Assembly (NCBI GenBank): GCA_000381585.1
Contig: KB906739.1
Location: 62,001 to 126,000 of the forward strand
DNA length: 64,000 nucleotides
Direction: 5' to 3'
DNA from: Acidobacteriaceae bacterium KBS 83
Lineage (GTDB): Bacteria; Acidobacteriota; Terriglobia; Terriglobales; Acidobacteriaceae
The notes under the pieces are model-generated. The model was given only the letters and a program-made list of their open reading frames with translations. It was not told where the DNA came from and did no database searches. Positions 1 through 64,000 of the stretch are shown piece after piece. Position numbers and translations under genes: made by a program. The number at the start of each line of letters is the position of its first letter. Position 1 is the stretch's first letter.

Positions 1-1
1 C

Positions 2-568
2 TACAAGCGCGGCAGCAATGGACTTCTCACTCTTACCGCCATCAATCCTCCGACGCCGCCTCCGCCCACCTCCGGTGACTTTTACTGCCGGTCCCAAACC
101 GCCGCAGACCCATCCAACCACCTCGCTGTCTCCGTGCAGGCAATCGATCTGTCGACTTCGCAGCCGGACGGTCAGCCGCAACTGGCCACCTACACCGCGA
201 ATCCCTCGGGCAACCTCACCACCCCAAGTACTTCTGGAAACATGCCTGGGACCGCCGTCGGCTTCGTAAACGATCTCACAATGTCTCCCTCGGGCAAGCT
301 TCTGGCAGTCGCTGGCCAGAGCGGATTACAGATCTTCCACTTCAACGGAAACGCTCCCATCACGGCGTATACCGGACTTCTCACCACGGATGATGTCGAG
401 CAGTGTTTCTGGGACAACGCGAACCATCTCTACGCCATCAGCCGAAACACTGGTAAGCTGCGCGTCTTTACCATCACCCCGACCAGCCACAGCCAGGCCA
501 CCGGCTCGCCATACTCGATACACGCGCCGGTAAACATCATCGTTCAGCCGAAGACGCCCGCTCCTTAG
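2..568 (+). CDS. C-terminal part of a beta-propeller protein (5' end outside window)
   Basis: The reading frame is open from the first bases of the window and ends at a TAG at 566-568, giving 188 residues of a C-terminus. It contains a proline-rich linker (PPTPPPPT) near the start and then propeller-like segments such as MSPSGKLLAVAG, a phenylalanine/glycine-rich strand, and WDNANHLYAIS followed by GKLRVFTITP. This pattern resembles secreted lactonase-like or YVTN-type propellers that are common in acidobacteria. No catalytic residue can be assigned from this fragment. The next gene starts over 400 bp downstream, so it probably ends its own transcript. The propeller assignment is an inference from repeat texture; the coding status is well supported by the uninterrupted frame. 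Confidence 0.75.
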   Translation, partial: YKRGSNGLLTLTAINPPTPPPPTSGDFYCRSQTAADPSNHLAVSVQAIDLSTSQPDGQPQLATYTANPSGNLTTPSTSGNMPGTAVGFVNDLTMSPSGKLLAVAGQSGLQIFHFNGNAPITAYTGLLTTDDVEQCFWDNANHLYAISRNTGKLRVFTITPTSHSQATGSPYSIHAPVNIIVQPKTPAP

Positions 569-980
569 TGGATATTTGATATTTAAAGACAGTCAATAGG
601 TCGTTTCACATCCCGAACCTGCACGCCTGTGTGCTCTTACCTCAGGCTACGGATCGGACTGTTGCCAGGATGGTCGTTTCATTTTTTAAGTACGCGAAAT
701 ACGTACCGCGTGTCTGCATAATATTGCCAAAAATTTACGCGACCTTTTCTACCTGCTCGGCTACTCTTAACCTCCACCACGTTCTCACCCGTGTGAAGTA
801 TGCAAGCCGGGGAAAGGCTCGATGTCTTCTACGCATTAAATATTTCCGAATCGGAGTGGTGGCAGAAGACAGTGAATTTCACGGTGCACTGAGTCACAGA
901 AAAATGTACGCAAGGTGTTCTCGAATCGCTTAACATGTGGTTCCACTCCAACCCTCCCCCGAGAGTCGCCGAGGTGAACC
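569..980. other. 412-bp intergenic region, no convincing gene
   Basis: The stretch is more AT-rich than its flanks and has no ORF with convincing codon use; a 100-codon frame at 631-933 lacks a ribosome binding site and recognisable protein features. The 7-base stretch CCACCAC at 774-780 is complementary to GTGGTGG at 856-862, with a small AGCC/GGCT hairpin between them, so a structured 5' leader for the following gene is possible but unproven. A GAGGTG ribosome binding site sits just before the start at 981. Confidence 0.5.
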
Positions 981-3242
981 ATGCATCACTCGCCTGCTGG
1001 GTTCTTCGTTGTTTACGTTTCCGCGGAACAAAACATCTATCTTCGCCTTCGCAATCGAATTCTCGCGCGATCGCATAGCTCGCTTCGACTTACTCCCCTC
1101 CTATGCACCCTCATCCTGACTGCCTTCCTGGCCGGTGCAAGCTTGGTACGCGCGCAGGACGTAACCACCTGGCACAACAACAACGCGCGAACCGGTGTCC
1201 AGCCAGCCGAGACCATACTCACGCCTTCGAATGTGAACTCCGCGCACTTCGGCAAGGTATTTAGTCTTCCCGTCATCGGCGACGTGTATGCCCAGCCGCT
1301 CTACCTCCGCCAGTACCAGATGAGCGACGGAAAACTTCACAACGTCCTAATCATCGCCACCGCGCAGGATTACATTTACGCCTTCGACGCGGACGGCAAG
1401 AACCCATCCCCGGGATACCTCTGGCGTCGGTCGTTGCTCGGAGCGGGCGAGACTTGGGGGTCGTATACCGATGTCGAAACCGTAGACATCAAGCCCAACA
1501 TCGGCATCATCGGAACACCCGTCGTGAACCGCGCCAGCGGCACGATCTACGTCCTGGCAAAATCGAAGACCAGCGGCACCACCAAGTACATCCAGCGTTT
1601 ACACGCGCTCAATATCGCCAACGGCACAGAAAAGCTGAACGGGCCCACCGTCATCAAGGCCACAGTCAAGGGCTTGGGAGACGGCGGAACCACTGTCACC
1701 TTCGACCCCTTCAGGGAAAATCAGCGGCCGGCTCTCTTGCTGGCTCCCACACCGGGCGCCGGCAGCGGGAGTTCAGTCGTCATCGCATGGGCCTCGCATG
1801 GCGACCATGGCCTTTGGCACGGTTGGGTCATGGGCTATGACGCCGCCAATATCTCACACCAGGTTGGCGCGTGGACAGACACGCCCAATGGCACCGACGG
1901 TGGTATCTGGATGAGCGGCGGCGGCCCATCCACGGATGGCAACGGAAATATCTACGCCGCCGACGGAAACGGCAAATTCGATGCAAATACTGGCGGGACA
2001 GACTACGGCGACAGCGCCTTTCGCCTCACTTTGGATAGCTCCGGCCTGGTGCTCCGCGACTACTTCACGCCCGCAAATCAAAGCAGCTTGAATACCTCGG
2101 ACAACGACATGGGGACAAGCGCCCTTCTGCTGCTTCCAACGCAGAGCGGCTCTATACCTCACCTGGGCGTGACCGCCGATAAGAGCGGACAAATCCACCT
2201 GGTGAACCGCGACAACATGGGGCACTTCACTACGCCGAACAACAGCTCAAGGCAGAGCTTCAGTGACGGCGGATCCAGCATCCATAACAGTTTTGCGTTC
2301 TTCAACAACACCCTCTACCTTGCACTCGAGGGCGGACCGCTCGTGGCCTGGACCTTCAATCCGCAAACCGAGCTATTCTCCACCACCCCGCAGTCCAAAT
2401 CAGGCAACTCTTATAAGTGCCCCGAAGTTAACGGCTGCGGCTCCACGCCCAGCATCTCCGCAATGGGCACATCGAACGCCATCGTCTGGGCTCTAGACAA
2501 CAGCCTCTACTACAATCGCGCTGCCGTCCTGCATGCTTACAACGCTGCCAATCTAGCCAACGAGCTCTACAGCAGCAGCCAGGCGGCAAACAACCGGGAC
2601 ACGGCTGCCGTCGCCGTCAAGTTCACCACGCCGACCATTGTCAACGGGAAGGTCTATGTCGGCGGTCGAAACGCCGTCACCGTCTACGGCCTGCTCAACA
2701 ACAATCAACCGCTCACCGCAACGCCGACCTTCTCTCCGGCCAGCGGCACCTATACCTCTACGCAAAGCGTCACCATCAAGGACAGCACGCCCAACGCGTC
2801 CATCTATTACACGACTGACGGCAGCACACCCAGCACCGGATCGACGCTCTACTCAGGTCCTATCCAAGTAGCAACCTCGAAGACGATTCAGGCCATCGCC
2901 AAAGCCCCAACCTTGTTACAAAGCGATGTGGGATTGGCTTCGTACACCATCAGCACCGGATCCGGCTGCGGCGCGCCCAGTGCTCCGGGCGTGAACGTAT
3001 GCAAGCCGGTCAACGGCTCAACCGTCGGCTCACCGGTCTCAGTACTCGCATCCGCCACCGTGACCGGCACAATCTCACGAATGGAAGTATGGGTAGACGG
3101 CACAAAGAAGTTCAGCACCTTCAACAGTCGCACGCTGAGCACTTCCTTGAGCCTGGCGGCTGGCTCTCACACCTTCGCGTTCTACGCAGTGAATACCGCC
3201 GGAGCCAAGTGGACGAAGACGGTCAACGCAACCGTGCGGTAG
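981..3242 (+). CDS. Secreted PQQ-like beta-propeller protein with chitobiase-type and Ig-like C-terminal modules (paralog 1)
   Basis: The 753-residue product has a long N-terminal extension and then a hydrophobic signal segment ending in VRAQ, so export is likely. The bulk (about residues 55-570) looks like a PQQ-type propeller beginning DVTTWHNNNARTGVQ, a motif typical of acidobacterial secreted propellers. A chitobiase/FN3-associated module follows (about 575-655, with YYTTDGSTPS). A Big_7-like Ig module of about 90 residues comes last, starting CGAPSAPGVNVCKPVNGST and including MEVWVDG. GAGGTG lies upstream of the ATG. The gene is followed 112 bp later by a close paralog with a similar leader. 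PQQ binding or enzyme activity cannot be shown; a sugar- or surface-binding role is only a guess from the modules. Confidence 0.85.
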   Translation: MHHSPAGFFVVYVSAEQNIYLRLRNRILARSHSSLRLTPLLCTLILTAFLAGASLVRAQDVTTWHNNNARTGVQPAETILTPSNVNSAHFGKVFSLPVIGDVYAQPLYLRQYQMSDGKLHNVLIIATAQDYIYAFDADGKNPSPGYLWRRSLLGAGETWGSYTDVETVDIKPNIGIIGTPVVNRASGTIYVLAKSKTSGTTKYIQRLHALNIANGTEKLNGPTVIKATVKGLGDGGTTVTFDPFRENQRPALLLAPTPGAGSGSSVVIAWASHGDHGLWHGWVMGYDAANISHQVGAWTDTPNGTDGGIWMSGGGPSTDGNGNIYAADGNGKFDANTGGTDYGDSAFRLTLDSSGLVLRDYFTPANQSSLNTSDNDMGTSALLLLPTQSGSIPHLGVTADKSGQIHLVNRDNMGHFTTPNNSSRQSFSDGGSSIHNSFAFFNNTLYLALEGGPLVAWTFNPQTELFSTTPQSKSGNSYKCPEVNGCGSTPSISAMGTSNAIVWALDNSLYYNRAAVLHAYNAANLANELYSSSQAANNRDTAAVAVKFTTPTIVNGKVYVGGRNAVTVYGLLNNNQPLTATPTFSPASGTYTSTQSVTIKDSTPNASIYYTTDGSTPSTGSTLYSGPIQVATSKTIQAIAKAPTLLQSDVGLASYTISTGSGCGAPSAPGVNVCKPVNGSTVGSPVSVLASATVTGTISRMEVWVDGTKKFSTFNSRTLSTSLSLAAGSHTFAFYAVNTAGAKWTKTVNATVR

Positions 3243-3354
3243 GGCGGGAGAAAGCGCATGCCTTCATCCCATCAACTCACGAGATGTGTCGCGAGCCTGC
3301 ATTAACCTGTGCAGGCCCACGACACTCTCCCCCGGAGGCCACCGAGGTGGAACT

Positions 3355-5901
3355 ATGTGTCACTCAGCCGCTAAGTCATCCGCGGTGTACGCTACCGGGA
3401 AAAGCATCATTTCTCTGCCAGCTTGGGATCGGATTCGAGCGCGAGCCCAGGGCTCGCTTGTATCCATGCGCCTCTTATGCACCTTCTGCCTTATTGCGCT
3501 CCTGACAGGTGTAAGCCGTGCATCTGCGCAGGATGTGACTACCTGGCACTACGACAATGCGCGGTCAGGCGTCCAGCACGCCGAGACAGTGCTGACGCCA
3601 TCGAACGTCAATTTTGCGAAATTCGGCAAGAGATTCAGCCTGGCGGTGATCGGCGATGTCTACGCCCAGCCGTTGTACCTGCGCCAATACCCCATGAGCG
3701 ACGGCCAACTCCACAATGTCCTTCTGGTCGCGACAACAGAAAGTTATTTGTATGCCTTCGACGCGGATGGCAAAAACCCAGCCCAGGGATTCCTGTGGCG
3801 CAAGTTGTTGGTGAATCGGGGCGAAACCTGGCTCAAGTTCACGGATGAGCAAAGTGATCCGGATATCGCTCCGACCATCGGCGTCGTCGGCACACCTGTG
3901 GTGAGTCGTGCCAGTGGGACGATTTACGTGGTAGCGCGGTCTAAAACCACCAGCGGCACAACTAAGTACTTTCAACGCCTGCACGCACTCAACATCGCGA
4001 ACGGCGCGGAAAAGCTGAACGGCCCTACGACGATTACAGCCACAGTAAAAGGTCTGGGCGACGGCGGCACTAGCATTACCTTCAACCCTCGCCTTCACAA
4101 CCAGAGGCCGGCGCTTCTGTTAGCACCTACTCCGTCCGCAGGCAGCGGCAATTCCGTCTTCATAGCTTGGGCGTCACATGGCGACCAGGGTGCATATCAC
4201 GGCTGGGTTATCGCATACGATGCGGCCAACATTGCGATTCAGCGTGGCGCTTGGATGGATACGCCCAACGGCCAAAAGGGCGGCATCTGGATGACTGGTG
4301 GCGGTTTGTCCACGGATGGCAGCGGAAATATCTTCCTCGGAACCGGAAATGGCACTTTCAGTGCCAACAAAGGAGGTTCCGACTATGGGGACAGCGCACT
4401 TCGCATGACCTTGAGCAATTCCGGTCTGGCTCTGGCGGATTACTTCACCCCCGGAGATCAAATGATGCTCGAGGATGACGATCGAGATATGGGGACAAGT
4501 GCAGTGCTCCTGCTACCCCCGCAGGGTGGCCCGGTGCCTCGCCTGGGAGTGGTGTCAGACAAGTCCGGTGAGATTTATCTGCTGAACCTCAGCAACATGG
4601 GTAAGTACATAACCCCAGGAAACAGCTCGTTACAAAGCTTTGCTGTCGGAGCCAACATCAGCAGCAGTTTCGCGTTCTTCAACAACGCTCTCTATACAGC
4701 ACCGAACGGCTTGCCCATGGAGGAATGGACCTTCAATCCCCAAACCGAGCGACTCGTAACCACGCCTCACTCCCGGTCGGCCACGGTCTATGGCTGCCAT
4801 TGTGCCGGCTCCGGTTCCACTCCCAGTATCTCCGCGAACGGCACGGCAAATGGCATCCTCTGGGCTCTGGATAACTTCGGCGACCGTCTGCATCCCGCAA
4901 TTCTGCATGCTTACGACGCTGCCAATCTTGCCACTGAACTCTACAACAGCACGCAGGCAGCAAACGGTCGCGATGCGGCCGCGAATGCCATCAAATTTAC
5001 TACCCCCACGATCGCCAATGGGAACGTCTACGTCGGCGGCCGCAACGCCGTCACCGTCTATGGGATCCTCAGCAACAACGCCCAACTCACGGCCACCCCC
5101 ACCTTCTCCCCGGCTGCCGGCACCTACAGCGCCGCGCAAAGTGTCAAAATCTTGGACACCACGCCCCATGCCTCCATCTACTACACCGCCAACGGCAGCA
5201 CGCCGAGCACAGGTTCGACGCTCTACACCGGACCAATCCAGGTAGCCCACTCAGAGACGTTGCAGGCAATAGCCCTTGCTCCGGGCTTCTCGCAAAGCGC
5301 GGATGCATCGGCGAGCTACACCATCGGCTCCTCGTCCACGTGCGGCGCGCCCAGCGCTCCAGGCGTAAACGTGTGCAAGCCGGTGAACGGCTCGACAGTC
5401 GCTTCCCCGGTGCCGGTACAAGCAGCAGCAACCGTGACGGGCACAATCTCACGCATGGAAGTATGGGTGGATGGCGTCAAGAAGTTCAGCACCCTTAGCA
5501 GCCGCACGCTGAGCACTTCCTTGAGTCTCGCGAATGGCTCTCACACCTTTGCCTTCGTCGCAGTGAATACCGCCGGAGCAAAGTGGACAAAGACGGTAAG
5601 CGCGACCGTCGGTGGCGCCGCGGCATGCAGCGCGCCCAGCGCTCCGGGCGTGAACGTGTGCAAGCCGGTGAACGGCTCGACCGTCGCTTCCCCAGTGCCG
5701 GTAGAGGCAGCGGCAACCGTGTCTGGCACCATTTCACGCATGGAAGTGTGGGTAGACGGCGTGAAAAAGTTCACCACCTTAAACAGTCGCACCCTGAGCA
5801 CGTCGCTCGCCCTTGCCCCCGGCTCCCACGTATTCGCCGTCAACGCAGTGAATACCGCAGGAACGAAATGGCAGAAGACGGTGAACGCGACCGTGCAATA
5901 G
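3355..5901 (+). CDS. Secreted PQQ-like beta-propeller protein, two Ig-like modules (paralog 2)
   Basis: The 848-residue product is a tandem paralog of the preceding gene and shares its propeller, chitobiase-type module and C-terminal Ig-like module. An in-frame codon at 3286 would extend it, but ATG 3355 is preferred because it has an accgaggtggaact ribosome-site context nearly matching that of paralog 1 (gccgaggtgaacc). A signal peptide follows (LLCTFCLIALLTGVSRASAQ). Unlike paralog 1, the 95-residue Ig-like module is present twice in direct succession. The two genes lie 112 bp apart on one strand and are probably the product of gene duplication. The ligand is unknown. Confidence 0.85.
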   Translation: MCHSAAKSSAVYATGKSIISLPAWDRIRARAQGSLVSMRLLCTFCLIALLTGVSRASAQDVTTWHYDNARSGVQHAETVLTPSNVNFAKFGKRFSLAVIGDVYAQPLYLRQYPMSDGQLHNVLLVATTESYLYAFDADGKNPAQGFLWRKLLVNRGETWLKFTDEQSDPDIAPTIGVVGTPVVSRASGTIYVVARSKTTSGTTKYFQRLHALNIANGAEKLNGPTTITATVKGLGDGGTSITFNPRLHNQRPALLLAPTPSAGSGNSVFIAWASHGDQGAYHGWVIAYDAANIAIQRGAWMDTPNGQKGGIWMTGGGLSTDGSGNIFLGTGNGTFSANKGGSDYGDSALRMTLSNSGLALADYFTPGDQMMLEDDDRDMGTSAVLLLPPQGGPVPRLGVVSDKSGEIYLLNLSNMGKYITPGNSSLQSFAVGANISSSFAFFNNALYTAPNGLPMEEWTFNPQTERLVTTPHSRSATVYGCHCAGSGSTPSISANGTANGILWALDNFGDRLHPAILHAYDAANLATELYNSTQAANGRDAAANAIKFTTPTIANGNVYVGGRNAVTVYGILSNNAQLTATPTFSPAAGTYSAAQSVKILDTTPHASIYYTANGSTPSTGSTLYTGPIQVAHSETLQAIALAPGFSQSADASASYTIGSSSTCGAPSAPGVNVCKPVNGSTVASPVPVQAAATVTGTISRMEVWVDGVKKFSTLSSRTLSTSLSLANGSHTFAFVAVNTAGAKWTKTVSATVGGAAACSAPSAPGVNVCKPVNGSTVASPVPVEAAATVSGTISRMEVWVDGVKKFTTLNSRTLSTSLALAPGSHVFAVNAVNTAGTKWQKTVNATVQ
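5341..5898 (+). repeat. Tandem duplication of a 285-bp module coding for a 95-residue Ig-like domain
   Basis: Two copies begin at 5341 and 5626, each opening with a TGCxGCGCGCCCAGCGCTCC-type stretch. They encode nearly the same module (CxAPSAPGVNVCKPVNGST, then MEVWVDGVKKF, then NTAG.KW.KTV.ATV). Paralog 1 has one copy at 2967-3239. The period is exactly in frame. Confidence 0.9.
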
Positions 5902-5936
5902 AGATCGCAAGTTGGGAAAGGCCCAGGCGCGGATCA

Positions 5937-6290
5937 TTAGATCGAAGTCCGCGCTGTCCCTTCATCCGGATAGAGGGACGCGTACTTGGTGATCCCCACC
6001 ATCGTGAAGACCTTCTGGAAGTGCGGTGTCAGGCCGAAGGCAGCTATCTTCTGGCCATTCTTGTTCGCTTCCATCAGCATCTGGATCACCAGCGCGATGC
6101 CGCTCGAATTGATGTACTCCACCTTCGAGAAGTCCAGCAGAACCGGCTGCGACTTACTCACTGTCGTGTAGGTGCCCAGCAGCGCGTCATGCGAGCTCGA
6201 AGAGATATCGCCGCTGAAACGAAGCACGGTCACGCGGCCGCCGTTGCTGTCGGCAATTTGATCGACAGTCGCCTTGGTCTCCGTCTGCAC
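5937..6290 (-). CDS. STAS-domain anti-sigma factor antagonist
   Basis: The 117-residue protein is a single STAS domain of the SpoIIAA/RsbV kind. The diagnostic stretch is LLDFSKVEYINSSGIALV, and S62 sits at the position of the serine that a partner kinase phosphorylates in this family. In partner switching, the unphosphorylated antagonist binds the HATPase kinase and releases whatever that kinase holds. The start is GTG, one base after the stop of the kinase gene, so the two are almost certainly translationally coupled. It closes a four-gene minus-strand module with two PP2C phosphatases that could dephosphorylate it. The final target, whether a sigma factor or another protein, is not in the window. 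Confidence 0.9.
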   Translation of the reverse strand: MQTETKATVDQIADSNGGRVTVLRFSGDISSSSHDALLGTYTTVSKSQPVLLDFSKVEYINSSGIALVIQMLMEANKNGQKIAAFGLTPHFQKVFTMVGITKYASLYPDEGTARTSI

Positions 6291-6291
6291 T

Positions 6292-6738
6292 TTAGTCGCT
6301 CTCCTTATCTAGCTTGATCACCAGCCGCACATAGCTCCCGCTGCCTTTGCTGTCTTTCACCCACTCGGCCTCATCTACCAGCGCCTGGATCAGAAACATC
6401 CCCATGCCCCGCGGGTCTTCTTCGCCATGCACCTTGCGGTCGATGTCCGGCTTGGACGGCAGCTTCGAGATGCCGTTGCCGTCATCCAGAACTTTCACTT
6501 CAAGCGTGTCATCGTGCGCGGAGAGGGTCACGCCGACACATAGATTTTCGTTGAGCTTGTTGCCATGCTCGATCGCATTGATACAGGCTTCCGCGATGGC
6601 CGTCTTCAGGTCCTCGATACGATCGTCCGGAAATCCCATCAGCTTCGCCACGCTCGCAGCCGTCCCCATGGCGACCTTCTCGTACCCCATGCGGGACGGT
6701 ACGCGCAGCTCAACCGGTTTTCCATTCAAGTTGATCAT
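6292..6738 (-). CDS. HATPase_c serine kinase, RsbW/SpoIIAB-like anti-sigma factor
   Basis: This 148-residue protein carries the GHKL ATP-binding signature: N box AEACINAIEHGNKL, G1 box LDDGNGI and G2 box DPRGMGMFLIQALVDE. The short length and absence of a transmembrane or histidine-phosphorylation domain fit an RsbW/SpoIIAB-type cytoplasmic kinase that phosphorylates a STAS serine. It lies one base upstream of the STAS gene and 116 bp downstream of a SpoIIE-type phosphatase, matching the order expected for a partner-switching module. Whether it directly binds a sigma factor is not visible; some relatives regulate other enzymes instead. Confidence 0.9.
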   Translation of the reverse strand: MINLNGKPVELRVPSRMGYEKVAMGTAASVAKLMGFPDDRIEDLKTAIAEACINAIEHGNKLNENLCVGVTLSAHDDTLEVKVLDDGNGISKLPSKPDIDRKVHGEEDPRGMGMFLIQALVDEAEWVKDSKGSGSYVRLVIKLDKESD

Positions 6739-6854
6739 GTGGTCCTCGTCACAGCGGATTCCTGTAGTGCGGTTGCAGAATACCTGTCAGCACGGGTTTT
6801 CCTCAGGAACAGCCCTCACGCGGCCCGGACGGCGGCCCCTGCTGGAAGCCCGCT

Positions 6855-8033
6855 TTATCCCTGCACTCTCAGGAGTGCAAGTGCAGTCATATCATCTTCT
6901 TGATGTGCCCCGCCGCAAAAATCGTTCAACTCCCGCCACAGCGAATCCAGGACGGTGGCACTCTCATTCGACTCGCAGCCCTGAAATGAGCGCAATAGAC
7001 GGTCCGTCCCAAACTCGTCGTCGCCCCGGAAGACCTCCGTCAACCCATCGGTGTAGAAAAGCAGCCTCGATCCGGGCGGGAAGGCAAACTGTTCAGCGGA
7101 ATACTGTATGCCCGGTAGCAGGCCAATGGGCGTGCCGCTCGAAAGAATCTGATGTACTTCGGGTGAGCCCCCTCCACGCACCAGAAATCCGGGATTGTGT
7201 CCGGCATTCACCACTTCCAGCAGATGAGCGACCGGCTGCAGTCTGAGAAAGATTGCCGTCACATACCGCCGGCGCGCCTCCTCGCCTTCCGCGTAATGCT
7301 GGTCGTTCAAGCGCGCGGCAAGTTCGGTCAGCGGCACGTCGGCGGCCGCAATTGCGCGAAACGCCGAGCGAAACGCGGTTCCCACAATGCAGGATGCCAA
7401 TCCCTTGCCGGCCACGTCAGCGACTGTCATGATCTGCCGGCCGCCCGGAAGCTCCACGATATCCACGTAGTCGCCGCCCACCTCATAGCACATCGTCGAG
7501 CGCACGGCGATCGAGTAGCCGTCAATCTGCGGCATCTGCTGGGGCAGCAGGCTGCGTTGGATCAGCCGCGCTGCTTCGAGGTCTCGCTGCACCCGTGTCC
7601 ACTCGAGGTTGCGCTCGTGGTAGCGCGCATTCTCAAGCGCCACCCCCGCCTGCACCGCCAGCCCCTCCAGAAAATCCTGCTCATAGATAGACAGCTCGCG
7701 GGCTTCCGGCGGCGCCACCACCAGATCCGCCAGCGAGTGACCGTCCTTGGTCTTCAACGGAAACCGCGGGCACCCCTCCCAAGGATCTTCCGGCATCGCG
7801 CCGTAGCTCATGCGAGGCCTCGTGACCAGCGCCCCCGGAAGCTCCAGCTCCCGGACCACAATGCGCAGCACCGTGTTCAGGAGTTCGTCCAGCTGCACCG
7901 TCGAGTGCACCTGCCGCGACGTCTCAAGGAGTGCCTGCAGCCGCGCCACCTGTTGCTGCAGATCGACGATGTCCACATCGCCAGGCCGGGAATCCGCCGG
8001 GTAATTTGCATTTGCAGACGGGACAGTCGCCAT
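6855..8033 (-). CDS. PP2C-type SpoIIE/RsbU phosphatase with N-terminal coiled-coil and GAF-like region
   Basis: The 392-residue soluble protein starts with a short coiled segment (VDLQQQVARLQALLETSR) leading into a GAF-like region (about residues 40-160). The PP2C/SpoIIE phosphatase domain covers about 190-392. Conserved metal-binding and catalytic motifs are visible: EVGGDYVDIV, VADVAGKGL, NAGHNPGFL, FYTDGLTE and EDDMTALAL. Such enzymes dephosphorylate STAS antagonists. The gene lies 11 bp after the membrane phosphatase gene and precedes the kinase and antagonist, so it probably feeds a second, cytoplasmic signal into the same switch. The GAF assignment is by position and texture only. Confidence 0.9.
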   Translation of the reverse strand: MATVPSANANYPADSRPGDVDIVDLQQQVARLQALLETSRQVHSTVQLDELLNTVLRIVVRELELPGALVTRPRMSYGAMPEDPWEGCPRFPLKTKDGHSLADLVVAPPEARELSIYEQDFLEGLAVQAGVALENARYHERNLEWTRVQRDLEAARLIQRSLLPQQMPQIDGYSIAVRSTMCYEVGGDYVDIVELPGGRQIMTVADVAGKGLASCIVGTAFRSAFRAIAAADVPLTELAARLNDQHYAEGEEARRRYVTAIFLRLQPVAHLLEVVNAGHNPGFLVRGGGSPEVHQILSSGTPIGLLPGIQYSAEQFAFPPGSRLLFYTDGLTEVFRGDDEFGTDRLLRSFQGCESNESATVLDSLWRELNDFCGGAHQEDDMTALALLRVQG

Positions 8034-8044
8034 GTCGCGCTCCT

Positions 8045-10111
8045 TCAGGCCGTCGCAATCTGTGCGGTTAGGCTCACGGTCGCGGCCTTGCGCTCGCCCA
8101 ACGGATGCCGTGTGACGGACACGGCCGTTATGTCATCCTGCTGACCGAAGGCTTCCGCCGCGCCGACAATCGTCCCCACATCAGGACGTGTCGCCAGCAG
8201 TTCGGTCAATCGCTCGAATCCAAACAGTTCTCCCCTGCTGTTCCGCGCCTCCACGATGCCGTCCGTGTAAAGGGTCAACGTCTCATCCTCGTGCAGTCGG
8301 AAGGTGAGCTCCTCGTAGCTGCTGTGCACTGAGATCCCCAGTGGCAAAGCGCCCATGACCGGCAGCTCCTTCCCCTCGCGGAAAGGCGCAAGATGCCCGG
8401 CATTGGCCACCATCGTCTCGCCGTTGGCTGTGATGTGCAGCACCACGCAGGTAACAAAGCCGCCGTCGATCCTGCCGATCAGCCGGCGGTTGAGCCCCTG
8501 AAGTATCTCCGCCGGCCGCAGCGTGTAATCGGCCAGCGTGCGCAGCGCCCCCACGATCAGCGACACCGTCATGGCGGCCTTTAGCCCCTTGCCGCTCACA
8601 TCGCCCACCATGATAAGCGCGCTACCGTCCGGCTGCGGCATCACCTGAAAGAAATCCCCGCCTACCTCAGCTGCAGGCCTGTAAATGCTGGCGATCGAGA
8701 AGCCCGGAATCGCCGGCGTCTCTTGCGGAATCAGCACATGCTGCACCTCGCGCGCCGACTTCACCTCCAGCTCGATCTGCGATTGCCGCCGCCGTTCCAG
8801 GAACTGGTGTCGTGCCACCGTAAACAGCAGCACGGTAAACAACAGGAGGTCCAGCAGGAATGGCGCGCTGAACGAATAGGCGCCTACATGGATCCCCCAT
8901 GTGCCCATCCGGTCCGTCAGCGTCCAGCCGGTGAATCGTCTTCCCTGTCCGGCAGTATTGAAAGTGATGTTGTAAGCACCGTAGAGAAATGCGGCAATCG
9001 CTATCGGCCACAGCGTCATCTGCCGTCTGCGTGCCAGACCGAACCCGACAATGACAAAGATGAAAAACGGGGTCAGCGAATAAATGGCCGTGGTAATCGC
9101 ATCGATCCATTGCAGACCCGGGCCGGCATCCTGCCAGGGAAAGAACGTGCTGCAATCGATGGCCTGCGAGGACAGATACAGCACAGCAAGAATCCCGGTC
9201 CACCGCCGCCACCGCGCTTCGCGATTCAGACCGAACAGCGTCAGCAGCAGCAGCCACAGTGAGATGTCCTGAGACGCATTGATGAACTGGATGTACAGCT
9301 GCTCCCATACAAAATGCAGTCCATATGCGATGGCATCCAGCCGCCGGAACCCGGTCAGTCCGTCCGCCAGCAGATAGATTGCCAGCCATAGATACAGCCG
9401 CTGCGTGCGGTCCCGCAGGTAAAGCAGCAGAGCGATCAGTCCTGCAACAAAAATTGCCGCTGCCATCAGAATGCCCGGTAACTGTCGCCGCTCCCGCTCG
9501 TAGCGCGGCGCCATCGCACGCATCGACAGGACTGCCTTGTCACCCACCTCCGGCACTGCATTCAGGCCGCCAAGCTTCGCAGTATCCGTCGACGCCAGCG
9601 GCGCTTTCCACACCCGGATCGCAAGCACGCCGCGTGCATTCCCCGAGGCATCCACGGGAAGTGAATACACAGCGCTGTGGCCAAAAGCCCACCAGCTTGC
9701 ATGGGGCGGCAGCTTGCCGTACGCGCCGATCTTCTCGCCGTTCCAGTAAAGCTCATAGGTGTCGTCAACCGCCGGAATCATCACTGCCAGCGACTTATCC
9801 GCGCCCGTGATATCGATGTGCTTCCGGTACCAGGCAAACCCGGTATGCCCAGGGTGCGTCTGAGCGCCCCATGTGTCGTTGCCGCGGATCTGCTCCCAGC
9901 CCGAGTCGTCATACGACGGCTTCGCCCATACCATGTCATCGCTGGTGTGAAACTGCCACGGGCCGCTGATCTCAACCGAGCCAGTCCCCGGATCATGCGT
10001 CCGGAAAGTATCGCCGTAGGCCAGGACTCGAGGCAGCAACGAGCAGACGAGCAGCAGAAGAATCGCGCGAAGCACGAGATGCCTGTCTCTTCGAGAACTC
10101 CCGCGATCCAT
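8045..10111 (-). CDS. Membrane sensor phosphatase: GH2-like jelly-roll sensor, about seven TM helices, PP2C/SpoIIE domain
   Basis: Start ATG 10111 is chosen over the in-frame GTG 18 bp earlier because AGGAGG lies 8 bases before it; this gives 688 residues. Order of parts: a signal-like helix (LRAILLLLVCSLL), a periplasmic jelly roll like the sugar-binding domain of family 2 glycosidases (GPWQFHTSDD...YDDSGWEQI...DDTYELYWNGEKIG), and a block of about seven hydrophobic helices (about residues 205-430) resembling 7TMR-DISM. A PP2C/SpoIIE domain follows (EVGGDFFQVM, VGDVSGKGLKAAM, NAGHLAPF, LYTDGIVEARN, QQDDITAVSV). It probably transmits an extracytoplasmic signal to the STAS/kinase pair. The ligand is unknown; a carbohydrate is suggested only by the fold. 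Confidence 0.88.
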   Translation of the reverse strand: MDRGSSRRDRHLVLRAILLLLVCSLLPRVLAYGDTFRTHDPGTGSVEISGPWQFHTSDDMVWAKPSYDDSGWEQIRGNDTWGAQTHPGHTGFAWYRKHIDITGADKSLAVMIPAVDDTYELYWNGEKIGAYGKLPPHASWWAFGHSAVYSLPVDASGNARGVLAIRVWKAPLASTDTAKLGGLNAVPEVGDKAVLSMRAMAPRYERERRQLPGILMAAAIFVAGLIALLLYLRDRTQRLYLWLAIYLLADGLTGFRRLDAIAYGLHFVWEQLYIQFINASQDISLWLLLLTLFGLNREARWRRWTGILAVLYLSSQAIDCSTFFPWQDAGPGLQWIDAITTAIYSLTPFFIFVIVGFGLARRRQMTLWPIAIAAFLYGAYNITFNTAGQGRRFTGWTLTDRMGTWGIHVGAYSFSAPFLLDLLLFTVLLFTVARHQFLERRRQSQIELEVKSAREVQHVLIPQETPAIPGFSIASIYRPAAEVGGDFFQVMPQPDGSALIMVGDVSGKGLKAAMTVSLIVGALRTLADYTLRPAEILQGLNRRLIGRIDGGFVTCVVLHITANGETMVANAGHLAPFREGKELPVMGALPLGISVHSSYEELTFRLHEDETLTLYTDGIVEARNSRGELFGFERLTELLATRPDVGTIVGAAEAFGQQDDITAVSVTRHPLGERKAATVSLTAQIATA

Positions 10112-10362
10112 CAACCACCCTCCTGCCACAGACCCTCAACATGGCGACCGCTTTCCGGTCGTGGCCCGGAACCGTGACAATCCACAGTTCGCCGGAAAAG
10201 CGAACTCAGGGGAGGTTTTTGTGCCTGAAATGCTACCCGAGCATACGGTCTCGCACGATTTGCAGCAAGATCGTTTTTGCACTGTGGAATGGCCCGATTG
10301 GGTCAGAGAGACAGTGTGATCGCCCATCCTGCGCACCCGCAGGGTGCCGGCGTTACGTCTCG

Positions 10363-10848
10363 CTACTTCTTCGCCGACCCTCGAGCCTTCTCCACCCGCT
10401 CGTGCAGAATCTCCTTGGCACGCTCCAGCACCCGCAGCCGGCTCTGCGGCAAATTCTTCCCTGCCCGGTTCACGTAGAACGTCAGCATTCGCATGCCCGA
10501 CGACGGCCCCTTCGGCGATACCTTCTTCGAAGCAAGGCTCCGCGCAATCGTCTCTGCATCTTTCTTGAACAACCCTTCCTGCGGATAGGTCGACTCCGTA
10601 TCCACTCCGGCCGACCACTTCCTCTTGTCATGCGAGCTCCGGTGATCAGCACCGCGTGTGGCCGTTTTCGTGCTCCGCTTTTTGGTTGCCTTGTTTTTGG
10701 TTGCCCCGATGCTTCCCTTTGCAGAATTTCCCTTTGATGTCATTCTCTTCGCAGCCGTCCTCTTGGTCCCGCTTCTCCGCGTCGTCGCTTGTGTCGGCAC
10801 ATCTTCCTCCTCTTCATTCAGATGCGAACGCGCCTGAACGTTGCACAT
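10363..10848 (-). CDS. DUF3175-family protein with lysine/arginine-rich N-terminus
   Basis: The C-terminal half matches the DUF3175 pattern I recall: KWSAGVDTES, GLFKKDAETIARSL, a serine/proline segment, then MLTFYVNRAGKNLPQSR and a helical end LERAKEILHERV. The preceding 80-odd residues are rich in Lys, Arg, Thr and Ser and are probably disordered, perhaps nucleic-acid binding. The open frame continues upstream to 11037, but that part looks non-coding; ATG 10848 or ATG 10743 are the plausible starts and neither has a clear ribosome site. It is divergent from the YciE-like gene. Function is unknown. Confidence 0.7.
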   Translation of the reverse strand: MCNVQARSHLNEEEEDVPTQATTRRSGTKRTAAKRMTSKGNSAKGSIGATKNKATKKRSTKTATRGADHRSSHDKRKWSAGVDTESTYPQEGLFKKDAETIARSLASKKVSPKGPSSGMRMLTFYVNRAGKNLPQSRLRVLERAKEILHERVEKARGSAKK

Positions 10849-11078
10849 CAAAGGCACAACGAGCTGTTCAACAAAAAATGTCTTCAATCCACCCGAGTTC
10901 ATGCAACCCGCTCTCATTTCTCTTTTGAGAGCGGCCGCGCGCAACGGGCAACATCCACCAATACGCAACCGTCTTAGTAGATATTGCATGCTCTCGCTGT
11001 GGAGCGCGCCCACCTCGCGCAACACTCCGCGGCCCACAAGCTAAAAACGGACGATTAGACCTGAAGTGGAGATCCCCT

Positions 11079-11585
11079 ATGAAGCTCACATCCGAACATC
11101 TCAAGTCGCTGCACGAACTCTACATCGCACATCTCAAGAAAGCTCTCGACATGGAACGCGAGATCACCAAGGCGCTGCCCACCATGGTTGAAAAAGCCAC
11201 CACACCCGATCTGGCAAATGCCTTCCGTACCCACCTGAAGGAAACCGAAGGACACGTTTCGAGGATTGAGCAGATTCTCCAGCGGCAGACCGGCAAGGCT
11301 GATTCACAAACCTGCAAGGTCATCGGTTCCCTCATCACCGAGGCAAAGGACGGCATCAAGGACGCCAAGGATGATGCGACCGTGCTAGACGCCACGCTCA
11401 TCGCGGCCGCCCAGCAGGTGGAGCACCACGAGATGGCTGTCTACGGCACACTCCGCAGTTGGGCACAACTCATGGGCCACAATGAAGACGTTGCGCTCCT
11501 CGAGTCCACACTCAAGGAAGAGAAGGCGGCTGACGAAAAACTCACCCGCATCTCTGCTCAAGCCAACGCCCGCGCTGCGGCCTGA
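11079..11585 (+). CDS. YciE/YciF-type ferritin-like (DUF892) protein
   Basis: The 168-residue all-helical protein matches the DUF892 ferritin-like family: SLHELYIAHLKKALDMEREI at the N-terminus, ETEGHVSRIEQIL in helix 2, and QQVEHHEMAVYGTLRSWA followed by LLESTLKEEKAADEKL. The glutamates and histidines spaced along the helices would form the di-metal site. Relatives in enterobacteria are induced by general or osmotic stress. GGAGA lies before the ATG. A strong intrinsic terminator follows at 11606, so this is probably a single-gene transcript. The DUF3175 gene is divergent from the same intergenic region. The exact biochemical role is not established for the family. Confidence 0.9.
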   Translation: MKLTSEHLKSLHELYIAHLKKALDMEREITKALPTMVEKATTPDLANAFRTHLKETEGHVSRIEQILQRQTGKADSQTCKVIGSLITEAKDGIKDAKDDATVLDATLIAAAQQVEHHEMAVYGTLRSWAQLMGHNEDVALLESTLKEEKAADEKLTRISAQANARAAA

Positions 11586-11605
11586 CCGCGACACGATCAA
11601 TCCCC

Positions 11606-11636
11606 AGGGGCGCCACTTGCAAGGGCGCCCCTTTTG
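11606..11636 (+). terminator. Intrinsic terminator after the ferritin-like gene
   Basis: Perfect 9-bp stem AGGGGCGCC (11606-11614) / GGCGCCCCT (11624-11632) with a 9-base loop, followed by TTTGCTT. It lies 20 bp after the stop codon at 11585. Confidence 0.88.
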
Positions 11637-11690
11637 CTTCTACCGTGAACGTCGTCCATTCATCTTGCTCCCCCGCACGAAGGGACCTGA

Positions 11691-12992
11691 GTGAGTCCTC
11701 CCGATCGATCGGAGACCGCCGGTGTGCTCATCGTCGGCGCCGGCATCGCAGGGCTCGCCGCCGCGAACGAGCTTGCATCCTCCGGCCTGAACGTCACGGT
11801 TCTTGAGGCACGCGACCGCGTCGGCGGACGCATCTTCACACTGCACTCCGGGGACATAGAAGTCCCCTTAGAACTCGGCGCAGAGTTTGTCCATGGCCGC
11901 CCGCCGGATTTGCTCAACCTGCTGCACGACGCAGAGGCCCCTCTTCAATCCGTCGAAGGTACCGACGCCTGCTTTACACACGGCGTGCTCTCCCGCTGCC
12001 CGAAGGACGACGCTGCCTTCGATCTTCTCGAGCAACTCGCAGACTGTCTCCACAGCGAAGGAGACATGAGCTTCGCCGACTTTCTCGAACGCCGTCAGCC
12101 CAGTGCAGAAGATGCCGAGAGGGCCCGCTCCTTTGTCGAGGGCTTCAACGCCGCCGACGCACGTCGCATCGGCATCGCCGCCCTCGCCCGCCAGCAGCAG
12201 GCCGAAGACGAAATCGATGGCGATGAGGCAACACGCTCCATCCACGGTTACGATCTTCTTCCCCTCCATCTCGCCCGTCGCGCGGAACGGGCCGGCGCCC
12301 GCCTCCGTCTCTCCTCGCCCGTAATCTCGGTCCAATGGAACTCTGGTTCGGTCGCGATCAGCACCGGCGACGGCAAAACCTTCACCGCATCGAAGGCCAT
12401 CCTCACGCTTCCCCTGGGCGTTCTCCGGTCGCGCAGCGTCGCCATCCATCCCGAGCCGTCTCGCATCCTTGCCGCAGCCGACCGCATGGAGCCCGGCTCC
12501 GTACGTCGCCTGGTCATGGTCTTTCGCGCTCCATTCTGGAAGGAGAGGATGCCGCCAAAAATGGAACAGGTCCGCTTCCTCTTTGCCCGCGGCACAGCGG
12601 CCACTGCCTACTGGGCACATCAGCCGGGCGACGCTCCAGTCCTTGTCGCCTGGGCAGGCGGTCCAAAGGCAGATGCAGCGGGCGATGCCCGGCAATTTCT
12701 CAGTCAGGCCCTGCGCTCGCTCGAGCGCATTTTCTCGCTCCCCGCGCAATCGCTTGATGGTGAATTACGTAACTGGTACATGCACGATTGGCAAAGCGAT
12801 CCCTGGACGCTCGGCGCGTACAGCTACGCGCCCGTCGGCGCACTCGACTGCTCCGCCGAGATGGCGAAGCCGGTCGACAACACCCTCTTCTTCGCCGGCG
12901 AGCACACCGACACCACAGGCCATTGGGGCACGGTTCACGGCGCCCTGCGCTCCGGCCTCCGCGCCGCTCGCCAGATTCTCAACGCACCCTGA
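11691..12992 (+). CDS. FAD-dependent flavin monoamine oxidase family protein
   Basis: This 433-residue protein opens with a Rossmann FAD-binding motif (VLIVGAGIAGLAAANELAS, with E at the end of the second strand in VLEARDRVGGRI). It ends with the C-terminal FAD contact region FFAGEHTDTTGHWGTVHGAL. The length and layout are those of amine oxidases or polyamine/tryptophan oxidases; the substrate cannot be read from the sequence. The start is GTG with AAGGGA five bases upstream. No export signal is seen. The preceding terminator separates it from the ferritin-like gene, and the downstream neighbour is an unrelated AT-rich gene, so it is likely monocistronic. Confidence 0.88.
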   Translation: MSPPDRSETAGVLIVGAGIAGLAAANELASSGLNVTVLEARDRVGGRIFTLHSGDIEVPLELGAEFVHGRPPDLLNLLHDAEAPLQSVEGTDACFTHGVLSRCPKDDAAFDLLEQLADCLHSEGDMSFADFLERRQPSAEDAERARSFVEGFNAADARRIGIAALARQQQAEDEIDGDEATRSIHGYDLLPLHLARRAERAGARLRLSSPVISVQWNSGSVAISTGDGKTFTASKAILTLPLGVLRSRSVAIHPEPSRILAAADRMEPGSVRRLVMVFRAPFWKERMPPKMEQVRFLFARGTAATAYWAHQPGDAPVLVAWAGGPKADAAGDARQFLSQALRSLERIFSLPAQSLDGELRNWYMHDWQSDPWTLGAYSYAPVGALDCSAEMAKPVDNTLFFAGEHTDTTGHWGTVHGALRSGLRAARQILNAP

Positions 12993-13006
12993 ACATCCGG
13001 GTGCCC

Positions 13007-13035
13007 CATCCTGAACGCAGCGAAGGGTGGGATAC
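13007..13035 (+). repeat. Dispersed intergenic repeat, copy 1
   Basis: The 29-bp stretch beginning catcctgaacgcagcgaagg and ending tgggatac is closely similar to 15766-15793 (catcctga-gccagcg-gag-tgggatac). A degraded relative, gtcatcttgagcggagcg, starts at 13051. Such sequences are scattered through intergenic spaces of acidobacterial genomes as far as I recall. Confidence 0.7.
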
Positions 13036-13150
13036 CGCTTAACTTAACCCGTCATCTTGAGCGGAGCGCCTGGTGTCCCATTTCCGCGAAGCGGAAGTGA
13101 GTGAGATAAGTCCCAGCGCAAGCTGCAACCCTGTAGGGCTCACAAGCCTT

Positions 13151-13188
13151 GCACGCAGGGGACGACGTCTTGGCTTATTGACTTCTGG
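13151..13188 (+). repeat. Imperfect direct repeat, left copy, flanking the orphan membrane gene
   Basis: The sequence gcacgcagggg.acgacgtcttggcttattgacttctg matches 14100-14135 (gtacgcaggc.acgacgtcttagcttatcgatctctg) at roughly 30 of 37 positions. Both copies are in the same orientation and bracket the gene at 13214-14092. Confidence 0.65.
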
Positions 13189-13213
13189 GCAAATGTATTT
13201 AGCACACTAGGCA

Positions 13214-14092
13214 ATGCTACGATTGCGCCCTATGCCTAGCGTTCGTTTGCGCGCGATCTTCCACTGGCAATACTCGCAGTTTGCCCTTGGCCTCGTGGTT
13301 AGTGCGGGGATAGGCTTGACACTTTCTAGCCAAGTCTCTTGGGCGTATGTGTGCTTTGCTATGGCGTCTATCTTGGCACTGGGATTTTGGTTTAACTCGG
13401 ATTTTCTGCAGAGCCGCAAAGTTCACTCCCTCGCATTTCGTCGAAATAAACATACCCGACTACACGCCAAGAGGCAGCGGAACTTCCTATTGTGGAAGTG
13501 GGGCGTTGCCTCTCTCCTTGCGCTAGCCTTGCTGTCTCTCGCTTCATGGACTAGGCACGTTCAGATACAAGCCGAGCTGGTGAGGCCGGTGGGATTCTTG
13601 ATTCCTGCAAACGATCCGACGCCGTCCAACTCGTGCACTGATTTCGCCGGGAATGTAGCTACCAATGACTACATTCTTCTTTCAGGCTCTTCCACTTCAG
13701 TAGTGCAGTCTTTTCCGCACACCGTAATTGCAATGAGGATGGGCGCGGATATCCGGCCGCTTCTCACTCTCACAAAGGATTCACATGGAGGCTTAGGAAT
13801 CAACTTCGACATTTTTGATTTTGAGGGCAATGATAAACAACTCATCGCGAGGGTCGAAGACAACCACTTTACGGTGAATCAAAATGCGGTCTTTCATTTT
13901 GAGAGGCCCGATTTAAGCACGCTGAAGGTGATAGATCGGTACGGTGCTGAGGTACTCAACATTAGATTCATGAACCGGCGGGTCATAAGCCTTAGTGCCA
14001 AGATTGGACCGACAGTTATCCAGCCTTACATTGAAGGGGGGCGCAGCATTTGCAACGTGCATGACCTGACAGATCTGCTGATATCAGAGTGA
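13214..14092 (+). CDS. Hypothetical membrane protein in an AT-richer island
   Basis: I do not recognise this 292-residue protein. Residues about 20-60 form one or two hydrophobic helices (FALGLVVSAGIGLTL, YVCFAMASILALGFWF), then a very basic loop, then a third helix (WGVASLLALALLSLASW). The C-terminal 170 residues are strand-rich and probably form an external or cytosolic domain (DNHFTVNQNAVFHFERPD, EVLNIRFMNRRVISL). A second possible start is ATG 13232. The gene is visibly more AT-rich than its neighbours and uses codons such as aat, aaa and ttt more freely. It is flanked by imperfect direct repeats, which suggests acquisition by transfer. No function is proposed. Confidence 0.75.
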   Translation: MLRLRPMPSVRLRAIFHWQYSQFALGLVVSAGIGLTLSSQVSWAYVCFAMASILALGFWFNSDFLQSRKVHSLAFRRNKHTRLHAKRQRNFLLWKWGVASLLALALLSLASWTRHVQIQAELVRPVGFLIPANDPTPSNSCTDFAGNVATNDYILLSGSSTSVVQSFPHTVIAMRMGADIRPLLTLTKDSHGGLGINFDIFDFEGNDKQLIARVEDNHFTVNQNAVFHFERPDLSTLKVIDRYGAEVLNIRFMNRRVISLSAKIGPTVIQPYIEGGRSICNVHDLTDLLISE

Positions 14093-14099
14093 ACCCCCT

Positions 14100-14135
14100 G
14101 TACGCAGGCACGACGTCTTAGCTTATCGATCTCTG
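14100..14135 (+). repeat. Imperfect direct repeat, right copy, flanking the orphan membrane gene
   Basis: Same-orientation partner of 13151-13188; the shared core is ACGACGTCTT.GCTTAT. It begins seven bases after the stop codon of the orphan gene. Confidence 0.65.
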
Positions 14136-14160
14136 CAGTAATCCCATTCCGGGAATCCAA

Positions 14161-14437
14161 CGCAGAAACCTGCCAAATCTACCCACTCAATTCGCTACAC
14201 TGGAAATAGGGATAAGAAATCAAACGCCACCACACCGGTGGCGTTTCGTATTTTGCAAGCGATTCTGGATGCTCATCACGCTGAACGGTACATCGGAAAT
14301 CTCTCGCCACATCCAATGAATAGACGACTTAAGCCATAAGTCCTTTGTTTAGACTACTTTAGCTATCGGTAGGCAATCTAAGCCATTGAAATCAAGCCGT
14401 TTATAAGGCGCCCTCCCGCAGCGGGAGGGGGGAGGGG
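14161..14437 (+). repeat. Composite intergenic element, copy A (promoter-like box, hairpin, 29-bp-period repeats, G-rich palindrome)
   Basis: This copy lies in the 412-bp gap before ispG. In order it holds: a box 14161-14211 with cgcagaaa.ctgcca and tacactggaaatagg; a perfect 10-bp hairpin AAACGCCACC/GGTGGCGTTT (14222-14231/14237-14246); two related 20-21-bp units starting 14312 and 14341 (29 bp apart); and a palindrome CCCTCCC..GGGAGGG running into GGGGGGAGGGG (14411-14437). The same parts in the same order recur at 49303-49615. The first 51 bases of the two boxes align without a gap, and the distance from hairpin to palindrome is 164 versus 162 bp. No ORF is present. Confidence 0.75.
14222..14250 (+). 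terminator. Hairpin within composite element A
   Basis: AAACGCCACC / GGTGGCGTTT with a 5-base loop, followed by cgtatttt. It could end a short transcript begun at the TACACT box at 14196-14201, about 50 nt upstream, or end the transcript of the upstream gene. Confidence 0.55.
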
Positions 14438-14486
14438 TGCCGGTTACATGATTGCCCTGCTGTGCAGTCATCCAGCGCAGGCACGG

Positions 14487-14492
14487 TAAACT
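14487..14492 (+). promoter_or_regulatory. Likely -10 box of ispG (very short leader)
   Basis: TAAACT followed by ggaagta lies 12 bases before the ispG ATG, so transcription would begin within a few bases of the start codon. No good -35 is visible at 16-18 bp spacing. Confidence 0.45.
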
Positions 14493-14504
14493 GGAAGTAC
14501 TTCT

Positions 14505-15755
<1,251 letters not shown>

Positions 15756-15765
15756 TTGTTGCGGT

Positions 15766-15793
15766 CATCCTGAAGCCAGCGGAGGTGGGATAC
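15766..15793 (+). repeat. Dispersed intergenic repeat, copy 2
   Basis: Near-copy of 13007-13035, lying between ispG and the small secreted protein gene. Confidence 0.7.
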
Positions 15794-15841
15794 AACCTGC
15801 ATGGGATCGTCATAAACTCGGTCCCCGCCTACGATTTCAGC

Positions 15842-16321
15842 GTGCGAAAGGTTTACGGGCTCCTGCTACTCTCCTCTGTCTCTCTGCACGCGGCAACGCG
15901 CGTCTGTCATCCCGCTTCAGAAGCCGCGCGCTACACCGGCAAAGACGTCTGTATCACCGTGCACATTTACGACCTCGCCGAACTTCGCGATGGCACACGC
16001 TTTCTCGACACCTGCAGCCCCGAAACCAGCGACGCCGACTGCCGCTTCACGATTGCCAGCCTGCCTCAGGACCGCCGCGATGCGGGCGACCTTGAATCAC
16101 TACGCGGCAAGGACATCGACCTGCGCGGCACCGTGCACAGCGTGAACCAGCGCAGTCTGATCTATCTCAGCACCGCCCGCCAGTTGCACGGCGGCGCAGA
16201 GAAGTTCCGCCCCAACCCCGCCCTGCTCGCAGGCTTCAGCGCTGAGCAAGGCAAAGCACCCATCCACGACCCAGCGCTCAGCGGCAACCATCACTTCAGC
16301 GTCTTCCGCGCCACTCACTAG
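15842..16321 (+). CDS. Small secreted hypothetical protein
   Basis: The open frame reaches back into ispG, but the real start is probably GTG 15842, giving 159 residues that begin with a signal peptide (RKVYGLLLLSSVSLHAA). The mature part contains four or five cysteines (TRVCHP, GKDVCITV, LDTCSPET, DADCRF), so disulfides are likely. A strand-rich central part (LRGKDIDLRGTVHSVNQRSLIYL) resembles an OB-type beta barrel such as those that bind nucleic acid or ligands. I do not recognise the family. It is separated from ispG by 86 bp holding a dispersed repeat, and it ends 4 bp before the convergent glycosyltransferase gene. Confidence 0.75.
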   Translation: MRKVYGLLLLSSVSLHAATRVCHPASEAARYTGKDVCITVHIYDLAELRDGTRFLDTCSPETSDADCRFTIASLPQDRRDAGDLESLRGKDIDLRGTVHSVNQRSLIYLSTARQLHGGAEKFRPNPALLAGFSAEQGKAPIHDPALSGNHHFSVFRATH

Positions 16322-16325
16322 TACG

Positions 16326-17525
16326 TCAGCGCAGCGGCCCTGCATGCTCGCGCAGCTCGCCCAGTGCGTAGAACGTCCCGCGCCACACCACGCCGCCCCG
16401 CGCCAGCGTCAGCACCATCGATCGCACCATCGCATAGACGAAGACCAGCGTCGCCACCGGAAACGCCGCCAGCCACAACATCGTCGCTGCACCACCCGGA
16501 TCAGCGAACCGCCGATACCGCCAGTACAACGCTGTTAGCATTGCAACCGACACGAGGCTCGGCCCCAGCCATGCGCGATCCCGGACTGCGCCGATCACGA
16601 TACCCGCAAACGGCAGAAGGCACATGATTGCGGTCGCCACAGTTCCCGCCATCAACAACCCGATCCGGAAGCGAAAGGCCGCGAAGACGTTCTTGGTCAG
16701 GTTGTCCACCACACCCCAAGCGCCATGCGCCCAGCGAATGCGCACCATATCGCGCCCTGTTACTACCCGTGATGCGAACCCCGCCTGCTTTACCAGGTAG
16801 CCCATGCGCACATCCTCAATCACCTCCATGCGCAATCGCTCCCAACCGCCAACCGCCTCGTAGGTTGCGCGCCGCATCAGGTTGAACGCTCCAACGCCGA
16901 TAGCATCGCTCGCCTGCGGATCTGCCACACGCCACAGCCGCGGCCCCCAGATCGATAGAATGTGGAGGAACGGCAGCATCAACGACTCCCCTGCGCTCCG
17001 CACGAGGACCGTCGGCACAACCAGCAGATGATCGCCCCCCTCACGCTCGATCCAGGCCAGCGCACGCGCCAGCGTCTCCTCGGCGAAGACCACATCGCCA
17101 TCGGTAAACAGGAGCCATTCCCCCGTAGCAAGCGCCGCTCCGCGCGCCATCGCATTTGGCTTCCCCAACCAACCCGGCGGCAGCTCCTGCACATGCTCAA
17201 CCACGTACCGAACGGCACCCTCGCGCGGCTCCCGTTCTAGCGCTTCCATCACCAACCCGGTCTCATCCGTCGAGCGGTCATCGACGGCAATCACCTCGAG
17301 TTCCACGCCATTCGACGCCAGCAGCGATCGCAGCCCCGCACCGACGCCCTGGCCCTCGTTACGAGCCGGCACGATCACGCTCAACCGTCCGCGACCCCGG
17401 CCCGGCGTCTCCCTGCGCAGGTCAGACAGTCGCGACATCCCGCGCAGCCATTCCCCGCCGCGCGTTGCCCACAACAGCGCAACCCCCCACCCCACGGCCA
17501 AACCGGCCACACGCCAGACCATCAC
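16326..17525 (-). CDS. Membrane-associated family 2 glycosyltransferase (HpnB/CrtQ-like)
   Basis: The 399-residue protein has an N-terminal hydrophobic helix and a GT2 catalytic domain: LSVIVPARNEGQGV, VIAVDDRSTDET, the DxD-type FTDGDVVF and an EDVRMGYLVKQAG acid/base-like region. Three or so C-terminal transmembrane helices precede the ending VVWRGTFYALGEL. LPPGWLGKPNA recalls HpnB, a hopene-associated glycosyltransferase, but also carotenoid-type glycosyltransferases, so the acceptor is uncertain. Its start overlaps the end of the MFS transporter gene by 4 bp, so the two are coupled. Since hopanoid genes lie nearby, a lipid acceptor is plausible but is an inference. Confidence 0.85.
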   Translation of the reverse strand: MMVWRVAGLAVGWGVALLWATRGGEWLRGMSRLSDLRRETPGRGRGRLSVIVPARNEGQGVGAGLRSLLASNGVELEVIAVDDRSTDETGLVMEALEREPREGAVRYVVEHVQELPPGWLGKPNAMARGAALATGEWLLFTDGDVVFAEETLARALAWIEREGGDHLLVVPTVLVRSAGESLMLPFLHILSIWGPRLWRVADPQASDAIGVGAFNLMRRATYEAVGGWERLRMEVIEDVRMGYLVKQAGFASRVVTGRDMVRIRWAHGAWGVVDNLTKNVFAAFRFRIGLLMAGTVATAIMCLLPFAGIVIGAVRDRAWLGPSLVSVAMLTALYWRYRRFADPGGAATMLWLAAFPVATLVFVYAMVRSMVLTLARGGVVWRGTFYALGELREHAGPLR

Positions 17526-18769
17526 TCCCCGGCCCCCTCCTCGAATGGCAGCGCCGGAGCAAACCGCGCCCCGAAAAACAGAATCGCCGCCGAGATCACG
17601 AGCGCGACCAACGTGACTCCAAGGCCGATCCGCAATCCGTGACGGTCTGAGATCGCGCCAATCAACCTTGGCGACGGCGCATCACCCAGCGCGTGAATCA
17701 GGAACAGATTGAGCGCGATGGCAAATGATCGCACTGCGGCGGAGATGGAGTTGACGATCGCCGTATTCAGCGGCCCCGTGTTGAGGAAGAGGAAGAACTC
17801 AGCCACGAGGATCGACGGCACCAGCACCGATCGCGGCCCGAAGAAGACCATCACCGCAGCAGGCAGCGTCAGCACCGCGCTCCACGCGGAAACCAGGTAC
17901 ATCGCGCGGTGGTTCGTTCTCAGCCACCGCTGCGCGATCCACGCTCCGACAATGGTCCCAACGATGCCGTCGATCACCGTCACGCCGCCTAAAATCTGGT
18001 TTGCCCGCGCCAATGAATATCCCTCCATGCGCGAGAGGAACGTAGGCAGCCAGACCGAGATGCCGCCCATCGTGAACACCAGCATCGCCATGCCCAGCGT
18101 CGCGGTCCAGTACGCCGGATTGGTGAACACTCCCGCGACCGTCGCGCGTGTCGGTGTCGCCTGCAGACGATCTGCTGATCCGCGTCGCGGCTCGCGCACC
18201 AGGAAGAGAATGAGCACCGCGATCACCAGACCCGGTGCCGCGCTTACCAGAAAGGGCCTGCGCCAGCCGTACAACGAACCGAGTTGTCCGGCAATCAGAT
18301 ATCCGAGGGCGGCGCCAACCGGAATGCTCAGATAAAAGATACTCAGCGCCTTGTTTCGTATCCGCTCCGGATACATATCGGCGATCATCGCCGGAGCGAA
18401 TACGCTGAAGGTTGCCTCGCCGATCCCGACCACGGCGTGGCGGAAATAGAGCTGTCCGTAGCTGTGTACTGTCGCGGTCAGCAATGTCGCTACACTCCAC
18501 AGCACTGCGCCGGCGATGATGAGCGGCTTGCGTGGCACCCGGTCTCCAAGCCACCCGGTCAGCGGCGCAGCGAGCATGTACGTAATGAAAAATGCGTAGG
18601 TGAGCGCGCCCATCCGTTCATCGGTGGCGTGGAACTCATGCTGCACCAGCGGTTGCACTCCGGGCAGCACGTAGCGGTCAATGAAATTGCAAAGATTCAG
18701 CGCTGTCAGCAGGCCAAGCGCCCACGCCGCGCGGGCATATCGTGGTTGCTCATCGCGCGGCATCGGCAT
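17522..18769 (-). CDS. MFS transporter, spinster-like
   Basis: The 415-residue protein has about twelve hydrophobic helices and the MFS loop 2-3 signature GWLGDRVPRKPLIIAG. FIDRYVLPGVQP in helix 1 and GIGEATFSVFAPAMIADMYP in helices 4-5 are typical of spinster-type transporters, whose relatives carry lipids or organic acids. It is the first gene of a two-gene unit with the overlapping glycosyltransferase. The substrate is unknown; coupling to a glycosyltransferase would fit export of a glycosylated or lipid product, but this is a guess. The queF gene lies 12 bp upstream on the same strand, so all three may share a transcript. Confidence 0.9.
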   Translation of the reverse strand: MPMPRDEQPRYARAAWALGLLTALNLCNFIDRYVLPGVQPLVQHEFHATDERMGALTYAFFITYMLAAPLTGWLGDRVPRKPLIIAGAVLWSVATLLTATVHSYGQLYFRHAVVGIGEATFSVFAPAMIADMYPERIRNKALSIFYLSIPVGAALGYLIAGQLGSLYGWRRPFLVSAAPGLVIAVLILFLVREPRRGSADRLQATPTRATVAGVFTNPAYWTATLGMAMLVFTMGGISVWLPTFLSRMEGYSLARANQILGGVTVIDGIVGTIVGAWIAQRWLRTNHRAMYLVSAWSAVLTLPAAVMVFFGPRSVLVPSILVAEFFLFLNTGPLNTAIVNSISAAVRSFAIALNLFLIHALGDAPSPRLIGAISDRHGLRIGLGVTLVALVISAAILFFGARFAPALPFEEGAGE

Positions 18770-18781
18770 CGATCGATGGAT

Positions 18782-19186
18782 CTAACGCGTGCTCGCGGGC
18801 CGTGGCCACCGCGCCGTCACAATCGTCGAGAGACCGCCGCGCGGACGAAAATCCCCCTTCACTTCCGCCCATTCCGGATCGCAGGCCTTCACGACGTCTT
18901 CCAGCACCTGGTTCACTACGTTCTCCTGGAAAATGCCAAGGTTGCGGTAGCAGAACAGGTACTCCTTGAAGGATTTCAGTTCCAGGCATCGTTCCCGTGC
19001 CACGTAGCGCAGCGTCAGGACACCGGCATCCGGCAGCCCGGTCTTTGGGCACACCGATGTGAACTCGGGATTGTCGATCACGATCTCGTATCCGCGAAAC
19101 TGGTTTTCCCAGGTCTCGATCTCCGGAAAGCGCGTGGCAAGCCCGGCGCGTGCATGCTCATCTGTGTATCGCGGCGTGGTCGTCAT
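18782..19186 (-). CDS. queF: NADPH-dependent preQ0 reductase
   Basis: QueF reduces the nitrile of 7-cyano-7-deazaguanine (preQ0) to preQ1 in queuosine biosynthesis. The 134-residue size matches the short, single-domain B. subtilis type. The catalytic nucleophile is C46 in TSVCPKTGLPD, with the acid D53 in the same motif. The family's ELKSFKEYLFCYR motif follows, with the conserved YR.LGIF.E.VVN stretch after it. A TACAAT -10-like box lies six bases before the ATG. No other queuosine gene is in the window. Confidence 0.95.
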   Translation of the reverse strand: MTTTPRYTDEHARAGLATRFPEIETWENQFRGYEIVIDNPEFTSVCPKTGLPDAGVLTLRYVARERCLELKSFKEYLFCYRNLGIFQENVVNQVLEDVVKACDPEWAEVKGDFRPRGGLSTIVTARWPRPASTR

Positions 19187-19192
19187 CCCTAT

Positions 19193-19198
19193 ATTGTA
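19193..19198 (-). promoter_or_regulatory. Likely -10 box of queF (leaderless)
   Basis: Read on the minus strand, TACAAT ends 6 bases before the queF ATG at 19186, so the start codon would lie at or next to the transcription start. There is no space for a preQ1 riboswitch downstream of it. Confidence 0.45.
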
Positions 19199-19276
19199 CG
19201 CATTAGATACCCGCGCATCTTTCTGACTCCAAAGGCATACGAAGCGCGTCTTATATACTTACCCACGGTTTGAAGA

Positions 19277-20518
19277 ATGGCCGAAACCTCTAATGGCAGA
19301 GCGAAACCGATGGTCTTGTGGACGCTCGCCGCAATCCTGCTGATCATCGTCTTCTTCGCGGTACGCAGACTCACCCGCGAGGAACTGCCTCTGCGCGTGG
19401 CGCAGGCCACTATGCAGGATCTGATCACCACTGACAGCACAAACGGCAAAGTCGAGCCGCAGCACAACTTCGAAGCGCACGCTCCGGCTCCAAGTACCGT
19501 GAAGCATCTTTACGTGCGGGCGGGAGAACAGGTGCCTACGGGCAAGCTCCTACTGTCCCTCGACGACGCGGATGCTCTCGCCCATAGCGCCAGCGCTGTC
19601 GCCGTGCTGCGCGGAGCCCAGGCAAGCTATCAGGCCACCGAACAGGGCGGCACTCTCGAAGAACGCAACTCCCTTGCCGGCGAGCTGTCGAAAGCCCGGA
19701 TGGATCGCGACCAGGCACAGCATGACCTCGATGCCCTGCAGAAACTGGTCGGGCAGGGGGCAGCAGCCCCCGGCGAAGTAGCATCGGCGCAGCAACGACT
19801 CGACGCCGCCAACAACTCCATTTCCACCCTCGAAAAGAAGCAGACGGCACGTTATTCGCCCGCCGAGATCGCCCACTCCAGAGCCGATCTCGAGCAGGCA
19901 CAGGCCGCCTATGCAGCTGCCAGCACCGTGGTGGCCGACTCCAACGTGCGAGCGCCATTCCCGGGCACGGTCTATTCCCTGCCGGTATCGGTGTCCGAAT
20001 ACGTCCACCCGGGCGATCTGCTCCTGCAGATGGCCGACCTCACCAAACTTCAGGTCCGTGCTTACTTCGACGAGCCGGAGCTAGGCGCATTGCACGTCGG
20101 CCAGCCCGCCACCATCATCTGGGATGCCCTGCCAAATCGAATCTGGCATGGGCGAATCCTCAGCATGCCTTCGACCATCATTACCTACACAACTCGAAAT
20201 GTTGGCGAGGTGCTTTTGAGCGTGGATGATGCAGACGGGAAGCTGCTGCCTAACACAAACGTGAAGGTCACCGTCACGGAACAGCGGCTGGAGCGCGTGC
20301 TCACCATCCCGCGGGAAGCGGTGCATGGTGAGGGCGGTAAGGACTACGCGTATCTCTTGCACGGTAAGGTACTTAGGCGGCAACAGGTTACAGTCGGCGC
20401 TCGCAATCTCACCCAGGTGCAGGTCCTCAGCGGGCTGAAGGAAAACGATACCGTTGCGTTGAGCACCACCAATGGCGAGCCCCTGGCGGAACGTGTGCCG
20501 GTGCGCATCGACCGCTGA
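19277..20518 (+). CDS. HlyD/MacA-type periplasmic adaptor protein
   Basis: The 413-residue protein has an N-terminal membrane anchor (WTLAAILLIIVFFAV) and a lipoyl/barrel-sandwich half (VKHLYVRAGEQVPTGKLLLSLDD). A long helical hairpin rich in Ala, Gln and Glu follows (about residues 110-215), then the second lipoyl half (VRAPFPGTVYSLPVSVSEYV) and beta-barrel and membrane-proximal parts. This is the usual layout of adaptors in tripartite efflux or secretion systems. The gene is followed by a TPR protein and a TolC-like channel in a compact operon, but no ABC or RND pump gene is present. The transported substrate is unknown. Confidence 0.9.
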   Translation: MAETSNGRAKPMVLWTLAAILLIIVFFAVRRLTREELPLRVAQATMQDLITTDSTNGKVEPQHNFEAHAPAPSTVKHLYVRAGEQVPTGKLLLSLDDADALAHSASAVAVLRGAQASYQATEQGGTLEERNSLAGELSKARMDRDQAQHDLDALQKLVGQGAAAPGEVASAQQRLDAANNSISTLEKKQTARYSPAEIAHSRADLEQAQAAYAAASTVVADSNVRAPFPGTVYSLPVSVSEYVHPGDLLLQMADLTKLQVRAYFDEPELGALHVGQPATIIWDALPNRIWHGRILSMPSTIITYTTRNVGEVLLSVDDADGKLLPNTNVKVTVTEQRLERVLTIPREAVHGEGGKDYAYLLHGKVLRRQQVTVGARNLTQVQVLSGLKENDTVALSTTNGEPLAERVPVRIDR

Positions 20519-20553
20519 AAGCCTCTCATACCCTCCTGCGAACGACATCACTC

Positions 20554-21531
20554 ATGCGTATTGCCCGATTATTGCTCATAGCCTCGCTCGTGCCGCTCCA
20601 GGCACCGGCCCTTGCGCTCAGTGCCGAGGGCCGCACAGACGTGCTTCACGACCTCCAGCAGGGACGCGCCGACGCCGCCATTCACCTCCTAGAGCCCGCC
20701 ACCGCGGGAGACAACAGGGACGCCGAAGCGCAACAGTTCCTCTGCCGGCTTGCGCTGCAACTCGAGCAATGGGACAACGCGATCACCGCCTGCGAGAAGG
20801 CAGTTGCCATCGATGGCAATAACAGCAACAACCACCTCTGGTATGGCCGCTCATTGGGCGAGAAAGCCGACCGCGTCTCGTTCATCAAGGCATACGGCCT
20901 TGCCAAGCGCGTGAAAGCCGAATTTGAAATCGCCGCGGCACTTGATCCACGCAACGCCGAAGCACTTTCCGCTCTGGGTGAGTACTACACAGAGGCGCCA
21001 GGCATAGTCGGCGGCGGCAAGGACAAGGCAGCTGCCGTGGCGGACAAGCTCGACGCCGTGGACCATGCTCGTGCCGAGGAGTTGCGTGGCCGCATCGCCG
21101 CCAGCAATAAGGACACAACCGCCGCAGAACAGCATTTTCGCGAAGCGATAACCGCTTCACGCCGGCCGGCAAGTTACTGGATGGTCCTCGGCTCCTTTTA
21201 TCAGAAGCAGAATGACCTCGCCCGCATGCAGGCTGCCATCCATTCCGGCCTCGAAGCGGATGGCGGCCACGGCGAACCGCTCGTGGATGCGGCGCACCTG
21301 CTGACGCGGGCAGGACAGGATCCCCAAAGCGCGATCCGCCTGCTTCGCGAATATCTCGCGTCGCCGGAAAAATCCGAGGATGAGCCCGCCTTCCGCGTCC
21401 ACTTGCTTCTCGCCAGCCTGCTGAACAAACAGGGTGACACAGCGGGTGCAGCACGGGAGATTCAGGCCGCAACGGCCATCGCCAGCGTCTATCATCCAAC
21501 AAAGCAGGTTGCTACCAATACCGGACGCTGA
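20554..21531 (+). CDS. Secreted TPR-repeat protein
   Basis: The 325-residue product starts with a signal peptide (LLLIASLVPLQAPALA) and continues with tetratricopeptide-like helices, for example LALQLEQWDNAITACEKAVAIDGN, FEIAAALDPRNAEALSALGEYY and WMVLGSFYQKQNDLARMQ. It probably sits in the periplasm as a protein-binding scaffold. It lies 35 bp after the adaptor gene and 18 bp before the TolC-like gene, so it probably works with that efflux apparatus. No enzyme motif is visible. Confidence 0.85.
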   Translation: MRIARLLLIASLVPLQAPALALSAEGRTDVLHDLQQGRADAAIHLLEPATAGDNRDAEAQQFLCRLALQLEQWDNAITACEKAVAIDGNNSNNHLWYGRSLGEKADRVSFIKAYGLAKRVKAEFEIAAALDPRNAEALSALGEYYTEAPGIVGGGKDKAAAVADKLDAVDHARAEELRGRIAASNKDTTAAEQHFREAITASRRPASYWMVLGSFYQKQNDLARMQAAIHSGLEADGGHGEPLVDAAHLLTRAGQDPQSAIRLLREYLASPEKSEDEPAFRVHLLLASLLNKQGDTAGAAREIQAATAIASVYHPTKQVATNTGR

Positions 21532-21549
21532 CGTACAGGACACTGCCCA

Positions 21550-22884
21550 TTGCCACACTTGCCTTTCCGCTCGCGAGTTGCTGTGCCCGCACTTGTCGCC
21601 ATCGCAGCCTTGGCGATAATTCGACCGCAGCCGGCAAGAGCACAGATCTCCTTCTACACGGCAGTGGATCTGGCGCTCCGCAACTCACATGAAGTCAAGA
21701 TGGCCGCCGCCGATGTCGACCGCGCTGCAGCCGCCCTCACCCAGACAAGGGACGCGTATGTTCCCACCGGGTCGATCGGTTCAAGCCTGGGTTACTCCTA
21801 CGGATTCCCCGTTGGCCAGCCCACCGTCGTCAATGCCACCGCCAATTCGCTGGTGCTCTCCTTCTCCCAGCCGTCGTTGATCCGCGCCGCGCGTGCCTCA
21901 CTCGTCGGGGCGAACGCCTCCCTGCGCGACACGCGCCAAAAAGTCGTCGCGGACACCGCCCTCGCTTACATCGAACTGGACACCGACCGCCGCGAACTCG
22001 AAGCGCTCGACCAGCAGCACAGCTTCGGCGAGCGGCTGATTGAAATTGAGCGCCAGCGGAACACCGCCGGACTCTCAAGCGTCATGGATGTCACCCAGGC
22101 CGAGTTGACCAACGCTCAGCTCGAACTTCGCCGCTTGCACATCCAGGACCATATGAGTCTGCTGCGGTTGCGTCTCGCGGACCTCACCGGACTCACCGAA
22201 GACTCCGTCACTACGGAAGCATCCTCGATTCCCGTGGGCCCCGTCCCGCCCGCCACAAGTATTCTGAACGCAACGTTGAGCACGCGCAGTGGCGCCATTG
22301 CCTCGTCGGAGGCAGATGCGAAGTCCAAGCAGTACATCGCGCGCGCCGACAAGGGGAAAATCTGGCGCCCAGAGATTTCCTTCGGCATTCAATACAGTCG
22401 CTATGCGAAGTTCAACAATTACGAGGAATATTACCTCCGTTTTCAGCACAACAACTTCGATGTCGGAATCAATATGACAATTCCCGTCTTCGACGCGCAG
22501 GGTCGCGCCCACGCGCGTGTGTCTGCAGCCGATGCCGTCCGTGCCCGCGAACAGGCGGACCTCTTTCGCCTCCAATTGGGAGAACAGACCCGTGAGCTCT
22601 CCGGCAGTCTCGCCGAGCTGCGCGCGCAGCAGAAGATCGCTCGACTGCAGAGCGACTACGCGCAGCAGAATGCCGATGCTGTAGAGACCGAATTGCAGAA
22701 CGGCACGGGAAATCCAAATTTAAGCCCGCTGACGCCCAGAGATGAGCAAAGAGCCCGGATCGAAGAGCGTCGCCGTTATGTCGACAAGCTGGAGGCCGAT
22801 TTCCAACTGATACAAGCGGAAATCCTATTACAGCGCTCCCTCGGCACCGTAGAAGAATGGGCTATGCAGGCTGCTCATCCCTAA
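21550..22884 (+). CDS. TolC-family outer membrane channel protein
   Basis: The 444-residue protein has a signal peptide (ALAIIRPQPARAQ) and two repeats of the TolC/OEP type with long coiled helices. These include YTAVDLALRNSHEVKMAAADVDRA at the N-terminus, an Asp/Thr/Leu-rich helical hairpin, and SLAELRAQQKIARLQSDYAQQ near the C-terminus. Strand pairs with alternating aromatic residues (FGIQYSRYAKFNNYEEYY) would form the membrane barrel. The start is TTG with AGGA upstream. It forms the outer membrane exit of a tripartite system with the HlyD-like adaptor two genes upstream. Confidence 0.9.
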   Translation: MPHLPFRSRVAVPALVAIAALAIIRPQPARAQISFYTAVDLALRNSHEVKMAAADVDRAAAALTQTRDAYVPTGSIGSSLGYSYGFPVGQPTVVNATANSLVLSFSQPSLIRAARASLVGANASLRDTRQKVVADTALAYIELDTDRRELEALDQQHSFGERLIEIERQRNTAGLSSVMDVTQAELTNAQLELRRLHIQDHMSLLRLRLADLTGLTEDSVTTEASSIPVGPVPPATSILNATLSTRSGAIASSEADAKSKQYIARADKGKIWRPEISFGIQYSRYAKFNNYEEYYLRFQHNNFDVGINMTIPVFDAQGRAHARVSAADAVRAREQADLFRLQLGEQTRELSGSLAELRAQQKIARLQSDYAQQNADAVETELQNGTGNPNLSPLTPRDEQRARIEERRRYVDKLEADFQLIQAEILLQRSLGTVEEWAMQAAHP

Positions 22885-22964
22885 GGATTTATAGGCCACC
22901 TGGAACCAGCACAGATGCACCCGTTTTAGGGCATTTTTTGGGCCTTTTAAGCAGTTGTGACTGG

Positions 22965-22970
22965 TACACT
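22965..22970 (+). promoter_or_regulatory. Likely -10 box of hpnJ (short leader)
   Basis: TACACT followed by ggagata lies 13 bases before ATG 22984. The same hexamer is the -10 of the well-formed murA promoter at 63789. A -35 at normal spacing is weak. Confidence 0.45.
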
Positions 22971-22983
22971 GGAGATACACAAT

Positions 22984-24459
22984 ATGCCACTGAAGACGCT
23001 CTTTCTGAACCCGCCTTCCTTTGAAAACTTTGATGGGGGCGCCAGCAGCCGCTGGCCCGCAACACGCGAGATTGAATCCTACTGGTACCCCGTCTGGCTC
23101 GCTTACCCCGCCGGACTGCTCGAGGGCTCGCGTCTGCTCGATGCCCCGCCGCATCACGTCTCGGCCGAGGAGACCATCGAGATCGCTAAGGGCTACGAGT
23201 TCCTGGTCCTCTTCACCAGCACCGTCGGCTGGGCCGGCGACCATGGGCTGGCCGAAGCGATCAAGTGCGCGAATCCGTCGATCAAGATCGCCTTTGTCGG
23301 ACCGCCGGTCACCACCTCGCCCGACCGTGCCCTCACCGAGTGTCGCGCCATCGATTTCATCTGCCGGCGCGAGTTCGACATGTCCGTCGTGGAATATGCG
23401 AACGGCAAGCCGCTGCCGGAAATTCTTGGCATCAGCTACCGCAACGCAGACGGCACCATCTCGCATAACCCGGACCGGCCGCAGCTCGAAGATCTGGATG
23501 CGATGCCATGGGCCACTAAGATCTACAAGCGCGACATGGACGTGACCCGTTACAACGTTCCATTCCTGCTCCACCCATATATCGCGCTCTACTCCACCCG
23601 CGGCTGCCCGGCGCAGTGCACCTTCTGTCTCTGGCCGCAGACCCTCAGCGGACACGCATGGCGTAAGCGCTCTACCGACGACGTGGCTGCAGAGATGAAG
23701 TGGGCCAAGGAGAACTTCCCTCATGTGAAGGAGTTTTTCTTCGACGACGACACATTCAACATCCAGAAAGCTCGCACCATCGAGCTCTGCGAAAAGCTCA
23801 AGCCCATCGGCATCACCTGGTCCTGCACCTCCCGCGTCACGACGGACCGCGAGACGCTGAAGGCCATGAAGGACGCCGGCTGCCGCTTGCTGATCGTTGG
23901 TTACGAGTCCGGCGATCCGCAGATCCTGAAGAACATCAAGAAGGGCGCCACGGTCGAACGCGCGCGGGCCTTCACTAAGGACTGCCACGACCTCGGCCTT
24001 ACCATCCATGCCGACTTCATCCTCGGCCTGCCCGGCGAGACGAAGGAATCCATCCGCAATACCATCAACTTCGCCAAGACCCTGGATTGCGAAACCATCC
24101 AGGTCTCGATCGCTCATGCCTATCCCGGTACGGAGTTTTACGACTTCGCCGAGAAGAACGGCTTCATCACCAATCACAACATGGCCGACACCGGCGGACA
24201 TCAGATGGCGCACATCGAATACCCTGGCTTGCCGGCCGAGTACGTGTTGGAAATGGTCCATCGTTTCTACGACGAGTACTACTTCCGTCCCAAGGCAGCA
24301 GCTCGCGTCGTGTGGAAGGCCATCGTGAATCGCGACGTGCCGCGTCTCTATCAGGAGGCCAAAAGCTTCCTCAAGCTGCGCGCCCAACGCAACAAGATCG
24401 TGAAGGACACCAAGCAGCAGGCAGCCAAGACCGCGCCGGTCGTGAACGCCGGGGCTTGA
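22984..24459 (+). CDS. hpnJ: B12-binding radical SAM protein HpnJ (hopanoid cyclitol ether formation)
   Basis: The N-terminal stretch SSRWPATREIESYWYPVWLA is a hallmark of HpnJ, which is needed to turn bacteriohopanetetrol glucosamine into the cyclitol ether. A B12-binding-type Rossmann half (about residues 1-145) precedes the radical SAM barrel, whose cluster ligands are C208, C212 and C215 (CPAQCTFC). DADFILGLPGET-like strands follow. ATG 22984 is chosen rather than the in-frame GTG at 22957, since TACACT lies between them. The companion genes hpnI and hpnK are not in the window. Two small EamA genes follow on the same strand. Confidence 0.93.
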   Translation: MPLKTLFLNPPSFENFDGGASSRWPATREIESYWYPVWLAYPAGLLEGSRLLDAPPHHVSAEETIEIAKGYEFLVLFTSTVGWAGDHGLAEAIKCANPSIKIAFVGPPVTTSPDRALTECRAIDFICRREFDMSVVEYANGKPLPEILGISYRNADGTISHNPDRPQLEDLDAMPWATKIYKRDMDVTRYNVPFLLHPYIALYSTRGCPAQCTFCLWPQTLSGHAWRKRSTDDVAAEMKWAKENFPHVKEFFFDDDTFNIQKARTIELCEKLKPIGITWSCTSRVTTDRETLKAMKDAGCRLLIVGYESGDPQILKNIKKGATVERARAFTKDCHDLGLTIHADFILGLPGETKESIRNTINFAKTLDCETIQVSIAHAYPGTEFYDFAEKNGFITNHNMADTGGHQMAHIEYPGLPAEYVLEMVHRFYDEYYFRPKAAARVVWKAIVNRDVPRLYQEAKSFLKLRAQRNKIVKDTKQQAAKTAPVVNAGA

Positions 24460-24537
24460 TCGGCGGCCTCATCGCAAACGCCAGGCGGCCTCCAGAGCAC
24501 GTTCGATATAAGTGCAGGCCATCCGACAATCGCTATC

Positions 24538-24562
24538 GTGGCTTCTCTCAACGAGAAGCCAC
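24538..24562 (+). terminator. Strong hairpin between hpnJ and the EamA pair
   Basis: Perfect 10-bp stem GTGGCTTCTC/GAGAAGCCAC with a TCAAC loop, 76 bp before the first EamA start. No T tract follows, so it could be an attenuator, an mRNA-stabilising stem or a weak terminator. Confidence 0.5.
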
Positions 24563-24637
24563 ACCTGGTGAAACTCAGCACGACACCAGTATCACCGGAG
24601 ACGCTCCAATTCGCCTCTATCGCTCGCGGGATACCGG

Positions 24638-25102
24638 ATGAACCTACGCCGATACATCATCCTCGCTATCGTCACGCTCACCTCGGCGCTGGGTGACACA
24701 TTCCTCGATGTCGGAATGAAACAACTTGGGCCTGTCTCTCTGCACCATCTAAGCACGCTAATTGTCGCCTTGAAGTTGCCGTGGATACTCGCCGGCATTG
24801 TTCTGTTGATCGGGTTCTTCATCTCTTATTTGACCGCGCTCTCCTGGGCCGACGTCACTTTTGTACTTCCCGCTACATCGTTCGCGTATGTCGTCGTCGC
24901 GCTCCTGTCTCGCTTTTGGCTGCACGAGCAAATTACGCCCGCGCGCTGGCTCGGCATCTTCTGCATCGTTGCCGGGGTTGGCTTTGTTACCCGTGGCCCG
25001 GCGTACACGGAGAATGCCACGCCTGAACCGCGGATAGACCCGGCTTCCCAGGTATCGGTGCCGCTATCCGGCACCGTCGCGCAACAAGGAGTGAAGCATT
25101 GA
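24638..25102 (+). CDS. Small EamA/DMT-family membrane protein, first of a pair
   Basis: The 154-residue protein has four hydrophobic helices and the EamA features ALSWADVTFVLPATSFAYV and a C-terminal ARWLGIFCIVAGVGFV. At half the size of usual EamA transporters it should dimerise, as ArnE/ArnF and EmrE do. Its stop overlaps the TTG start of the next EamA gene by 4 bp, so the two are probably made together as a heterodimer. Following hpnJ, it could flip a hopanoid glycolipid across the inner membrane, in analogy to ArnE/ArnF; that role is an inference. The tail after the last helix is Pro- and Glu-rich. Confidence 0.88.
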   Translation: MNLRRYIILAIVTLTSALGDTFLDVGMKQLGPVSLHHLSTLIVALKLPWILAGIVLLIGFFISYLTALSWADVTFVLPATSFAYVVVALLSRFWLHEQITPARWLGIFCIVAGVGFVTRGPAYTENATPEPRIDPASQVSVPLSGTVAQQGVKH

Positions 25103-25491
25103 TCGCCGCCGTGACCGGCCTCGAACTCACGGCGATGCTGTCCGTGAACGTCGCTTCTGCCACCGCTGGTGACATACTCATCGCTTCCGCCTTCCGTCAT
25201 ATCGGCGACCTCGATGTGGTCAAAGCACGCTGCGGCTTCCTCGGCGCGGCATTGACTGTACTTCGCGATCCGCGCTTCCTCTGCGGCTTCGCCGCTATGG
25301 CGGTCAGCTTCTTTTCCCTCCTCTTTACCCTGAGCCATGCCGATGTAAGCCTCGTCGCGCCCGCCGCGGGATCGCTTACCTTCGTCAGCAACGCGATTGC
25401 CGCTCGTATCTTCCTCAAGGAGCGAGTCGATCACCGCCGCTGGGTCGCCGCGATCTTCGTCTGTTGTGGGGTAGCCCTCCTCAAGCATTGA
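25099..25491 (+). CDS. Small EamA/DMT-family membrane protein, second of a pair
   Basis: The 130-residue protein has about four hydrophobic helices, among them FAAMAVSFFSLLFTLSHADVSLVAPAAG, and the C-terminal HRRWVAAIFVCCGVALL motif shared with the partner. The TTG start overlaps the preceding stop (TTGA), giving tight translational coupling. An unusual N-terminal stretch (ATAGDILIASAFRHIGDLD) resembles the first helix of SMR-like half transporters. See the preceding gene for the suggested role; neither the substrate nor membrane orientation can be read from the sequence. Confidence 0.85.
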   Translation: MIAAVTGLELTAMLSVNVASATAGDILIASAFRHIGDLDVVKARCGFLGAALTVLRDPRFLCGFAAMAVSFFSLLFTLSHADVSLVAPAAGSLTFVSNAIAARIFLKERVDHRRWVAAIFVCCGVALLKH

Positions 25492-25631
25492 CCGGCCGCT
25501 TCCGAAGCCACTATCGGATTCGGGGCCGCGACGACCCAGGAGACAGATCCGGCGCTCGCGCTTCGCGAATGGAATAGCGGACCGGAGTCCATCACGCGCG
25601 GTACTTCCAAGCTTTGTTCACTAGACACAAC

Positions 25632-27560
25632 TTAAAGTTCAATGTTTCTCGGCCACTGGCCAGTCTGAATCCAGTCCGGCTGGAGTATGCGGATGATATC
25701 CGCTACTTGGGTCCTGAACTCGATCAGCGCCTCGTTTGCCTTTGGATGTTGAAAAAACAACTCGTCGTCCGGGCCCTGGTAAGGAATCATCGGGACGTAG
25801 GGCGCGCTGAAGGCGAAGATATCGTAGAAGGAAATAAGCTGCCCGAGGGTTCCCGCATTCGGCAGATACGTCTTGAGCAGTTCTGATGTTGGCAGCGGAG
25901 CCCGCGGATCGGGAATGGTCGTGCTCTGTAAGCACGGCGGATAGTTCGGTGCAAACGTAGGCACCGGAGAGCCCACGCTTCTCAGGCGGCCTATCCCGTG
26001 AAAAACAATTCGGTAGAGGATGCTGGTCAGCACAGCCTTCAACGCATCCTTCGAAGCCATCCTCGGAAGGCCGGCAACGTTGCCCCCACTCTGGGAGGAT
26101 GCCACATCGATCCACTTCGCCAGTTCAGCATCCGCGGCTACCGCTGCGTCGGTCGGATAGCCCACATTCACAACAGCAGCCACATAGTCGGCGGTCATCT
26201 GCCAGAGCCCCAGGACCGACTGTACGTTGGGATAGAGGTTCCACTGCTGCTTATCGACCGAAGGGTCCGTAAAGTCGTTCGCATCTAAATTTGACCACGC
26301 GAGCGTGTTCAGCGGATCTGTTGCAAAGAAATCGTGCGTAGCGGAGAACCGATTGCAGATCGTTAAGAACTTCCCTGTGTCACTGATAGAAGTCGGCGGC
26401 GAGAGACTGGACCACCCGAGCAGCAGAGTCAGATCGAAAGCGATCGTGTAGTTGCAGTGCGGCGCGAGCAATTGATACACGATGTGAGTGACAGGCAGCG
26501 TGTTTAGCATCGTCATCTGCATCGATGCCGTTACAAGGTGCTGGATATAGACGTGTCCCAGCCATATGCCATGCACAGTCAAAGAAGTCTTTGCCGCCAG
26601 CAACCCGTAGATCCATACTGGAGAGGACGGCGTGTAGATCTGCACATGATTCATATTCGTCGGATCTGCCACGTATACGGCGATCGGATTCAGATTCTTC
26701 AGATCGTCCATCTCCAGCAGCGTCATTGTGCTTGGGGTGAACCGTACCGTGCCGTTCGTCACCTGCTGTGGCTCGAGATCGGAGAAGATCGTCATGTCGA
26801 TGCCGTAAAGCCTGCCCGCGTCGAGAAGCTCGTCATACTTTGCCAACCAGCCCGTCTCGAAGTTTTGCCGAAATGTGGATACGTTGGCCGCGTTCAGTTT
26901 CTGCAGAACGAACAGGTTGTACGGAAGAGCGGTGCTTCGCAGCGTGGGCCAGAACTGGCGTGTCGCTTCCTGTGGATCTGTGATCGCTGCACTATATTCC
27001 GCAATGTGTGGGTAGCCTTTGCGAAAAGCATCCTCGAAAGTGGTCCAGGCCATGGAAAACTGGCTGGGCTCTTCCATTGCGAACGCAGAATAGTCGTCTT
27101 GATCGCTGGGTCCGGCCCTTGGCGTGATATGCCGCGCAGACGCCTCGGCACGAAACTCCAGCCATGCATCCACCTTCGCGCGCAAGCGAGAGAACGCCGA
27201 ATCAACCCAGCTCGCATCAAGCGAATCCGCGGAAATCTTGCTTAGAAAAGACTCGATCAGGGTTAGCAATCCACGCAGATCGCCTGCCAGTTGCACCTGA
27301 CTTTCAGTACCGAGCATGAAGCGTTCCGCTGTCGCTGTAATGTGGTTCAGCGTGAACTGGATCGAAAGTCCGTCCTTGGCTTGAATCAGGTATTGGCCGC
27401 GAGCAATCAGCTTGTCCAGGGTATCGACGATCTCATCGAAGCCCGCGGCGCCTTCTGGGCGTGGTAGCGCGGGCCCGGTCCACTCCGGGACGGAAAAACC
27501 TTCCAGCAATCCTATGATGTCGAGATCGGCCTGCGTGAGCGGCGTGTACTGAACGGACAT
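25632..27560 (-). CDS. Divergent lipoxygenase-family protein
   Basis: The 642-residue protein has the core of a bacterial lipoxygenase: the first iron-ligand helix with H336 and H341 (WLGHVYIQHL, H-x4-H), then LPVTHIVYQLLAPH and YTIAFD, and later VGYPTDAAVAADAELAKW. The third-ligand helix is HGIGRLR with H521, but the usual Asn or His four residues later is R525. The chain ends in RNIEL, so a Leu replaces the C-terminal Ile ligand. Thus three of five iron ligands are conserved, and activity may be altered. GGAGG precedes the ATG by about 9 bases. It is the last gene of the minus-strand run with the hopanoid genes, 187 bp after the GH15 gene. Members of this family oxidise polyunsaturated fatty acids; the substrate here is unknown. 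Confidence 0.8.
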   Translation of the reverse strand: MSVQYTPLTQADLDIIGLLEGFSVPEWTGPALPRPEGAAGFDEIVDTLDKLIARGQYLIQAKDGLSIQFTLNHITATAERFMLGTESQVQLAGDLRGLLTLIESFLSKISADSLDASWVDSAFSRLRAKVDAWLEFRAEASARHITPRAGPSDQDDYSAFAMEEPSQFSMAWTTFEDAFRKGYPHIAEYSAAITDPQEATRQFWPTLRSTALPYNLFVLQKLNAANVSTFRQNFETGWLAKYDELLDAGRLYGIDMTIFSDLEPQQVTNGTVRFTPSTMTLLEMDDLKNLNPIAVYVADPTNMNHVQIYTPSSPVWIYGLLAAKTSLTVHGIWLGHVYIQHLVTASMQMTMLNTLPVTHIVYQLLAPHCNYTIAFDLTLLLGWSSLSPPTSISDTGKFLTICNRFSATHDFFATDPLNTLAWSNLDANDFTDPSVDKQQWNLYPNVQSVLGLWQMTADYVAAVVNVGYPTDAAVAADAELAKWIDVASSQSGGNVAGLPRMASKDALKAVLTSILYRIVFHGIGRLRSVGSPVPTFAPNYPPCLQSTTIPDPRAPLPTSELLKTYLPNAGTLGQLISFYDIFAFSAPYVPMIPYQGPDDELFFQHPKANEALIEFRTQVADIIRILQPDWIQTGQWPRNIEL

Positions 27561-27747
27561 AATCTGTATCCTCCAGAGCGATTGGGGAATGAAATATCTG
27601 AAGTCAATCCGGCGAGTTCAACTTCACGCCAGACAGGAGATCCGGCCGATTCCTTCGGGGCGAGAGGCACCGGAATTCTAACGCAGCCGAGGAATTTCCG
27701 AGTACGGGGACGATCGGTCCTCAAGTTCACAGCAGAACCGCGTCTTG

Positions 27748-29559
27748 CTATCTCCAGTTTGGGAGATTTCCGGAAAGCGCGCGGTCCAGGTACGTTGCCG
27801 CACTGATCAGAGCTAGGTGTGTCAGCGCCTGTGGGTAATTCCCCAGATGTTGACCGCTTCGTCCCAACTCCTCCGCATAAAGGCCGACGTGGTTCGCATA
27901 CCCCAGCATCTTTTCGAAGAGGAGCCTGGCTTTTTCTAGCTCTCCCGCCCGCGCGAGGCACTCGATGTACCAGAAGGAGCAAGCAGTAAAAGCGCCTTCA
28001 GCTCCCGCCAGACCATCGACACCACTCTCGGTTTTGTAGCGATACACGAGCGTATCGACCGTTAATTCTTCTCCGATGGCCTTGAGCGTGGAAGTCCATC
28101 GCGGATCCGTCGGGCTGATGAAGCGCATCAGTGGCATCAACAGCGTCGCCGCATCCAGATCGGTTGACCCTTCGCGCTGTACGAAAGACTGGCGCTCCTC
28201 GCTCCAGAACCTCTCGTGGATGTCGTTTGCGATCTCGTCGCGTGCCGCGTTCATCCAATCGATAGGACCTGCGAGAGAGCGCTTTTCTGCCAACCGGATG
28301 GCCCGATCGAATGCCACCCAGCACATAAGCCGCGAATGCAGAAAATGCTGCCGGCCGCCGCGTATCTCCCAGATGCCCTCATCCGGCCGTTTCCAGTTCT
28401 TGTATAGCCATTCCAACACCCGTTTCATCGAGAGCCACCCATCGTGACTGATGCCCTCGCCATACTTGTTGGATAGGTAGGTTGCGTCCATCATCTCCCC
28501 GTAGATGTCCAGCTGCAGCTGGCTGTAAGCGGCATTGCCAATGCGCACGGGACGCGAATCCATATAACCACGCAGGTGATCCAGCGTCTCTTCCTCTATC
28601 TCATGACGCCCATCGATGCCATAGAGAACCTGCAGCGGGCCCTGCTCTGAGTCGTAGTTAAGAAGCGAGTTCAGCCAGTTACGGAACTGTTGCGCCTCAT
28701 CCACGTAGCCCAGGCGCATCATGGCGTACAAAGTGAACGATGCATCGCGCAGCCAAACGTAGCGATAGTCCCAGTTGCGCTCTCCGCCTATGGACTCCGG
28801 AAGGCTAAATGTGGGCGACGCCACGATCGATCCGTGCTCCTGATCCGTCATTAGCTTGAGAATCAGCGCGGAGCGGTTGATCATCTCCCGCCAGCGTCCC
28901 GTATAACGGGACTTCCCTGCCCATGTGCGCCAATACCGTGCTGTGTCGTCGAATCGCTGCTTCAGCAGCGCTTCGTCGAGAGGCTTGTCCGTCTCCGGGC
29001 AGTCCTCGCTGAATAGGAAGACCCGGTTTTCTCCTTCCTTCAGCGAGAACGTCATTTCGACACCGTCACCGTGCACTTTCAATGGGATCGAAGCTTTGAG
29101 CACCATCGCCGGAATGCCCTCGCCCTCGGGACGAAAGACCACATCATCATGGCGACATTCGACTGTATGTTTGCGTCTCGCATAATCGAACCGTGGCCAG
29201 CACTCGAGCTTGAAGGTGATCTCGCCCTGCACGACATGCACGAAGCGGATGAGCTGGTTCGGCACATCGTCCTTCAGGATAGGCATGAAGTCGGTGATTT
29301 CCGCGATGCCGTGCTCGGAGAGGAAGCGTGTCACGAGGATGTTGGTATCGGGCAGATACAGCTGCTTACTACTCTCGCCGTCGAGTTCTGGCTGAATGCA
29401 GAAGTAGCCACCTTTTTCCGGATCGAGCAATGCAGCAAAGACCGTGGGTGAATCAAAGCGCGGGTAACAGAAAAAGTCGATGGAACCATGTGTACCCACA
29501 AGCGCAATCGAGCGCATATTGCCGACCAGGCCGTAATCTTCTATCGGGTAAAACTCCAT
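27748..29559 (-). CDS. Glycoside hydrolase family 15 protein (glucoamylase/trehalase-like)
   Basis: This 603-residue cytoplasmic protein has an N-terminal beta-sandwich (PIEDYGLVGNMRSIALVG, SIDFFCYPRFDSPTVFAALL) and a C-terminal (alpha/alpha)6 barrel of the GH15 family. Motifs include SIGGERNWDYRYVWLRDASF, and acidic catalytic residues are expected in GAEGAFTACSFWYIE and GLYAEELG. In actinobacteria close relatives are trehalases; other members act on starch or dextrin. No signal peptide is seen. GGAGG lies just before the ATG. It lies 42 bp after hpnE, so it probably belongs to the hopanoid transcript, although no direct role in hopanoid synthesis is known. Confidence 0.88.
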   Translation of the reverse strand: MEFYPIEDYGLVGNMRSIALVGTHGSIDFFCYPRFDSPTVFAALLDPEKGGYFCIQPELDGESSKQLYLPDTNILVTRFLSEHGIAEITDFMPILKDDVPNQLIRFVHVVQGEITFKLECWPRFDYARRKHTVECRHDDVVFRPEGEGIPAMVLKASIPLKVHGDGVEMTFSLKEGENRVFLFSEDCPETDKPLDEALLKQRFDDTARYWRTWAGKSRYTGRWREMINRSALILKLMTDQEHGSIVASPTFSLPESIGGERNWDYRYVWLRDASFTLYAMMRLGYVDEAQQFRNWLNSLLNYDSEQGPLQVLYGIDGRHEIEEETLDHLRGYMDSRPVRIGNAAYSQLQLDIYGEMMDATYLSNKYGEGISHDGWLSMKRVLEWLYKNWKRPDEGIWEIRGGRQHFLHSRLMCWVAFDRAIRLAEKRSLAGPIDWMNAARDEIANDIHERFWSEERQSFVQREGSTDLDAATLLMPLMRFISPTDPRWTSTLKAIGEELTVDTLVYRYKTESGVDGLAGAEGAFTACSFWYIECLARAGELEKARLLFEKMLGYANHVGLYAEELGRSGQHLGNYPQALTHLALISAATYLDRALSGNLPNWR

Positions 29560-29601
29560 CGCACCGCCTCCAGTTGCGATCCGTTTTCTGCAACGTCCTA
29601 A

Positions 29602-31020
29602 TTATGGAAGGAATCGCATCAGTCCCCGCCTGGGCAGATCTGTGACCAGATATTGCCCTCGATCGCCAAACTCGCGGCTTACAGCCTCCGCCGCCAGATA
29701 GCCGCTGCGAGCCGCGCTTTCCATCGTGGCCGGCCAGCCCGTCGCGGTCCAGTCGCCTGCCAGTATAAGTCCCGGCCAGCCGCTCTCCGGTCCCGGCCGT
29801 AACGCATCCAGCCCGGGCACGATGGAATACGTAGCGCGAACCTCTTTGACCACCGCAGCCTTCAGCAGCCGTGCGTCCTTCATCGCGGGGAAAAAGAGTG
29901 ACAACTCGCGTACCGCCAGATCGATGATCGTCTGCCGTTCCATAGGAACCAGCGACTTGGACGCGCTGACTACCAGTTCGATCAGATGGCCGTCGCGCAT
30001 CGACTCGCGCTCCGGCTGTATACGCGACGTGTTGTAGAGCCATTGCACCGTTGTATCGAGCAGCACCGCGTGTTCGAGGTCTGTAATCTCGCGATCGAAC
30101 CAGAGATGGATCCCTGTGAGCGGCGAATGGCTGAAACCCGCCAGCAGGCGCTCCAGCCGGGCGCGCGGCGCCCCATCCGGCAATCCCGGCAGCAGTCTCC
30201 GCAGCCCTTCAAACGACAGCGCGAGCACCACCGTGTCGAAATCTTCGACCCGCTCGCCCGTTCGAATCCGCCAACGTCCCGATGCCTCGTCATGGCACAG
30301 CTTTTCGGCTGTACTGCGAAGCTGTATCTTCCCACCTGCGCGTTCGATGGCTGCTGCGACCTGACCGTACATCTCGCTCAGCGGCACCCGCGGCACTCCC
30401 ATTCGTCCCGCTTCAGCCGAGAATAAAAATGCCTCGCGGAATACCTTCGCCGCGTAGCGCACAGAGATGCGATCCGGATCTTCGTTCAGCGCGCTGAATA
30501 GTACCGGCTTCCAGAAATGTTCAACTGCACGCTGCGTCTGCCCGGTGTTTCGCAACCAATCCGCGAAATTGCTCCGATCGTCTTCTGGCCGGCTTCCCTT
30601 CAGGAATGCTGAAATGGCGCGCGCAATCGCGACTTTATCCTGCAGCTTGAGTGCTTTCGCAGTCAGAAAGGACAGCGTGCTGTGGAGTGGAGCCGGCAGT
30701 GCCGCCGGCTTCAGGACGGTTTTCCTGCCCCCCGGCTCCAGAAACGTGATCCGATTCGACCAAAGAATGCTGTCTTCAGCGCTCGCGCGCCGCAGCAGGT
30801 CCACAACATTTGTGCAGCAGCCAAGGATGATGTGCTGGCAGTTGTCGATGACCTCCCCAACCCCGGGATGCAGATAAGAAGACGCGCGTCCGCCCACGTA
30901 TGGCCTTTGCTCCAGAAGCTCCACTGCATAGCCGTCCTGCGCCAAAGCGCAAGCCGCAGAGAGTCCTGCGACACCCCCGCCAATCACGGCAACACGGCGT
31001 CCACTTCGCGAACCCGTCAT
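29602..31020 (-). CDS. hpnE: Hydroxysqualene dehydroxylase HpnE (FAD-dependent)
   Basis: HpnE removes the hydroxyl of hydroxysqualene to give squalene, the third step of the HpnC-HpnD-HpnE route. The 472-residue protein has the flavin dinucleotide motif VAVIGGGVAGLSAACALAQ with E of LLEQRPYVGGRAS, and an internal match to the phytoene desaturase-like superfamily (FWKPVLFSALNEDPDRISV). A C-terminal FAD contact is in LILAGDWTATGWPATMESA. Its ATG overlaps the stop of hpnD (ATGA), as do the other hpnC/hpnD junctions. Confidence 0.95.
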   Translation of the reverse strand: MTGSRSGRRVAVIGGGVAGLSAACALAQDGYAVELLEQRPYVGGRASSYLHPGVGEVIDNCQHIILGCCTNVVDLLRRASAEDSILWSNRITFLEPGGRKTVLKPAALPAPLHSTLSFLTAKALKLQDKVAIARAISAFLKGSRPEDDRSNFADWLRNTGQTQRAVEHFWKPVLFSALNEDPDRISVRYAAKVFREAFLFSAEAGRMGVPRVPLSEMYGQVAAAIERAGGKIQLRSTAEKLCHDEASGRWRIRTGERVEDFDTVVLALSFEGLRRLLPGLPDGAPRARLERLLAGFSHSPLTGIHLWFDREITDLEHAVLLDTTVQWLYNTSRIQPERESMRDGHLIELVVSASKSLVPMERQTIIDLAVRELSLFFPAMKDARLLKAAVVKEVRATYSIVPGLDALRPGPESGWPGLILAGDWTATGWPATMESAARSGYLAAEAVSREFGDRGQYLVTDLPRRGLMRFLP

Positions 31021-31946
31021 CGCGCACTGCCTCGCAGGCGCATCGCCACCATCTGCGTCATTCCGCCCGAAAGAATGAGGAGCTTCTGCCAGGTGGGCAC
31101 TTGCACTCGTGACGTGAACACGTCGAAGCGTTTGCTTTCGATATTCTTCAAGAGCCGCGAGTAGATTTTGACCAGAACTCGCAACGCAGGCCGGCTGTCT
31201 GCGCTGATCAACGGCAACAGGCGATCCGCCGACTGATAGTACGCGCGAGCGCGCCTAGCCGTTCCGGCAAGCACCAACCGCTGTGGCTCTGTAAGCTGGT
31301 CGCCGCTTCGAACCTCCGCCAGGCTGGCCGCGCTCGTGCCGGATGCCGCGAGTTCGTCGGCCGGGACGTATACGCGCCCGCGCTCCGCGTCCTCGCGCAC
31401 ATCGCGCAAGATATTAGTCAACTGAAAGGCTATGCCAGTCTCTTCCGCGAGCTGCTCTGCTGCAGGGCTGCTGTAGCCGAAAATCCGAATGCAGACCAAG
31501 CCCACTACTGATGCAACGTAATAGCAGTAACGGTAGAGATCGGTGAATGTCGCGAAGGTATCCAGTCCGTGAGCACCACGCCGATTTGAGGACTCAGCCT
31601 GCAGATCCATGGCAGTACCCTGAATCAGTTGTTCCAGCAGTTCATCCGGAATGGCAAAACGCTCTTGCGTATCGCGGACGGCAACAAGAACCGGGTCGCC
31701 AGCGGCAGTGGTTGGGTCGCGCCACATCTCCGTCCACTGCGCAAGTTCCGCGCGCCTGGTGGCATGGTCCTTCGATTCGTCATCCGAGATGTCGTCGGCG
31801 TGCCGCATGAAGGCATAAATAGCGCACATGGCATCGCGTTTATGTGCTGGCAACGCAACGAACGAGTAGTAAAAGTTCTTTGCCTCTCGCTTCGCGATCG
31901 ACCGGCATACGGCGTAGGCCGTCTCTATCGGCTGCGATTGCGTCAA
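31017..31946 (-). CDS. hpnD: Presqualene diphosphate synthase HpnD
   Basis: HpnD condenses two farnesyl diphosphates to presqualene diphosphate. The 309-residue protein is a trans-isoprenyl diphosphate synthase of the squalene/phytoene synthase family with both aspartate-rich motifs, MRHADDISDDES and NILRDVREDAERGRVYVP. It starts with TTG, overlapping the end of hpnC (TTGA), and overlaps hpnE downstream by 4 bp. The product goes to HpnC, which makes hydroxysqualene. A phytoene synthase is an alternative reading, but the neighbouring hpnC and hpnE fix the assignment. Confidence 0.95.
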   Translation of the reverse strand: MTQSQPIETAYAVCRSIAKREAKNFYYSFVALPAHKRDAMCAIYAFMRHADDISDDESKDHATRRAELAQWTEMWRDPTTAAGDPVLVAVRDTQERFAIPDELLEQLIQGTAMDLQAESSNRRGAHGLDTFATFTDLYRYCYYVASVVGLVCIRIFGYSSPAAEQLAEETGIAFQLTNILRDVREDAERGRVYVPADELAASGTSAASLAEVRSGDQLTEPQRLVLAGTARRARAYYQSADRLLPLISADSRPALRVLVKIYSRLLKNIESKRFDVFTSRVQVPTWQKLLILSGGMTQMVAMRLRGSAR

Positions 31947-32917
31947 GCCATCGATCCTGACGGCCGCATCCCCGGCACGAAGCGGCCAGCCAGCGCATGC
32001 AACAGCAGCATCGCTTTGCGCGGTTTTGATATAGTTGGCCGCGCCGACAGGACGTCACACTGTCGTGCCTCGATCGCGCGCAGAATCTCAAGGCCGCCGC
32101 GAGTAAACAGATCGAGATCCACTGCGAGTTCCCGGTCCACCATTCCGATCAGTTTTGCGCCGCGCGCAAACATCGCTCGCGTGTAGACAATTTGTTCACC
32201 CAACAGAGTGCGAAATGCCGATGTTGCCACGCCGGATGCAATCACCGACTCATCCACTCCCGCCGCGGTCATCGCATCCTGTGGAATGTAAATGCGCCCC
32301 CGTCCGAAGTCCTCACGAACATCTTGCCAGAAGTTCGCCAGTTGCAGCGCGCTGCAAGTGTCATCGGAGAGCGCGAACCGCTCCGCATCGCGGTAGCCGC
32401 ATGCATAGAGCACCAACCGTCCAACCGGGTTGGCGGAGTTGCGGCAATACCCCAGAAGGTCATTCATCGATGCATATCGCGTGACCGTCTGATCTTGACG
32501 GAAGGCGGTCAGCAGATCATCGAATGGCTGCTTGGGAATATCGCAGACGCGGATCGTCTCCCGTAGAGCGACAAAGACGGGGTGCTTCGCCTCACCTCGA
32601 TAGCAGGCATCGACCTGCTGCTGCCACACATCGAGCAGAGCCAGCGCCTGCGCTTGGCTTTGGACTTCGTCGCCAAGGTCATCCGAAATACGACAATACG
32701 CATAGATGCTGTGAAAGTGCGGACGCAGGCGCTTGGGCAGAAACCACGACGCGACGTGGAAGTTCTCATAGTGCGATTCAGCCAGCTCGCGGCAGTATTG
32801 CTGCGCCTCTTCCAGAGAGGGCGTGCGCTCCGGAATCCGATACGAGGATGGAAGAGATGCCCAGCCTTGTTCTGCGAGCGTATCTCTACTCGGAACCGTA
32901 CTCTGCGTCGCCATCAT
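31943..32917 (-). CDS. hpnC: Hydroxysqualene synthase HpnC
   Basis: HpnC converts presqualene diphosphate to (S)-hydroxysqualene. The 324-residue protein belongs to the squalene/phytoene synthase family and has motif 1 as YAYCRISDDLGDEVQ and motif 2 as NFWQDVREDFGRGRIYIP. HYENFHVASWFLPKRLR near the N-terminus is typical of HpnC. Its ATG overlaps the TGA of the preceding dehydrogenase gene (ATGA), and hpnD follows with a 4-bp overlap. The family resemblance to HpnD is strong; the order dehydrogenase-hpnC-hpnD-hpnE supports the naming. Confidence 0.95.
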   Translation of the reverse strand: MMATQSTVPSRDTLAEQGWASLPSSYRIPERTPSLEEAQQYCRELAESHYENFHVASWFLPKRLRPHFHSIYAYCRISDDLGDEVQSQAQALALLDVWQQQVDACYRGEAKHPVFVALRETIRVCDIPKQPFDDLLTAFRQDQTVTRYASMNDLLGYCRNSANPVGRLVLYACGYRDAERFALSDDTCSALQLANFWQDVREDFGRGRIYIPQDAMTAAGVDESVIASGVATSAFRTLLGEQIVYTRAMFARGAKLIGMVDRELAVDLDLFTRGGLEILRAIEARQCDVLSARPTISKPRKAMLLLHALAGRFVPGMRPSGSMA

Positions 32918-33957
32918 GGTAGGATGACCGTCTTGATCTCGTTTGTGCGTCGCATCATTGCCTGAAATACGGAAACAAGGTCGCGCAAAGGCGCATGCCC
33001 GGTAATGAATGCGTCCGCCTCAAACTTGGGATTGGCAATGAGAGCAAGCGCTCTCCGGCAAACGGCGGGTGTATGGTGAAAACTCGCCTTGAGTTCTATG
33101 TCGTTGTAATGCAGATGATTCGTGTCCAGATCGACACGCGTCCCTTTCGCCGGCCCCCCGAAGAAATTCACAAGGCCGCCACGCCGTACCATGTCCACCG
33201 CCCATTGCCAGGTCAGCGGCAACGCCACCGCCTCAATCGCGATATCGACTCCGCGACGATCAGGCGTCAACGCGCGCACAGCGGCGATCGCGTCCTTCAC
33301 CTTGATCATTTGCACAACATGCTGCGCGCCGAGCCGTCGCGCTGCTGAAACCTGCTGATCGTGCTTGACGACCGCAATCACCTGCACGCCAGCCAGGGCA
33401 GCAGCATGAATCATCAATAGGCCGATTGGTCCTGCGCCGATCACGGCCATGGTGTCCCCGCGCTGCGCACGGCTTTCCTCGAGACCCCGAAGAACACATG
33501 CCAAAGGCTCAGTCAACGCCGCATGTTCATCGGTTACGTGCGGCGGAATCTCCAGCGTATTCTTTTCGACAATCCGAGCGGGCACGCGAATCCACTCAGC
33601 ATAGGCGCCGTTGTTGAACAAAAGATCTTCGCAGAGATTCTGTTGCCCATGCTGGCACCAGTAGCAACGGTCGCACGGTGCCGAGTTCAGAGCGACTACG
33701 CGAGTTCCAGGGCGAAAAGCGGAAACTCCTTCGCCCACAGCAGCTACTACACCCGCCAGTTCATGTCCGAAAAGTGCGGGCATGTTCAGCATCTTGGCGT
33801 GATAGCCCCGGCGATAGGTCTTCAGGTCCGTTCCGCAGGTCAAGGCCGCATTGACACGCACGACGATCTCGCCCGCCCGGGGCAGAGGTCGTTCCACGTC
33901 CTCGATCCGGACATCTTCCTTGCCGTACAGCACGGCTGCCTGCATGCCTGTCGCCAT
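32914..33957 (-). CDS. Zinc-dependent medium-chain alcohol/polyol dehydrogenase 2
   Basis: The 347-residue protein belongs to the MDR superfamily. The catalytic zinc site is suggested by TCGTDLK and GHELAGVV, the structural zinc lobe by CDRCYWCQHGQQNLC, and the NAD(P) Rossmann motif by VIGAGPIGLLM. The nearest recognisable types are sorbitol/threonine dehydrogenases. It is wedged between the paralogous dehydrogenase (30 bp upstream) and hpnC (4-bp overlap). This suggests a step in hopanoid side-chain metabolism, for instance reduction of an aldehyde or ketose-like intermediate; that is an inference and the substrate is unproven. Confidence 0.9.
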   Translation of the reverse strand: MATGMQAAVLYGKEDVRIEDVERPLPRAGEIVVRVNAALTCGTDLKTYRRGYHAKMLNMPALFGHELAGVVAAVGEGVSAFRPGTRVVALNSAPCDRCYWCQHGQQNLCEDLLFNNGAYAEWIRVPARIVEKNTLEIPPHVTDEHAALTEPLACVLRGLEESRAQRGDTMAVIGAGPIGLLMIHAAALAGVQVIAVVKHDQQVSAARRLGAQHVVQMIKVKDAIAAVRALTPDRRGVDIAIEAVALPLTWQWAVDMVRRGGLVNFFGGPAKGTRVDLDTNHLHYNDIELKASFHHTPAVCRRALALIANPKFEADAFITGHAPLRDLVSVFQAMMRRTNEIKTVILP

Positions 33958-33987
33958 TTTCTCTATTTTCTCAGATTGCGTCCGTCA

Positions 33988-35100
33988 TTAGCTTCCCGGC
34001 TCAATCATGATCTTCATGGAATCCGGGTGCGGCTCGGAGGCAAAAGCGATGGCCTCTGCTGCCCGCGAGAGCGGAAACCGATGCGAAATCAGCCGCGTCA
34101 GGTCGTAGCCGTTGGTATACCCATCCACGACAATCCGTACCCCCTCCTCCTGGATCGCGGCGGATGAACTGTACGAACCCATTAACGTCTTTTCATCCAT
34201 ACACACCACGGCGGGATCGAAGCTGGCCTCCCCGTGCTGTGTCTGCGCAAACAGCATGATCCGGCCACCCGGACGCGCCGCATTGATTGCTGTCGGAATC
34301 AGCGCGTTGCCACCCACCGCCAGCAGAACGGCATCGGCGCCTCGACCTTCGGTCTCCTCGCGAATGCGCGCAACAACATCCTCACTGCTCGCATCGATTG
34401 GATGCTCCAGTCCGTAGGTGCGGGCCACAGAATGTCGTTGGGGATGGAGATCCGATGTCACGACCTTGGCACCCGTGCGCTTGGCGAGTGTAGCCAATAA
34501 TATGCCGATTGGTCCCTGTCCGATCACCAGTACCGTTTCGTCGGGCTCCAGACGGAGCGACCGTACTCCTTTGTACGTGGTATTCAGCGGCTCTATGAAC
34601 GCCGCTTGTTCGAACGGAACGTCCGACGGAACCTTGACCAGGCCGCTGCGCACAATCCAGTCCATCACACGCACATACTCAGCGAAGCCACCGCCGGAAG
34701 GCTCAAAACCCGCCGTGCACCCCACATTCTTGTATGCCGGACATTGGGCAAATGTCTTCTTGCGGCAGTAGTAGCAGTCGCCACACGGGACGTGATGAAA
34801 GACCGAGACACGATCTCCAATCTCGAAATCGTAGACACCCTCGCCCACTGCCGCGATCAGCCCCGCGGTTTCGTGGCCGAAGATCCGCGGAGCCGAGTGA
34901 GATCCGGTGTGAATCTTCTTTAGATCCGTGCCGCAGACACCGCACGTCATTACCTGCAGTAACACTTCGCCTGGGCCGATGCGCGGCACCGGAACCGTTT
35001 CAACACGAACGTCGTTCACGCCACGATATACGGCCGCCTGCATCGTTCCTGGAATTGAACGCGGTCGATTCATTTCTTTTTCAACTGTTACCGTCTGCAT
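33988..35100 (-). CDS. Zinc-dependent medium-chain alcohol/polyol dehydrogenase 1
   Basis: ATG 35100 is preferred to the in-frame start at 35145, as GAAGGAAG lies just before it; this gives 370 residues. Zinc ligands appear in CGVCGTDLKK (catalytic Cys) and GHETAG, the structural lobe in CGDCYYCRKKTFAQC, and the cofactor motif in VIGQGPIGILL. It overlaps the end of hpnG by about 20 bp and is followed 30 bp later by its paralog. Two sorbitol-type dehydrogenases between hpnG and hpnC are candidates for turning ribosylhopane into bacteriohopanetetrol. Other polyol or alcohol substrates cannot be excluded. Confidence 0.9.
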   Translation of the reverse strand: MQTVTVEKEMNRPRSIPGTMQAAVYRGVNDVRVETVPVPRIGPGEVLLQVMTCGVCGTDLKKIHTGSHSAPRIFGHETAGLIAAVGEGVYDFEIGDRVSVFHHVPCGDCYYCRKKTFAQCPAYKNVGCTAGFEPSGGGFAEYVRVMDWIVRSGLVKVPSDVPFEQAAFIEPLNTTYKGVRSLRLEPDETVLVIGQGPIGILLATLAKRTGAKVVTSDLHPQRHSVARTYGLEHPIDASSEDVVARIREETEGRGADAVLLAVGGNALIPTAINAARPGGRIMLFAQTQHGEASFDPAVVCMDEKTLMGSYSSSAAIQEEGVRIVVDGYTNGYDLTRLISHRFPLSRAAEAIAFASEPHPDSMKIMIEPGS

Positions 35101-35776
35101 ATCTTCCTTCATCAATCCATCGCCGAAGTGTCTGGCCAAGCGCATCTGCGCCGCTCTTGCTGTTCCTTCCCATTCGCAGGAGGGGAGCCACGTAGCGCGG
35201 ATGAGTCAAAGCGTATGCGGCCACCTGTCTGGTGCGCAACTGCTTCTCCTGGTCGAGGAAGTAGTTGAAATCCGGCAGATCCTCAGAAGCAATATCGGTG
35301 ACAGCTTTCCAGCAATGGAAAGGAATAGCTCTGATCTCAGCCGCCCGTCCCACGGCTGCAGATTCCATGTCCACCAGCGAAACACCATAATTCTCTGCAA
35401 TGCGACGCTTTTCATCTCGACCGGCAACGTGATCTAGAGTCGCCAGCTTGATGGGGCTTGCGACTGCAGACGTTACATATCGATCGCCGGACACCACATC
35501 GATGACTTCACCCACTTGATAGGCCGTTCCAGGCTGCACCCCGCAGGATGCGCCGCCCGCCCAGCCGATCGATACCAGAGCGTCCAGGCGGCCATAGGTG
35601 TCGGCGATGGAAACTGCCTGTTCTGCGCGTGCTGCTCCGATGCCCTTCGCGACTGCGATAGCGGCCACGTTCCCCCGCTGTGTGAGAAACGCGCCGTCCG
35701 CCTGTTGTGCCCAGTCACTCACCAGCGGCTTCAACTCACCGGAGAGTGCCGCAATGATTCCAATCCTGTAGGTCAT
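35081..35776 (-). CDS. hpnG: Hopanoid-associated nucleosidase HpnG
   Basis: HpnG releases adenine from adenosylhopane to give (phospho)ribosylhopane, using the PNP/UDP phosphorylase fold of MTA/SAH nucleosidases. The 231-residue protein shows the expected purine-binding layout: IGIIAALSGELKPLV at the N-terminus, ALVSIGWAGG, VDMESAAVGRAAE and FHCWKAVTDIASED. Its ATG overlaps the stop of hpnA (ATGA), and the first dehydrogenase gene overlaps its 3' end. The placement with hpnH and hpnA makes HpnG much more likely than a housekeeping nucleosidase. Confidence 0.92.
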   Translation of the reverse strand: MTYRIGIIAALSGELKPLVSDWAQQADGAFLTQRGNVAAIAVAKGIGAARAEQAVSIADTYGRLDALVSIGWAGGASCGVQPGTAYQVGEVIDVVSGDRYVTSAVASPIKLATLDHVAGRDEKRRIAENYGVSLVDMESAAVGRAAEIRAIPFHCWKAVTDIASEDLPDFNYFLDQEKQLRTRQVAAYALTHPRYVAPLLRMGRNSKSGADALGQTLRRWIDEGRYADGNS

Positions 35777-36768
35777 GAGGCGGGCGCATATCCGTGTGCG
35801 CGAAACCAGTCGATGGCGGCCCGAAGAGCCGAGTAGACCGGCACGATCCGAAAGCCCAGCTCCCGCTCTGCTTTTGCCGAAGACGCAAACATTTTTTTCT
35901 TTCCCATTCGCGCAGCTTCCACCGTAGCGCGAGGCTCCTTGCGGCGGAGTCTACCGGTAAACATCTCGTCGAAGAAAGCAAATGCCATTGCCACTGCGTG
36001 CGGTACCTCTACCGTAGGAGAGGGAATGCCGGTGATGGCGGACATTTTGTCCAAAATCTGCTTCAACGAAAAATTCTCGCCACCCAGAATATAGCGCTCG
36101 CCCGGCCGGGCGCGATTGAGCGCCTCGACATGCATTCGCGCGACCTCGCCAACATCCACCAGGTTCAGCCCTGTGTCCACATATGCAGGAAACTTGCGGT
36201 TCAGAAAATCGACGACGATCTGCCCGGTTGGCGTTGGCTTGATGTCGTTCGGACCAATCGGCGTAGTTGGGTTGAGAACGATCACGTGTTGACCATTCCG
36301 CGCGGCAGAAATCGCCTCCTGCTCGGCAAGATACTTGGAACGCTTGTAATGTCCGATCATATCGTCGAGAGAGACCGGCGTGTTCTCATCCACGATCGTG
36401 CCATCCTCGCGAAATCCCATCGTTGCGACACTTGACGTGTAGACAACCTTGGCGACTCCAAGATCCCGGGCCATTGCCAGCAGGTTGCGTGTGCCATCTA
36501 CATTCGCCGCGTACATGGCCTTGGGCTCGCGCACCCACAGTCGATAATCCGCAGCCACGTGAGCGAGCACTTCGCAGTCACCGAGCGCAGCACGAAAGCT
36601 GTCTGGATTGAGAAGATCGCCAATCACAGTCTCGGCAGGGACACCCGCGAGGTTATCGAGTCTGCTTGTGGGCCTTACCAGCAGACGAAGCCGTGCACCC
36701 TGTGAGGCAAAGGCCCGCGCAATGTGGCTGCCTACAAAGCCAGTTGCTCCTGTCAGGAAGACGTCCAT
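35773..36768 (-). CDS. hpnA: Hopanoid-associated sugar epimerase HpnA
   Basis: This 331-residue NAD(P)-dependent short-chain epimerase/reductase has the N-terminal Rossmann motif MDVFLTGATGFVGSHIA. A YKRSKYLAE catalytic stretch (YxxxK) and VNLV-like substrate strands follow, as in HpnA proteins. It is thought to act on a sugar or side chain during hopanoid glycosylation, but the exact reaction is unproven in the family. It lies 56 bp after the unknown 148-residue protein gene and overlaps hpnG by 4 bp. The 3' end carries a Lys/Arg-rich loop (TGRLRRKEPRATVEAARMGKK). Confidence 0.92.
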   Translation of the reverse strand: MDVFLTGATGFVGSHIARAFASQGARLRLLVRPTSRLDNLAGVPAETVIGDLLNPDSFRAALGDCEVLAHVAADYRLWVREPKAMYAANVDGTRNLLAMARDLGVAKVVYTSSVATMGFREDGTIVDENTPVSLDDMIGHYKRSKYLAEQEAISAARNGQHVIVLNPTTPIGPNDIKPTPTGQIVVDFLNRKFPAYVDTGLNLVDVGEVARMHVEALNRARPGERYILGGENFSLKQILDKMSAITGIPSPTVEVPHAVAMAFAFFDEMFTGRLRRKEPRATVEAARMGKKKMFASSAKAERELGFRIVPVYSALRAAIDWFRAHGYAPAS

Positions 36769-36824
36769 GCGTGATCAAGCGACCGACACTGGCCAACTCT
36801 CAAACTCGAGATGCCGGCCACTGG

Positions 36825-37271
36825 TCAGTCAAGCTTTTCCGCCTCGATCCCAATTCCCTTTTCTCCAGCGGCCTTTTTCTCCCAATACTTCTTTACCCAG
36901 GCCTCGAAGCTTTTGCCAGCCGCCGTGTCGCGTCCGCTGAAGGCCAGGCCTGCGATCTCGCTGTAAGGAATTGAAATCTTCTGTGACGTGCCGGGCAGCA
37001 ACACGCGCACTTGCGAGGTTGCGAGCGTTGCGCCGGTACGACGGTCGAAAATGTAGCCCTCGATCTTTGTTCCGTCCTTCTTGGTGAGCGTGATATCACC
37101 GCGGTAATCGAAGGCCTTTTCGAGCGCCTCACGGATCTCTTCATCCGAGGCGAGTGACGGCACCCACCCCTGCAGATCTTCACGCTCGCGTCCGGCGGCA
37201 ACTTCGATCTCATCCGGGGAGGCATGCTGCAACTGTTCGATCTTTGCGTGCTCCTGAGCTTCGGTCGACAT
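36825..37271 (-). CDS. Unknown small cytoplasmic protein in the hopanoid operon
   Basis: I do not recognise this 148-residue protein. The N-terminal third is acidic and helical (HASPDEIEVAAGREREDLQ). The central part looks like a small beta-barrel, with DITLTKKDGTKIEGYIFDR, TLATSQVRVLLPG and SQKISIPYSEIAGLAF recalling Sm-like or SH3-like folds. The C-terminal part is Lys-rich and helical. No signal peptide or membrane helix is seen. It lies 117 bp after hpnH, behind a strong hairpin, and 56 bp before hpnA, so it is part of the hopanoid run. A role in pathway regulation or as a scaffold is conceivable but unsupported. Confidence 0.85.
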   Translation of the reverse strand: MSTEAQEHAKIEQLQHASPDEIEVAAGREREDLQGWVPSLASDEEIREALEKAFDYRGDITLTKKDGTKIEGYIFDRRTGATLATSQVRVLLPGTSQKISIPYSEIAGLAFSGRDTAAGKSFEAWVKKYWEKKAAGEKGIGIEAEKLD

Positions 37272-37318
37272 GGGCTTGGCATTTCTCCTGTAGGTACAGG
37301 ACTCAAAACTGATTTCTA

Positions 37319-37346
37319 CGCAGCTTTTCCGTCAAGAAAAGCTGCG
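37319..37346 (-). terminator. Strong hairpin between hpnH and the unknown gene
   Basis: Perfect 11-bp stem CGCAGCTTTTC/GAAAAGCTGCG with a 6-base loop, 43 bp after the hpnH stop on the minus strand. There is no full T tract (tagaaatcagtttt follows on the minus strand), so it may attenuate transcription or protect the 3' end of the upstream mRNA rather than fully terminate. Confidence 0.55.
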
Positions 37347-37388
37347 CATCGCAAGACTCCCGCGATACAGGGCAGCAGGAGAAGTGCC

Positions 37389-38525
37389 TTAGTCTCCCGA
37401 GACTTCCTGCAACTCAGACGTCGAATGCGTGGAAGCAACTGTGCCAATCTGCACCAATGGCCCCTGGTGCGAAGGCTTCCATTCGTTCAGCAATCTCTGC
37501 GCGCCCGGATCGGGGTAACGGTTGAAGAGCGCCTTTGCCGTCTCGAACAGGCCCTTAAGTGAACCGAACGTGTAGTTGACGCCGGACGCTTCGTAGCCCG
37601 AGTGCACCATGCAGTTCGCGCATCGCGGATTGCCGCTCTCGGTCCCATAATTCGACCACTCGACCGATTCCATCAGCTCGGCGAACGTATCTGCATAACC
37701 GTCCTGCAGCAGATAACAGGGCTTCTGCCAGCCGAAGATGGAGAACGTCGGCATGCCCCATGGGGTGCAGCGAAGATCCTTTTTCCCCATCAGGAATTCC
37801 ATAAAGATAGGTGACGCGTTGAAGCGCCAGCTCTTCTTGCGGTTCGACAGAATCGAGCGAAACAGCTTCTTCGAACGCGCTCTCCCCAGGAAATGCTTCT
37901 GATCCGGCGCCTTCTCGTAGGTATAGCCAGGTGACACCATCATGCTTTCGACACCCGCCGCCATCAGTTCGTCGAAATGGACGCGCACACCGTTCGGATC
38001 GGCACCATCGAACAGCGTCGTATTTGTCGTCACACGGAAGCCCGCATCGACAGCGGCCCGGACCCCTTCCATCGCGATGTCATGGCCGCCTTCGCGACAA
38101 ACGGAAAAGTCGTGGTGCTCCTTCTGTCCGTCTACGTGGACGGAGAACGAGAGATACTTGCTCGGCGTGAACAGGTGCAGCTTCTCCTTCAGAAGCAGCG
38201 CATTGGTGCACATGTAGACATACTTCTTGCGCGCTACTAGACCGGAAACGATTTCAGGCATCCGGGGATGCAGCAGCGGTTCGCCACCCGGGATCGCCAC
38301 CATCGGCGCTCCGCACTCCTCCACCGCGCGAAAGCACTCTTCAGGCGAGAGTTCGGCCTTCAGGATATGGGCAGGATATTGGATCTTGCCGCAGCCGGCG
38401 CAGGCCAGGTTGCACCGGAATAGCGGCTCCAGCATCAACACCAGCGGGAAGCGCTTCCGCCCCTTGAGCCTCTGCTTCAGCACATAGGTGGCAACTGTCC
38501 ACGCCTGTGAAATAGGCACTGCCAT
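37389..38525 (-). CDS. hpnH: Radical SAM adenosylhopane synthase HpnH
   Basis: HpnH attaches the 5'-deoxyadenosyl group to diploptene to make adenosylhopane, the first step in building the extended C35 side chain. The 378-residue protein has the cluster motif C38-x3-C42-x2-C45 in FRCNLACAGCGK. The family signatures VAIPGGEPLLHPRM and FSVHVDGQKEHHD are present, with a C-terminal cysteine-containing tail (CYLLQDGYADTF, CANCMVHSGYE). It follows the shc gene by 71 bp and precedes a hairpin and the unknown gene. Confidence 0.96.
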   Translation of the reverse strand: MAVPISQAWTVATYVLKQRLKGRKRFPLVLMLEPLFRCNLACAGCGKIQYPAHILKAELSPEECFRAVEECGAPMVAIPGGEPLLHPRMPEIVSGLVARKKYVYMCTNALLLKEKLHLFTPSKYLSFSVHVDGQKEHHDFSVCREGGHDIAMEGVRAAVDAGFRVTTNTTLFDGADPNGVRVHFDELMAAGVESMMVSPGYTYEKAPDQKHFLGRARSKKLFRSILSNRKKSWRFNASPIFMEFLMGKKDLRCTPWGMPTFSIFGWQKPCYLLQDGYADTFAELMESVEWSNYGTESGNPRCANCMVHSGYEASGVNYTFGSLKGLFETAKALFNRYPDPGAQRLLNEWKPSHQGPLVQIGTVASTHSTSELQEVSGD

Positions 38526-38596
38526 AGTTACGTTTCTCCTAAATTAGCCCTCGACTCCGATTGACCGGGTCGATGCTCGTTACTTCCACGCGATAT

Positions 38597-40648
38597 TTAG
38601 TCCGGCGCACTCATGGCCCGCCGATAATTCGTCAGAGCCAGTAATGGAAAGACGTCGCGATAGGTGTGATATGCGAGATAGAACACGCGTGGGAAGCCCG
38701 TACCCGTGATGATCGCCTCGCGGGACTTGCCTTCACCCATGCTCTCGTCCCATGACCCATCGGCACGCTGCCGTTCGAGCAGCCAGCGCACGCCCTTGGC
38801 CACAGAATCGCTGCGCGTGTCTCCCGCCGAAAGCAGCCCCAGGATCGCCCAAGCGGTCTGCGATGGCGTGCTTACGCCCACCCCGCGGGTCGTTGGATCA
38901 TCGTAGCTGTGGCAGCTCTCACCCCAGCCGCCGTCGGAGTTCTGCACCGAGCGGATCCACTCCGCCGCCTGCTGGATCTCCGGCTCATGGTTCCACATCC
39001 CGATTGCTTCGAGACCACGCAGGACCAGGAAAGTGCCGTAAAGATAGTTCACGCCCCAGCGCCCAAACCAGCTCCCGTCGGGCTCCTGCTCCTTCAGGAT
39101 GAACTGGATCGCGCGTTCGATCCTCTTGTCCCTACGCGTGTAGCCATAGGTCGCCAGCATCTCCAGGATGCGTCCTGTAATGTCGACCGTTGGCGGGTCC
39201 AGCATCGCGTTGTGATCGGCAAACGGAATGTGCTGGAAGATCATCTTCGTATTGTTCTTATCGAAGCTCGCCCAGCCACCGTTCTTGCATTGCATCGCGA
39301 AGATCCACTCGATGGCGCGCCTGGACACGTCGTACTGATAGCGCTCGCGCGGATTGTCAACCTTGTTCAACGCCAATAGCACCTGCGCCGAATCATCCGT
39401 GTCCGGGTAAAACTCATTGTTGTACTCGAAATACCAGCCGCCGGGCTGCGCGTTACGCACCTTCACCGACCAGTCGCCCTTGTGACGGACCTCTTTAGAG
39501 AGCATCCAGTCCGCTGCCTTCAACAACCGCGGATCGGTGCGCGAAACGCCGGCCTCACCCAATGCATAGACCATCTGGGCGGTATCCCACACCGGCGAAA
39601 CACAAGGCTGCATCCGGAATGTCGGCTCCTCATAATCCGGCGTGCCCTCGGGCTCGTCGATGCCCAGCTTCTCGAACTCATCCATCGCACGAATGAAGTG
39701 CGGATCATCTTCGGAGTAGCCAAGCACACGCAACGCAATGATGGCGTTCATCATCGCGGGATAAATCGCGCCCAAGCCATCCGACATCTCGAATCGCTCG
39801 AGCATCCATCTCTCCGCCTTGCGCAACGCAATCGCGCGCAGCGGACGGATATGGACGCGCTCCGCCCAGTGCACCATGCGGTCGAGCAGCAGAAAGAAAT
39901 TCCGCCAGCTGACGATCTTGTCGCGGTTCCAGCGCAGCTTCAGGCTGGCTTTGTTACGTCCCCCCACGAAGAGCTCATCAATTGCCTTCTCCGCCGGAAT
40001 CTTTTTGAACGGCTTCTTTGCATATGCGATCGAGAGCGGCACCAGGATGGCGCGGGACCACGAGGAGATCTCGTAGATATTGAAGTAGAACCATTTCGGC
40101 GCCAGCACGATCTCCGGCGGAATCGCCGGCACGGCATCGTAGTCATACTGGCCCAGCGCGCAAAGATAGATCTTCGTAAACGTGTTGCACTTCACCACGC
40201 CGCCGTGGGCACGGATCCAGGCTCGCGCCTTCACCATCAGCGGCTGTTCCGCCGACATGCCCATCAGCTTGCAGGCGAAATAACACTTCACCGCCAGGCT
40301 GATGTTGCCCGGTCCGCCGGGATAGATACTCCAGCTGCCATCCTCATTCTGGTATCGAAGCATTTCCGTGAGGGCGCGCTGCATCCGCCCACGGATCTTT
40401 GGATCATTCGTTTCCAGGAGCACATGAAGGAAGATGTAGTCGGCCTCCAGCATGCCGTCGGCCTCAAGCTCGCCGACCCAGTGGCCGTCTTCCTGCTGCA
40501 TTCGGAAGATGTGCTGCTTTGACGCTTCGACTGCTTCGTCGACCTGGTCCAGACCGGCGTCGATGCGCCCAAACTTTGGTTGTGTCGTCGAAGGCTGCAT
40601 CTCCTGCACAGAAGCCCTGACCGGGTTCTCATCCACAGTTCGATTCAT
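38597..40648 (-). CDS. shc: Squalene-hopene cyclase
   Basis: SHC cyclises squalene to hopene and diplopterol in the cytoplasmic membrane. The 683-residue length is normal. The catalytic acid motif is DTDD at 416-419 (YPDTDDSAQV). Several QW repeats can be seen: QQEDGHWVGEL, QNEDGSWSIYPGG, QCKNGGWASF, QEPDGSWFGRWG, QNSDGGWGES and QRADGSWDE. The gene is 21 bp after ispH and 71 bp before hpnH. Alternative cyclases such as oxidosqualene cyclase are unlikely, given the DxDD motif and hpn neighbours. Confidence 0.97.
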   Translation of the reverse strand: MNRTVDENPVRASVQEMQPSTTQPKFGRIDAGLDQVDEAVEASKQHIFRMQQEDGHWVGELEADGMLEADYIFLHVLLETNDPKIRGRMQRALTEMLRYQNEDGSWSIYPGGPGNISLAVKCYFACKLMGMSAEQPLMVKARAWIRAHGGVVKCNTFTKIYLCALGQYDYDAVPAIPPEIVLAPKWFYFNIYEISSWSRAILVPLSIAYAKKPFKKIPAEKAIDELFVGGRNKASLKLRWNRDKIVSWRNFFLLLDRMVHWAERVHIRPLRAIALRKAERWMLERFEMSDGLGAIYPAMMNAIIALRVLGYSEDDPHFIRAMDEFEKLGIDEPEGTPDYEEPTFRMQPCVSPVWDTAQMVYALGEAGVSRTDPRLLKAADWMLSKEVRHKGDWSVKVRNAQPGGWYFEYNNEFYPDTDDSAQVLLALNKVDNPRERYQYDVSRRAIEWIFAMQCKNGGWASFDKNNTKMIFQHIPFADHNAMLDPPTVDITGRILEMLATYGYTRRDKRIERAIQFILKEQEPDGSWFGRWGVNYLYGTFLVLRGLEAIGMWNHEPEIQQAAEWIRSVQNSDGGWGESCHSYDDPTTRGVGVSTPSQTAWAILGLLSAGDTRSDSVAKGVRWLLERQRADGSWDESMGEGKSREAIITGTGFPRVFYLAYHTYRDVFPLLALTNYRRAMSAPD

Positions 40649-40669
40649 GCCATCTCTCTTCGAAAAAAA

Positions 40670-41686
40670 CTAACGGGCGGCAACTGCAGCCGGTCCTATC
40701 GCTTGCACGATCTCCGCCGGCAGGCCAAACCGGACATTCTCTGGCATCACTTCCACTTCATCGACCGTTCCAAAGCCCTTGCCGCGGAGATACGCCACAA
40801 CTTCGGAAACCAGAATCTCCGGTGCCGATGCACCAGCCGTGACCGCAACCGTAGAAACACCTTCGAGCCATGACGGCTGGATAGCGTTTGAGTTGTCTAT
40901 CAGATGCGCCACCGTGTTCAAGTTGCGCGAAACTTCTACCAGCCGGTTCGAGTTCGAACTGTTAGTCGATCCGACGACCAGAACCAGATCTGCTGTATGG
41001 GCCACATTCTTCACCGCCACCTGACGATTCTCTGTCGCATAGCAGATGTCCTGCGAGTGCGGTCCCACGATCTTTGGAAACTTCTCTTTCAGTGCTTGGA
41101 TGATGTCCCGGGCCTCATCGAGGCTTAAGGTGGTCTGCGTCAGGTACGCAACTCGATTCGGGTCGGGCACCTGCAGAGAAGCTACCTCCTCCGCGGAAGA
41201 AACCACCTGGGTGACATCCGGAGCCTCGCCGAGTGTGCCCTCGATTTCGTCGTGATCACGGTGACCGATCAGCACCAGCGAGTAGCCTTGCCGGGCAAAC
41301 TTTACTGCTTCGACATGGACCTTTGTGACCAGCGGGCACGTCGCGTCAATCACTTTCAGGCCGCGCTCTTTCGAGCGCTGTCGCACCGCTGGCGACACCC
41401 CGTGAGCCGAGTAAATGACGCGCATTCCCTCGGGCACATCGTCGATGTCGTCGACGAAAATCGCGCCCTTCTCGGCTAACTCATTCACGACAAAGCTGTT
41501 GTGAACAATCTCCTTGCGGACGTAGATGGGCGCCCCAAATGTTTCAAGCGCGATTCTGACGATGTCTACTGCGCGCACGACACCGGCGCAGAAGCCACGC
41601 GGCTTCAAGAGCATGACGCGTTTCTGAGGATTCAATTCAGCCGATTCGGGCTCAATGGCAAAGGGCTCGACAGGGAAGGAAGTCAC
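40670..41686 (-). CDS. ispH: 4-hydroxy-3-methylbut-2-enyl diphosphate reductase
   Basis: IspH reduces HMBPP to IPP and DMAPP with a [4Fe-4S] cluster, the last step of the MEP pathway. Cluster cysteines are C33 (GFCAGVV), C117 (DATCPLV) and C215 (DICYATENRQ). The 338-residue product carries about 24 extra residues before the conserved core (RVMLLKPRGFCAGVV); an ATG at 41614 would give the core alone, while the GTG at 41686 lies practically on the predicted transcription start. It is the first gene of the hopanoid operon, placing isoprenoid supply under the same promoter as shc. Confidence 0.95.
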   Translation of the reverse strand: MTSFPVEPFAIEPESAELNPQKRVMLLKPRGFCAGVVRAVDIVRIALETFGAPIYVRKEIVHNSFVVNELAEKGAIFVDDIDDVPEGMRVIYSAHGVSPAVRQRSKERGLKVIDATCPLVTKVHVEAVKFARQGYSLVLIGHRDHDEIEGTLGEAPDVTQVVSSAEEVASLQVPDPNRVAYLTQTTLSLDEARDIIQALKEKFPKIVGPHSQDICYATENRQVAVKNVAHTADLVLVVGSTNSSNSNRLVEVSRNLNTVAHLIDNSNAIQPSWLEGVSTVAVTAGASAPEILVSEVVAYLRGKGFGTVDEVEVMPENVRFGLPAEIVQAIGPAAVAAR

Positions 41687-41693
41687 AATCCCT

Positions 41694-41722
41694 AGTATAC
41701 CGGCGCGGAGAGCGGTTGTCAG
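41694..41722 (-). promoter_or_regulatory. Sigma-70-type promoter of the ispH-shc-hpn operon
   Basis: Read on the minus strand: -35 CTGACA (41717-41722), 17-bp spacer, -10 TATACT (41694-41699). Both boxes match the consensus at five of six positions. The expected start falls at about 41687, one base from the annotated ispH GTG. Confidence 0.75.
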
Positions 41723-41755
41723 GCAAAGACTGCACCATTTACTGTGCTGATTCTG

Positions 41756-43453
41756 TCACCTACCCGACGCCTCCGCCAACATTTGTTCGGCATGACGAAC
41801 AGATGTTTCTGACCTCTTCGCACCGCTCAACATACGGGCCACCTCTTCCACCCGCTCCGCGGGCTTCAGGCTGCGTACCGCGGTATGAATACGGCCCTTC
41901 GCTTCCCTCTTCTCGACCACAAAATGCTGGGTTGCAAAAGCCGCGATTTGCGGAAGATGCGTGACGCACAGAACCTGTTGCGACCGGCTCAACGCCTTGA
42001 GTTTCTGCCCGACCGCCTCCGCTGCCCGGCCGCCAATCCCGATATCGATCTCGTCGAAGACCAGTGTGCGCGGCAGCAGCACCTTCCGCTTCCCTTGGTC
42101 TGCTCGGGCTGCGCCTTCTTCCACACTCACCTTCAACGCCAGCAGAACGCGGCTCATCTCTCCGCCCGATGCAATCTGGTCGAGAGGTTTCATCGGTTCT
42201 CCTGGGTTCGTCGCAATGCGGCATGCGATCAAATCCCAACCGTGTGACGCCCAATGCTGTTCTTCTTTTTGCGCGGACACCTCGACATCAAAGCGCGCCT
42301 TCATTGCCAGGTCGTTGATCTGATGTTCCGCCATTCCGGCCAGCTTTTTCGCGGCAGCCGCGCGAGCCGTCGTCACTATCTCTGCTTCACGGCGATACTC
42401 TGCCGCGGTCTGCTCAAACTGCTTTCGAAGATCGGCCAGCACGGCATCCCGGTTCTCAAGCTCGTTCAGTTTCGCCGTCACGTCCCGGCCATACGCAATC
42501 ACTTCACTAACGCTGGCACCGTACTTGCGCTTCAGCCGGTCGAGCAGTGCGAGCCTGTCCTCCAGCTCCGCAAGCCGCTCGGGCGAGCTTTGGATTCCTT
42601 CGCCGAAATTGCGTACCGTCTCGGCTACATCTTCGACCGTCGCACGCGCTGACGCCAACTGGTGCGCCGCGTCGCCAAATCGAGGCTCGTAGCGCGCCAG
42701 TTCCTCCAGATGGCGTTCGGCCGCCCGCAAAGACGCCTCAGCCGCATTGCTTCCCTCATAGAGCTGCTCGTAGGCGCTCATCGCCGCCGCGTATAGCTTT
42801 TCCGCGTTGTTCAGTACGCCCTTCTCCGTCTCGAGTTGGCCATCCTCCCCCTCGCGCAAAGCCGCAGACTCAATCTCCCGGGATTGAAAGCGCCAAAGAT
42901 CAGCCATGCGCAGTCGGTCCTGCTCATCGCTTTCGAGGGATTCGAGCCGGCCAGCGCACTCCCGCCACGCCGCGTACGCCGCGCCAACCTTCTCCGTAGA
43001 GATGCCCGCGAACCGGTCGAGCAACAAGCGCTGCTGGGTAGCATCGAATCCGGCCAGGGTTTCCGATTGCGCGTGAATCAGCGCCAGCTCCGGGGCGAGC
43101 AGCTTCAGTACCGCAGCCGTGGCCGGCTGATTGTTTACAAAGACACGGCCCTTGCCCGACGCAGCAATCTCCCGCCGCAACAGAATTTCACCCTCGCTTG
43201 CATCGATCCCATGCGCCTCCAGAATGCGCTCGGCCTCTTTGGTGGCCTCGAAGACGCAGGAGACGACCGCCTTCTCGGCCCCGTGACGCACGACCTCACT
43301 CGATGCCTTACCTCCGAGGAGCAGGGCCAGAGCGTCCACCAGGATGGATTTGCCCGCGCCAGTCTCGCCGGTCAGTAAATTCAGCCCGGGCCCCAGCGCG
43401 GCCGCGGCGTCATCGATAACCGCGTAATTTTCCGCTCGCAACTCCAGCAACAT
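41756..43453 (-). CDS. recN: DNA repair protein RecN (SMC-like ATPase)
   Basis: RecN is an SMC-like ATPase that acts early in double-strand break repair. The 565-residue protein begins MLLELRAENYAVID, with the Walker A LLTGETGAGKSILVDAL. Long coiled arms span about residues 170-370, and the C-terminal ABC signature and Walker B are SGGEMSRVLLALK and LVFDEIDIGIGGRAAEAVG. The ATG at 43453 has GGAAG in front and fits the family start; the frame extends 22 codons further. It diverges from tolQ. Confidence 0.95.
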   Translation of the reverse strand: MLLELRAENYAVIDDAAAALGPGLNLLTGETGAGKSILVDALALLLGGKASSEVVRHGAEKAVVSCVFEATKEAERILEAHGIDASEGEILLRREIAASGKGRVFVNNQPATAAVLKLLAPELALIHAQSETLAGFDATQQRLLLDRFAGISTEKVGAAYAAWRECAGRLESLESDEQDRLRMADLWRFQSREIESAALREGEDGQLETEKGVLNNAEKLYAAAMSAYEQLYEGSNAAEASLRAAERHLEELARYEPRFGDAAHQLASARATVEDVAETVRNFGEGIQSSPERLAELEDRLALLDRLKRKYGASVSEVIAYGRDVTAKLNELENRDAVLADLRKQFEQTAAEYRREAEIVTTARAAAAKKLAGMAEHQINDLAMKARFDVEVSAQKEEQHWASHGWDLIACRIATNPGEPMKPLDQIASGGEMSRVLLALKVSVEEGAARADQGKRKVLLPRTLVFDEIDIGIGGRAAEAVGQKLKALSRSQQVLCVTHLPQIAAFATQHFVVEKREAKGRIHTAVRSLKPAERVEEVARMLSGAKRSETSVRHAEQMLAEASGR

Positions 43454-43602
43454 AAGCTCTTCCGTGGCCGAGCATAGCAGAGGCAAAGGGGCATAGTGGC
43501 TCCGCCTTGTTTCCCTCAATCACCCATATGGAGTAGCCCTTTCGTCACTTGCGATATCTATCCGCCACGGTTCCTTCCTGCTACCCTTTCAAAGAGCCAC
43601 AG

Positions 43603-44418
43603 ATGACAGCCCAACCGATTTTTTTCGCGATCCTCCTGCTCTTTCAGGGCGACGACCAGGGCGCACCCGTGCCGCCTCCCCATTCCAGCAGCAACGCCGT
43701 TCTCGAGATGCTCCGGGCGAGCGGGCCTATCGCCCTGACGGTCCTCGGACTTCTCGCCCTTGCCAGTCTCTTCTCCTGGGCCATCATCCTTGGCAAGTGG
43801 ATCGGGTTTCGCCGCGCCCGCAGCCAGAGCCGAGCCTTCCTTCGCGCCTTTCGCAAGGCGGCGCGGTTGCAGGAGATCGGTGCCGTCTCTGAGCAATACA
43901 AGCCCAGTCCGCTGGTCAACGTATTTGACGAGGTCTACGAGACGTACCGCCGCCAGACCGGAGGATACGGGCCGCCGCGCAACATCACCGCTCTTGAACG
44001 CACGGCCCAGTCAGCATCGAGCGAAGCTCTCACCTTCATGGAACAGCGCCTGACCTGGCTGGCTACCATCGGCGCCATCTCGCCGTTTATCGGCCTCTTC
44101 GGCACCATCATGGGCATCGTGGATGCATTCCACGGTCTGGGTACCGCAGGCGCCGCGACGTTGCGCGCCGTTGCTCCCGGCGTCTCCGAAGCGCTGATCA
44201 CCACTGCCGCGGGCCTGGTCGTCGCCGTCCCGGCAGTCGTCGCTTACAACCAGTTCTCAGCCCGCATCCGCGAATTCGGCTCGCGCATGGATGACTTCGC
44301 CCGCGAACTGCTGAACAGCATGGAAGAGATCACGCTCCGTCCGCAGCAGGATCCACTGGAACGCGAACGCGCGGGTCAGCGCGAAGTAATGCAGGAGCCC
44401 GGCCGTGGCGTTTACTGA
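43603..44418 (+). CDS. tolQ: TolQ/ExbB-type proton channel protein
   Basis: The 271-residue inner membrane protein has three transmembrane segments: LTVLGLLALASLFSWAIILG, then after a cytoplasmic loop LATIGAISPFIGLFGTIMGI and ITTAAGLVVAVPAVVAYN. These match TolQ/ExbB/MotA. With TolR it uses the proton motive force to energise TolA. ATG 43603 is chosen over 43549 because of AAAGAG and the position of the first helix. It is the first gene of a canonical tol-pal cluster, diverging from recN, and overlaps tolR by 14 bp. Confidence 0.93.
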   Translation: MTAQPIFFAILLLFQGDDQGAPVPPPHSSSNAVLEMLRASGPIALTVLGLLALASLFSWAIILGKWIGFRRARSQSRAFLRAFRKAARLQEIGAVSEQYKPSPLVNVFDEVYETYRRQTGGYGPPRNITALERTAQSASSEALTFMEQRLTWLATIGAISPFIGLFGTIMGIVDAFHGLGTAGAATLRAVAPGVSEALITTAAGLVVAVPAVVAYNQFSARIREFGSRMDDFARELLNSMEEITLRPQQDPLERERAGQREVMQEPGRGVY

Positions 44419-44833
44419 CTCGAGCGGTCGCACCAAGTCGGCCCTCGCGGACATCAACATCACTCCGCTGGTGGACGTCGTGCTGGTGCTGCTCGTCATC
44501 TTTATGCTCACCGCGCCCGTGCTGCAGTCAGGCATCGATGTAGCTGTGCCCAAGACGCGAACTGTCCGCGAAGCCACCGAACAGCACGAAGTCATCACCA
44601 TCGATCGCGATCAGCGCGTTTTTCTCGGCGACCATCCCATCAACGTCAACGAGATCCCGGCACGTCTGCGCCAGCCGAACACCGATCCATCGAAGCAGAT
44701 CGTTTACTTGCGCGCCGATGAGCGCGTCCCCTTCGGCGCCTTTGCCTCCGTGATGGACGCCGTCAAGCAGGCTGGCATCACAAATGTCTCGATCGTGACC
44801 CAGCCTCTCACCAACGCCCCAGGTCAGAAGTAG
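44405..44833 (+). CDS. tolR: TolR/ExbD-type protein
   Basis: The 142-residue protein has a short cytoplasmic start, a single transmembrane helix with the essential Asp (ADINITPLVDVVLVLLVIFML), and a periplasmic domain ending PFGAFASVMDAVKQAGITNVSIV, the layout of ExbD/TolR. The start is GTG overlapping tolQ. It forms the stator complex with TolQ and drives TolA. Confidence 0.93.
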   Translation: MAFTDSSGRTKSALADINITPLVDVVLVLLVIFMLTAPVLQSGIDVAVPKTRTVREATEQHEVITIDRDQRVFLGDHPINVNEIPARLRQPNTDPSKQIVYLRADERVPFGAFASVMDAVKQAGITNVSIVTQPLTNAPGQK

Positions 44834-44841
44834 GAGCAGGG

Positions 44842-45657
44842 ATGCCGCTGGACGTCGAAGAGCGATATGAACGACGCGCACCGTTCGGTGTGCCCTTCGC
44901 GGAGTCCTTTGGCCTGCATCTGCTGGTCGTCGGTGCGCTCGTCTCCTCGGTCTGGCTGCACAGCCGCATTCGCGGCAACGAATGGGGACAGAACCTCGAT
45001 GGCGCCATCCAGGCCAATCTGGTATCAAATGCACCTTCCATCCCGCTTCCGCAGACACAGAAGCCGACCGACAACGTCCTGGCAACGGAGAACCCAAGTC
45101 CCGCTCCCGCGATCGAGAAGGAGCAGACACTGCCCGCTCCGGATCTCAAGGCCATTCCGATCCCGGTGAAGCAGCCGCCAAAGAAAGAACCGCCGCCGAA
45201 GAAGGAAGTTCAGCCGAAGCAGGAGCAGAAGCATCCGCAACAGCAACAGCAGCCGAAGGATCGCGCGAATTTCGGCGAGCAGCAAGCCTCCAGCCTGCCC
45301 CGATCCAGCGCACAGCAGCAGGAGCAGGCGCCTGCCGCACCAATATCAGTCACCGGTGGCGGCGGCTTCCGCTTCCCCTACTATGTGGCAATCATTCAGC
45401 GCAAAACGCAGGAAAACTGGCTGAAGCAAGAGGTGGATCCCTCCACCCCGAGCGGCGCCAAGGCGTACATCTACTTCTCCATCTCGCGCGAAGGGGCCCC
45501 GTCCGACATCAAGGTCGGAGAATCCAGTGGTTCAGCATCACTCGATCAGTCGTGTTTGCACGCGGTTCAGCGCGTTGACAGTTACGGTCCACTTCCAGCT
45601 GCCTACAACGGCTCATCGTTGCAGGTGTCTTATTATTGTGAATTCACAGGTCGCTGA
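44842..45657 (+). CDS. tolA: TonB/TolA-type energy transducer
   Basis: The 271-residue protein has one N-terminal membrane helix (LHLLVVGALVSSVWLHS), a long Pro/Lys/Gln-rich periplasmic linker (KKEPPPKKEVQPKQEQKHPQ) and a C-terminal TonB/TolA-like domain (FPYYVAIIQRKTQENWLK, SISREGAPSDIKV). The position between tolR and tolB identifies it as the TolA equivalent, though the C-terminal fold is of TonB type by eye. GGAG is six bases before the ATG. Confidence 0.88.
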   Translation: MPLDVEERYERRAPFGVPFAESFGLHLLVVGALVSSVWLHSRIRGNEWGQNLDGAIQANLVSNAPSIPLPQTQKPTDNVLATENPSPAPAIEKEQTLPAPDLKAIPIPVKQPPKKEPPPKKEVQPKQEQKHPQQQQQPKDRANFGEQQASSLPRSSAQQQEQAPAAPISVTGGGGFRFPYYVAIIQRKTQENWLKQEVDPSTPSGAKAYIYFSISREGAPSDIKVGESSGSASLDQSCLHAVQRVDSYGPLPAAYNGSSLQVSYYCEFTGR

Positions 45658-45674
45658 CGGAGATCAACCCCCAA

Positions 45675-47033
45675 GTGAAAATATCCAGATCGATGCAACT
45701 GTGGCGCTACCTATACTGCGCCATCCCCTCTTTGCTTCTTCTGCCATTTGCCCCGTCAGCCCATGCCCAGGACTGGGTAAGGACCGGCTCCAACCTCGGC
45801 GTCGAAAAGATCCGCATGGCGGCCGCCGACTTCAAACCGAACTCTCCCGATCCGCAGACCCCGGTTCTCAAAACGACCTTCGATAACACTCTCTATAACG
45901 ACCTGGCGAACGCCGGCATCTTCGACATGGTTGCAAAAGCTCTCGCGCCGGCGGTCACTCCTGCAGCCCCTGCGGAAGTGAACTTGGCGCAGTGGTCTGC
46001 TGCGCCCGCGAATGCGGCGATGCTCGCGCTGGGCTCTCTTGCTGTGCAGGGCGGCCGCATCAATGTCAGCGGCTATCTCATCGACGTCAAGGAAGCCGGC
46101 GCGCCCGCGATCGTCGGCAAACAGTACGGCGAAGTCGCCACGCAGGACAACGCCCGGCTGATCGCTCACAAGTTCGCCGACGAGATCATCCTGCGGCTCG
46201 GCGGCGGCGTGAACGGAATCGCCGAAACCAAGATCTACTACGTCTCCTCCCGCTCCGGCGTGAAGGAGATCTGGGCCATGGACTACGACGGCCAGGGCGA
46301 ACACGCGATCACGCATCTCGGCGAGGTCTCGCTCTCGCCCCACGTTTCGCCGGACAACAGCCGCGTGGCCTTCGCCTCGCTCGGCAGGACCGGCTGGACG
46401 ATCCGTATGTACTCGCTCGTGCTGGGTCGCATGGTCAGCTTCCCGTCGCCGGGTGGCACCACAATTTCACCCGCATGGTCGGCGGACGGCGCGCATATCG
46501 CCTTCTCGTCAGACCGCTCTGGCGATCCGGAGATCTGGGTCTCCGATGCAAACGGTGGCGGAGCCCATCGCGTGACCACATTCCGCGGGCCGGACGTCTC
46601 GCCCTGCTGGAACCCCAAGAGCAACAGCCAGCTCGCCTGGGTAAGCGGGCGTACCGGCCTGCCGCAGATCTACACCATGGAGGCCGACGGAGCGAACGTC
46701 CAGCGGCTCACGGATGGTGGTTACGCCACTTCCCCATCCTGGTCGCCCAACGGGCAGTTCCTCGTCTTCGCGTGGGACCGCAAGTATGGTCCGGGCGCTC
46801 CGGGCAACCAGGACATCTACGTCATGGATATTGCCAGCAAACGCTGGGTGCAGCTCACGCACGATGCCGGACGAAACGACTTTCCTTCCTGGGCACCGGA
46901 CGGCCGCCATATCGTCTTTGAACGGCAAACGGGCCGTCAGCTCGAGATATGGTCCATGCTGGCCGACGGCACACAGCAGCATGCACTCACGCACGATGGA
47001 AACAACACAATGCCGGGCTGGAGCTGGAAATAA
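45675..47033 (+). CDS. tolB: Periplasmic Tol-Pal propeller protein TolB
   Basis: The 452-residue protein has a signal peptide (YLYCAIPSLLLLPFAPSAHAQ), an N-terminal TolB domain (about residues 30-170) and a six-bladed propeller with repeats such as VSPDNSRVAFASLG, WSADGAHIAFSSDRSGDPEIW, WSPNGQFLVFAWD and WAPDGRHIVFER. It binds Pal and outer membrane porins. Start GTG 45675 has GGAG 12 bases earlier; ATG 45693 is an alternative. It precedes pal by 163 bp. Confidence 0.93.
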   Translation: MKISRSMQLWRYLYCAIPSLLLLPFAPSAHAQDWVRTGSNLGVEKIRMAAADFKPNSPDPQTPVLKTTFDNTLYNDLANAGIFDMVAKALAPAVTPAAPAEVNLAQWSAAPANAAMLALGSLAVQGGRINVSGYLIDVKEAGAPAIVGKQYGEVATQDNARLIAHKFADEIILRLGGGVNGIAETKIYYVSSRSGVKEIWAMDYDGQGEHAITHLGEVSLSPHVSPDNSRVAFASLGRTGWTIRMYSLVLGRMVSFPSPGGTTISPAWSADGAHIAFSSDRSGDPEIWVSDANGGGAHRVTTFRGPDVSPCWNPKSNSQLAWVSGRTGLPQIYTMEADGANVQRLTDGGYATSPSWSPNGQFLVFAWDRKYGPGAPGNQDIYVMDIASKRWVQLTHDAGRNDFPSWAPDGRHIVFERQTGRQLEIWSMLADGTQQHALTHDGNNTMPGWSWK

Positions 47034-47142
47034 ATCGCATGGAACAGACCGCGCGTGTGTGTAACCCGGAACAAGTTGATTACCTGCAGATGTTTGCGAT
47101 CCTGCCGGAAATGGTATTGCAGACGGTAACGATCGAGCTTTC

Positions 47143-47164
47143 GCGGCCCGGCCGATTTGGCCGC
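47143..47164 (+). terminator. GC-rich hairpin between tolB and pal
   Basis: GCGGCC (47143-47148) pairs with GGCCGC (47159-47164) around a 10-base loop; a T-run begins 8 bases later at 47172. It could attenuate read-through into pal. Confidence 0.4.
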
Positions 47165-47196
47165 ACTTAATGTTTTTGACTGAGGAGAAAAGACCT

Positions 47197-47958
47197 GTGA
47201 ATTCGCTTCCTGTTCGGACCTGGAACTTCCGCCGCCGTGCGGCATCCTGCCTGGCTGTCCTTGCGATCGCCGCAATTGCCGGGTGCGGCAAGAAGCATGC
47301 GCCGCCACCCCCGCCGCCACCGCCACCCGCTGAGACCGGTGCGGCGCCCACGGCCACCATCGCTGCAACGCCGGATAACATCAATCCCGGCGACAAGGTG
47401 ATCCTTACCTGGAAGACCACCGATGCGACCGATGTGTCCATCGACGGCATCGGAGCCGTGCCCTCTTCTGGCACGCAGACAGTGTCGCCAACGCAAACGA
47501 CGGACTATCACCTGGTTGCACGCGGTCTCGGCGGCTCGACCGACGCGTCAGCGCACGTCACAGTTGCCGGAGCTTCAACCACCGGCGACCTCAGTGGCGA
47601 GACCGTGGATGATGCCACCTTCCACAGCAATGTCACCGATATCTTCTACGACTACGACAGCTATGACATCAATCCGCAATCGCAGACGGTCGTGTCGAAG
47701 GATGCCGCTTTCCTCGCGTCTCATCCCAAGCTCAAGATCGTGATCGGCGGCTACTGCGACGCGCGTGGATCGACCGAATACAACCTCGCTCTTGGAGAGA
47801 ACCGCGCCAACGCGGCCAAACAGGCGCTGATATCTGCGGGCGTGAGCCCGGACCGTATCCGCACCGTCTCCTATGGCAAGGAAAAGCAGTTCTGCACCGA
47901 AGCGAACGAGCAGTGCTACCAGCAGAACCGCCGTGCTGGATTCTCTGTCGATCGATAA
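47197..47958 (+). CDS. pal: Peptidoglycan-associated lipoprotein (OmpA-like domain) Pal
   Basis: The preferred start is GTG 47197, with GAGGAG 10 bases upstream, giving 253 residues; an in-frame ATG at 47170 has no ribosome site. A lipobox (AIAIAGC) predicts acylation of Cys and outer membrane anchoring. Next come a run of prolines (nine in a row), an Ig-like module (TATIAATPDNINPGDKVILT to about residue 130), and the C-terminal OmpA domain (SYDINPQSQTVVSKDAAFL, GYCDARGSTEYNLALGENRA) that binds peptidoglycan. The Ig-like insertion makes it longer than enterobacterial Pal. Confidence 0.93.
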   Translation: MNSLPVRTWNFRRRAASCLAVLAIAAIAGCGKKHAPPPPPPPPPAETGAAPTATIAATPDNINPGDKVILTWKTTDATDVSIDGIGAVPSSGTQTVSPTQTTDYHLVARGLGGSTDASAHVTVAGASTTGDLSGETVDDATFHSNVTDIFYDYDSYDINPQSQTVVSKDAAFLASHPKLKIVIGGYCDARGSTEYNLALGENRANAAKQALISAGVSPDRIRTVSYGKEKQFCTEANEQCYQQNRRAGFSVDR

Positions 47959-47996
47959 CGGCTCAGTAGCAAAACAGTCCTAGTGCCGAATTAATT

Positions 47997-48036
47997 AAGG
48001 GGCAGCGTGACCAGGCCGGTCGTGCTGCCCCTTCTT
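47997..48036 (+). terminator. Intrinsic terminator after pal
   Basis: Stem AAGGGGCAGC (47997-48006) / GCTGCCCCTT (48024-48033) with an inner GACC/GGTC pair, followed by cttatg. It separates pal from cpoB, which may therefore have its own promoter. Confidence 0.75.
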
Positions 48037-48091
48037 ATGCAACAAAACGACTAAAATGAACGGGAGTTCAAAGGCTCTTTCGAGGCTTCAC

Positions 48092-49024
48092 ATGCGTAAA
48101 TCGCTCCTTCCCGCCGCTGCCGTTCTCCTGCTCACTATTACCGGCCTGCCTCCGCGCGCCCACGCAGTGGCCAAGGAAATCATAGAGTTGCAGACCCAGG
48201 TTTCACAGCTCCAAGACCTGATCACCCAGATGAAACAGTCGAACGATGAGCGCATGGGCGTTCTGCTCCACATGGTGCAGCAGAATGTCGACAGCATCTC
48301 GCGTATGACAACCCAGGTAAATACCATGCAGCAGGCCATGTCATCGCAGAACGAGAACCAGCAGCTGTCCGGCCAGATGCAGGCTCTCAATGACTCGGTC
48401 GATGAGCTGAAGACGCGCATCGGCAAACTGGATACCACCCTGCAATCGATCCAGGCGCAAATGCAAAACGTACAGAATCAACCCGCCACCGGCGCCATGC
48501 AGCCCGCCGGTCCGGCCCCGACCGGCCCCAATGGAATGGCCAACAGCGCTCCTCCTGCCGGTAGCGCTACCCCACCCCAGGCGCCTGCGAACGATGGCGG
48601 AAACCTGCCGGCACCACCCCTGCAGCAGACCTACCAGGCCGCCCTGCGCGATTACAACTCCGCCAAATACGACCTCTCCAACTCCGAATTCAGCGATGTG
48701 ATCAAGTACTATCCCCAGGACGATCTTGCGGGAAACGCGCACTTCTACATGGGTGAAATCGCCTACCGGCAGGGCAAGTACTCTCAGGCCGTAAAGCAGT
48801 ATGACGTAGTGCTCGAGCAGTTTGCCGGCAACCCGAAGGCGCCGGCCGCACAACTGCGCAAGGGCGAATCGCTGCTGCAAACCCAGCAGCGCGACGCAGG
48901 TGCCCAGGAGCTGCGTTCACTGATCCAGCGTTATCCACAGACCCCCGAAGCGGCTGAAGCACGCAGCAAGCTCAATGGCATGGGTATCCGCATCAATCCG
49001 AAGCCAACTGCGTATCACCAATAG
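48092..49024 (+). CDS. cpoB: Tol-Pal associated coiled-coil/TPR protein CpoB (YbgF)
   Basis: Start ATG 48092 (GAGG upstream, directly before the signal peptide KSLLPAAAVLLLTITGLPPRA) gives 310 residues. The N-terminal coiled coil (EIIELQTQVSQLQDLITQM and onwards to about residue 130) trimerises in family members, a Pro/Ala-rich linker follows, and the C-terminal TPR domain (YQAALRDYNSAKYDLSNSEF, GEIAYRQGKYSQAVKQY, LIQRYPQTPEAAEARSKL) completes the usual layout. It coordinates Tol-Pal with peptidoglycan synthesis. Confidence 0.93.
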   Translation: MRKSLLPAAAVLLLTITGLPPRAHAVAKEIIELQTQVSQLQDLITQMKQSNDERMGVLLHMVQQNVDSISRMTTQVNTMQQAMSSQNENQQLSGQMQALNDSVDELKTRIGKLDTTLQSIQAQMQNVQNQPATGAMQPAGPAPTGPNGMANSAPPAGSATPPQAPANDGGNLPAPPLQQTYQAALRDYNSAKYDLSNSEFSDVIKYYPQDDLAGNAHFYMGEIAYRQGKYSQAVKQYDVVLEQFAGNPKAPAAQLRKGESLLQTQQRDAGAQELRSLIQRYPQTPEAAEARSKLNGMGIRINPKPTAYHQ

Positions 49025-49049
49025 AAGAGCCCGCGCATCCAATCGAATC

Positions 49050-49241
49050 ATGACCAAAGAACACGATAGTGACGGGCGCAAAGGCGTCACCGAGGAAGAA
49101 TCCCCCCGGGCCACCAAAAGCCGTCCATCCATCGCGGGCCAGCTTGGCCACCGCACTTCCGACACCGAAGTAAAAGACAACGACAGCGACTTCCCCGGGC
49201 CTGGCGCCAGGGGAGAACACTCCGGCGAGCGGGGCAGTTGA
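49050..49241 (+). CDS. Small acidic/charged protein, probably disordered
   Basis: An ATG at 49050 opens 63 residues rich in Asp, Glu, Ser, Arg and Gly (TKEHDSDGRKGVTEEESPRA, then GQLGHRTSDTEVKDNDSDF, PGARGEHSGERGS). There is no hydrophobic segment. It resembles small charged proteins I recall from acidobacteria, where GHR.....VKD.DSDFP.PG is repeated, but I cannot confirm the family. The frame starts 25 bp after cpoB and ends just before the composite element B. The codon use looks coding-like, but confidence is limited. Confidence 0.55.
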   Translation: MTKEHDSDGRKGVTEEESPRATKSRPSIAGQLGHRTSDTEVKDNDSDFPGPGARGEHSGERGS

Positions 49242-49302
49242 TCCGCCGTTCGCGACATCAGTTCGCAAACATCAGCTCGCGATCCCATGTCAGGAACCCG
49301 CC

Positions 49303-49615
49303 CGCAGAAAGCTGCCAGATTTATCGCGTCAACCGGATAGACTGGAAATAGGACAAACTTCGGCTACCCCGAAATCCTGCCATCCCGATGAGACCCTCGC
49401 AAAACGCCACCATTGCGGTGGCGTTTTCGCTTCTCTGGGGTGGAGTACCCGATGGCGACGCATAGGAGGAGCGACTGACGCAACGCTAAGTCCATTGGCT
49501 GGACATATTTACGCGTAACTCCAATGGATGGACATATTTAGGCATCGGAAGACCACCCAACTTCTTGATTCTGTTGCCTTCCACCGAGGCCTCCGGCACC
49601 GGAGGGGGGAGGGGG
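49303..49615 (+). repeat. Composite intergenic element, copy B
   Basis: This second copy of the 14161-14437 element lies in the 424-bp convergent gap between the small charged gene and the GT2. It has the box (49303-49353, cgcagaaagctgccagat ... tagactggaaatagg), an extra small hairpin CTTCGG..CCGAA, the main hairpin AAAACGCCACC/GGTGGCGTTTT (49401-49411/49417-49427), two 21-bp units (49491-49511 and 49520-49540; 19 of 21 identical; 29 bp apart) and the palindrome CCTCCGG/CCGGAGG running into GGGGGGAGGGGG (49590-49615). No ORF is present. Confidence 0.75.
49401..49431 (+). terminator. Hairpin within composite element B
   Basis: Perfect 11-bp stem AAAACGCCACC/GGTGGCGTTTT with a 5-base loop, followed by cgcttctc. 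The arms match the hairpin of copy A almost exactly. Confidence 0.6.
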
Positions 49616-49665
49616 TAGTCACGTTACCAGCTAGTCCTTCGCGTGGCGAAGGGCGTGCCCTGAAC

Positions 49666-50448
49666 TCACCGTAGAAGTGGCCCCGTGGTGGGAAGGCGGC
49701 AGTCTTCTCTGTCGTCGAGAAATGCCGGGTGAGCCAGCCCCCATCTCTTGAACACGAATTGGAGCGCGGTCTTCAACACACCCACTCCATACACAACACT
49801 GCGTTTGAAGTTGATCGAGGACGCATCCTCAAAGTATTTGGTCGGGCAGGAGATTTCGCCGATCCGGAAGCCGAAATATGCGGCCTGAACGATGATCTGA
49901 TTGTCGAAGACAAAATCATCCGAACAACAGAGCAATGGAAGGCGCTCAATCACCGCACGGCTCCATGCTCGATAGCCGGTGTGGTACTCGGATAGCTTCT
50001 GCCCGATCAGCAGGTTCTGCATTAGCGTCAGGAAGCGGTTCGATATGTACTTGTAGAGCGGCATGCCGCCCCGGAGCGCCCCGTTTCCCAGAATGCGCGA
50101 AGCCAGTACGCAATCGTATTGGTCGTAGGCAATCATCGATGCCATGGCGGTCACCAGTAGCGGGGTGTACTGATAATCCGGATGCAGCATGACGACAATG
50201 TCCGCGCCTCTTTGAAGCGCCGCCTCATAGCAGGTCTTCTGGTTGGCCCCGTATCCCCGGTTCCTGTCATGCCGGATCACGTGGAGACCGAGCTTCTGAG
50301 CAAGCGCCGCAGTGTTATCAGCACTTGCGTCGTCAGTCAAAATGATGTCGTCAACGATCTCTAGCGGAATCTCATCCACTGTTCGTTGAACGGTCTTCGC
50401 GGCGTTATAAGCAGGTAGGACGACTGCAATCTTGCGGTTGTTGAGCAT
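49666..50448 (-). CDS. Family 2 glycosyltransferase
   Basis: The 260-residue protein (start at ATG 50448; the frame extends further to 50520) is a soluble or peripherally bound GT2 of the dolichol-phosphate mannose synthase type: IAVVLPAYNAAKTVQRTV, IILTDDASADNTAAL, then RGYGANQKTCYEAAL and a DxD-like HPDYQYTPLLV. The C-terminus lacks membrane helices. It probably transfers a sugar from a nucleotide to a polyprenyl phosphate or similar, but the donor and acceptor are unknown. It lies 109 bp downstream of the 2-oxoacid oxidoreductase operon on the same strand and convergent with the small gene. Confidence 0.88.
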   Translation of the reverse strand: MLNNRKIAVVLPAYNAAKTVQRTVDEIPLEIVDDIILTDDASADNTAALAQKLGLHVIRHDRNRGYGANQKTCYEAALQRGADIVVMLHPDYQYTPLLVTAMASMIAYDQYDCVLASRILGNGALRGGMPLYKYISNRFLTLMQNLLIGQKLSEYHTGYRAWSRAVIERLPLLCCSDDFVFDNQIIVQAAYFGFRIGEISCPTKYFEDASSINFKRSVVYGVGVLKTALQFVFKRWGLAHPAFLDDREDCRLPTTGPLLR

Positions 50449-50557
50449 GCGGATCGATGAACGGTACGAGAAAACACTTCGAGAATACAGGGAACCGCTG
50501 CACGCCGGCATTGCGGGCATATTCAGCCGCTAGCCGCGACAGCGATCCCCGGGGCCC

Positions 50558-51619
50558 TTAGCGCATCCTCTGCATCACGTCATCAAGCACGGATTTCGGT
50601 GGCCGCACTCGCGATTCGGGCAGCGTCGCAAGCGGTTCTTCGACCAGGTTCAACAAATCGGTGAAGCTGGGCTTCTGCGTGTCGATATAGAAGATACCCG
50701 TGAGCACTTCGCCCCTCTGCTGGGCGTCCATCAGCGAGCTGACAGCGCGAATGCGATCGGTGGGATTGTAATCCTCGTGCAGTTTGCGCAACCGCAGATG
50801 CGAGCCATCATGCATCTCGACGTCATAGGTCGAGCCGGCATCGTAGTCGATCGCGATGTCTTCGAAATGTGGCACAAAGCCAACTTCGGAGATGGCCTCC
50901 TCATGCTCCTGCATGTACTTGTAGCTCTTGGTCGAGCCTTCGTGGTCATTGAAGGTGACGCAAGGTGAAATGACATCGAGAAGCACGGTGCCCTTGTGAG
51001 CGATCGCTGCCTTGATCATGGCAAGCAATTGCTTCTTGTCGCCAGAAAAGGAGCGCCCAATGAAAGTGGCGCCCAATTCAATGGCGAGGGTGCAGGTATC
51101 GATAGGAGGCAGATCATTGATCACGCCCGTCTTGAGCTTCGAACCGATATCAGCGGTGGCGGAGAACTGGCCCTTGGTCAACCCATACACACCATTGTTC
51201 TCGATGATGTAGATCATCGGCAGATTGCGCCGAAGCAAATGCACAAACTGCCCCATGCCGATCGAGACCGTGTCGCCGTCGCCGGAGACGCCGATCGCCT
51301 TCATCGTGTGATTGCCCAGCAGAGCGCCTGTAGCCACGGCGGGCATGCGACCATGCACACTGTTGAATCCGTGCGAGCGGCTCATGAAAAACGCCGGGCT
51401 CTTCGATGAACAGCCAATGCCGGAGAGCTTCATGACGCGCTCGGGCTTTACGCCCATTTCGTAGAAGGCGTCAATGATTCGCTCGGAAATGGCATTATGG
51501 CCGCAGCCAGCGCATAGGTTGGTTTTGCCGCCACGATATTCGAGAATTGGGAGACCGAGACGATTCGTCTTGGGCGCCGGGGCGGGCTTCGGTGTCGGAG
51601 TCGTGGGTGTGGTCGCCAT
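50558..51619 (-). CDS. korB: 2-oxoacid:ferredoxin oxidoreductase, beta (TPP) subunit
   Basis: The 353-residue subunit carries the thiamine diphosphate site: NLCAGCGHNAISERIIDAFYE, GIGCSSKSPAFF and GDGDTVSIGMGQF, followed by NGVYGLTKGQFSAT. It starts with ATG 2 bp after the alpha subunit stop. With the alpha subunit it would oxidise 2-oxoglutarate (or pyruvate or a branched 2-oxoacid) to the acyl-CoA, reducing ferredoxin. The exact substrate is not readable from the sequence; kor is used because the alpha/beta layout is that of two-subunit KorAB. Confidence 0.9.
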   Translation of the reverse strand: MATTPTTPTPKPAPAPKTNRLGLPILEYRGGKTNLCAGCGHNAISERIIDAFYEMGVKPERVMKLSGIGCSSKSPAFFMSRSHGFNSVHGRMPAVATGALLGNHTMKAIGVSGDGDTVSIGMGQFVHLLRRNLPMIYIIENNGVYGLTKGQFSATADIGSKLKTGVINDLPPIDTCTLAIELGATFIGRSFSGDKKQLLAMIKAAIAHKGTVLLDVISPCVTFNDHEGSTKSYKYMQEHEEAISEVGFVPHFEDIAIDYDAGSTYDVEMHDGSHLRLRKLHEDYNPTDRIRAVSSLMDAQQRGEVLTGIFYIDTQKPSFTDLLNLVEEPLATLPESRVRPPKSVLDDVMQRMR

Positions 51620-51621
51620 GA

Positions 51622-53469
51622 TTAGATCCCTTCCTGCATAACCAGCTCGTCGGTCACGCTGCGCGCATCGATCGGCAAGCCATTGTAGTGCCGCACACTG
51701 CGCAGTTTGACCGCGTCTTCCGGGGGCAAATCGAGCTTGAGCAGGCTCAGCATCTGGGCATCGCGGTTCTGTTCGATCACGTAAATGCGATCGTGGGCGG
51801 CTACAAATTCGTGGATCTCACGCGTGAACGGATACGCGCGGATACGGAGGTAGTCCGTCTCAAGCTTGTATTCGGCCTTGAGCTGTTCACGGCTCTCCGT
51901 GACGGCGAAGTCTGTTGTGCCGTAAGCAATGAGCCCGATCTTCGAAGTGCCATTCACAACCGTGACCGGCGCAGGCACCATCTTGCGGGCGGTGTCAAAC
52001 TTACGCGCCAGCCGCTCCATTACGTGCTGGTACTCGTCGGGACGTTCGGTGTACAAAGCCCGTTCGTTGTGCCCGCTGCCGCGGGTGAAGAATGCTGCCT
52101 GCGGATGATCTGTTCCTGGCAGCGTGCGGTAGCCGACGGCGTCGCCATCGACATCCTTATACCGGGCAAAGCCGCCCAGACGTGTCAGGTCGTCGGCGCT
52201 CAGGACCTTGCCCCGCTGCATAGGCTTCTCCGGATAGCTGAACGGTTCCGTCATCCAGTTATTCATGCCCAGATCGAGATCGGAGAGGACGAAGATCGGA
52301 GTCTGCAGTTGTTCTGCCAGGTCGAAGGCCTCCACACTCATGTCGAAGCACTCCTTGACTGAACCGGGCAGCAACATGACATGACGTGTGTCGCCGTGTG
52401 ACAGATAGGCAACGGAGAGAATGTCGCCTTGCGCCGTACGTGTGGGCATGCCTGTCGAGGGACCCACGCGCTGGATGTCGAAGATAACCGCGGGGATCTC
52501 TGCGAAATAGCCTAGCCCGGCGAACTCCGACATGAGCGAGATACCGGGGCCGGAGGTAGCAGTCATCGAGCGAGCGCCCGTCCACGCCGCGCCCAGGACC
52601 ATGCCAACTGCGGCAAGTTCATCTTCAGCCTGGACGACGGCAAAGGTAGCCTTGCCGTCGGGGTCGACGCGATACCGCTTCAGCAGGTCAATCAGATTTT
52701 CCACCACCGATGACGATGGCGTGATCGGATACCACGTCACCACAGTGACGCCCGCGAACATGCAGCCCAGTGCCGCTGCCGCGTTCCCCTCGATAATGAT
52801 TTTGCCTTCGTTCGCGTGCATGCGCTCCACGCGGAACGGATCCTGTTTCGTTAAGGATGCCTTAGCGTAGTCGTAGCCTGCCTGCACGGCCGCCCAGTTT
52901 AGGTCCGCGGCCTTCTGCTTCTTAGCGAATTGACGACGCAGCGCCGCTTCAACCGTGGCCAGATCCATATCCAGCAGCTGCGCAACCACACCTACATAGA
53001 CCATGTTCTTCACCAGCTTGCGCAGCTTGGCCTCAGGACAAACTACAGCGGTGATCTTGTCGAAGGGCACCGGATAACACACCACGTCCTCGCGATATTG
53101 TTTCAGGTTCGCAGCGTCTTCGTAGATGGCGACACCGCCCGTCGGCAAGGATAGGATGTCATCCTTCGCCGTCTCGGCATTCATCGCGACCAGAATGTCG
53201 ATCTCTTTCTTACGCGCGATGTAACCCTTCTTGCTGGCACGAATGGTGTACCAGGTGGGCAGACCGGCAATATTGGATGGGAACAGATTCTTACCGCTGA
53301 TTGGAATCCCCATCGCGAAGATGCTCTTCAGCAGAACGCTGTTCGCAGATTGCGATCCCGAGCCGTTTACTGTTGCTACCTGGATGCTGAAGTCGTTGAC
53401 CACCTCACCGGATCGTTCGGCCGCAGCCCGCGGCTGCTCTGCTTTTAGGGTCACATCACTTGGTGCCAT
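51622..53469 (-). CDS. korA: 2-oxoacid:ferredoxin oxidoreductase, fused gamma-alpha subunit
   Basis: From ATG 53469 (GGGAA upstream) the protein has 615 residues. The N-terminal about 200 residues form the gamma domain (VNGSGSQSANSVLLKSIFAMGI), and the remainder the alpha pyrimidine-binding domain (WYPITPSSSVVENLIDLL, TSGPGISLMSEFAGL, STGMPTRTAQGD). The fused gamma-alpha arrangement is typical of aerobic KorA. It precedes korB with a 2-bp gap. A -10 box and a small palindrome lie about 80-100 bp upstream. Confidence 0.9.
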   Translation of the reverse strand: MAPSDVTLKAEQPRAAAERSGEVVNDFSIQVATVNGSGSQSANSVLLKSIFAMGIPISGKNLFPSNIAGLPTWYTIRASKKGYIARKKEIDILVAMNAETAKDDILSLPTGGVAIYEDAANLKQYREDVVCYPVPFDKITAVVCPEAKLRKLVKNMVYVGVVAQLLDMDLATVEAALRRQFAKKQKAADLNWAAVQAGYDYAKASLTKQDPFRVERMHANEGKIIIEGNAAAALGCMFAGVTVVTWYPITPSSSVVENLIDLLKRYRVDPDGKATFAVVQAEDELAAVGMVLGAAWTGARSMTATSGPGISLMSEFAGLGYFAEIPAVIFDIQRVGPSTGMPTRTAQGDILSVAYLSHGDTRHVMLLPGSVKECFDMSVEAFDLAEQLQTPIFVLSDLDLGMNNWMTEPFSYPEKPMQRGKVLSADDLTRLGGFARYKDVDGDAVGYRTLPGTDHPQAAFFTRGSGHNERALYTERPDEYQHVMERLARKFDTARKMVPAPVTVVNGTSKIGLIAYGTTDFAVTESREQLKAEYKLETDYLRIRAYPFTREIHEFVAAHDRIYVIEQNRDAQMLSLLKLDLPPEDAVKLRSVRHYNGLPIDARSVTDELVMQEGI

Positions 53470-53548
53470 GGAGCGGATTCCCTTCCCAAAACGCCAGATT
53501 CCTGCCGACTGGAAACACACGTCGCGTGCTGGTCGTTGCCATCTTTTT

Positions 53549-53568
53549 AGTATAGGACAGCGTTGTCC
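53549..53568 (-). promoter_or_regulatory. Probable -10 box with an adjoining palindrome upstream of korA
   Basis: On the minus strand TATACT (53549-53554) lies 79-85 bases before the korA start. The palindrome GGACA-GCGT-TGTCC (53555-53568) occupies the spacer next to it, a typical operator position. No matching -35 is clear. Confidence 0.4.
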
Positions 53569-53653
53569 ATCATGATCACGCAGCAGCGGTTAACTGCGCA
53601 GGCTCAGGGTTGAGTGGGTACGGACTGACGCTGAAATGATGGGACGCCGTCCG

Positions 53654-54715
53654 TTACTGGCGGATGTTGAGCAGCGAACGCTCCACTTCATCCCGTTCAG
53701 CGGCGGTCAAGGGCAACAGGGGTAACCGCGGCAAGCCGCCGTAGTAGCCGTTCAGGTCACACGCGTATTTCACGCCCGGAACGCCCAGGCGCCCACAGAT
53801 GAAGTCTGCGGCAGCCACTACGCGCTGCTGTTTCTCGTCCGCCAGCTTCTCGTCGCGGTCTTTCCATGCCATATGGATTTCCGCACACGCCTGCGGAGCG
53901 AAAGCTGCCATTGCCAATACGCCGCCAGTCGCACCGGCGGCCAGCGACGACAACAACGTCTGCGCGGAACCGCAAAGCACCTGAAAGCCGACCTCGCGTG
54001 TACGTGTCTTGAAGATCGGGGGCGGCGGCGCTGCGTATCCTACACCGGTCATTACGGCATCGGCAGGCATGAGGGCGGCAGCCAGTCCGGCGGCATTTGC
54101 TTGAGCGCTCAACATCCGGTTCGTAACGGCCGTAAATGTGGTTGTGACTGTAACCTGGCGACGAGGCGCTCCCGCGGTTGCGTTAGCGATGGCGGCTATG
54201 CGTTGCGGCTTTCCACTCGAGTCCTTGATGCCGTAGATGTTCGCGTGTCCGCACAGTTCGCCAATGATCTCGACCGACAGTTCATAGGCGGTGTACGCCG
54301 GAATGTTGTACAGCAGAATCGGCAGGGCAGAGGAATCAGCGACCATGTGGTAATAGTTCAGTATCTCGGCCGGTCTTAATTGCGGCCGATAAAAATGTGG
54401 CGTCCGAACGAGCGCCAGATCATAGTCGAGTGACGCAGCGTGCTCGATGCGCTTGAGGGTTTCGAGCAGGCTCTCGTGGCCAACTCCTGCGATGAGGATG
54501 CGATCATCCGAAGCCGCGTCGCGAGCGACGCGCAGGGCTTCGCGTGTCTCTTCATCGCTCAGCATGACTGCTTCACCGGTCGAGCCGAGAACCACGAGTC
54601 CGGCCAATGGAGCCCGGCAGTAGCGCTGAACACTGCGCTCCATATGGTGCCAGTGAGGACGTCCATCCGGCTGGAATGCCGTTGGGATTGCGGCGAAGAC
54701 GCCTTCGAGCAGCAT
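53654..54715 (-). CDS. DapA/NAL-family aldolase-like protein with an insertion
   Basis: The 353-residue protein is a dihydrodipicolinate synthase/N-acetylneuraminate lyase-type TIM barrel. Key residues are visible: GSTGE at 44-48, the Tyr of LLYNIP (Y136) and the Schiff-base lysine K164 in GIKDSSGK. A stretch of about 65 residues (about 178-242) interrupts the barrel between the lysine strand and VLCGSAQTLLSSLAAG; usual DapA proteins are about 290-300 residues. The gene lies 11 bp after carB, so it is probably co-transcribed with the car genes. Which 2-oxoacid substrate it uses cannot be decided, so dapA is not assigned. Confidence 0.85.
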   Translation of the reverse strand: MLLEGVFAAIPTAFQPDGRPHWHHMERSVQRYCRAPLAGLVVLGSTGEAVMLSDEETREALRVARDAASDDRILIAGVGHESLLETLKRIEHAASLDYDLALVRTPHFYRPQLRPAEILNYYHMVADSSALPILLYNIPAYTAYELSVEIIGELCGHANIYGIKDSSGKPQRIAAIANATAGAPRRQVTVTTTFTAVTNRMLSAQANAAGLAAALMPADAVMTGVGYAAPPPPIFKTRTREVGFQVLCGSAQTLLSSLAAGATGGVLAMAAFAPQACAEIHMAWKDRDEKLADEKQQRVVAAADFICGRLGVPGVKYACDLNGYYGGLPRLPLLPLTAAERDEVERSLLNIRQ

Positions 54716-54726
54716 CGTTCTTGTCC

Positions 54727-58041
<3,315 letters not shown>

Positions 58042-58042
58042 C

Positions 58043-58663
58043 TTAGCTTCCCTGCTTGCCGACGAGGCCGGCGAAATCGAAATCAGTCCATGCGTGGAAC
58101 ACGCGTTCTCCTGCGATGAAATCCTGATCTTCGGGGGTTAAATGCGGCTGCCCCCGAGGGTGCCCCTGTCGGTCGGTGAACCGGCCAGTACCCTGAAGGA
58201 CGCCGTGATGCCCCGCCGCTGTGAGAGTGTGAATGTAGATCCAACGCTGCTCCGGCTCAGAGTCGCCCGGCGTGTACTGGCTCTCGGACCGTGTGATTTT
58301 TCCGTTGGTGTCAATACAAGCGACCACATTGCGATCGAATTCCCCGTCGTGGTTCCACTGATACACCGCCCGCGGCACATCTTTTATCCTCCAAACCATG
58401 GCAATGCCTTCAATGTCGCCCTGAAGCTCGCGAACCTGCGCGCGCAGGTCATCCGCGACGTACCAGCCGCCGCGGAAGTACAACTCGATGGGACGCGGCG
58501 GGGCGACTCCCAGGCATCGACCGACATAGCCCATCACCGCCTTATCGGGAATTCCCCCGCGCAAACCGGTTGTGCCCACCTGTGCCTCAGCAACGCATGA
58601 TCCGAATGCACTCATCAAGAGGACTGCCGCACCCGCCATCAGGCTATGCGGTTGCGCATTCAC
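58043..58663 (-). CDS. Unknown secreted protein between carA and carB
   Basis: I do not recognise this 206-residue protein. It has a signal peptide ([21 protein letters not shown]), so it should be periplasmic or surface-exposed. The mature part has two cysteines besides those of the leader ([18 protein letters not shown]) and is strand-rich with aromatic residues ([40 protein letters not shown]). The GTG start overlaps the carA stop (GTGA), and carB begins one base after its stop, so it is translationally linked to cytoplasmic carbamoyl-phosphate synthase genes, which is unexpected for a secreted protein. No function is proposed. Confidence 0.85.
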
Positions 58664-59787
58664 CGCTTCGACTCCTCCATCATCTTGCGAAAGTCGCGGA
58701 AGAGATAGTGCGAGTCATGCGGCCCCGGACTCGCCTCCGGGTGGTATTGGACGCTGAAAAGTGGCAGAGAGCGATGCCGCAAACCTTCGAGCGTGTTGTC
58801 ATTCAGGTCGACATGGGTCAGGTCTACCTCGCTCTGCTTCAGCGAATCCGGGTCGATGGCGAAGTTGTGGTTGTGCGCTGTGATCTCGATCTTGCCGCTA
58901 TCCGTCTGCTGCACAGGATGGTTGCCGCCGTGATGGCCGAACTTCAGCTTGTAACTCTTGCCTCCGAGCGCGAGACCGATAAGCTGGTGGCCAAGGCAGA
59001 TACCGAAGATGGGCTTTTTTCCCGCCAGTTTGCGAATGTTTTCGTGCGCATAATGCAGTGGCTCCGGGTCACCTGGCCCATTCGACAGGAAAATGCCATC
59101 CGGTTTGAGCGCCAGGACATCCTCTGCTGAGGTCTGTGCCGGCACTACGGTCACGCGAGCGCCCTCTCGCGTAAGCATCCTGAGAATGTTATGTTTAATC
59201 CCGTAGTCATAAGCCACTACATGAATGTTTTGTGCTGGTGCTTCTGGCATCAAACCCGGAACGGAATTGGCTGGGTGTTCGCGACTCCATTCGTACGTTT
59301 CTTTGGTCGATACCACGCTCGCGAGATCGCAACCGTCCATCCTCGGTTGCGCCTTGGCCTTGGCCACCAACGCTTCTGGACTGCCTCCGTTCGTAGAGAT
59401 CACTCCACGCATCACCCCATAGGTGCGAAGATGCCGCACCAGGGCTCTCGTGTCGATTTCGGAGATGACGGGAACGCCATGTCGCTCCAGATACTCGTCT
59501 GCCACTTGCTCGGAGCGCCAATTGGAGCTGACAGGAGAAAACTCCCGCGTGACCAAGCCTTCGATGTACGGCTTTTGTGCCTCTGCATCGGCAGCATTCG
59601 TTCCATAATTGCCGATCTGAGGATTTGTCAGGACGACGATCTGGCCCGCATAGGAGGGATCTGTGAAGATCTCCTGGTAGCCCGTCAGTGATGTGTTGAA
59701 AACGACTTCGCCTGCGCGCTCACCGCCCGCGCCGTGGCTCTCACCGCGGAAGATGCGCCCGTCTTCGAGCGCAAGGATGGCCTGCAT
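58660..59787 (-). CDS. carA: Carbamoyl-phosphate synthase small subunit (glutamine amidotransferase)
   Basis: CarA supplies ammonia from glutamine to CarB. From ATG 59787 (GGAG five bases upstream) the protein has 375 residues, with the N-terminal CPSase domain (AILALEDGRIFRGES, VVFNTSLTGYQEIFTDPSY) and a C-terminal class I amidotransferase with the nucleophile in FGICLGHQLIGLAL and the His/Glu in YHPEASPGP. The first gene of the carA-unknown-carB-aldolase run. Confidence 0.97.
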   Translation of the reverse strand: MQAILALEDGRIFRGESHGAGGERAGEVVFNTSLTGYQEIFTDPSYAGQIVVLTNPQIGNYGTNAADAEAQKPYIEGLVTREFSPVSSNWRSEQVADEYLERHGVPVISEIDTRALVRHLRTYGVMRGVISTNGGSPEALVAKAKAQPRMDGCDLASVVSTKETYEWSREHPANSVPGLMPEAPAQNIHVVAYDYGIKHNILRMLTREGARVTVVPAQTSAEDVLALKPDGIFLSNGPGDPEPLHYAHENIRKLAGKKPIFGICLGHQLIGLALGGKSYKLKFGHHGGNHPVQQTDSGKIEITAHNHNFAIDPDSLKQSEVDLTHVDLNDNTLEGLRHRSLPLFSVQYHPEASPGPHDSHYLFRDFRKMMEESKR

Positions 59788-59878
59788 CGCTGCTCCATAG
59801 CGTGGATTCAATCGATGTTAGCAGGTTTGGCGCGCAGAATCGATGACTGTCGAGTTCGGATGCATGGCTTCGACGGCT

Positions 59879-60454
59879 TTATTCGACGACGTGCATCTTC
59901 TCTGTCGGCCAATAAACAAACGCAGCCTTCCCGTAGATGAAGCTGCGATCCACTGGCCCAAAATCGCGGCTGTCACTTGAGATCGAGCGGTGATCTCCCA
60001 TGACGTAATAACAGTGCGGCGGCAGAACGATAGCAGATATCGAGCGAACATCACGGAAGCGCTGCGGCACGTAAGGCTCCGCGACTTGGACGCCGTTCAC
60101 GTATACACGACCTTCGTCTACTTCCATGCGATCGCCAGGCAGGGCAATCACGCGCTTGATGTAACTCTTGGAGGGGTCCCGTGGGTAATAGAAGACAACA
60201 ACATCGCCTCGACTGATGTCTTCAAAGTGGTACACGAACTTGTTGATGAAGATGCGGTCTTGATCCTGAAGCCTCGGCAGCATGCTCGTGCCTTCGACAC
60301 GCACCGGCTGGTACAGAAAGGTGATTACAAAGAATGCCACTGCAAGCGACACGAGGATGTCGCGCGCCCACACGGCGACGGCGCGGCGTCGGCTTCGCCG
60401 TATGCCCATGTCGAGTGGGTGCGGTCCCTGCGATTGGCTTTCCTGGCTATCCAT
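59879..60454 (-). CDS. lepB: Type I signal peptidase
   Basis: Signal peptidase I cleaves leader peptides at the outer face of the cytoplasmic membrane. The 191-residue protein (ATG 60454, overlapping the preceding stop as TGATG) has one transmembrane helix (LVSLAVAFFVITFLY), the Ser nucleophile S57 in VEGTSMLP, the Lys general base K100 in YIKRVIALPGD, and box E in GDHRSISSDSRDFG. A single N-terminal helix is the Gram-positive-like/short form. Confidence 0.95.
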   Translation of the reverse strand: MDSQESQSQGPHPLDMGIRRSRRRAVAVWARDILVSLAVAFFVITFLYQPVRVEGTSMLPRLQDQDRIFINKFVYHFEDISRGDVVVFYYPRDPSKSYIKRVIALPGDRMEVDEGRVYVNGVQVAEPYVPQRFRDVRSISAIVLPPHCYYVMGDHRSISSDSRDFGPVDRSFIYGKAAFVYWPTEKMHVVE

Positions 60455-61308
60455 CAATTGCAACCGAGACTACCGGGTGGGCAGAGAATATGCGCGGGCT
60501 TCGAAAGTGGCTGCGCTTGCCCCTCAGTAGGAATGTACTGCGGATTTCCACGCACGTCATTAATGCCGGCCAGTTGCGAGGGTTGAAGCTCGAGTGGGCG
60601 CTGCATCACCATCTCGAGACTGGTGCCCTCCGGAATAACAATCTCGTCGCCTCGGGTGAAGAGGGTATAAATCAATCCGCCAGCCACGCCCGCAAGACCA
60701 CCAACAGCTGCCCCTCGACCCGCATCGCCGCTCGCCGCGCCTCCGATGACGCCGCCGGTGGCACCGATCATTCCTCCCTTTAGCACCTCGCCAGCATCCT
60801 TGCCCTTGCTGCCCGGCTGCTCGATGGTGCCCTCGTCGCCTTTGACCGATGGACCTCCTGACCCCGGCAAATTATTCACCGTGCCGGGAATGCCGACGAC
60901 CTGGCCATTGGGGAAGATCATGGTGGTGAAGTGCATCAACAGCTTGGCGCGGCCCTTGACACGGCCGGGACGCTCCACCCTGTCGACCTCGCCCTGCACA
61001 TAGACACCGGCTGGGATCAGGACATGGGATCCCACGATAACCGGAAAGCTCGAAACCAGATACACGCCATCACCAGGACGCGCCGTCTTGGTGTTCACGC
61101 CGCTTTTCAGCGACAAAAGAACTTTCGTGCCAGCCGGCACGGTGTACGACGTGCTTTTCGATGACGCCTCAGCGGAACCCGTCCCGGCCGCCGCAGTTGT
61201 GGCCGGCGGCGTTTGGGATCCAGGTTGCGTCTGCTGCCCAGTCAAGGTAAGTGGAACGGCGAGAAGAGTACTGCACATCAAACAGGCAGCGGGATGAATC
61301 CGTTTCAT
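60454..61308 (-). CDS. Secreted protein with glycine-zipper-like segment
   Basis: The 284-residue protein has a signal peptide (CLMCSTLLAVPLTLTG) and a strand-rich middle domain (YTVPAGTKVLLSLKSGVNT, VIVGSHVLIPAGVYVQGEVD). A Gly/Ala-rich, probably membrane-inserting glycine zipper spans about residues 180-225 (GGMIGATGGVIGGAASGDAG), and a Pro/Gly-rich tail follows. The middle domain recalls TrbI/VirB10-type or BON-like barrels, but I do not recognise the family. It precedes lepB with a one-base overlap, so both are co-expressed. A role at the outer envelope is likely; the function is unknown. Confidence 0.85.
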   Translation of the reverse strand: MKRIHPAACLMCSTLLAVPLTLTGQQTQPGSQTPPATTAAAGTGSAEASSKSTSYTVPAGTKVLLSLKSGVNTKTARPGDGVYLVSSFPVIVGSHVLIPAGVYVQGEVDRVERPGRVKGRAKLLMHFTTMIFPNGQVVGIPGTVNNLPGSGGPSVKGDEGTIEQPGSKGKDAGEVLKGGMIGATGGVIGGAASGDAGRGAAVGGLAGVAGGLIYTLFTRGDEIVIPEGTSLEMVMQRPLELQPSQLAGINDVRGNPQYIPTEGQAQPLSKPAHILCPPGSLGCN

Positions 61309-61444
61309 GAATCGATACCCACTTCGTTTATAGACGCAGCCCGAAGTACATGGATAGCGTTTTCACCTCTCCGGTAATCAGCCCGGCATGGCAACATTGT
61401 TACGAAAGAGAATCGATCGGATTTGAAATTCAGCCGATGAGGCA

Positions 61445-62569
61445 TTGCCCTTGGTTCAAGCGATAAGCCGCGGTTTTCCTGCGACAACAGCACTGCTGGA
61501 GGGGGCAGTACGCGATCGCGTTTTCCCTGGATGTGTATTCGCAGTTTTGGCCGGAAGAGACACAACAACCAGCGCAGATGTCCAGGCAGTCGGACGCTTC
61601 ACCTACGAACCGGAATCATTGCCAGTCGAGCGCGGCACAATTTTCGATCTCGCCAGCCTGACCAAGGTGCTTGCGACCACAGCAGCCGTGATGTGGCTTC
61701 TCGACCGCCGGTTGCTGGCGCTTGACGTGCCGGTTAGCGAGTGGCTGCCGGAGTTTGCGGATTTGGATCCGTCCGACTCGCGCCGCTCGCGGGTCACGTT
61801 GCGGATGCTATTGAGTCACTCCTCGGGTCTTCCCGGGTACGTGCGTCTCTTCGAGTCGGCAAACGATCGCACCGCGATGATCGCGGCAGCTCTTAGCCAG
61901 CCTCTGACGGCAGATCCAGGGAGCCGATCCGAGTATTCCGACATTGGCTTCATTGTTCTCGGACATCTCGTCGAAAAGATCGCAGGCGAACGACTGGACT
62001 CCTTCTGCCAGCGAGAGATCTTCTCCCATTTGGGCATGAGCGCGAGTGGCTTCTGTCCAGACCCGATGCTCTGCGCCTCAATTCCGCCCACAGAGCACGA
62101 CCGCGGCTTCCGGCATCGCATGATACAGGGTGAGGTGCACGATGAAAACGCCTCCGTAATGGGTGGGGTCGCCGGGCATGCGGGTCTCTTCTCGGACGCT
62201 CTCGATCCTCTGCGCTTCGCCACATGCATCCTGGAAGATGGGGTGACGCCTTCCGGCAGCCAATTGTTCTCCACACAAACGATTGCTCAATTTGCAGAGC
62301 CGGCTCGGCAGCCGGCAGGCACATCGCGAGCGCTCGGATGGGATACACCATCGACGCCGTCCTCTTCCGGAAACTTCTTCTCACGGCGATCCATCGGTCA
62401 TCTTGGATTCACAGGCACCTCGCTTTGGATCGACCTGGATGCCGCTGTCGCCGTGACCCTCCTTACAAACCGAACCTGGCCGGACCGCTCCAATCAAGCC
62501 ATTCGCGAGCTACGTCCTCACTTCCACGATGCCATCCGGCGTGAGCTCCGAACCGATCACATAATCTGA
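61445..62569 (+). CDS. Serine hydrolase of the beta-lactamase/D-Ala-D-Ala carboxypeptidase superfamily
   Basis: The 374-residue protein has the SxxK active-site motif S71-L-T-K74 (DLASLTKVLATTAA), the YxS/N-type motif EYSDIGF, and a KTG-like position in GHLGFTGTSLW. The start is TTG. No signal peptide is obvious, which is unusual for class C beta-lactamase-like proteins and suggests a cytosolic esterase or amidase. It diverges from the secreted gene and precedes murQ, so it may take part in cell-wall recycling; other esterase functions remain possible. Confidence 0.85.
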   Translation: MPLVQAISRGFPATTALLEGAVRDRVFPGCVFAVLAGRDTTTSADVQAVGRFTYEPESLPVERGTIFDLASLTKVLATTAAVMWLLDRRLLALDVPVSEWLPEFADLDPSDSRRSRVTLRMLLSHSSGLPGYVRLFESANDRTAMIAAALSQPLTADPGSRSEYSDIGFIVLGHLVEKIAGERLDSFCQREIFSHLGMSASGFCPDPMLCASIPPTEHDRGFRHRMIQGEVHDENASVMGGVAGHAGLFSDALDPLRFATCILEDGVTPSGSQLFSTQTIAQFAEPARQPAGTSRALGWDTPSTPSSSGNFFSRRSIGHLGFTGTSLWIDLDAAVAVTLLTNRTWPDRSNQAIRELRPHFHDAIRRELRTDHII

Positions 62570-62688
62570 TCGCAATGTAGCGGCGGCCTCTCGCGGTCAT
62601 AATTCCGGTAACCCCGATCTGCATTTTCCTGCATCGACGTTTTGACGCGCGCGGTAAAATACAGCTAAGGGACGTTTCCGAAAACCAC

Positions 62689-63669
62689 ATGGCTACCTTG
62701 ACCCCCGCAACCCGCATGACCGGAACCGCAGAGGACGGGGCAATTCACACCCCAACCGAAAGTGAACTGCACGATCTGATGACGGAGAGCGTCAACTCCG
62801 CATCGCAAGGGTTCGACACGAAATCCGCGCTCGAGATTGCACGGATCATCAATCACGAAGACAGCAAGGTTGCTGCTGCAGTTAAGAAGGCTCTTCCCGA
62901 GATTGCGCTCGTTATCGACGCCGTAGCGCGCGCTCTACGAGACGGTGGCCGGCTGATTTATGTCGCTGCCGGATCGAGCGGCCGCATCGCTGCACTGGAC
63001 GCCTCGGAGTGTCCCCCCGCTTATTCCACTTCCCCGCAGTCCGTCCAATACATCGTTGCGGGTGGTCCCAAAGCTGTTGCATCGGCGGTGGAGGTGAATG
63101 AGGATTCCCCCGAGCTCGGCCAGCGTGATATAGCGCGTCGCCGCCCCACCCGCAAGGATGTCGTGATCGGCCTCTCCGCCTCCGGACGGACACCCTACGT
63201 CGTGGGTGCCGTGGAGTACGCGCGCAGCCGCGGAGCCCATACGGCAGCCATCACATGCAACCAGAACACCGCCCTTGCTGCGGCCGCGGAGATTACGATT
63301 GTCGCCGAAGTGGGCCCGGAGGTGATCTCCGGCTCTACCCGCATGAAGGCAGCGACTGCTCAGAAGATGATCACCAACATGATCACGACCGGCGCCATGA
63401 CACGGCTCGGTTATGTGTACGAGAACATGATGGTGAATGTGCACATGCACAATGCCAAGCTCGTAGAGCGTGGCATCGGAGTCCTGATGCGTGCCTGCAA
63501 CATCGATCGTGACACTGCCGTCCAGACCATCAAGTCTGCCGGGAAAAGCGTGCCAATTGCTCTCGTAATGCTCAAGGCGGGCGTTGACAAGCCAGAAGCA
63601 GTCCGGCGTTTGGCCAAAGCGGATGGAAACGTTCGACTGGCGATCGAGGACACCGTCCTCGAGCTATAG
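62689..63669 (+). CDS. murQ: N-acetylmuramic acid 6-phosphate etherase
   Basis: MurQ cleaves the lactyl ether of MurNAc-6-phosphate to GlcNAc-6-phosphate during peptidoglycan recycling. The 326-residue protein has a SIS domain with LIYVAAGSSGRIAALDASECPP, where the E of DASE is catalytic in family members, followed by VIGLSASGRTPYVVGAVEYA and the GSTRMKAATAQKMI motif. The C-terminal helical domain (about 275-326) is typical. The preceding serine hydrolase and following murA fit a peptidoglycan context. Confidence 0.96.
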   Translation: MATLTPATRMTGTAEDGAIHTPTESELHDLMTESVNSASQGFDTKSALEIARIINHEDSKVAAAVKKALPEIALVIDAVARALRDGGRLIYVAAGSSGRIAALDASECPPAYSTSPQSVQYIVAGGPKAVASAVEVNEDSPELGQRDIARRRPTRKDVVIGLSASGRTPYVVGAVEYARSRGAHTAAITCNQNTALAAAAEITIVAEVGPEVISGSTRMKAATAQKMITNMITTGAMTRLGYVYENMMVNVHMHNAKLVERGIGVLMRACNIDRDTAVQTIKSAGKSVPIALVMLKAGVDKPEAVRRLAKADGNVRLAIEDTVLEL

Positions 63670-63766
63670 GCCTGCACTCTGGCATCCTCCTGTCGGCCTC
63701 CTCCGCGAGGCCGATACTTTTCCGATACACCGTCTACAACTTCCGTCGATTCCTAGCCCTCGTGGA

Positions 63767-63794
63767 TTGACGCGGGCCTCGCCATCCGTACACT
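63767..63794 (+). promoter_or_regulatory. Sigma-70-type promoter of murA
   Basis: TTGACG (63767-63772), 16-bp spacer, TACACT (63789-63794). The transcription start would be about 23 nt before the murA ATG at 63824, leaving room for the AGGAG at 63809. Confidence 0.7.
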
Positions 63795-63823
63795 GAGGGG
63801 ACATAGCAGGAGTCCTCACGTTC

Positions 63824-64000
63824 ATGGAAAAATTCGTCATTCGCGGCGGCAATCCGCTGCTCGGTTCTATTCGCGTTTCAGGGGCGAAGAACTCTGCGCT
63901 GCCCTGCATGGCAGCAGCCATTCTTACCGAAGATGAGGTCATCCTCGAGAATATCCCCCAAGTCCGCGATATCGAAACAGAGCGCAAGCTGCTCGTCTCC
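63824..64000 (+). CDS. murA: UDP-N-acetylglucosamine 1-carboxyvinyltransferase, N-terminal part (3' end outside window)
   Basis: The first 59 codons are open to the window edge and translate to MEKFVIRGGNPLLGSIRVSG, followed by KNSALPCMAAAILT and NIPQVRDIETERKLLVS. This is the N-terminal strand and PEP/UDP-GlcNAc-binding part of MurA, which transfers enolpyruvate to UDP-GlcNAc in the first committed step of peptidoglycan synthesis. The AGGAG lies about 11 bases before the ATG, and a good promoter is just upstream. Confidence 0.93.
   Translation, partial: MEKFVIRGGNPLLGSIRVSGAKNSALPCMAAAILTEDEVILENIPQVRDIETERKLLVS

What the first reader, a model, noticed from the sequence alone, without database searches (positions are those of the whole stretch)
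14161..14437. Composite intergenic element with ordered promoter-like box, hairpin, 29-bp-period repeats and G-rich palindrome
Two distant intergenic regions (14161-14437 and 49303-49615) share the same ordered parts. The first 51 bases align gap-free, the CGCCACC/GGTGGCG hairpin is nearly identical, two repeat units stand 29 bp apart in both, and the hairpin-to-palindrome distance is 164 versus 162 bp. This is more than chance and is not explained by any gene. It could be a small-RNA family with its own promoter and terminator, or a mobile or regulatory element.
Basis: seen in the sequence. Interest (0 to 1): 0.65.

Follow-up and report, generated by a model that had tools for sequence, protein, structure and literature searches.

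The report
Dispersed polar chromosome element at skew jumps
The two matching intergenic stretches are copies of a roughly 300-base DNA element that occurs about 60 times in this soil bacterium and 18 to 76 times in six related genomes counted in full, always pointing the same way (where this could be tested) relative to a strong local strand bias that normally marks where DNA replication starts, which hints that the element may be tied to replication start sites scattered around the chromosome.

Summary
The host genome (Acidobacteriaceae) has about 60 copies. Every copy combines module A (46 bp, promoter-like, -10 box TAnnnT), a variable gap (an intrinsic terminator in about half) and module B (two 25-bp sites 29 bp apart, a third site, a G-tract/palindrome). 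Profile models find it across one family, with 18-76 matches in each of six genomes counted in full. B shows almost no RNA covariation, so it looks like a DNA-level element, not a conserved small RNA. Neighbouring genes share no function. Two of two testable orthologous copies kept their place, and copies have also spread as discrete units. Unexpectedly, the element is polar with respect to strand composition: in 24 of 24 testable copies from three genera the A side carries C>G at third codon positions. The sharpest upward skew jumps lie 1-4 kb from an element, mostly on its B side; equally abrupt downward jumps are absent. This is the signature of replication initiation. My best, only partly supported, reading is a dispersed origin-like (start or restart) element. 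The main rival is an orientation-biased single-strand mobile element. No replication, binding or transcript data were available.

The parts
14143..14156 (+). copy 1: left-end motif CCCATTCCGGGAAT (family form about TTCCCAAWNCGGGAAC)
   Evidence: a similar motif recurs upstream of A in most copies; start of similarity between the spread copies L024+ and L044
14166..14211 (+). copy 1: module A, promoter-like (CTGCCA-N20-TACACT-GGAAATAGGG)
   Evidence: HMM hit in nearly every copy; TAnnnT at the -10 position in 52 of 59 copies against 0.5% background
14222..14254 (+). copy 1: intrinsic-terminator hairpin AAACGCCACC-n-GGTGGCGTTT plus T-run
   Evidence: sequence; other stems with pairing kept in other copies (GCCACGG/CCGTGGC, GCCCGCGA/TCGCGGGC) and terminators in 29 of 59 gaps
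14308..14437 (+). copy 1: module B (sites at 14308, 14337 and about 14379, then G-tract/palindrome 14411-14437)
   Evidence: HMM hit, 91 bits; model R1 88.8 bits
49284..49297 (+). copy 2: left-end motif CCCATGTCAGGAAC
49308..49353 (+). copy 2: module A (CTGCCA ... TAGACT 49338-49343 GGAAATAGG)
   Evidence: HMM hit
49401..49427 (+). copy 2: intrinsic-terminator hairpin AAAACGCCACC/GGTGGCGTTTT
49487..49615 (+). copy 2: module B (29-bp-spaced sites at 49487 and 49516, third site at about 49558, G-tract/palindrome 49590-49615)
   Evidence: HMM 107 bits; model R1 91.9 bits
49617..49628 (+). copy 2: right-end motif AGTCACGTTACC (family form GGTnACGnTACC)
   Evidence: recurs in most copies; end of similarity between spread copies

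Best explanation
The element is a polar, protein-binding DNA element of the chromosome that marks, and probably directs, local starts (or restarts) of DNA replication. SHOWN: a family-wide dispersed element of constant architecture, oriented so that DNA on its A side has replication-type strand bias (C excess, and mostly A excess, on the element's + strand, as if forks run from the element towards the A side), with a step of that bias 2-4 kb beyond its B side. INFERRED: the three sites in B are bound by an unidentified initiator or adaptor protein. Transcription from A, and the G-tract on the non-template strand, help to open the DNA (R-loop or G-quadruplex). A replisome is loaded nearby and runs mainly towards the A side, with a shorter counter-fork on the B side at some sites.
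For: A-side codon-3 GC skew is negative in the element frame in 24 of 24 elements from three genera (g20 mean -0.54, own -0.25, g24 -0.32), beyond 468, 101 and 50 control intergenic gaps. The step from A side to B side is positive: +0.40, +0.23 and +0.27, p <0.0001, 0.0025 and 0.0023. The step lies 2-4 kb on the B side in all three genera and is seen for genes on either strand; AT skew steps too for co-oriented genes in g20 and g24, so transcription alone does not explain it. All five up-jumps of 0.8 or more in 1.2 Mb of g20 lie 0.9-4.4 kb from an element; no down-jump reaches -0.8; |D|>=0.7 covers 23 kb up and 0 kb down, which argues against simple inversions. Own genome, 58 copies: corrected skew -0.20 on the B-side 2 kb (50 of 58 negative, p 1e-9) and -0.09 on the A side (p 9e-5). 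The G063 element strand order is strongly clustered (18 runs vs 34 expected, p <5e-5). B behaves as DNA, not RNA.
Against: No replication, transcript or binding data. Each genome checked has a normal full-length dnaA gene and RNase HI, so neither DnaA loss nor an rnhA-minus state is indicated. The step is 2-4 kb away, not at the element, and is unexplained. Some up-jumps have no element (G026 38.5 kb and 376 kb), and several elements lie inside a domain with no step. G046 and G073 strand order is not clustered. Own-genome effects are weak, and at element 14161 the step is small. Fork direction (towards A) is opposite to transcription from A, unlike simple R-loop priming. Skew domains are few (about 16 independent), G059 and G039 are partly duplicates, and element detection and the gene caller are home-made.
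Confidence: 0.4

Rival explanations
1. It is an old non-autonomous mobile element that moves through single-stranded DNA (REP/IS200-IS605-like, with a tyrosine transposase acting in trans). Insertion into the lagging-strand template explains its fixed orientation relative to fork direction; the skew jumps come from other causes.
For: Copies L024+ and L044 are 86% alike over 337 bp with unrelated flanks and sharp ends; subfamilies of close copies; no shared neighbour function; many right ends lie within 20 bp of the end of an opposed gene; one Y1 transposase gene in the genome.
Against: No terminal inverted repeats, target-site duplication or empty site was found. Two of two testable orthologous copies are kept in place and are better conserved than intergenic flanks in a 93% identical pair. 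The triple-site architecture is kept across many genera of the family. Orientation bias alone does not put up-jumps within 1-4 kb of elements.
Confidence: 0.27
2. It is a polar chromosome-organisation or segregation signal (like KOPS, or a nucleoid-protein site), kept in a fixed orientation relative to fork direction, without starting replication.
For: Polarity with skew, dispersed copies with no gene-function link, DNA-level conservation of three long sites.
Against: Does not explain steps of skew near elements; carries a promoter-like box and often a terminator that such signals do not need.
Confidence: 0.13
3. It is an end-of-operon module (insulator/terminator with its own promoter) that separates convergent genes.
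For: Upstream gene co-oriented in 27 of 41 and downstream gene opposed in 26 of 41 copies; 17 of 41 strictly convergent; terminators in about half.
Against: 14 of 41 copies do not follow a co-oriented gene; about half have no terminator; does not explain the polarity with skew over tens of kb.
Confidence: 0.1
4. It is a small-RNA family with its own promoter and terminator.
For: -10 box in 52 of 59 copies and a terminator in 29 of 59.
Against: RNA body variable in length and sequence; no conserved pairing in module B outside the G-palindrome; weak folding z-scores; no convincing Rfam match.
Confidence: 0.05

Closest known systems
Multiple, DnaA-independent origins of cyanobacteria (Synechocystis, Nostoc; PMC7198777)
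   Same: Bacterial chromosomes with irregular GC skew that are reported to replicate from several sites
   Different: I know of no dispersed sequence element for the cyanobacterial case; here the skew domains are sharp and tied to a defined polar element, and dnaA is present (some of those cyanobacteria also keep dnaA)
oriK / constitutive stable DNA replication of E. coli rnhA mutants (e.g. PMC7045392)
   Same: Proposed start from transcription-made RNA-DNA hybrids away from oriC
   Different: oriK is seen when RNase HI is lacking, and RNase HI is present here; to my knowledge no conserved repeated element defines oriK
Mitochondrial promoter-CSB II replication-primer region (PMC5027508)
   Same: Promoter followed by a G-tract on the non-template strand
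   Different: One locus per genome; synthesis follows transcription direction; no 29-bp sites; analogy only, partly from memory
REP/BIME elements with Y1 transposases; Correia and ERIC intergenic elements (from memory)
   Same: Dispersed, intergenic, palindrome-containing, tens of copies or more
   Different: Longer, promoter plus triple-site architecture, no terminal inverted repeats found, conserved across genera, strongly polar with respect to skew
Skew 'N-domains' with upward jumps at mammalian origins (from memory)
   Same: Abrupt upward jumps, gradual declines between
   Different: Eukaryotic, Mb scale, no shared sequence element

Membership tests
Replication origin (bacterial, dispersed) | Upward skew jump at the locus | tested here: inconclusive
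   met near the jump-associated copies, but displaced 1-4 kb; about half of the g20 copies show no step of their own
Replication origin (bacterial, dispersed) | DnaA boxes | tested here: not met
   1 TTWTNCACA box in 59 elements
Replication origin (bacterial, dispersed) | Replication actually starts there | not testable with these tools
   needs marker-frequency or nascent-strand data
oriK / stable DNA replication | Absence of RNase HI | tested here: not met
   PF00075 present in all 7 genomes
MITE / non-autonomous transposon | Terminal inverted repeats | tested here: not met
   ends CCCATTTCGGGAAC and GGTCACGTTACC are unrelated
MITE / non-autonomous transposon | Target-site duplication and empty sites | tested here: inconclusive
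   no duplication seen by eye in the two clearest copies; no empty site found, few comparisons
MITE / non-autonomous transposon | Spread as a discrete unit | tested here: met
   L024+ vs L044
REP/RAYT system | Y1 transposase flanked by the repeats | tested here: inconclusive
   one Y1 gene at C1:588868; no R1 element match within 60 kb (nearest C1:527343)
Structured small-RNA family | Conserved, covarying secondary structure | tested here: not met
   module B: 5 pairs, all in the G-palindrome, one with a double change; z-scores -0.28 and -1.10. Module A plus terminator was not tested with a covariance model
Rfam families | Match above gathering score | tested here: not met
KOPS-like polar signal | Orientation bias along replichores | tested here: inconclusive
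   strand order clustered in G063, not in G046 and G073; local skew polarity met

The most novel reading that the evidence does not exclude
Acidobacteriaceae chromosomes use tens of dispersed, sequence-defined, polar replication start sites built from a promoter, three initiator-type sites and a G-tract: a multi-origin bacterial chromosome with a recognisable dispersed origin element.
Probability: 0.28. Interest if true: 0.97.

Novelty: new variant of a known kind. Interest (0 to 1): 0.78.

Why it matters
Most bacteria are taken to use one origin per chromosome (PMC10331603); the known multi-origin cases, in cyanobacteria, have to my knowledge no defined dispersed origin sequence. A recognisable element sitting at origin-like skew jumps across one bacterial family makes multi-origin (or programmed restart) replication directly testable by sequencing growing cells. 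Even if replication starts are not involved, this looks like an undescribed polar, family-wide chromosome element with an unknown binding protein; I found no earlier description, but searched few papers and only the open-access library.

Tried and rejected
Small structured RNA: rejected for module B (Rfam). Regulon of a function: rejected, 75 Pfam families among 41 neighbours, only one matched by two of them. Plasmid or phage origin: no match at blastn sensitivity (copy 1 against plasmids, copy 2 against phages). Synteny test at ispG: related MAGs have a different upstream region without the element, uninformative. RNase HI loss as cause of oriK-type starts: rejected, gene present. DnaA loss: rejected, dnaA present. 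DnaA boxes: essentially absent. Autonomous version with a gene between A and B: one copy (C4:276482) has a 624-nt open frame, read by eye as a glucosaminidase-like gene (a family search for it failed on wrong coordinates, and was not repeated), between terminator and B; not a transposase by eye. Simple inversions as cause of skew domains: disfavoured because only upward jumps are very abrupt. Target-site duplications: none seen.

Full report
OBSERVATION. Searching the host genome (6.25 Mb, 21 contigs) with each copy gave 33 and 26 blastn matches. A sequence-only profile of module B (R1) gave 72 matches at E<0.01, about 60 distinct elements. Every copy inspected has module A upstream of module B on the same strand, although in two (L249, L254) A is visible by eye but below the search threshold.

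ANATOMY. Left to right: a CCCAWTnCGGGAAC-like motif (position varies by some tens of bp); A, TGcCA-N20-TAnnCT-GGAAATAGGG (a -10-like TAnnnT in 52 of 59 copies, 0.5% background); a gap of 39-252 bp (717 in one copy). Copies with gaps of 39-44 bp have no terminator; 29 of 59 copies, with gaps of 50-252 bp, have an intrinsic terminator whose stem sequence differs between copies with pairing kept. Then B: two 25-bp sites TAAGTCCTTTGnnTGGACnnnTTTA 29 bp apart, a third, more divergent site about 42 bp on, a palindrome with a G-tract (CCCTCCCGCACCGGGAGGGGGGAGGGG), and a terminal GGTnACGnTACC. Some long forms carry an extra set of sites between A and B. B shows almost no RNA covariation (5 pairs, all in the palindrome, one with a double change) and weak folding z-scores (own mean -0.28, other genera -1.10). 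I therefore read B as protein sites on DNA; no protein was identified.

DISTRIBUTION. Plain blastn with the B part of copy 2, in 20 relatives, finds it only in the host and one congener. Model R1 gives matches in 58 of 200 genomes of the order, 12 genera, all of the listed ones in the host's family. The broader model R2 gives 64 of 399 genomes of the class, 18 genera; all but five are in the same family, and those five are fragmented genomes (74-85% complete) with 1-4 hits each. Match counts in genomes counted in full are 68 (G059), 70 (G039), 76 (G063), 62 (G073) and 50 (G046), and 18 in G045; a few of these are second matches to one element. In other genera the order is usually the same where inspected: promoter-like box (often TATAAT/TATACT), terminator, two sites 29 bp apart, third site, G-tract, GGTACC-like end.

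PERSISTENCE AND SPREAD. Between G059 and G039 (93.0% identical over 216 kb aligned), both elements in the collinear stretch are at orthologous places, and from TGTCAAGCCCC to GTACCC they are better conserved than the intergenic flanks; module A has decayed in one of the two. Within the host, copies at C6:407.7k and C2:73.0k are 86% alike over 337 bp with unrelated flanks. So the element has spread as a unit, and at least these copies are retained. Neighbour genes are unrelated in function. The host lies near Granulicella MAGs by ispG (85% identity), but their ispG upstream regions differ.

POLARITY. In the complete genome G063, element strands are strongly clustered (18 runs vs 34.4 expected, p<5e-5), while third-codon-position GC skew on the + strand swings between +0.6 and -0.5. 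In 400-kb stretches of G026, G059 and G039 the skew forms domains of tens to more than 200 kb; the steepest rises lie beside elements and most falls are gradual. In the element frame the A-side 8 kb is C-rich in all 24 testable elements of three genera, about 16 independent domains by my count. Against control intergenic gaps (468 for g20, 101 own, 50 g24) the A-to-B step is +0.40 (n=17, p<5e-5), +0.23 (n=4, p=0.0025) and +0.27 (n=3, p=0.0023). A distance profile puts the step 2-4 kb beyond B in all three genera; it is seen for genes of both orientations, though noisily in the host, and AT skew steps as well for co-oriented genes in g20 and g24. Cumulative-skew minima fall 1.3-3.2 kb on the B side in the six clear cases; with 8-kb windows one of the five largest jumps maps 0.9 kb to the A side. 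All five up-jumps of at least 0.8 lie within 4.4 kb of an element (two of them are orthologues in G059 and G039), while no abrupt down-jump of that size exists; |D|>=0.7 covers 23 kb upward and 0 kb downward. The host contig shows the same, more weakly: C7 76.3k, 111.5k (the two window copies), 251.6k and 268.3k; the step is clear at window 49303 and small at 14161. Genome-wide in the host, 58 copies give corrected skews of -0.20 on the B-side 2 kb (50 of 58 negative, p 1e-9) and -0.09 on the A-side 2 kb (p 9e-5).

INTERPRETATION. Abrupt upward jumps with gradual declines, seen for genes on both strands, are what diverging replication forks produce; inversions should give as many abrupt downward jumps. 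I therefore favour a dispersed, polar replication start or restart element, with DNA opened by transcription from A and the G-tract and an unknown protein on the three sites. Only the polarity and the position are shown; initiation, binding, transcription and R-loops are inferred. Points against: dnaA and RNase HI are present; the 2-4 kb offset is unexplained; some jumps have no element and several elements sit inside domains without a step; G046 and G073 strand order is not clustered; forks would run opposite to transcription from A. The main rival is an old single-strand mobile element inserted preferentially into the lagging-strand template; it explains polarity but not the proximity to jumps.

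KNOWN SYSTEMS. Most bacteria use one origin (PMC10331603); several cyanobacteria with irregular skew are reported to use multiple DnaA-independent origins (PMC7198777). I found no description of this element, in a limited search of open-access papers.

Noticed in passing
G026/G059/G039 400-kb stretches (L182-L241) and G063 samples (L262-L281): Extremely strong (up to +-0.8 at codon position 3), multiply switching GC skew domains within single bacterial chromosomes, seen for genes on both strands.
   Followed up: partly
L025, L036, L020, L046 (between A and B): Terminator loops enlarged by a nested palindromic insert of about 110 bp with its own inner hairpin (GCAGCTTTTCCGTTAAGAAAAGCTGC type), itself looking like a small dispersed repeat.
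   Followed up: no
L024:2352-2996, L036:2527-3210, L032: A multi-copy family of proteins without Pfam match (ECRHIRPSGEGCRAAALKDSHWCYFHGR type, and fragments) lies near several closely related element copies.
   Followed up: partly
G026 36-48 kb and 368-376 kb of the fetched stretch (C1:3836-3848k, 4168-4176k): Upward skew jumps without a detectable element; near-zero-skew blocks look like recent islands.
   Followed up: partly
L032 (C2:178-185k): Two neighbouring element copies (87% alike over 445 bp) inside what looks like a local duplication with their adjoining genes.
   Followed up: no
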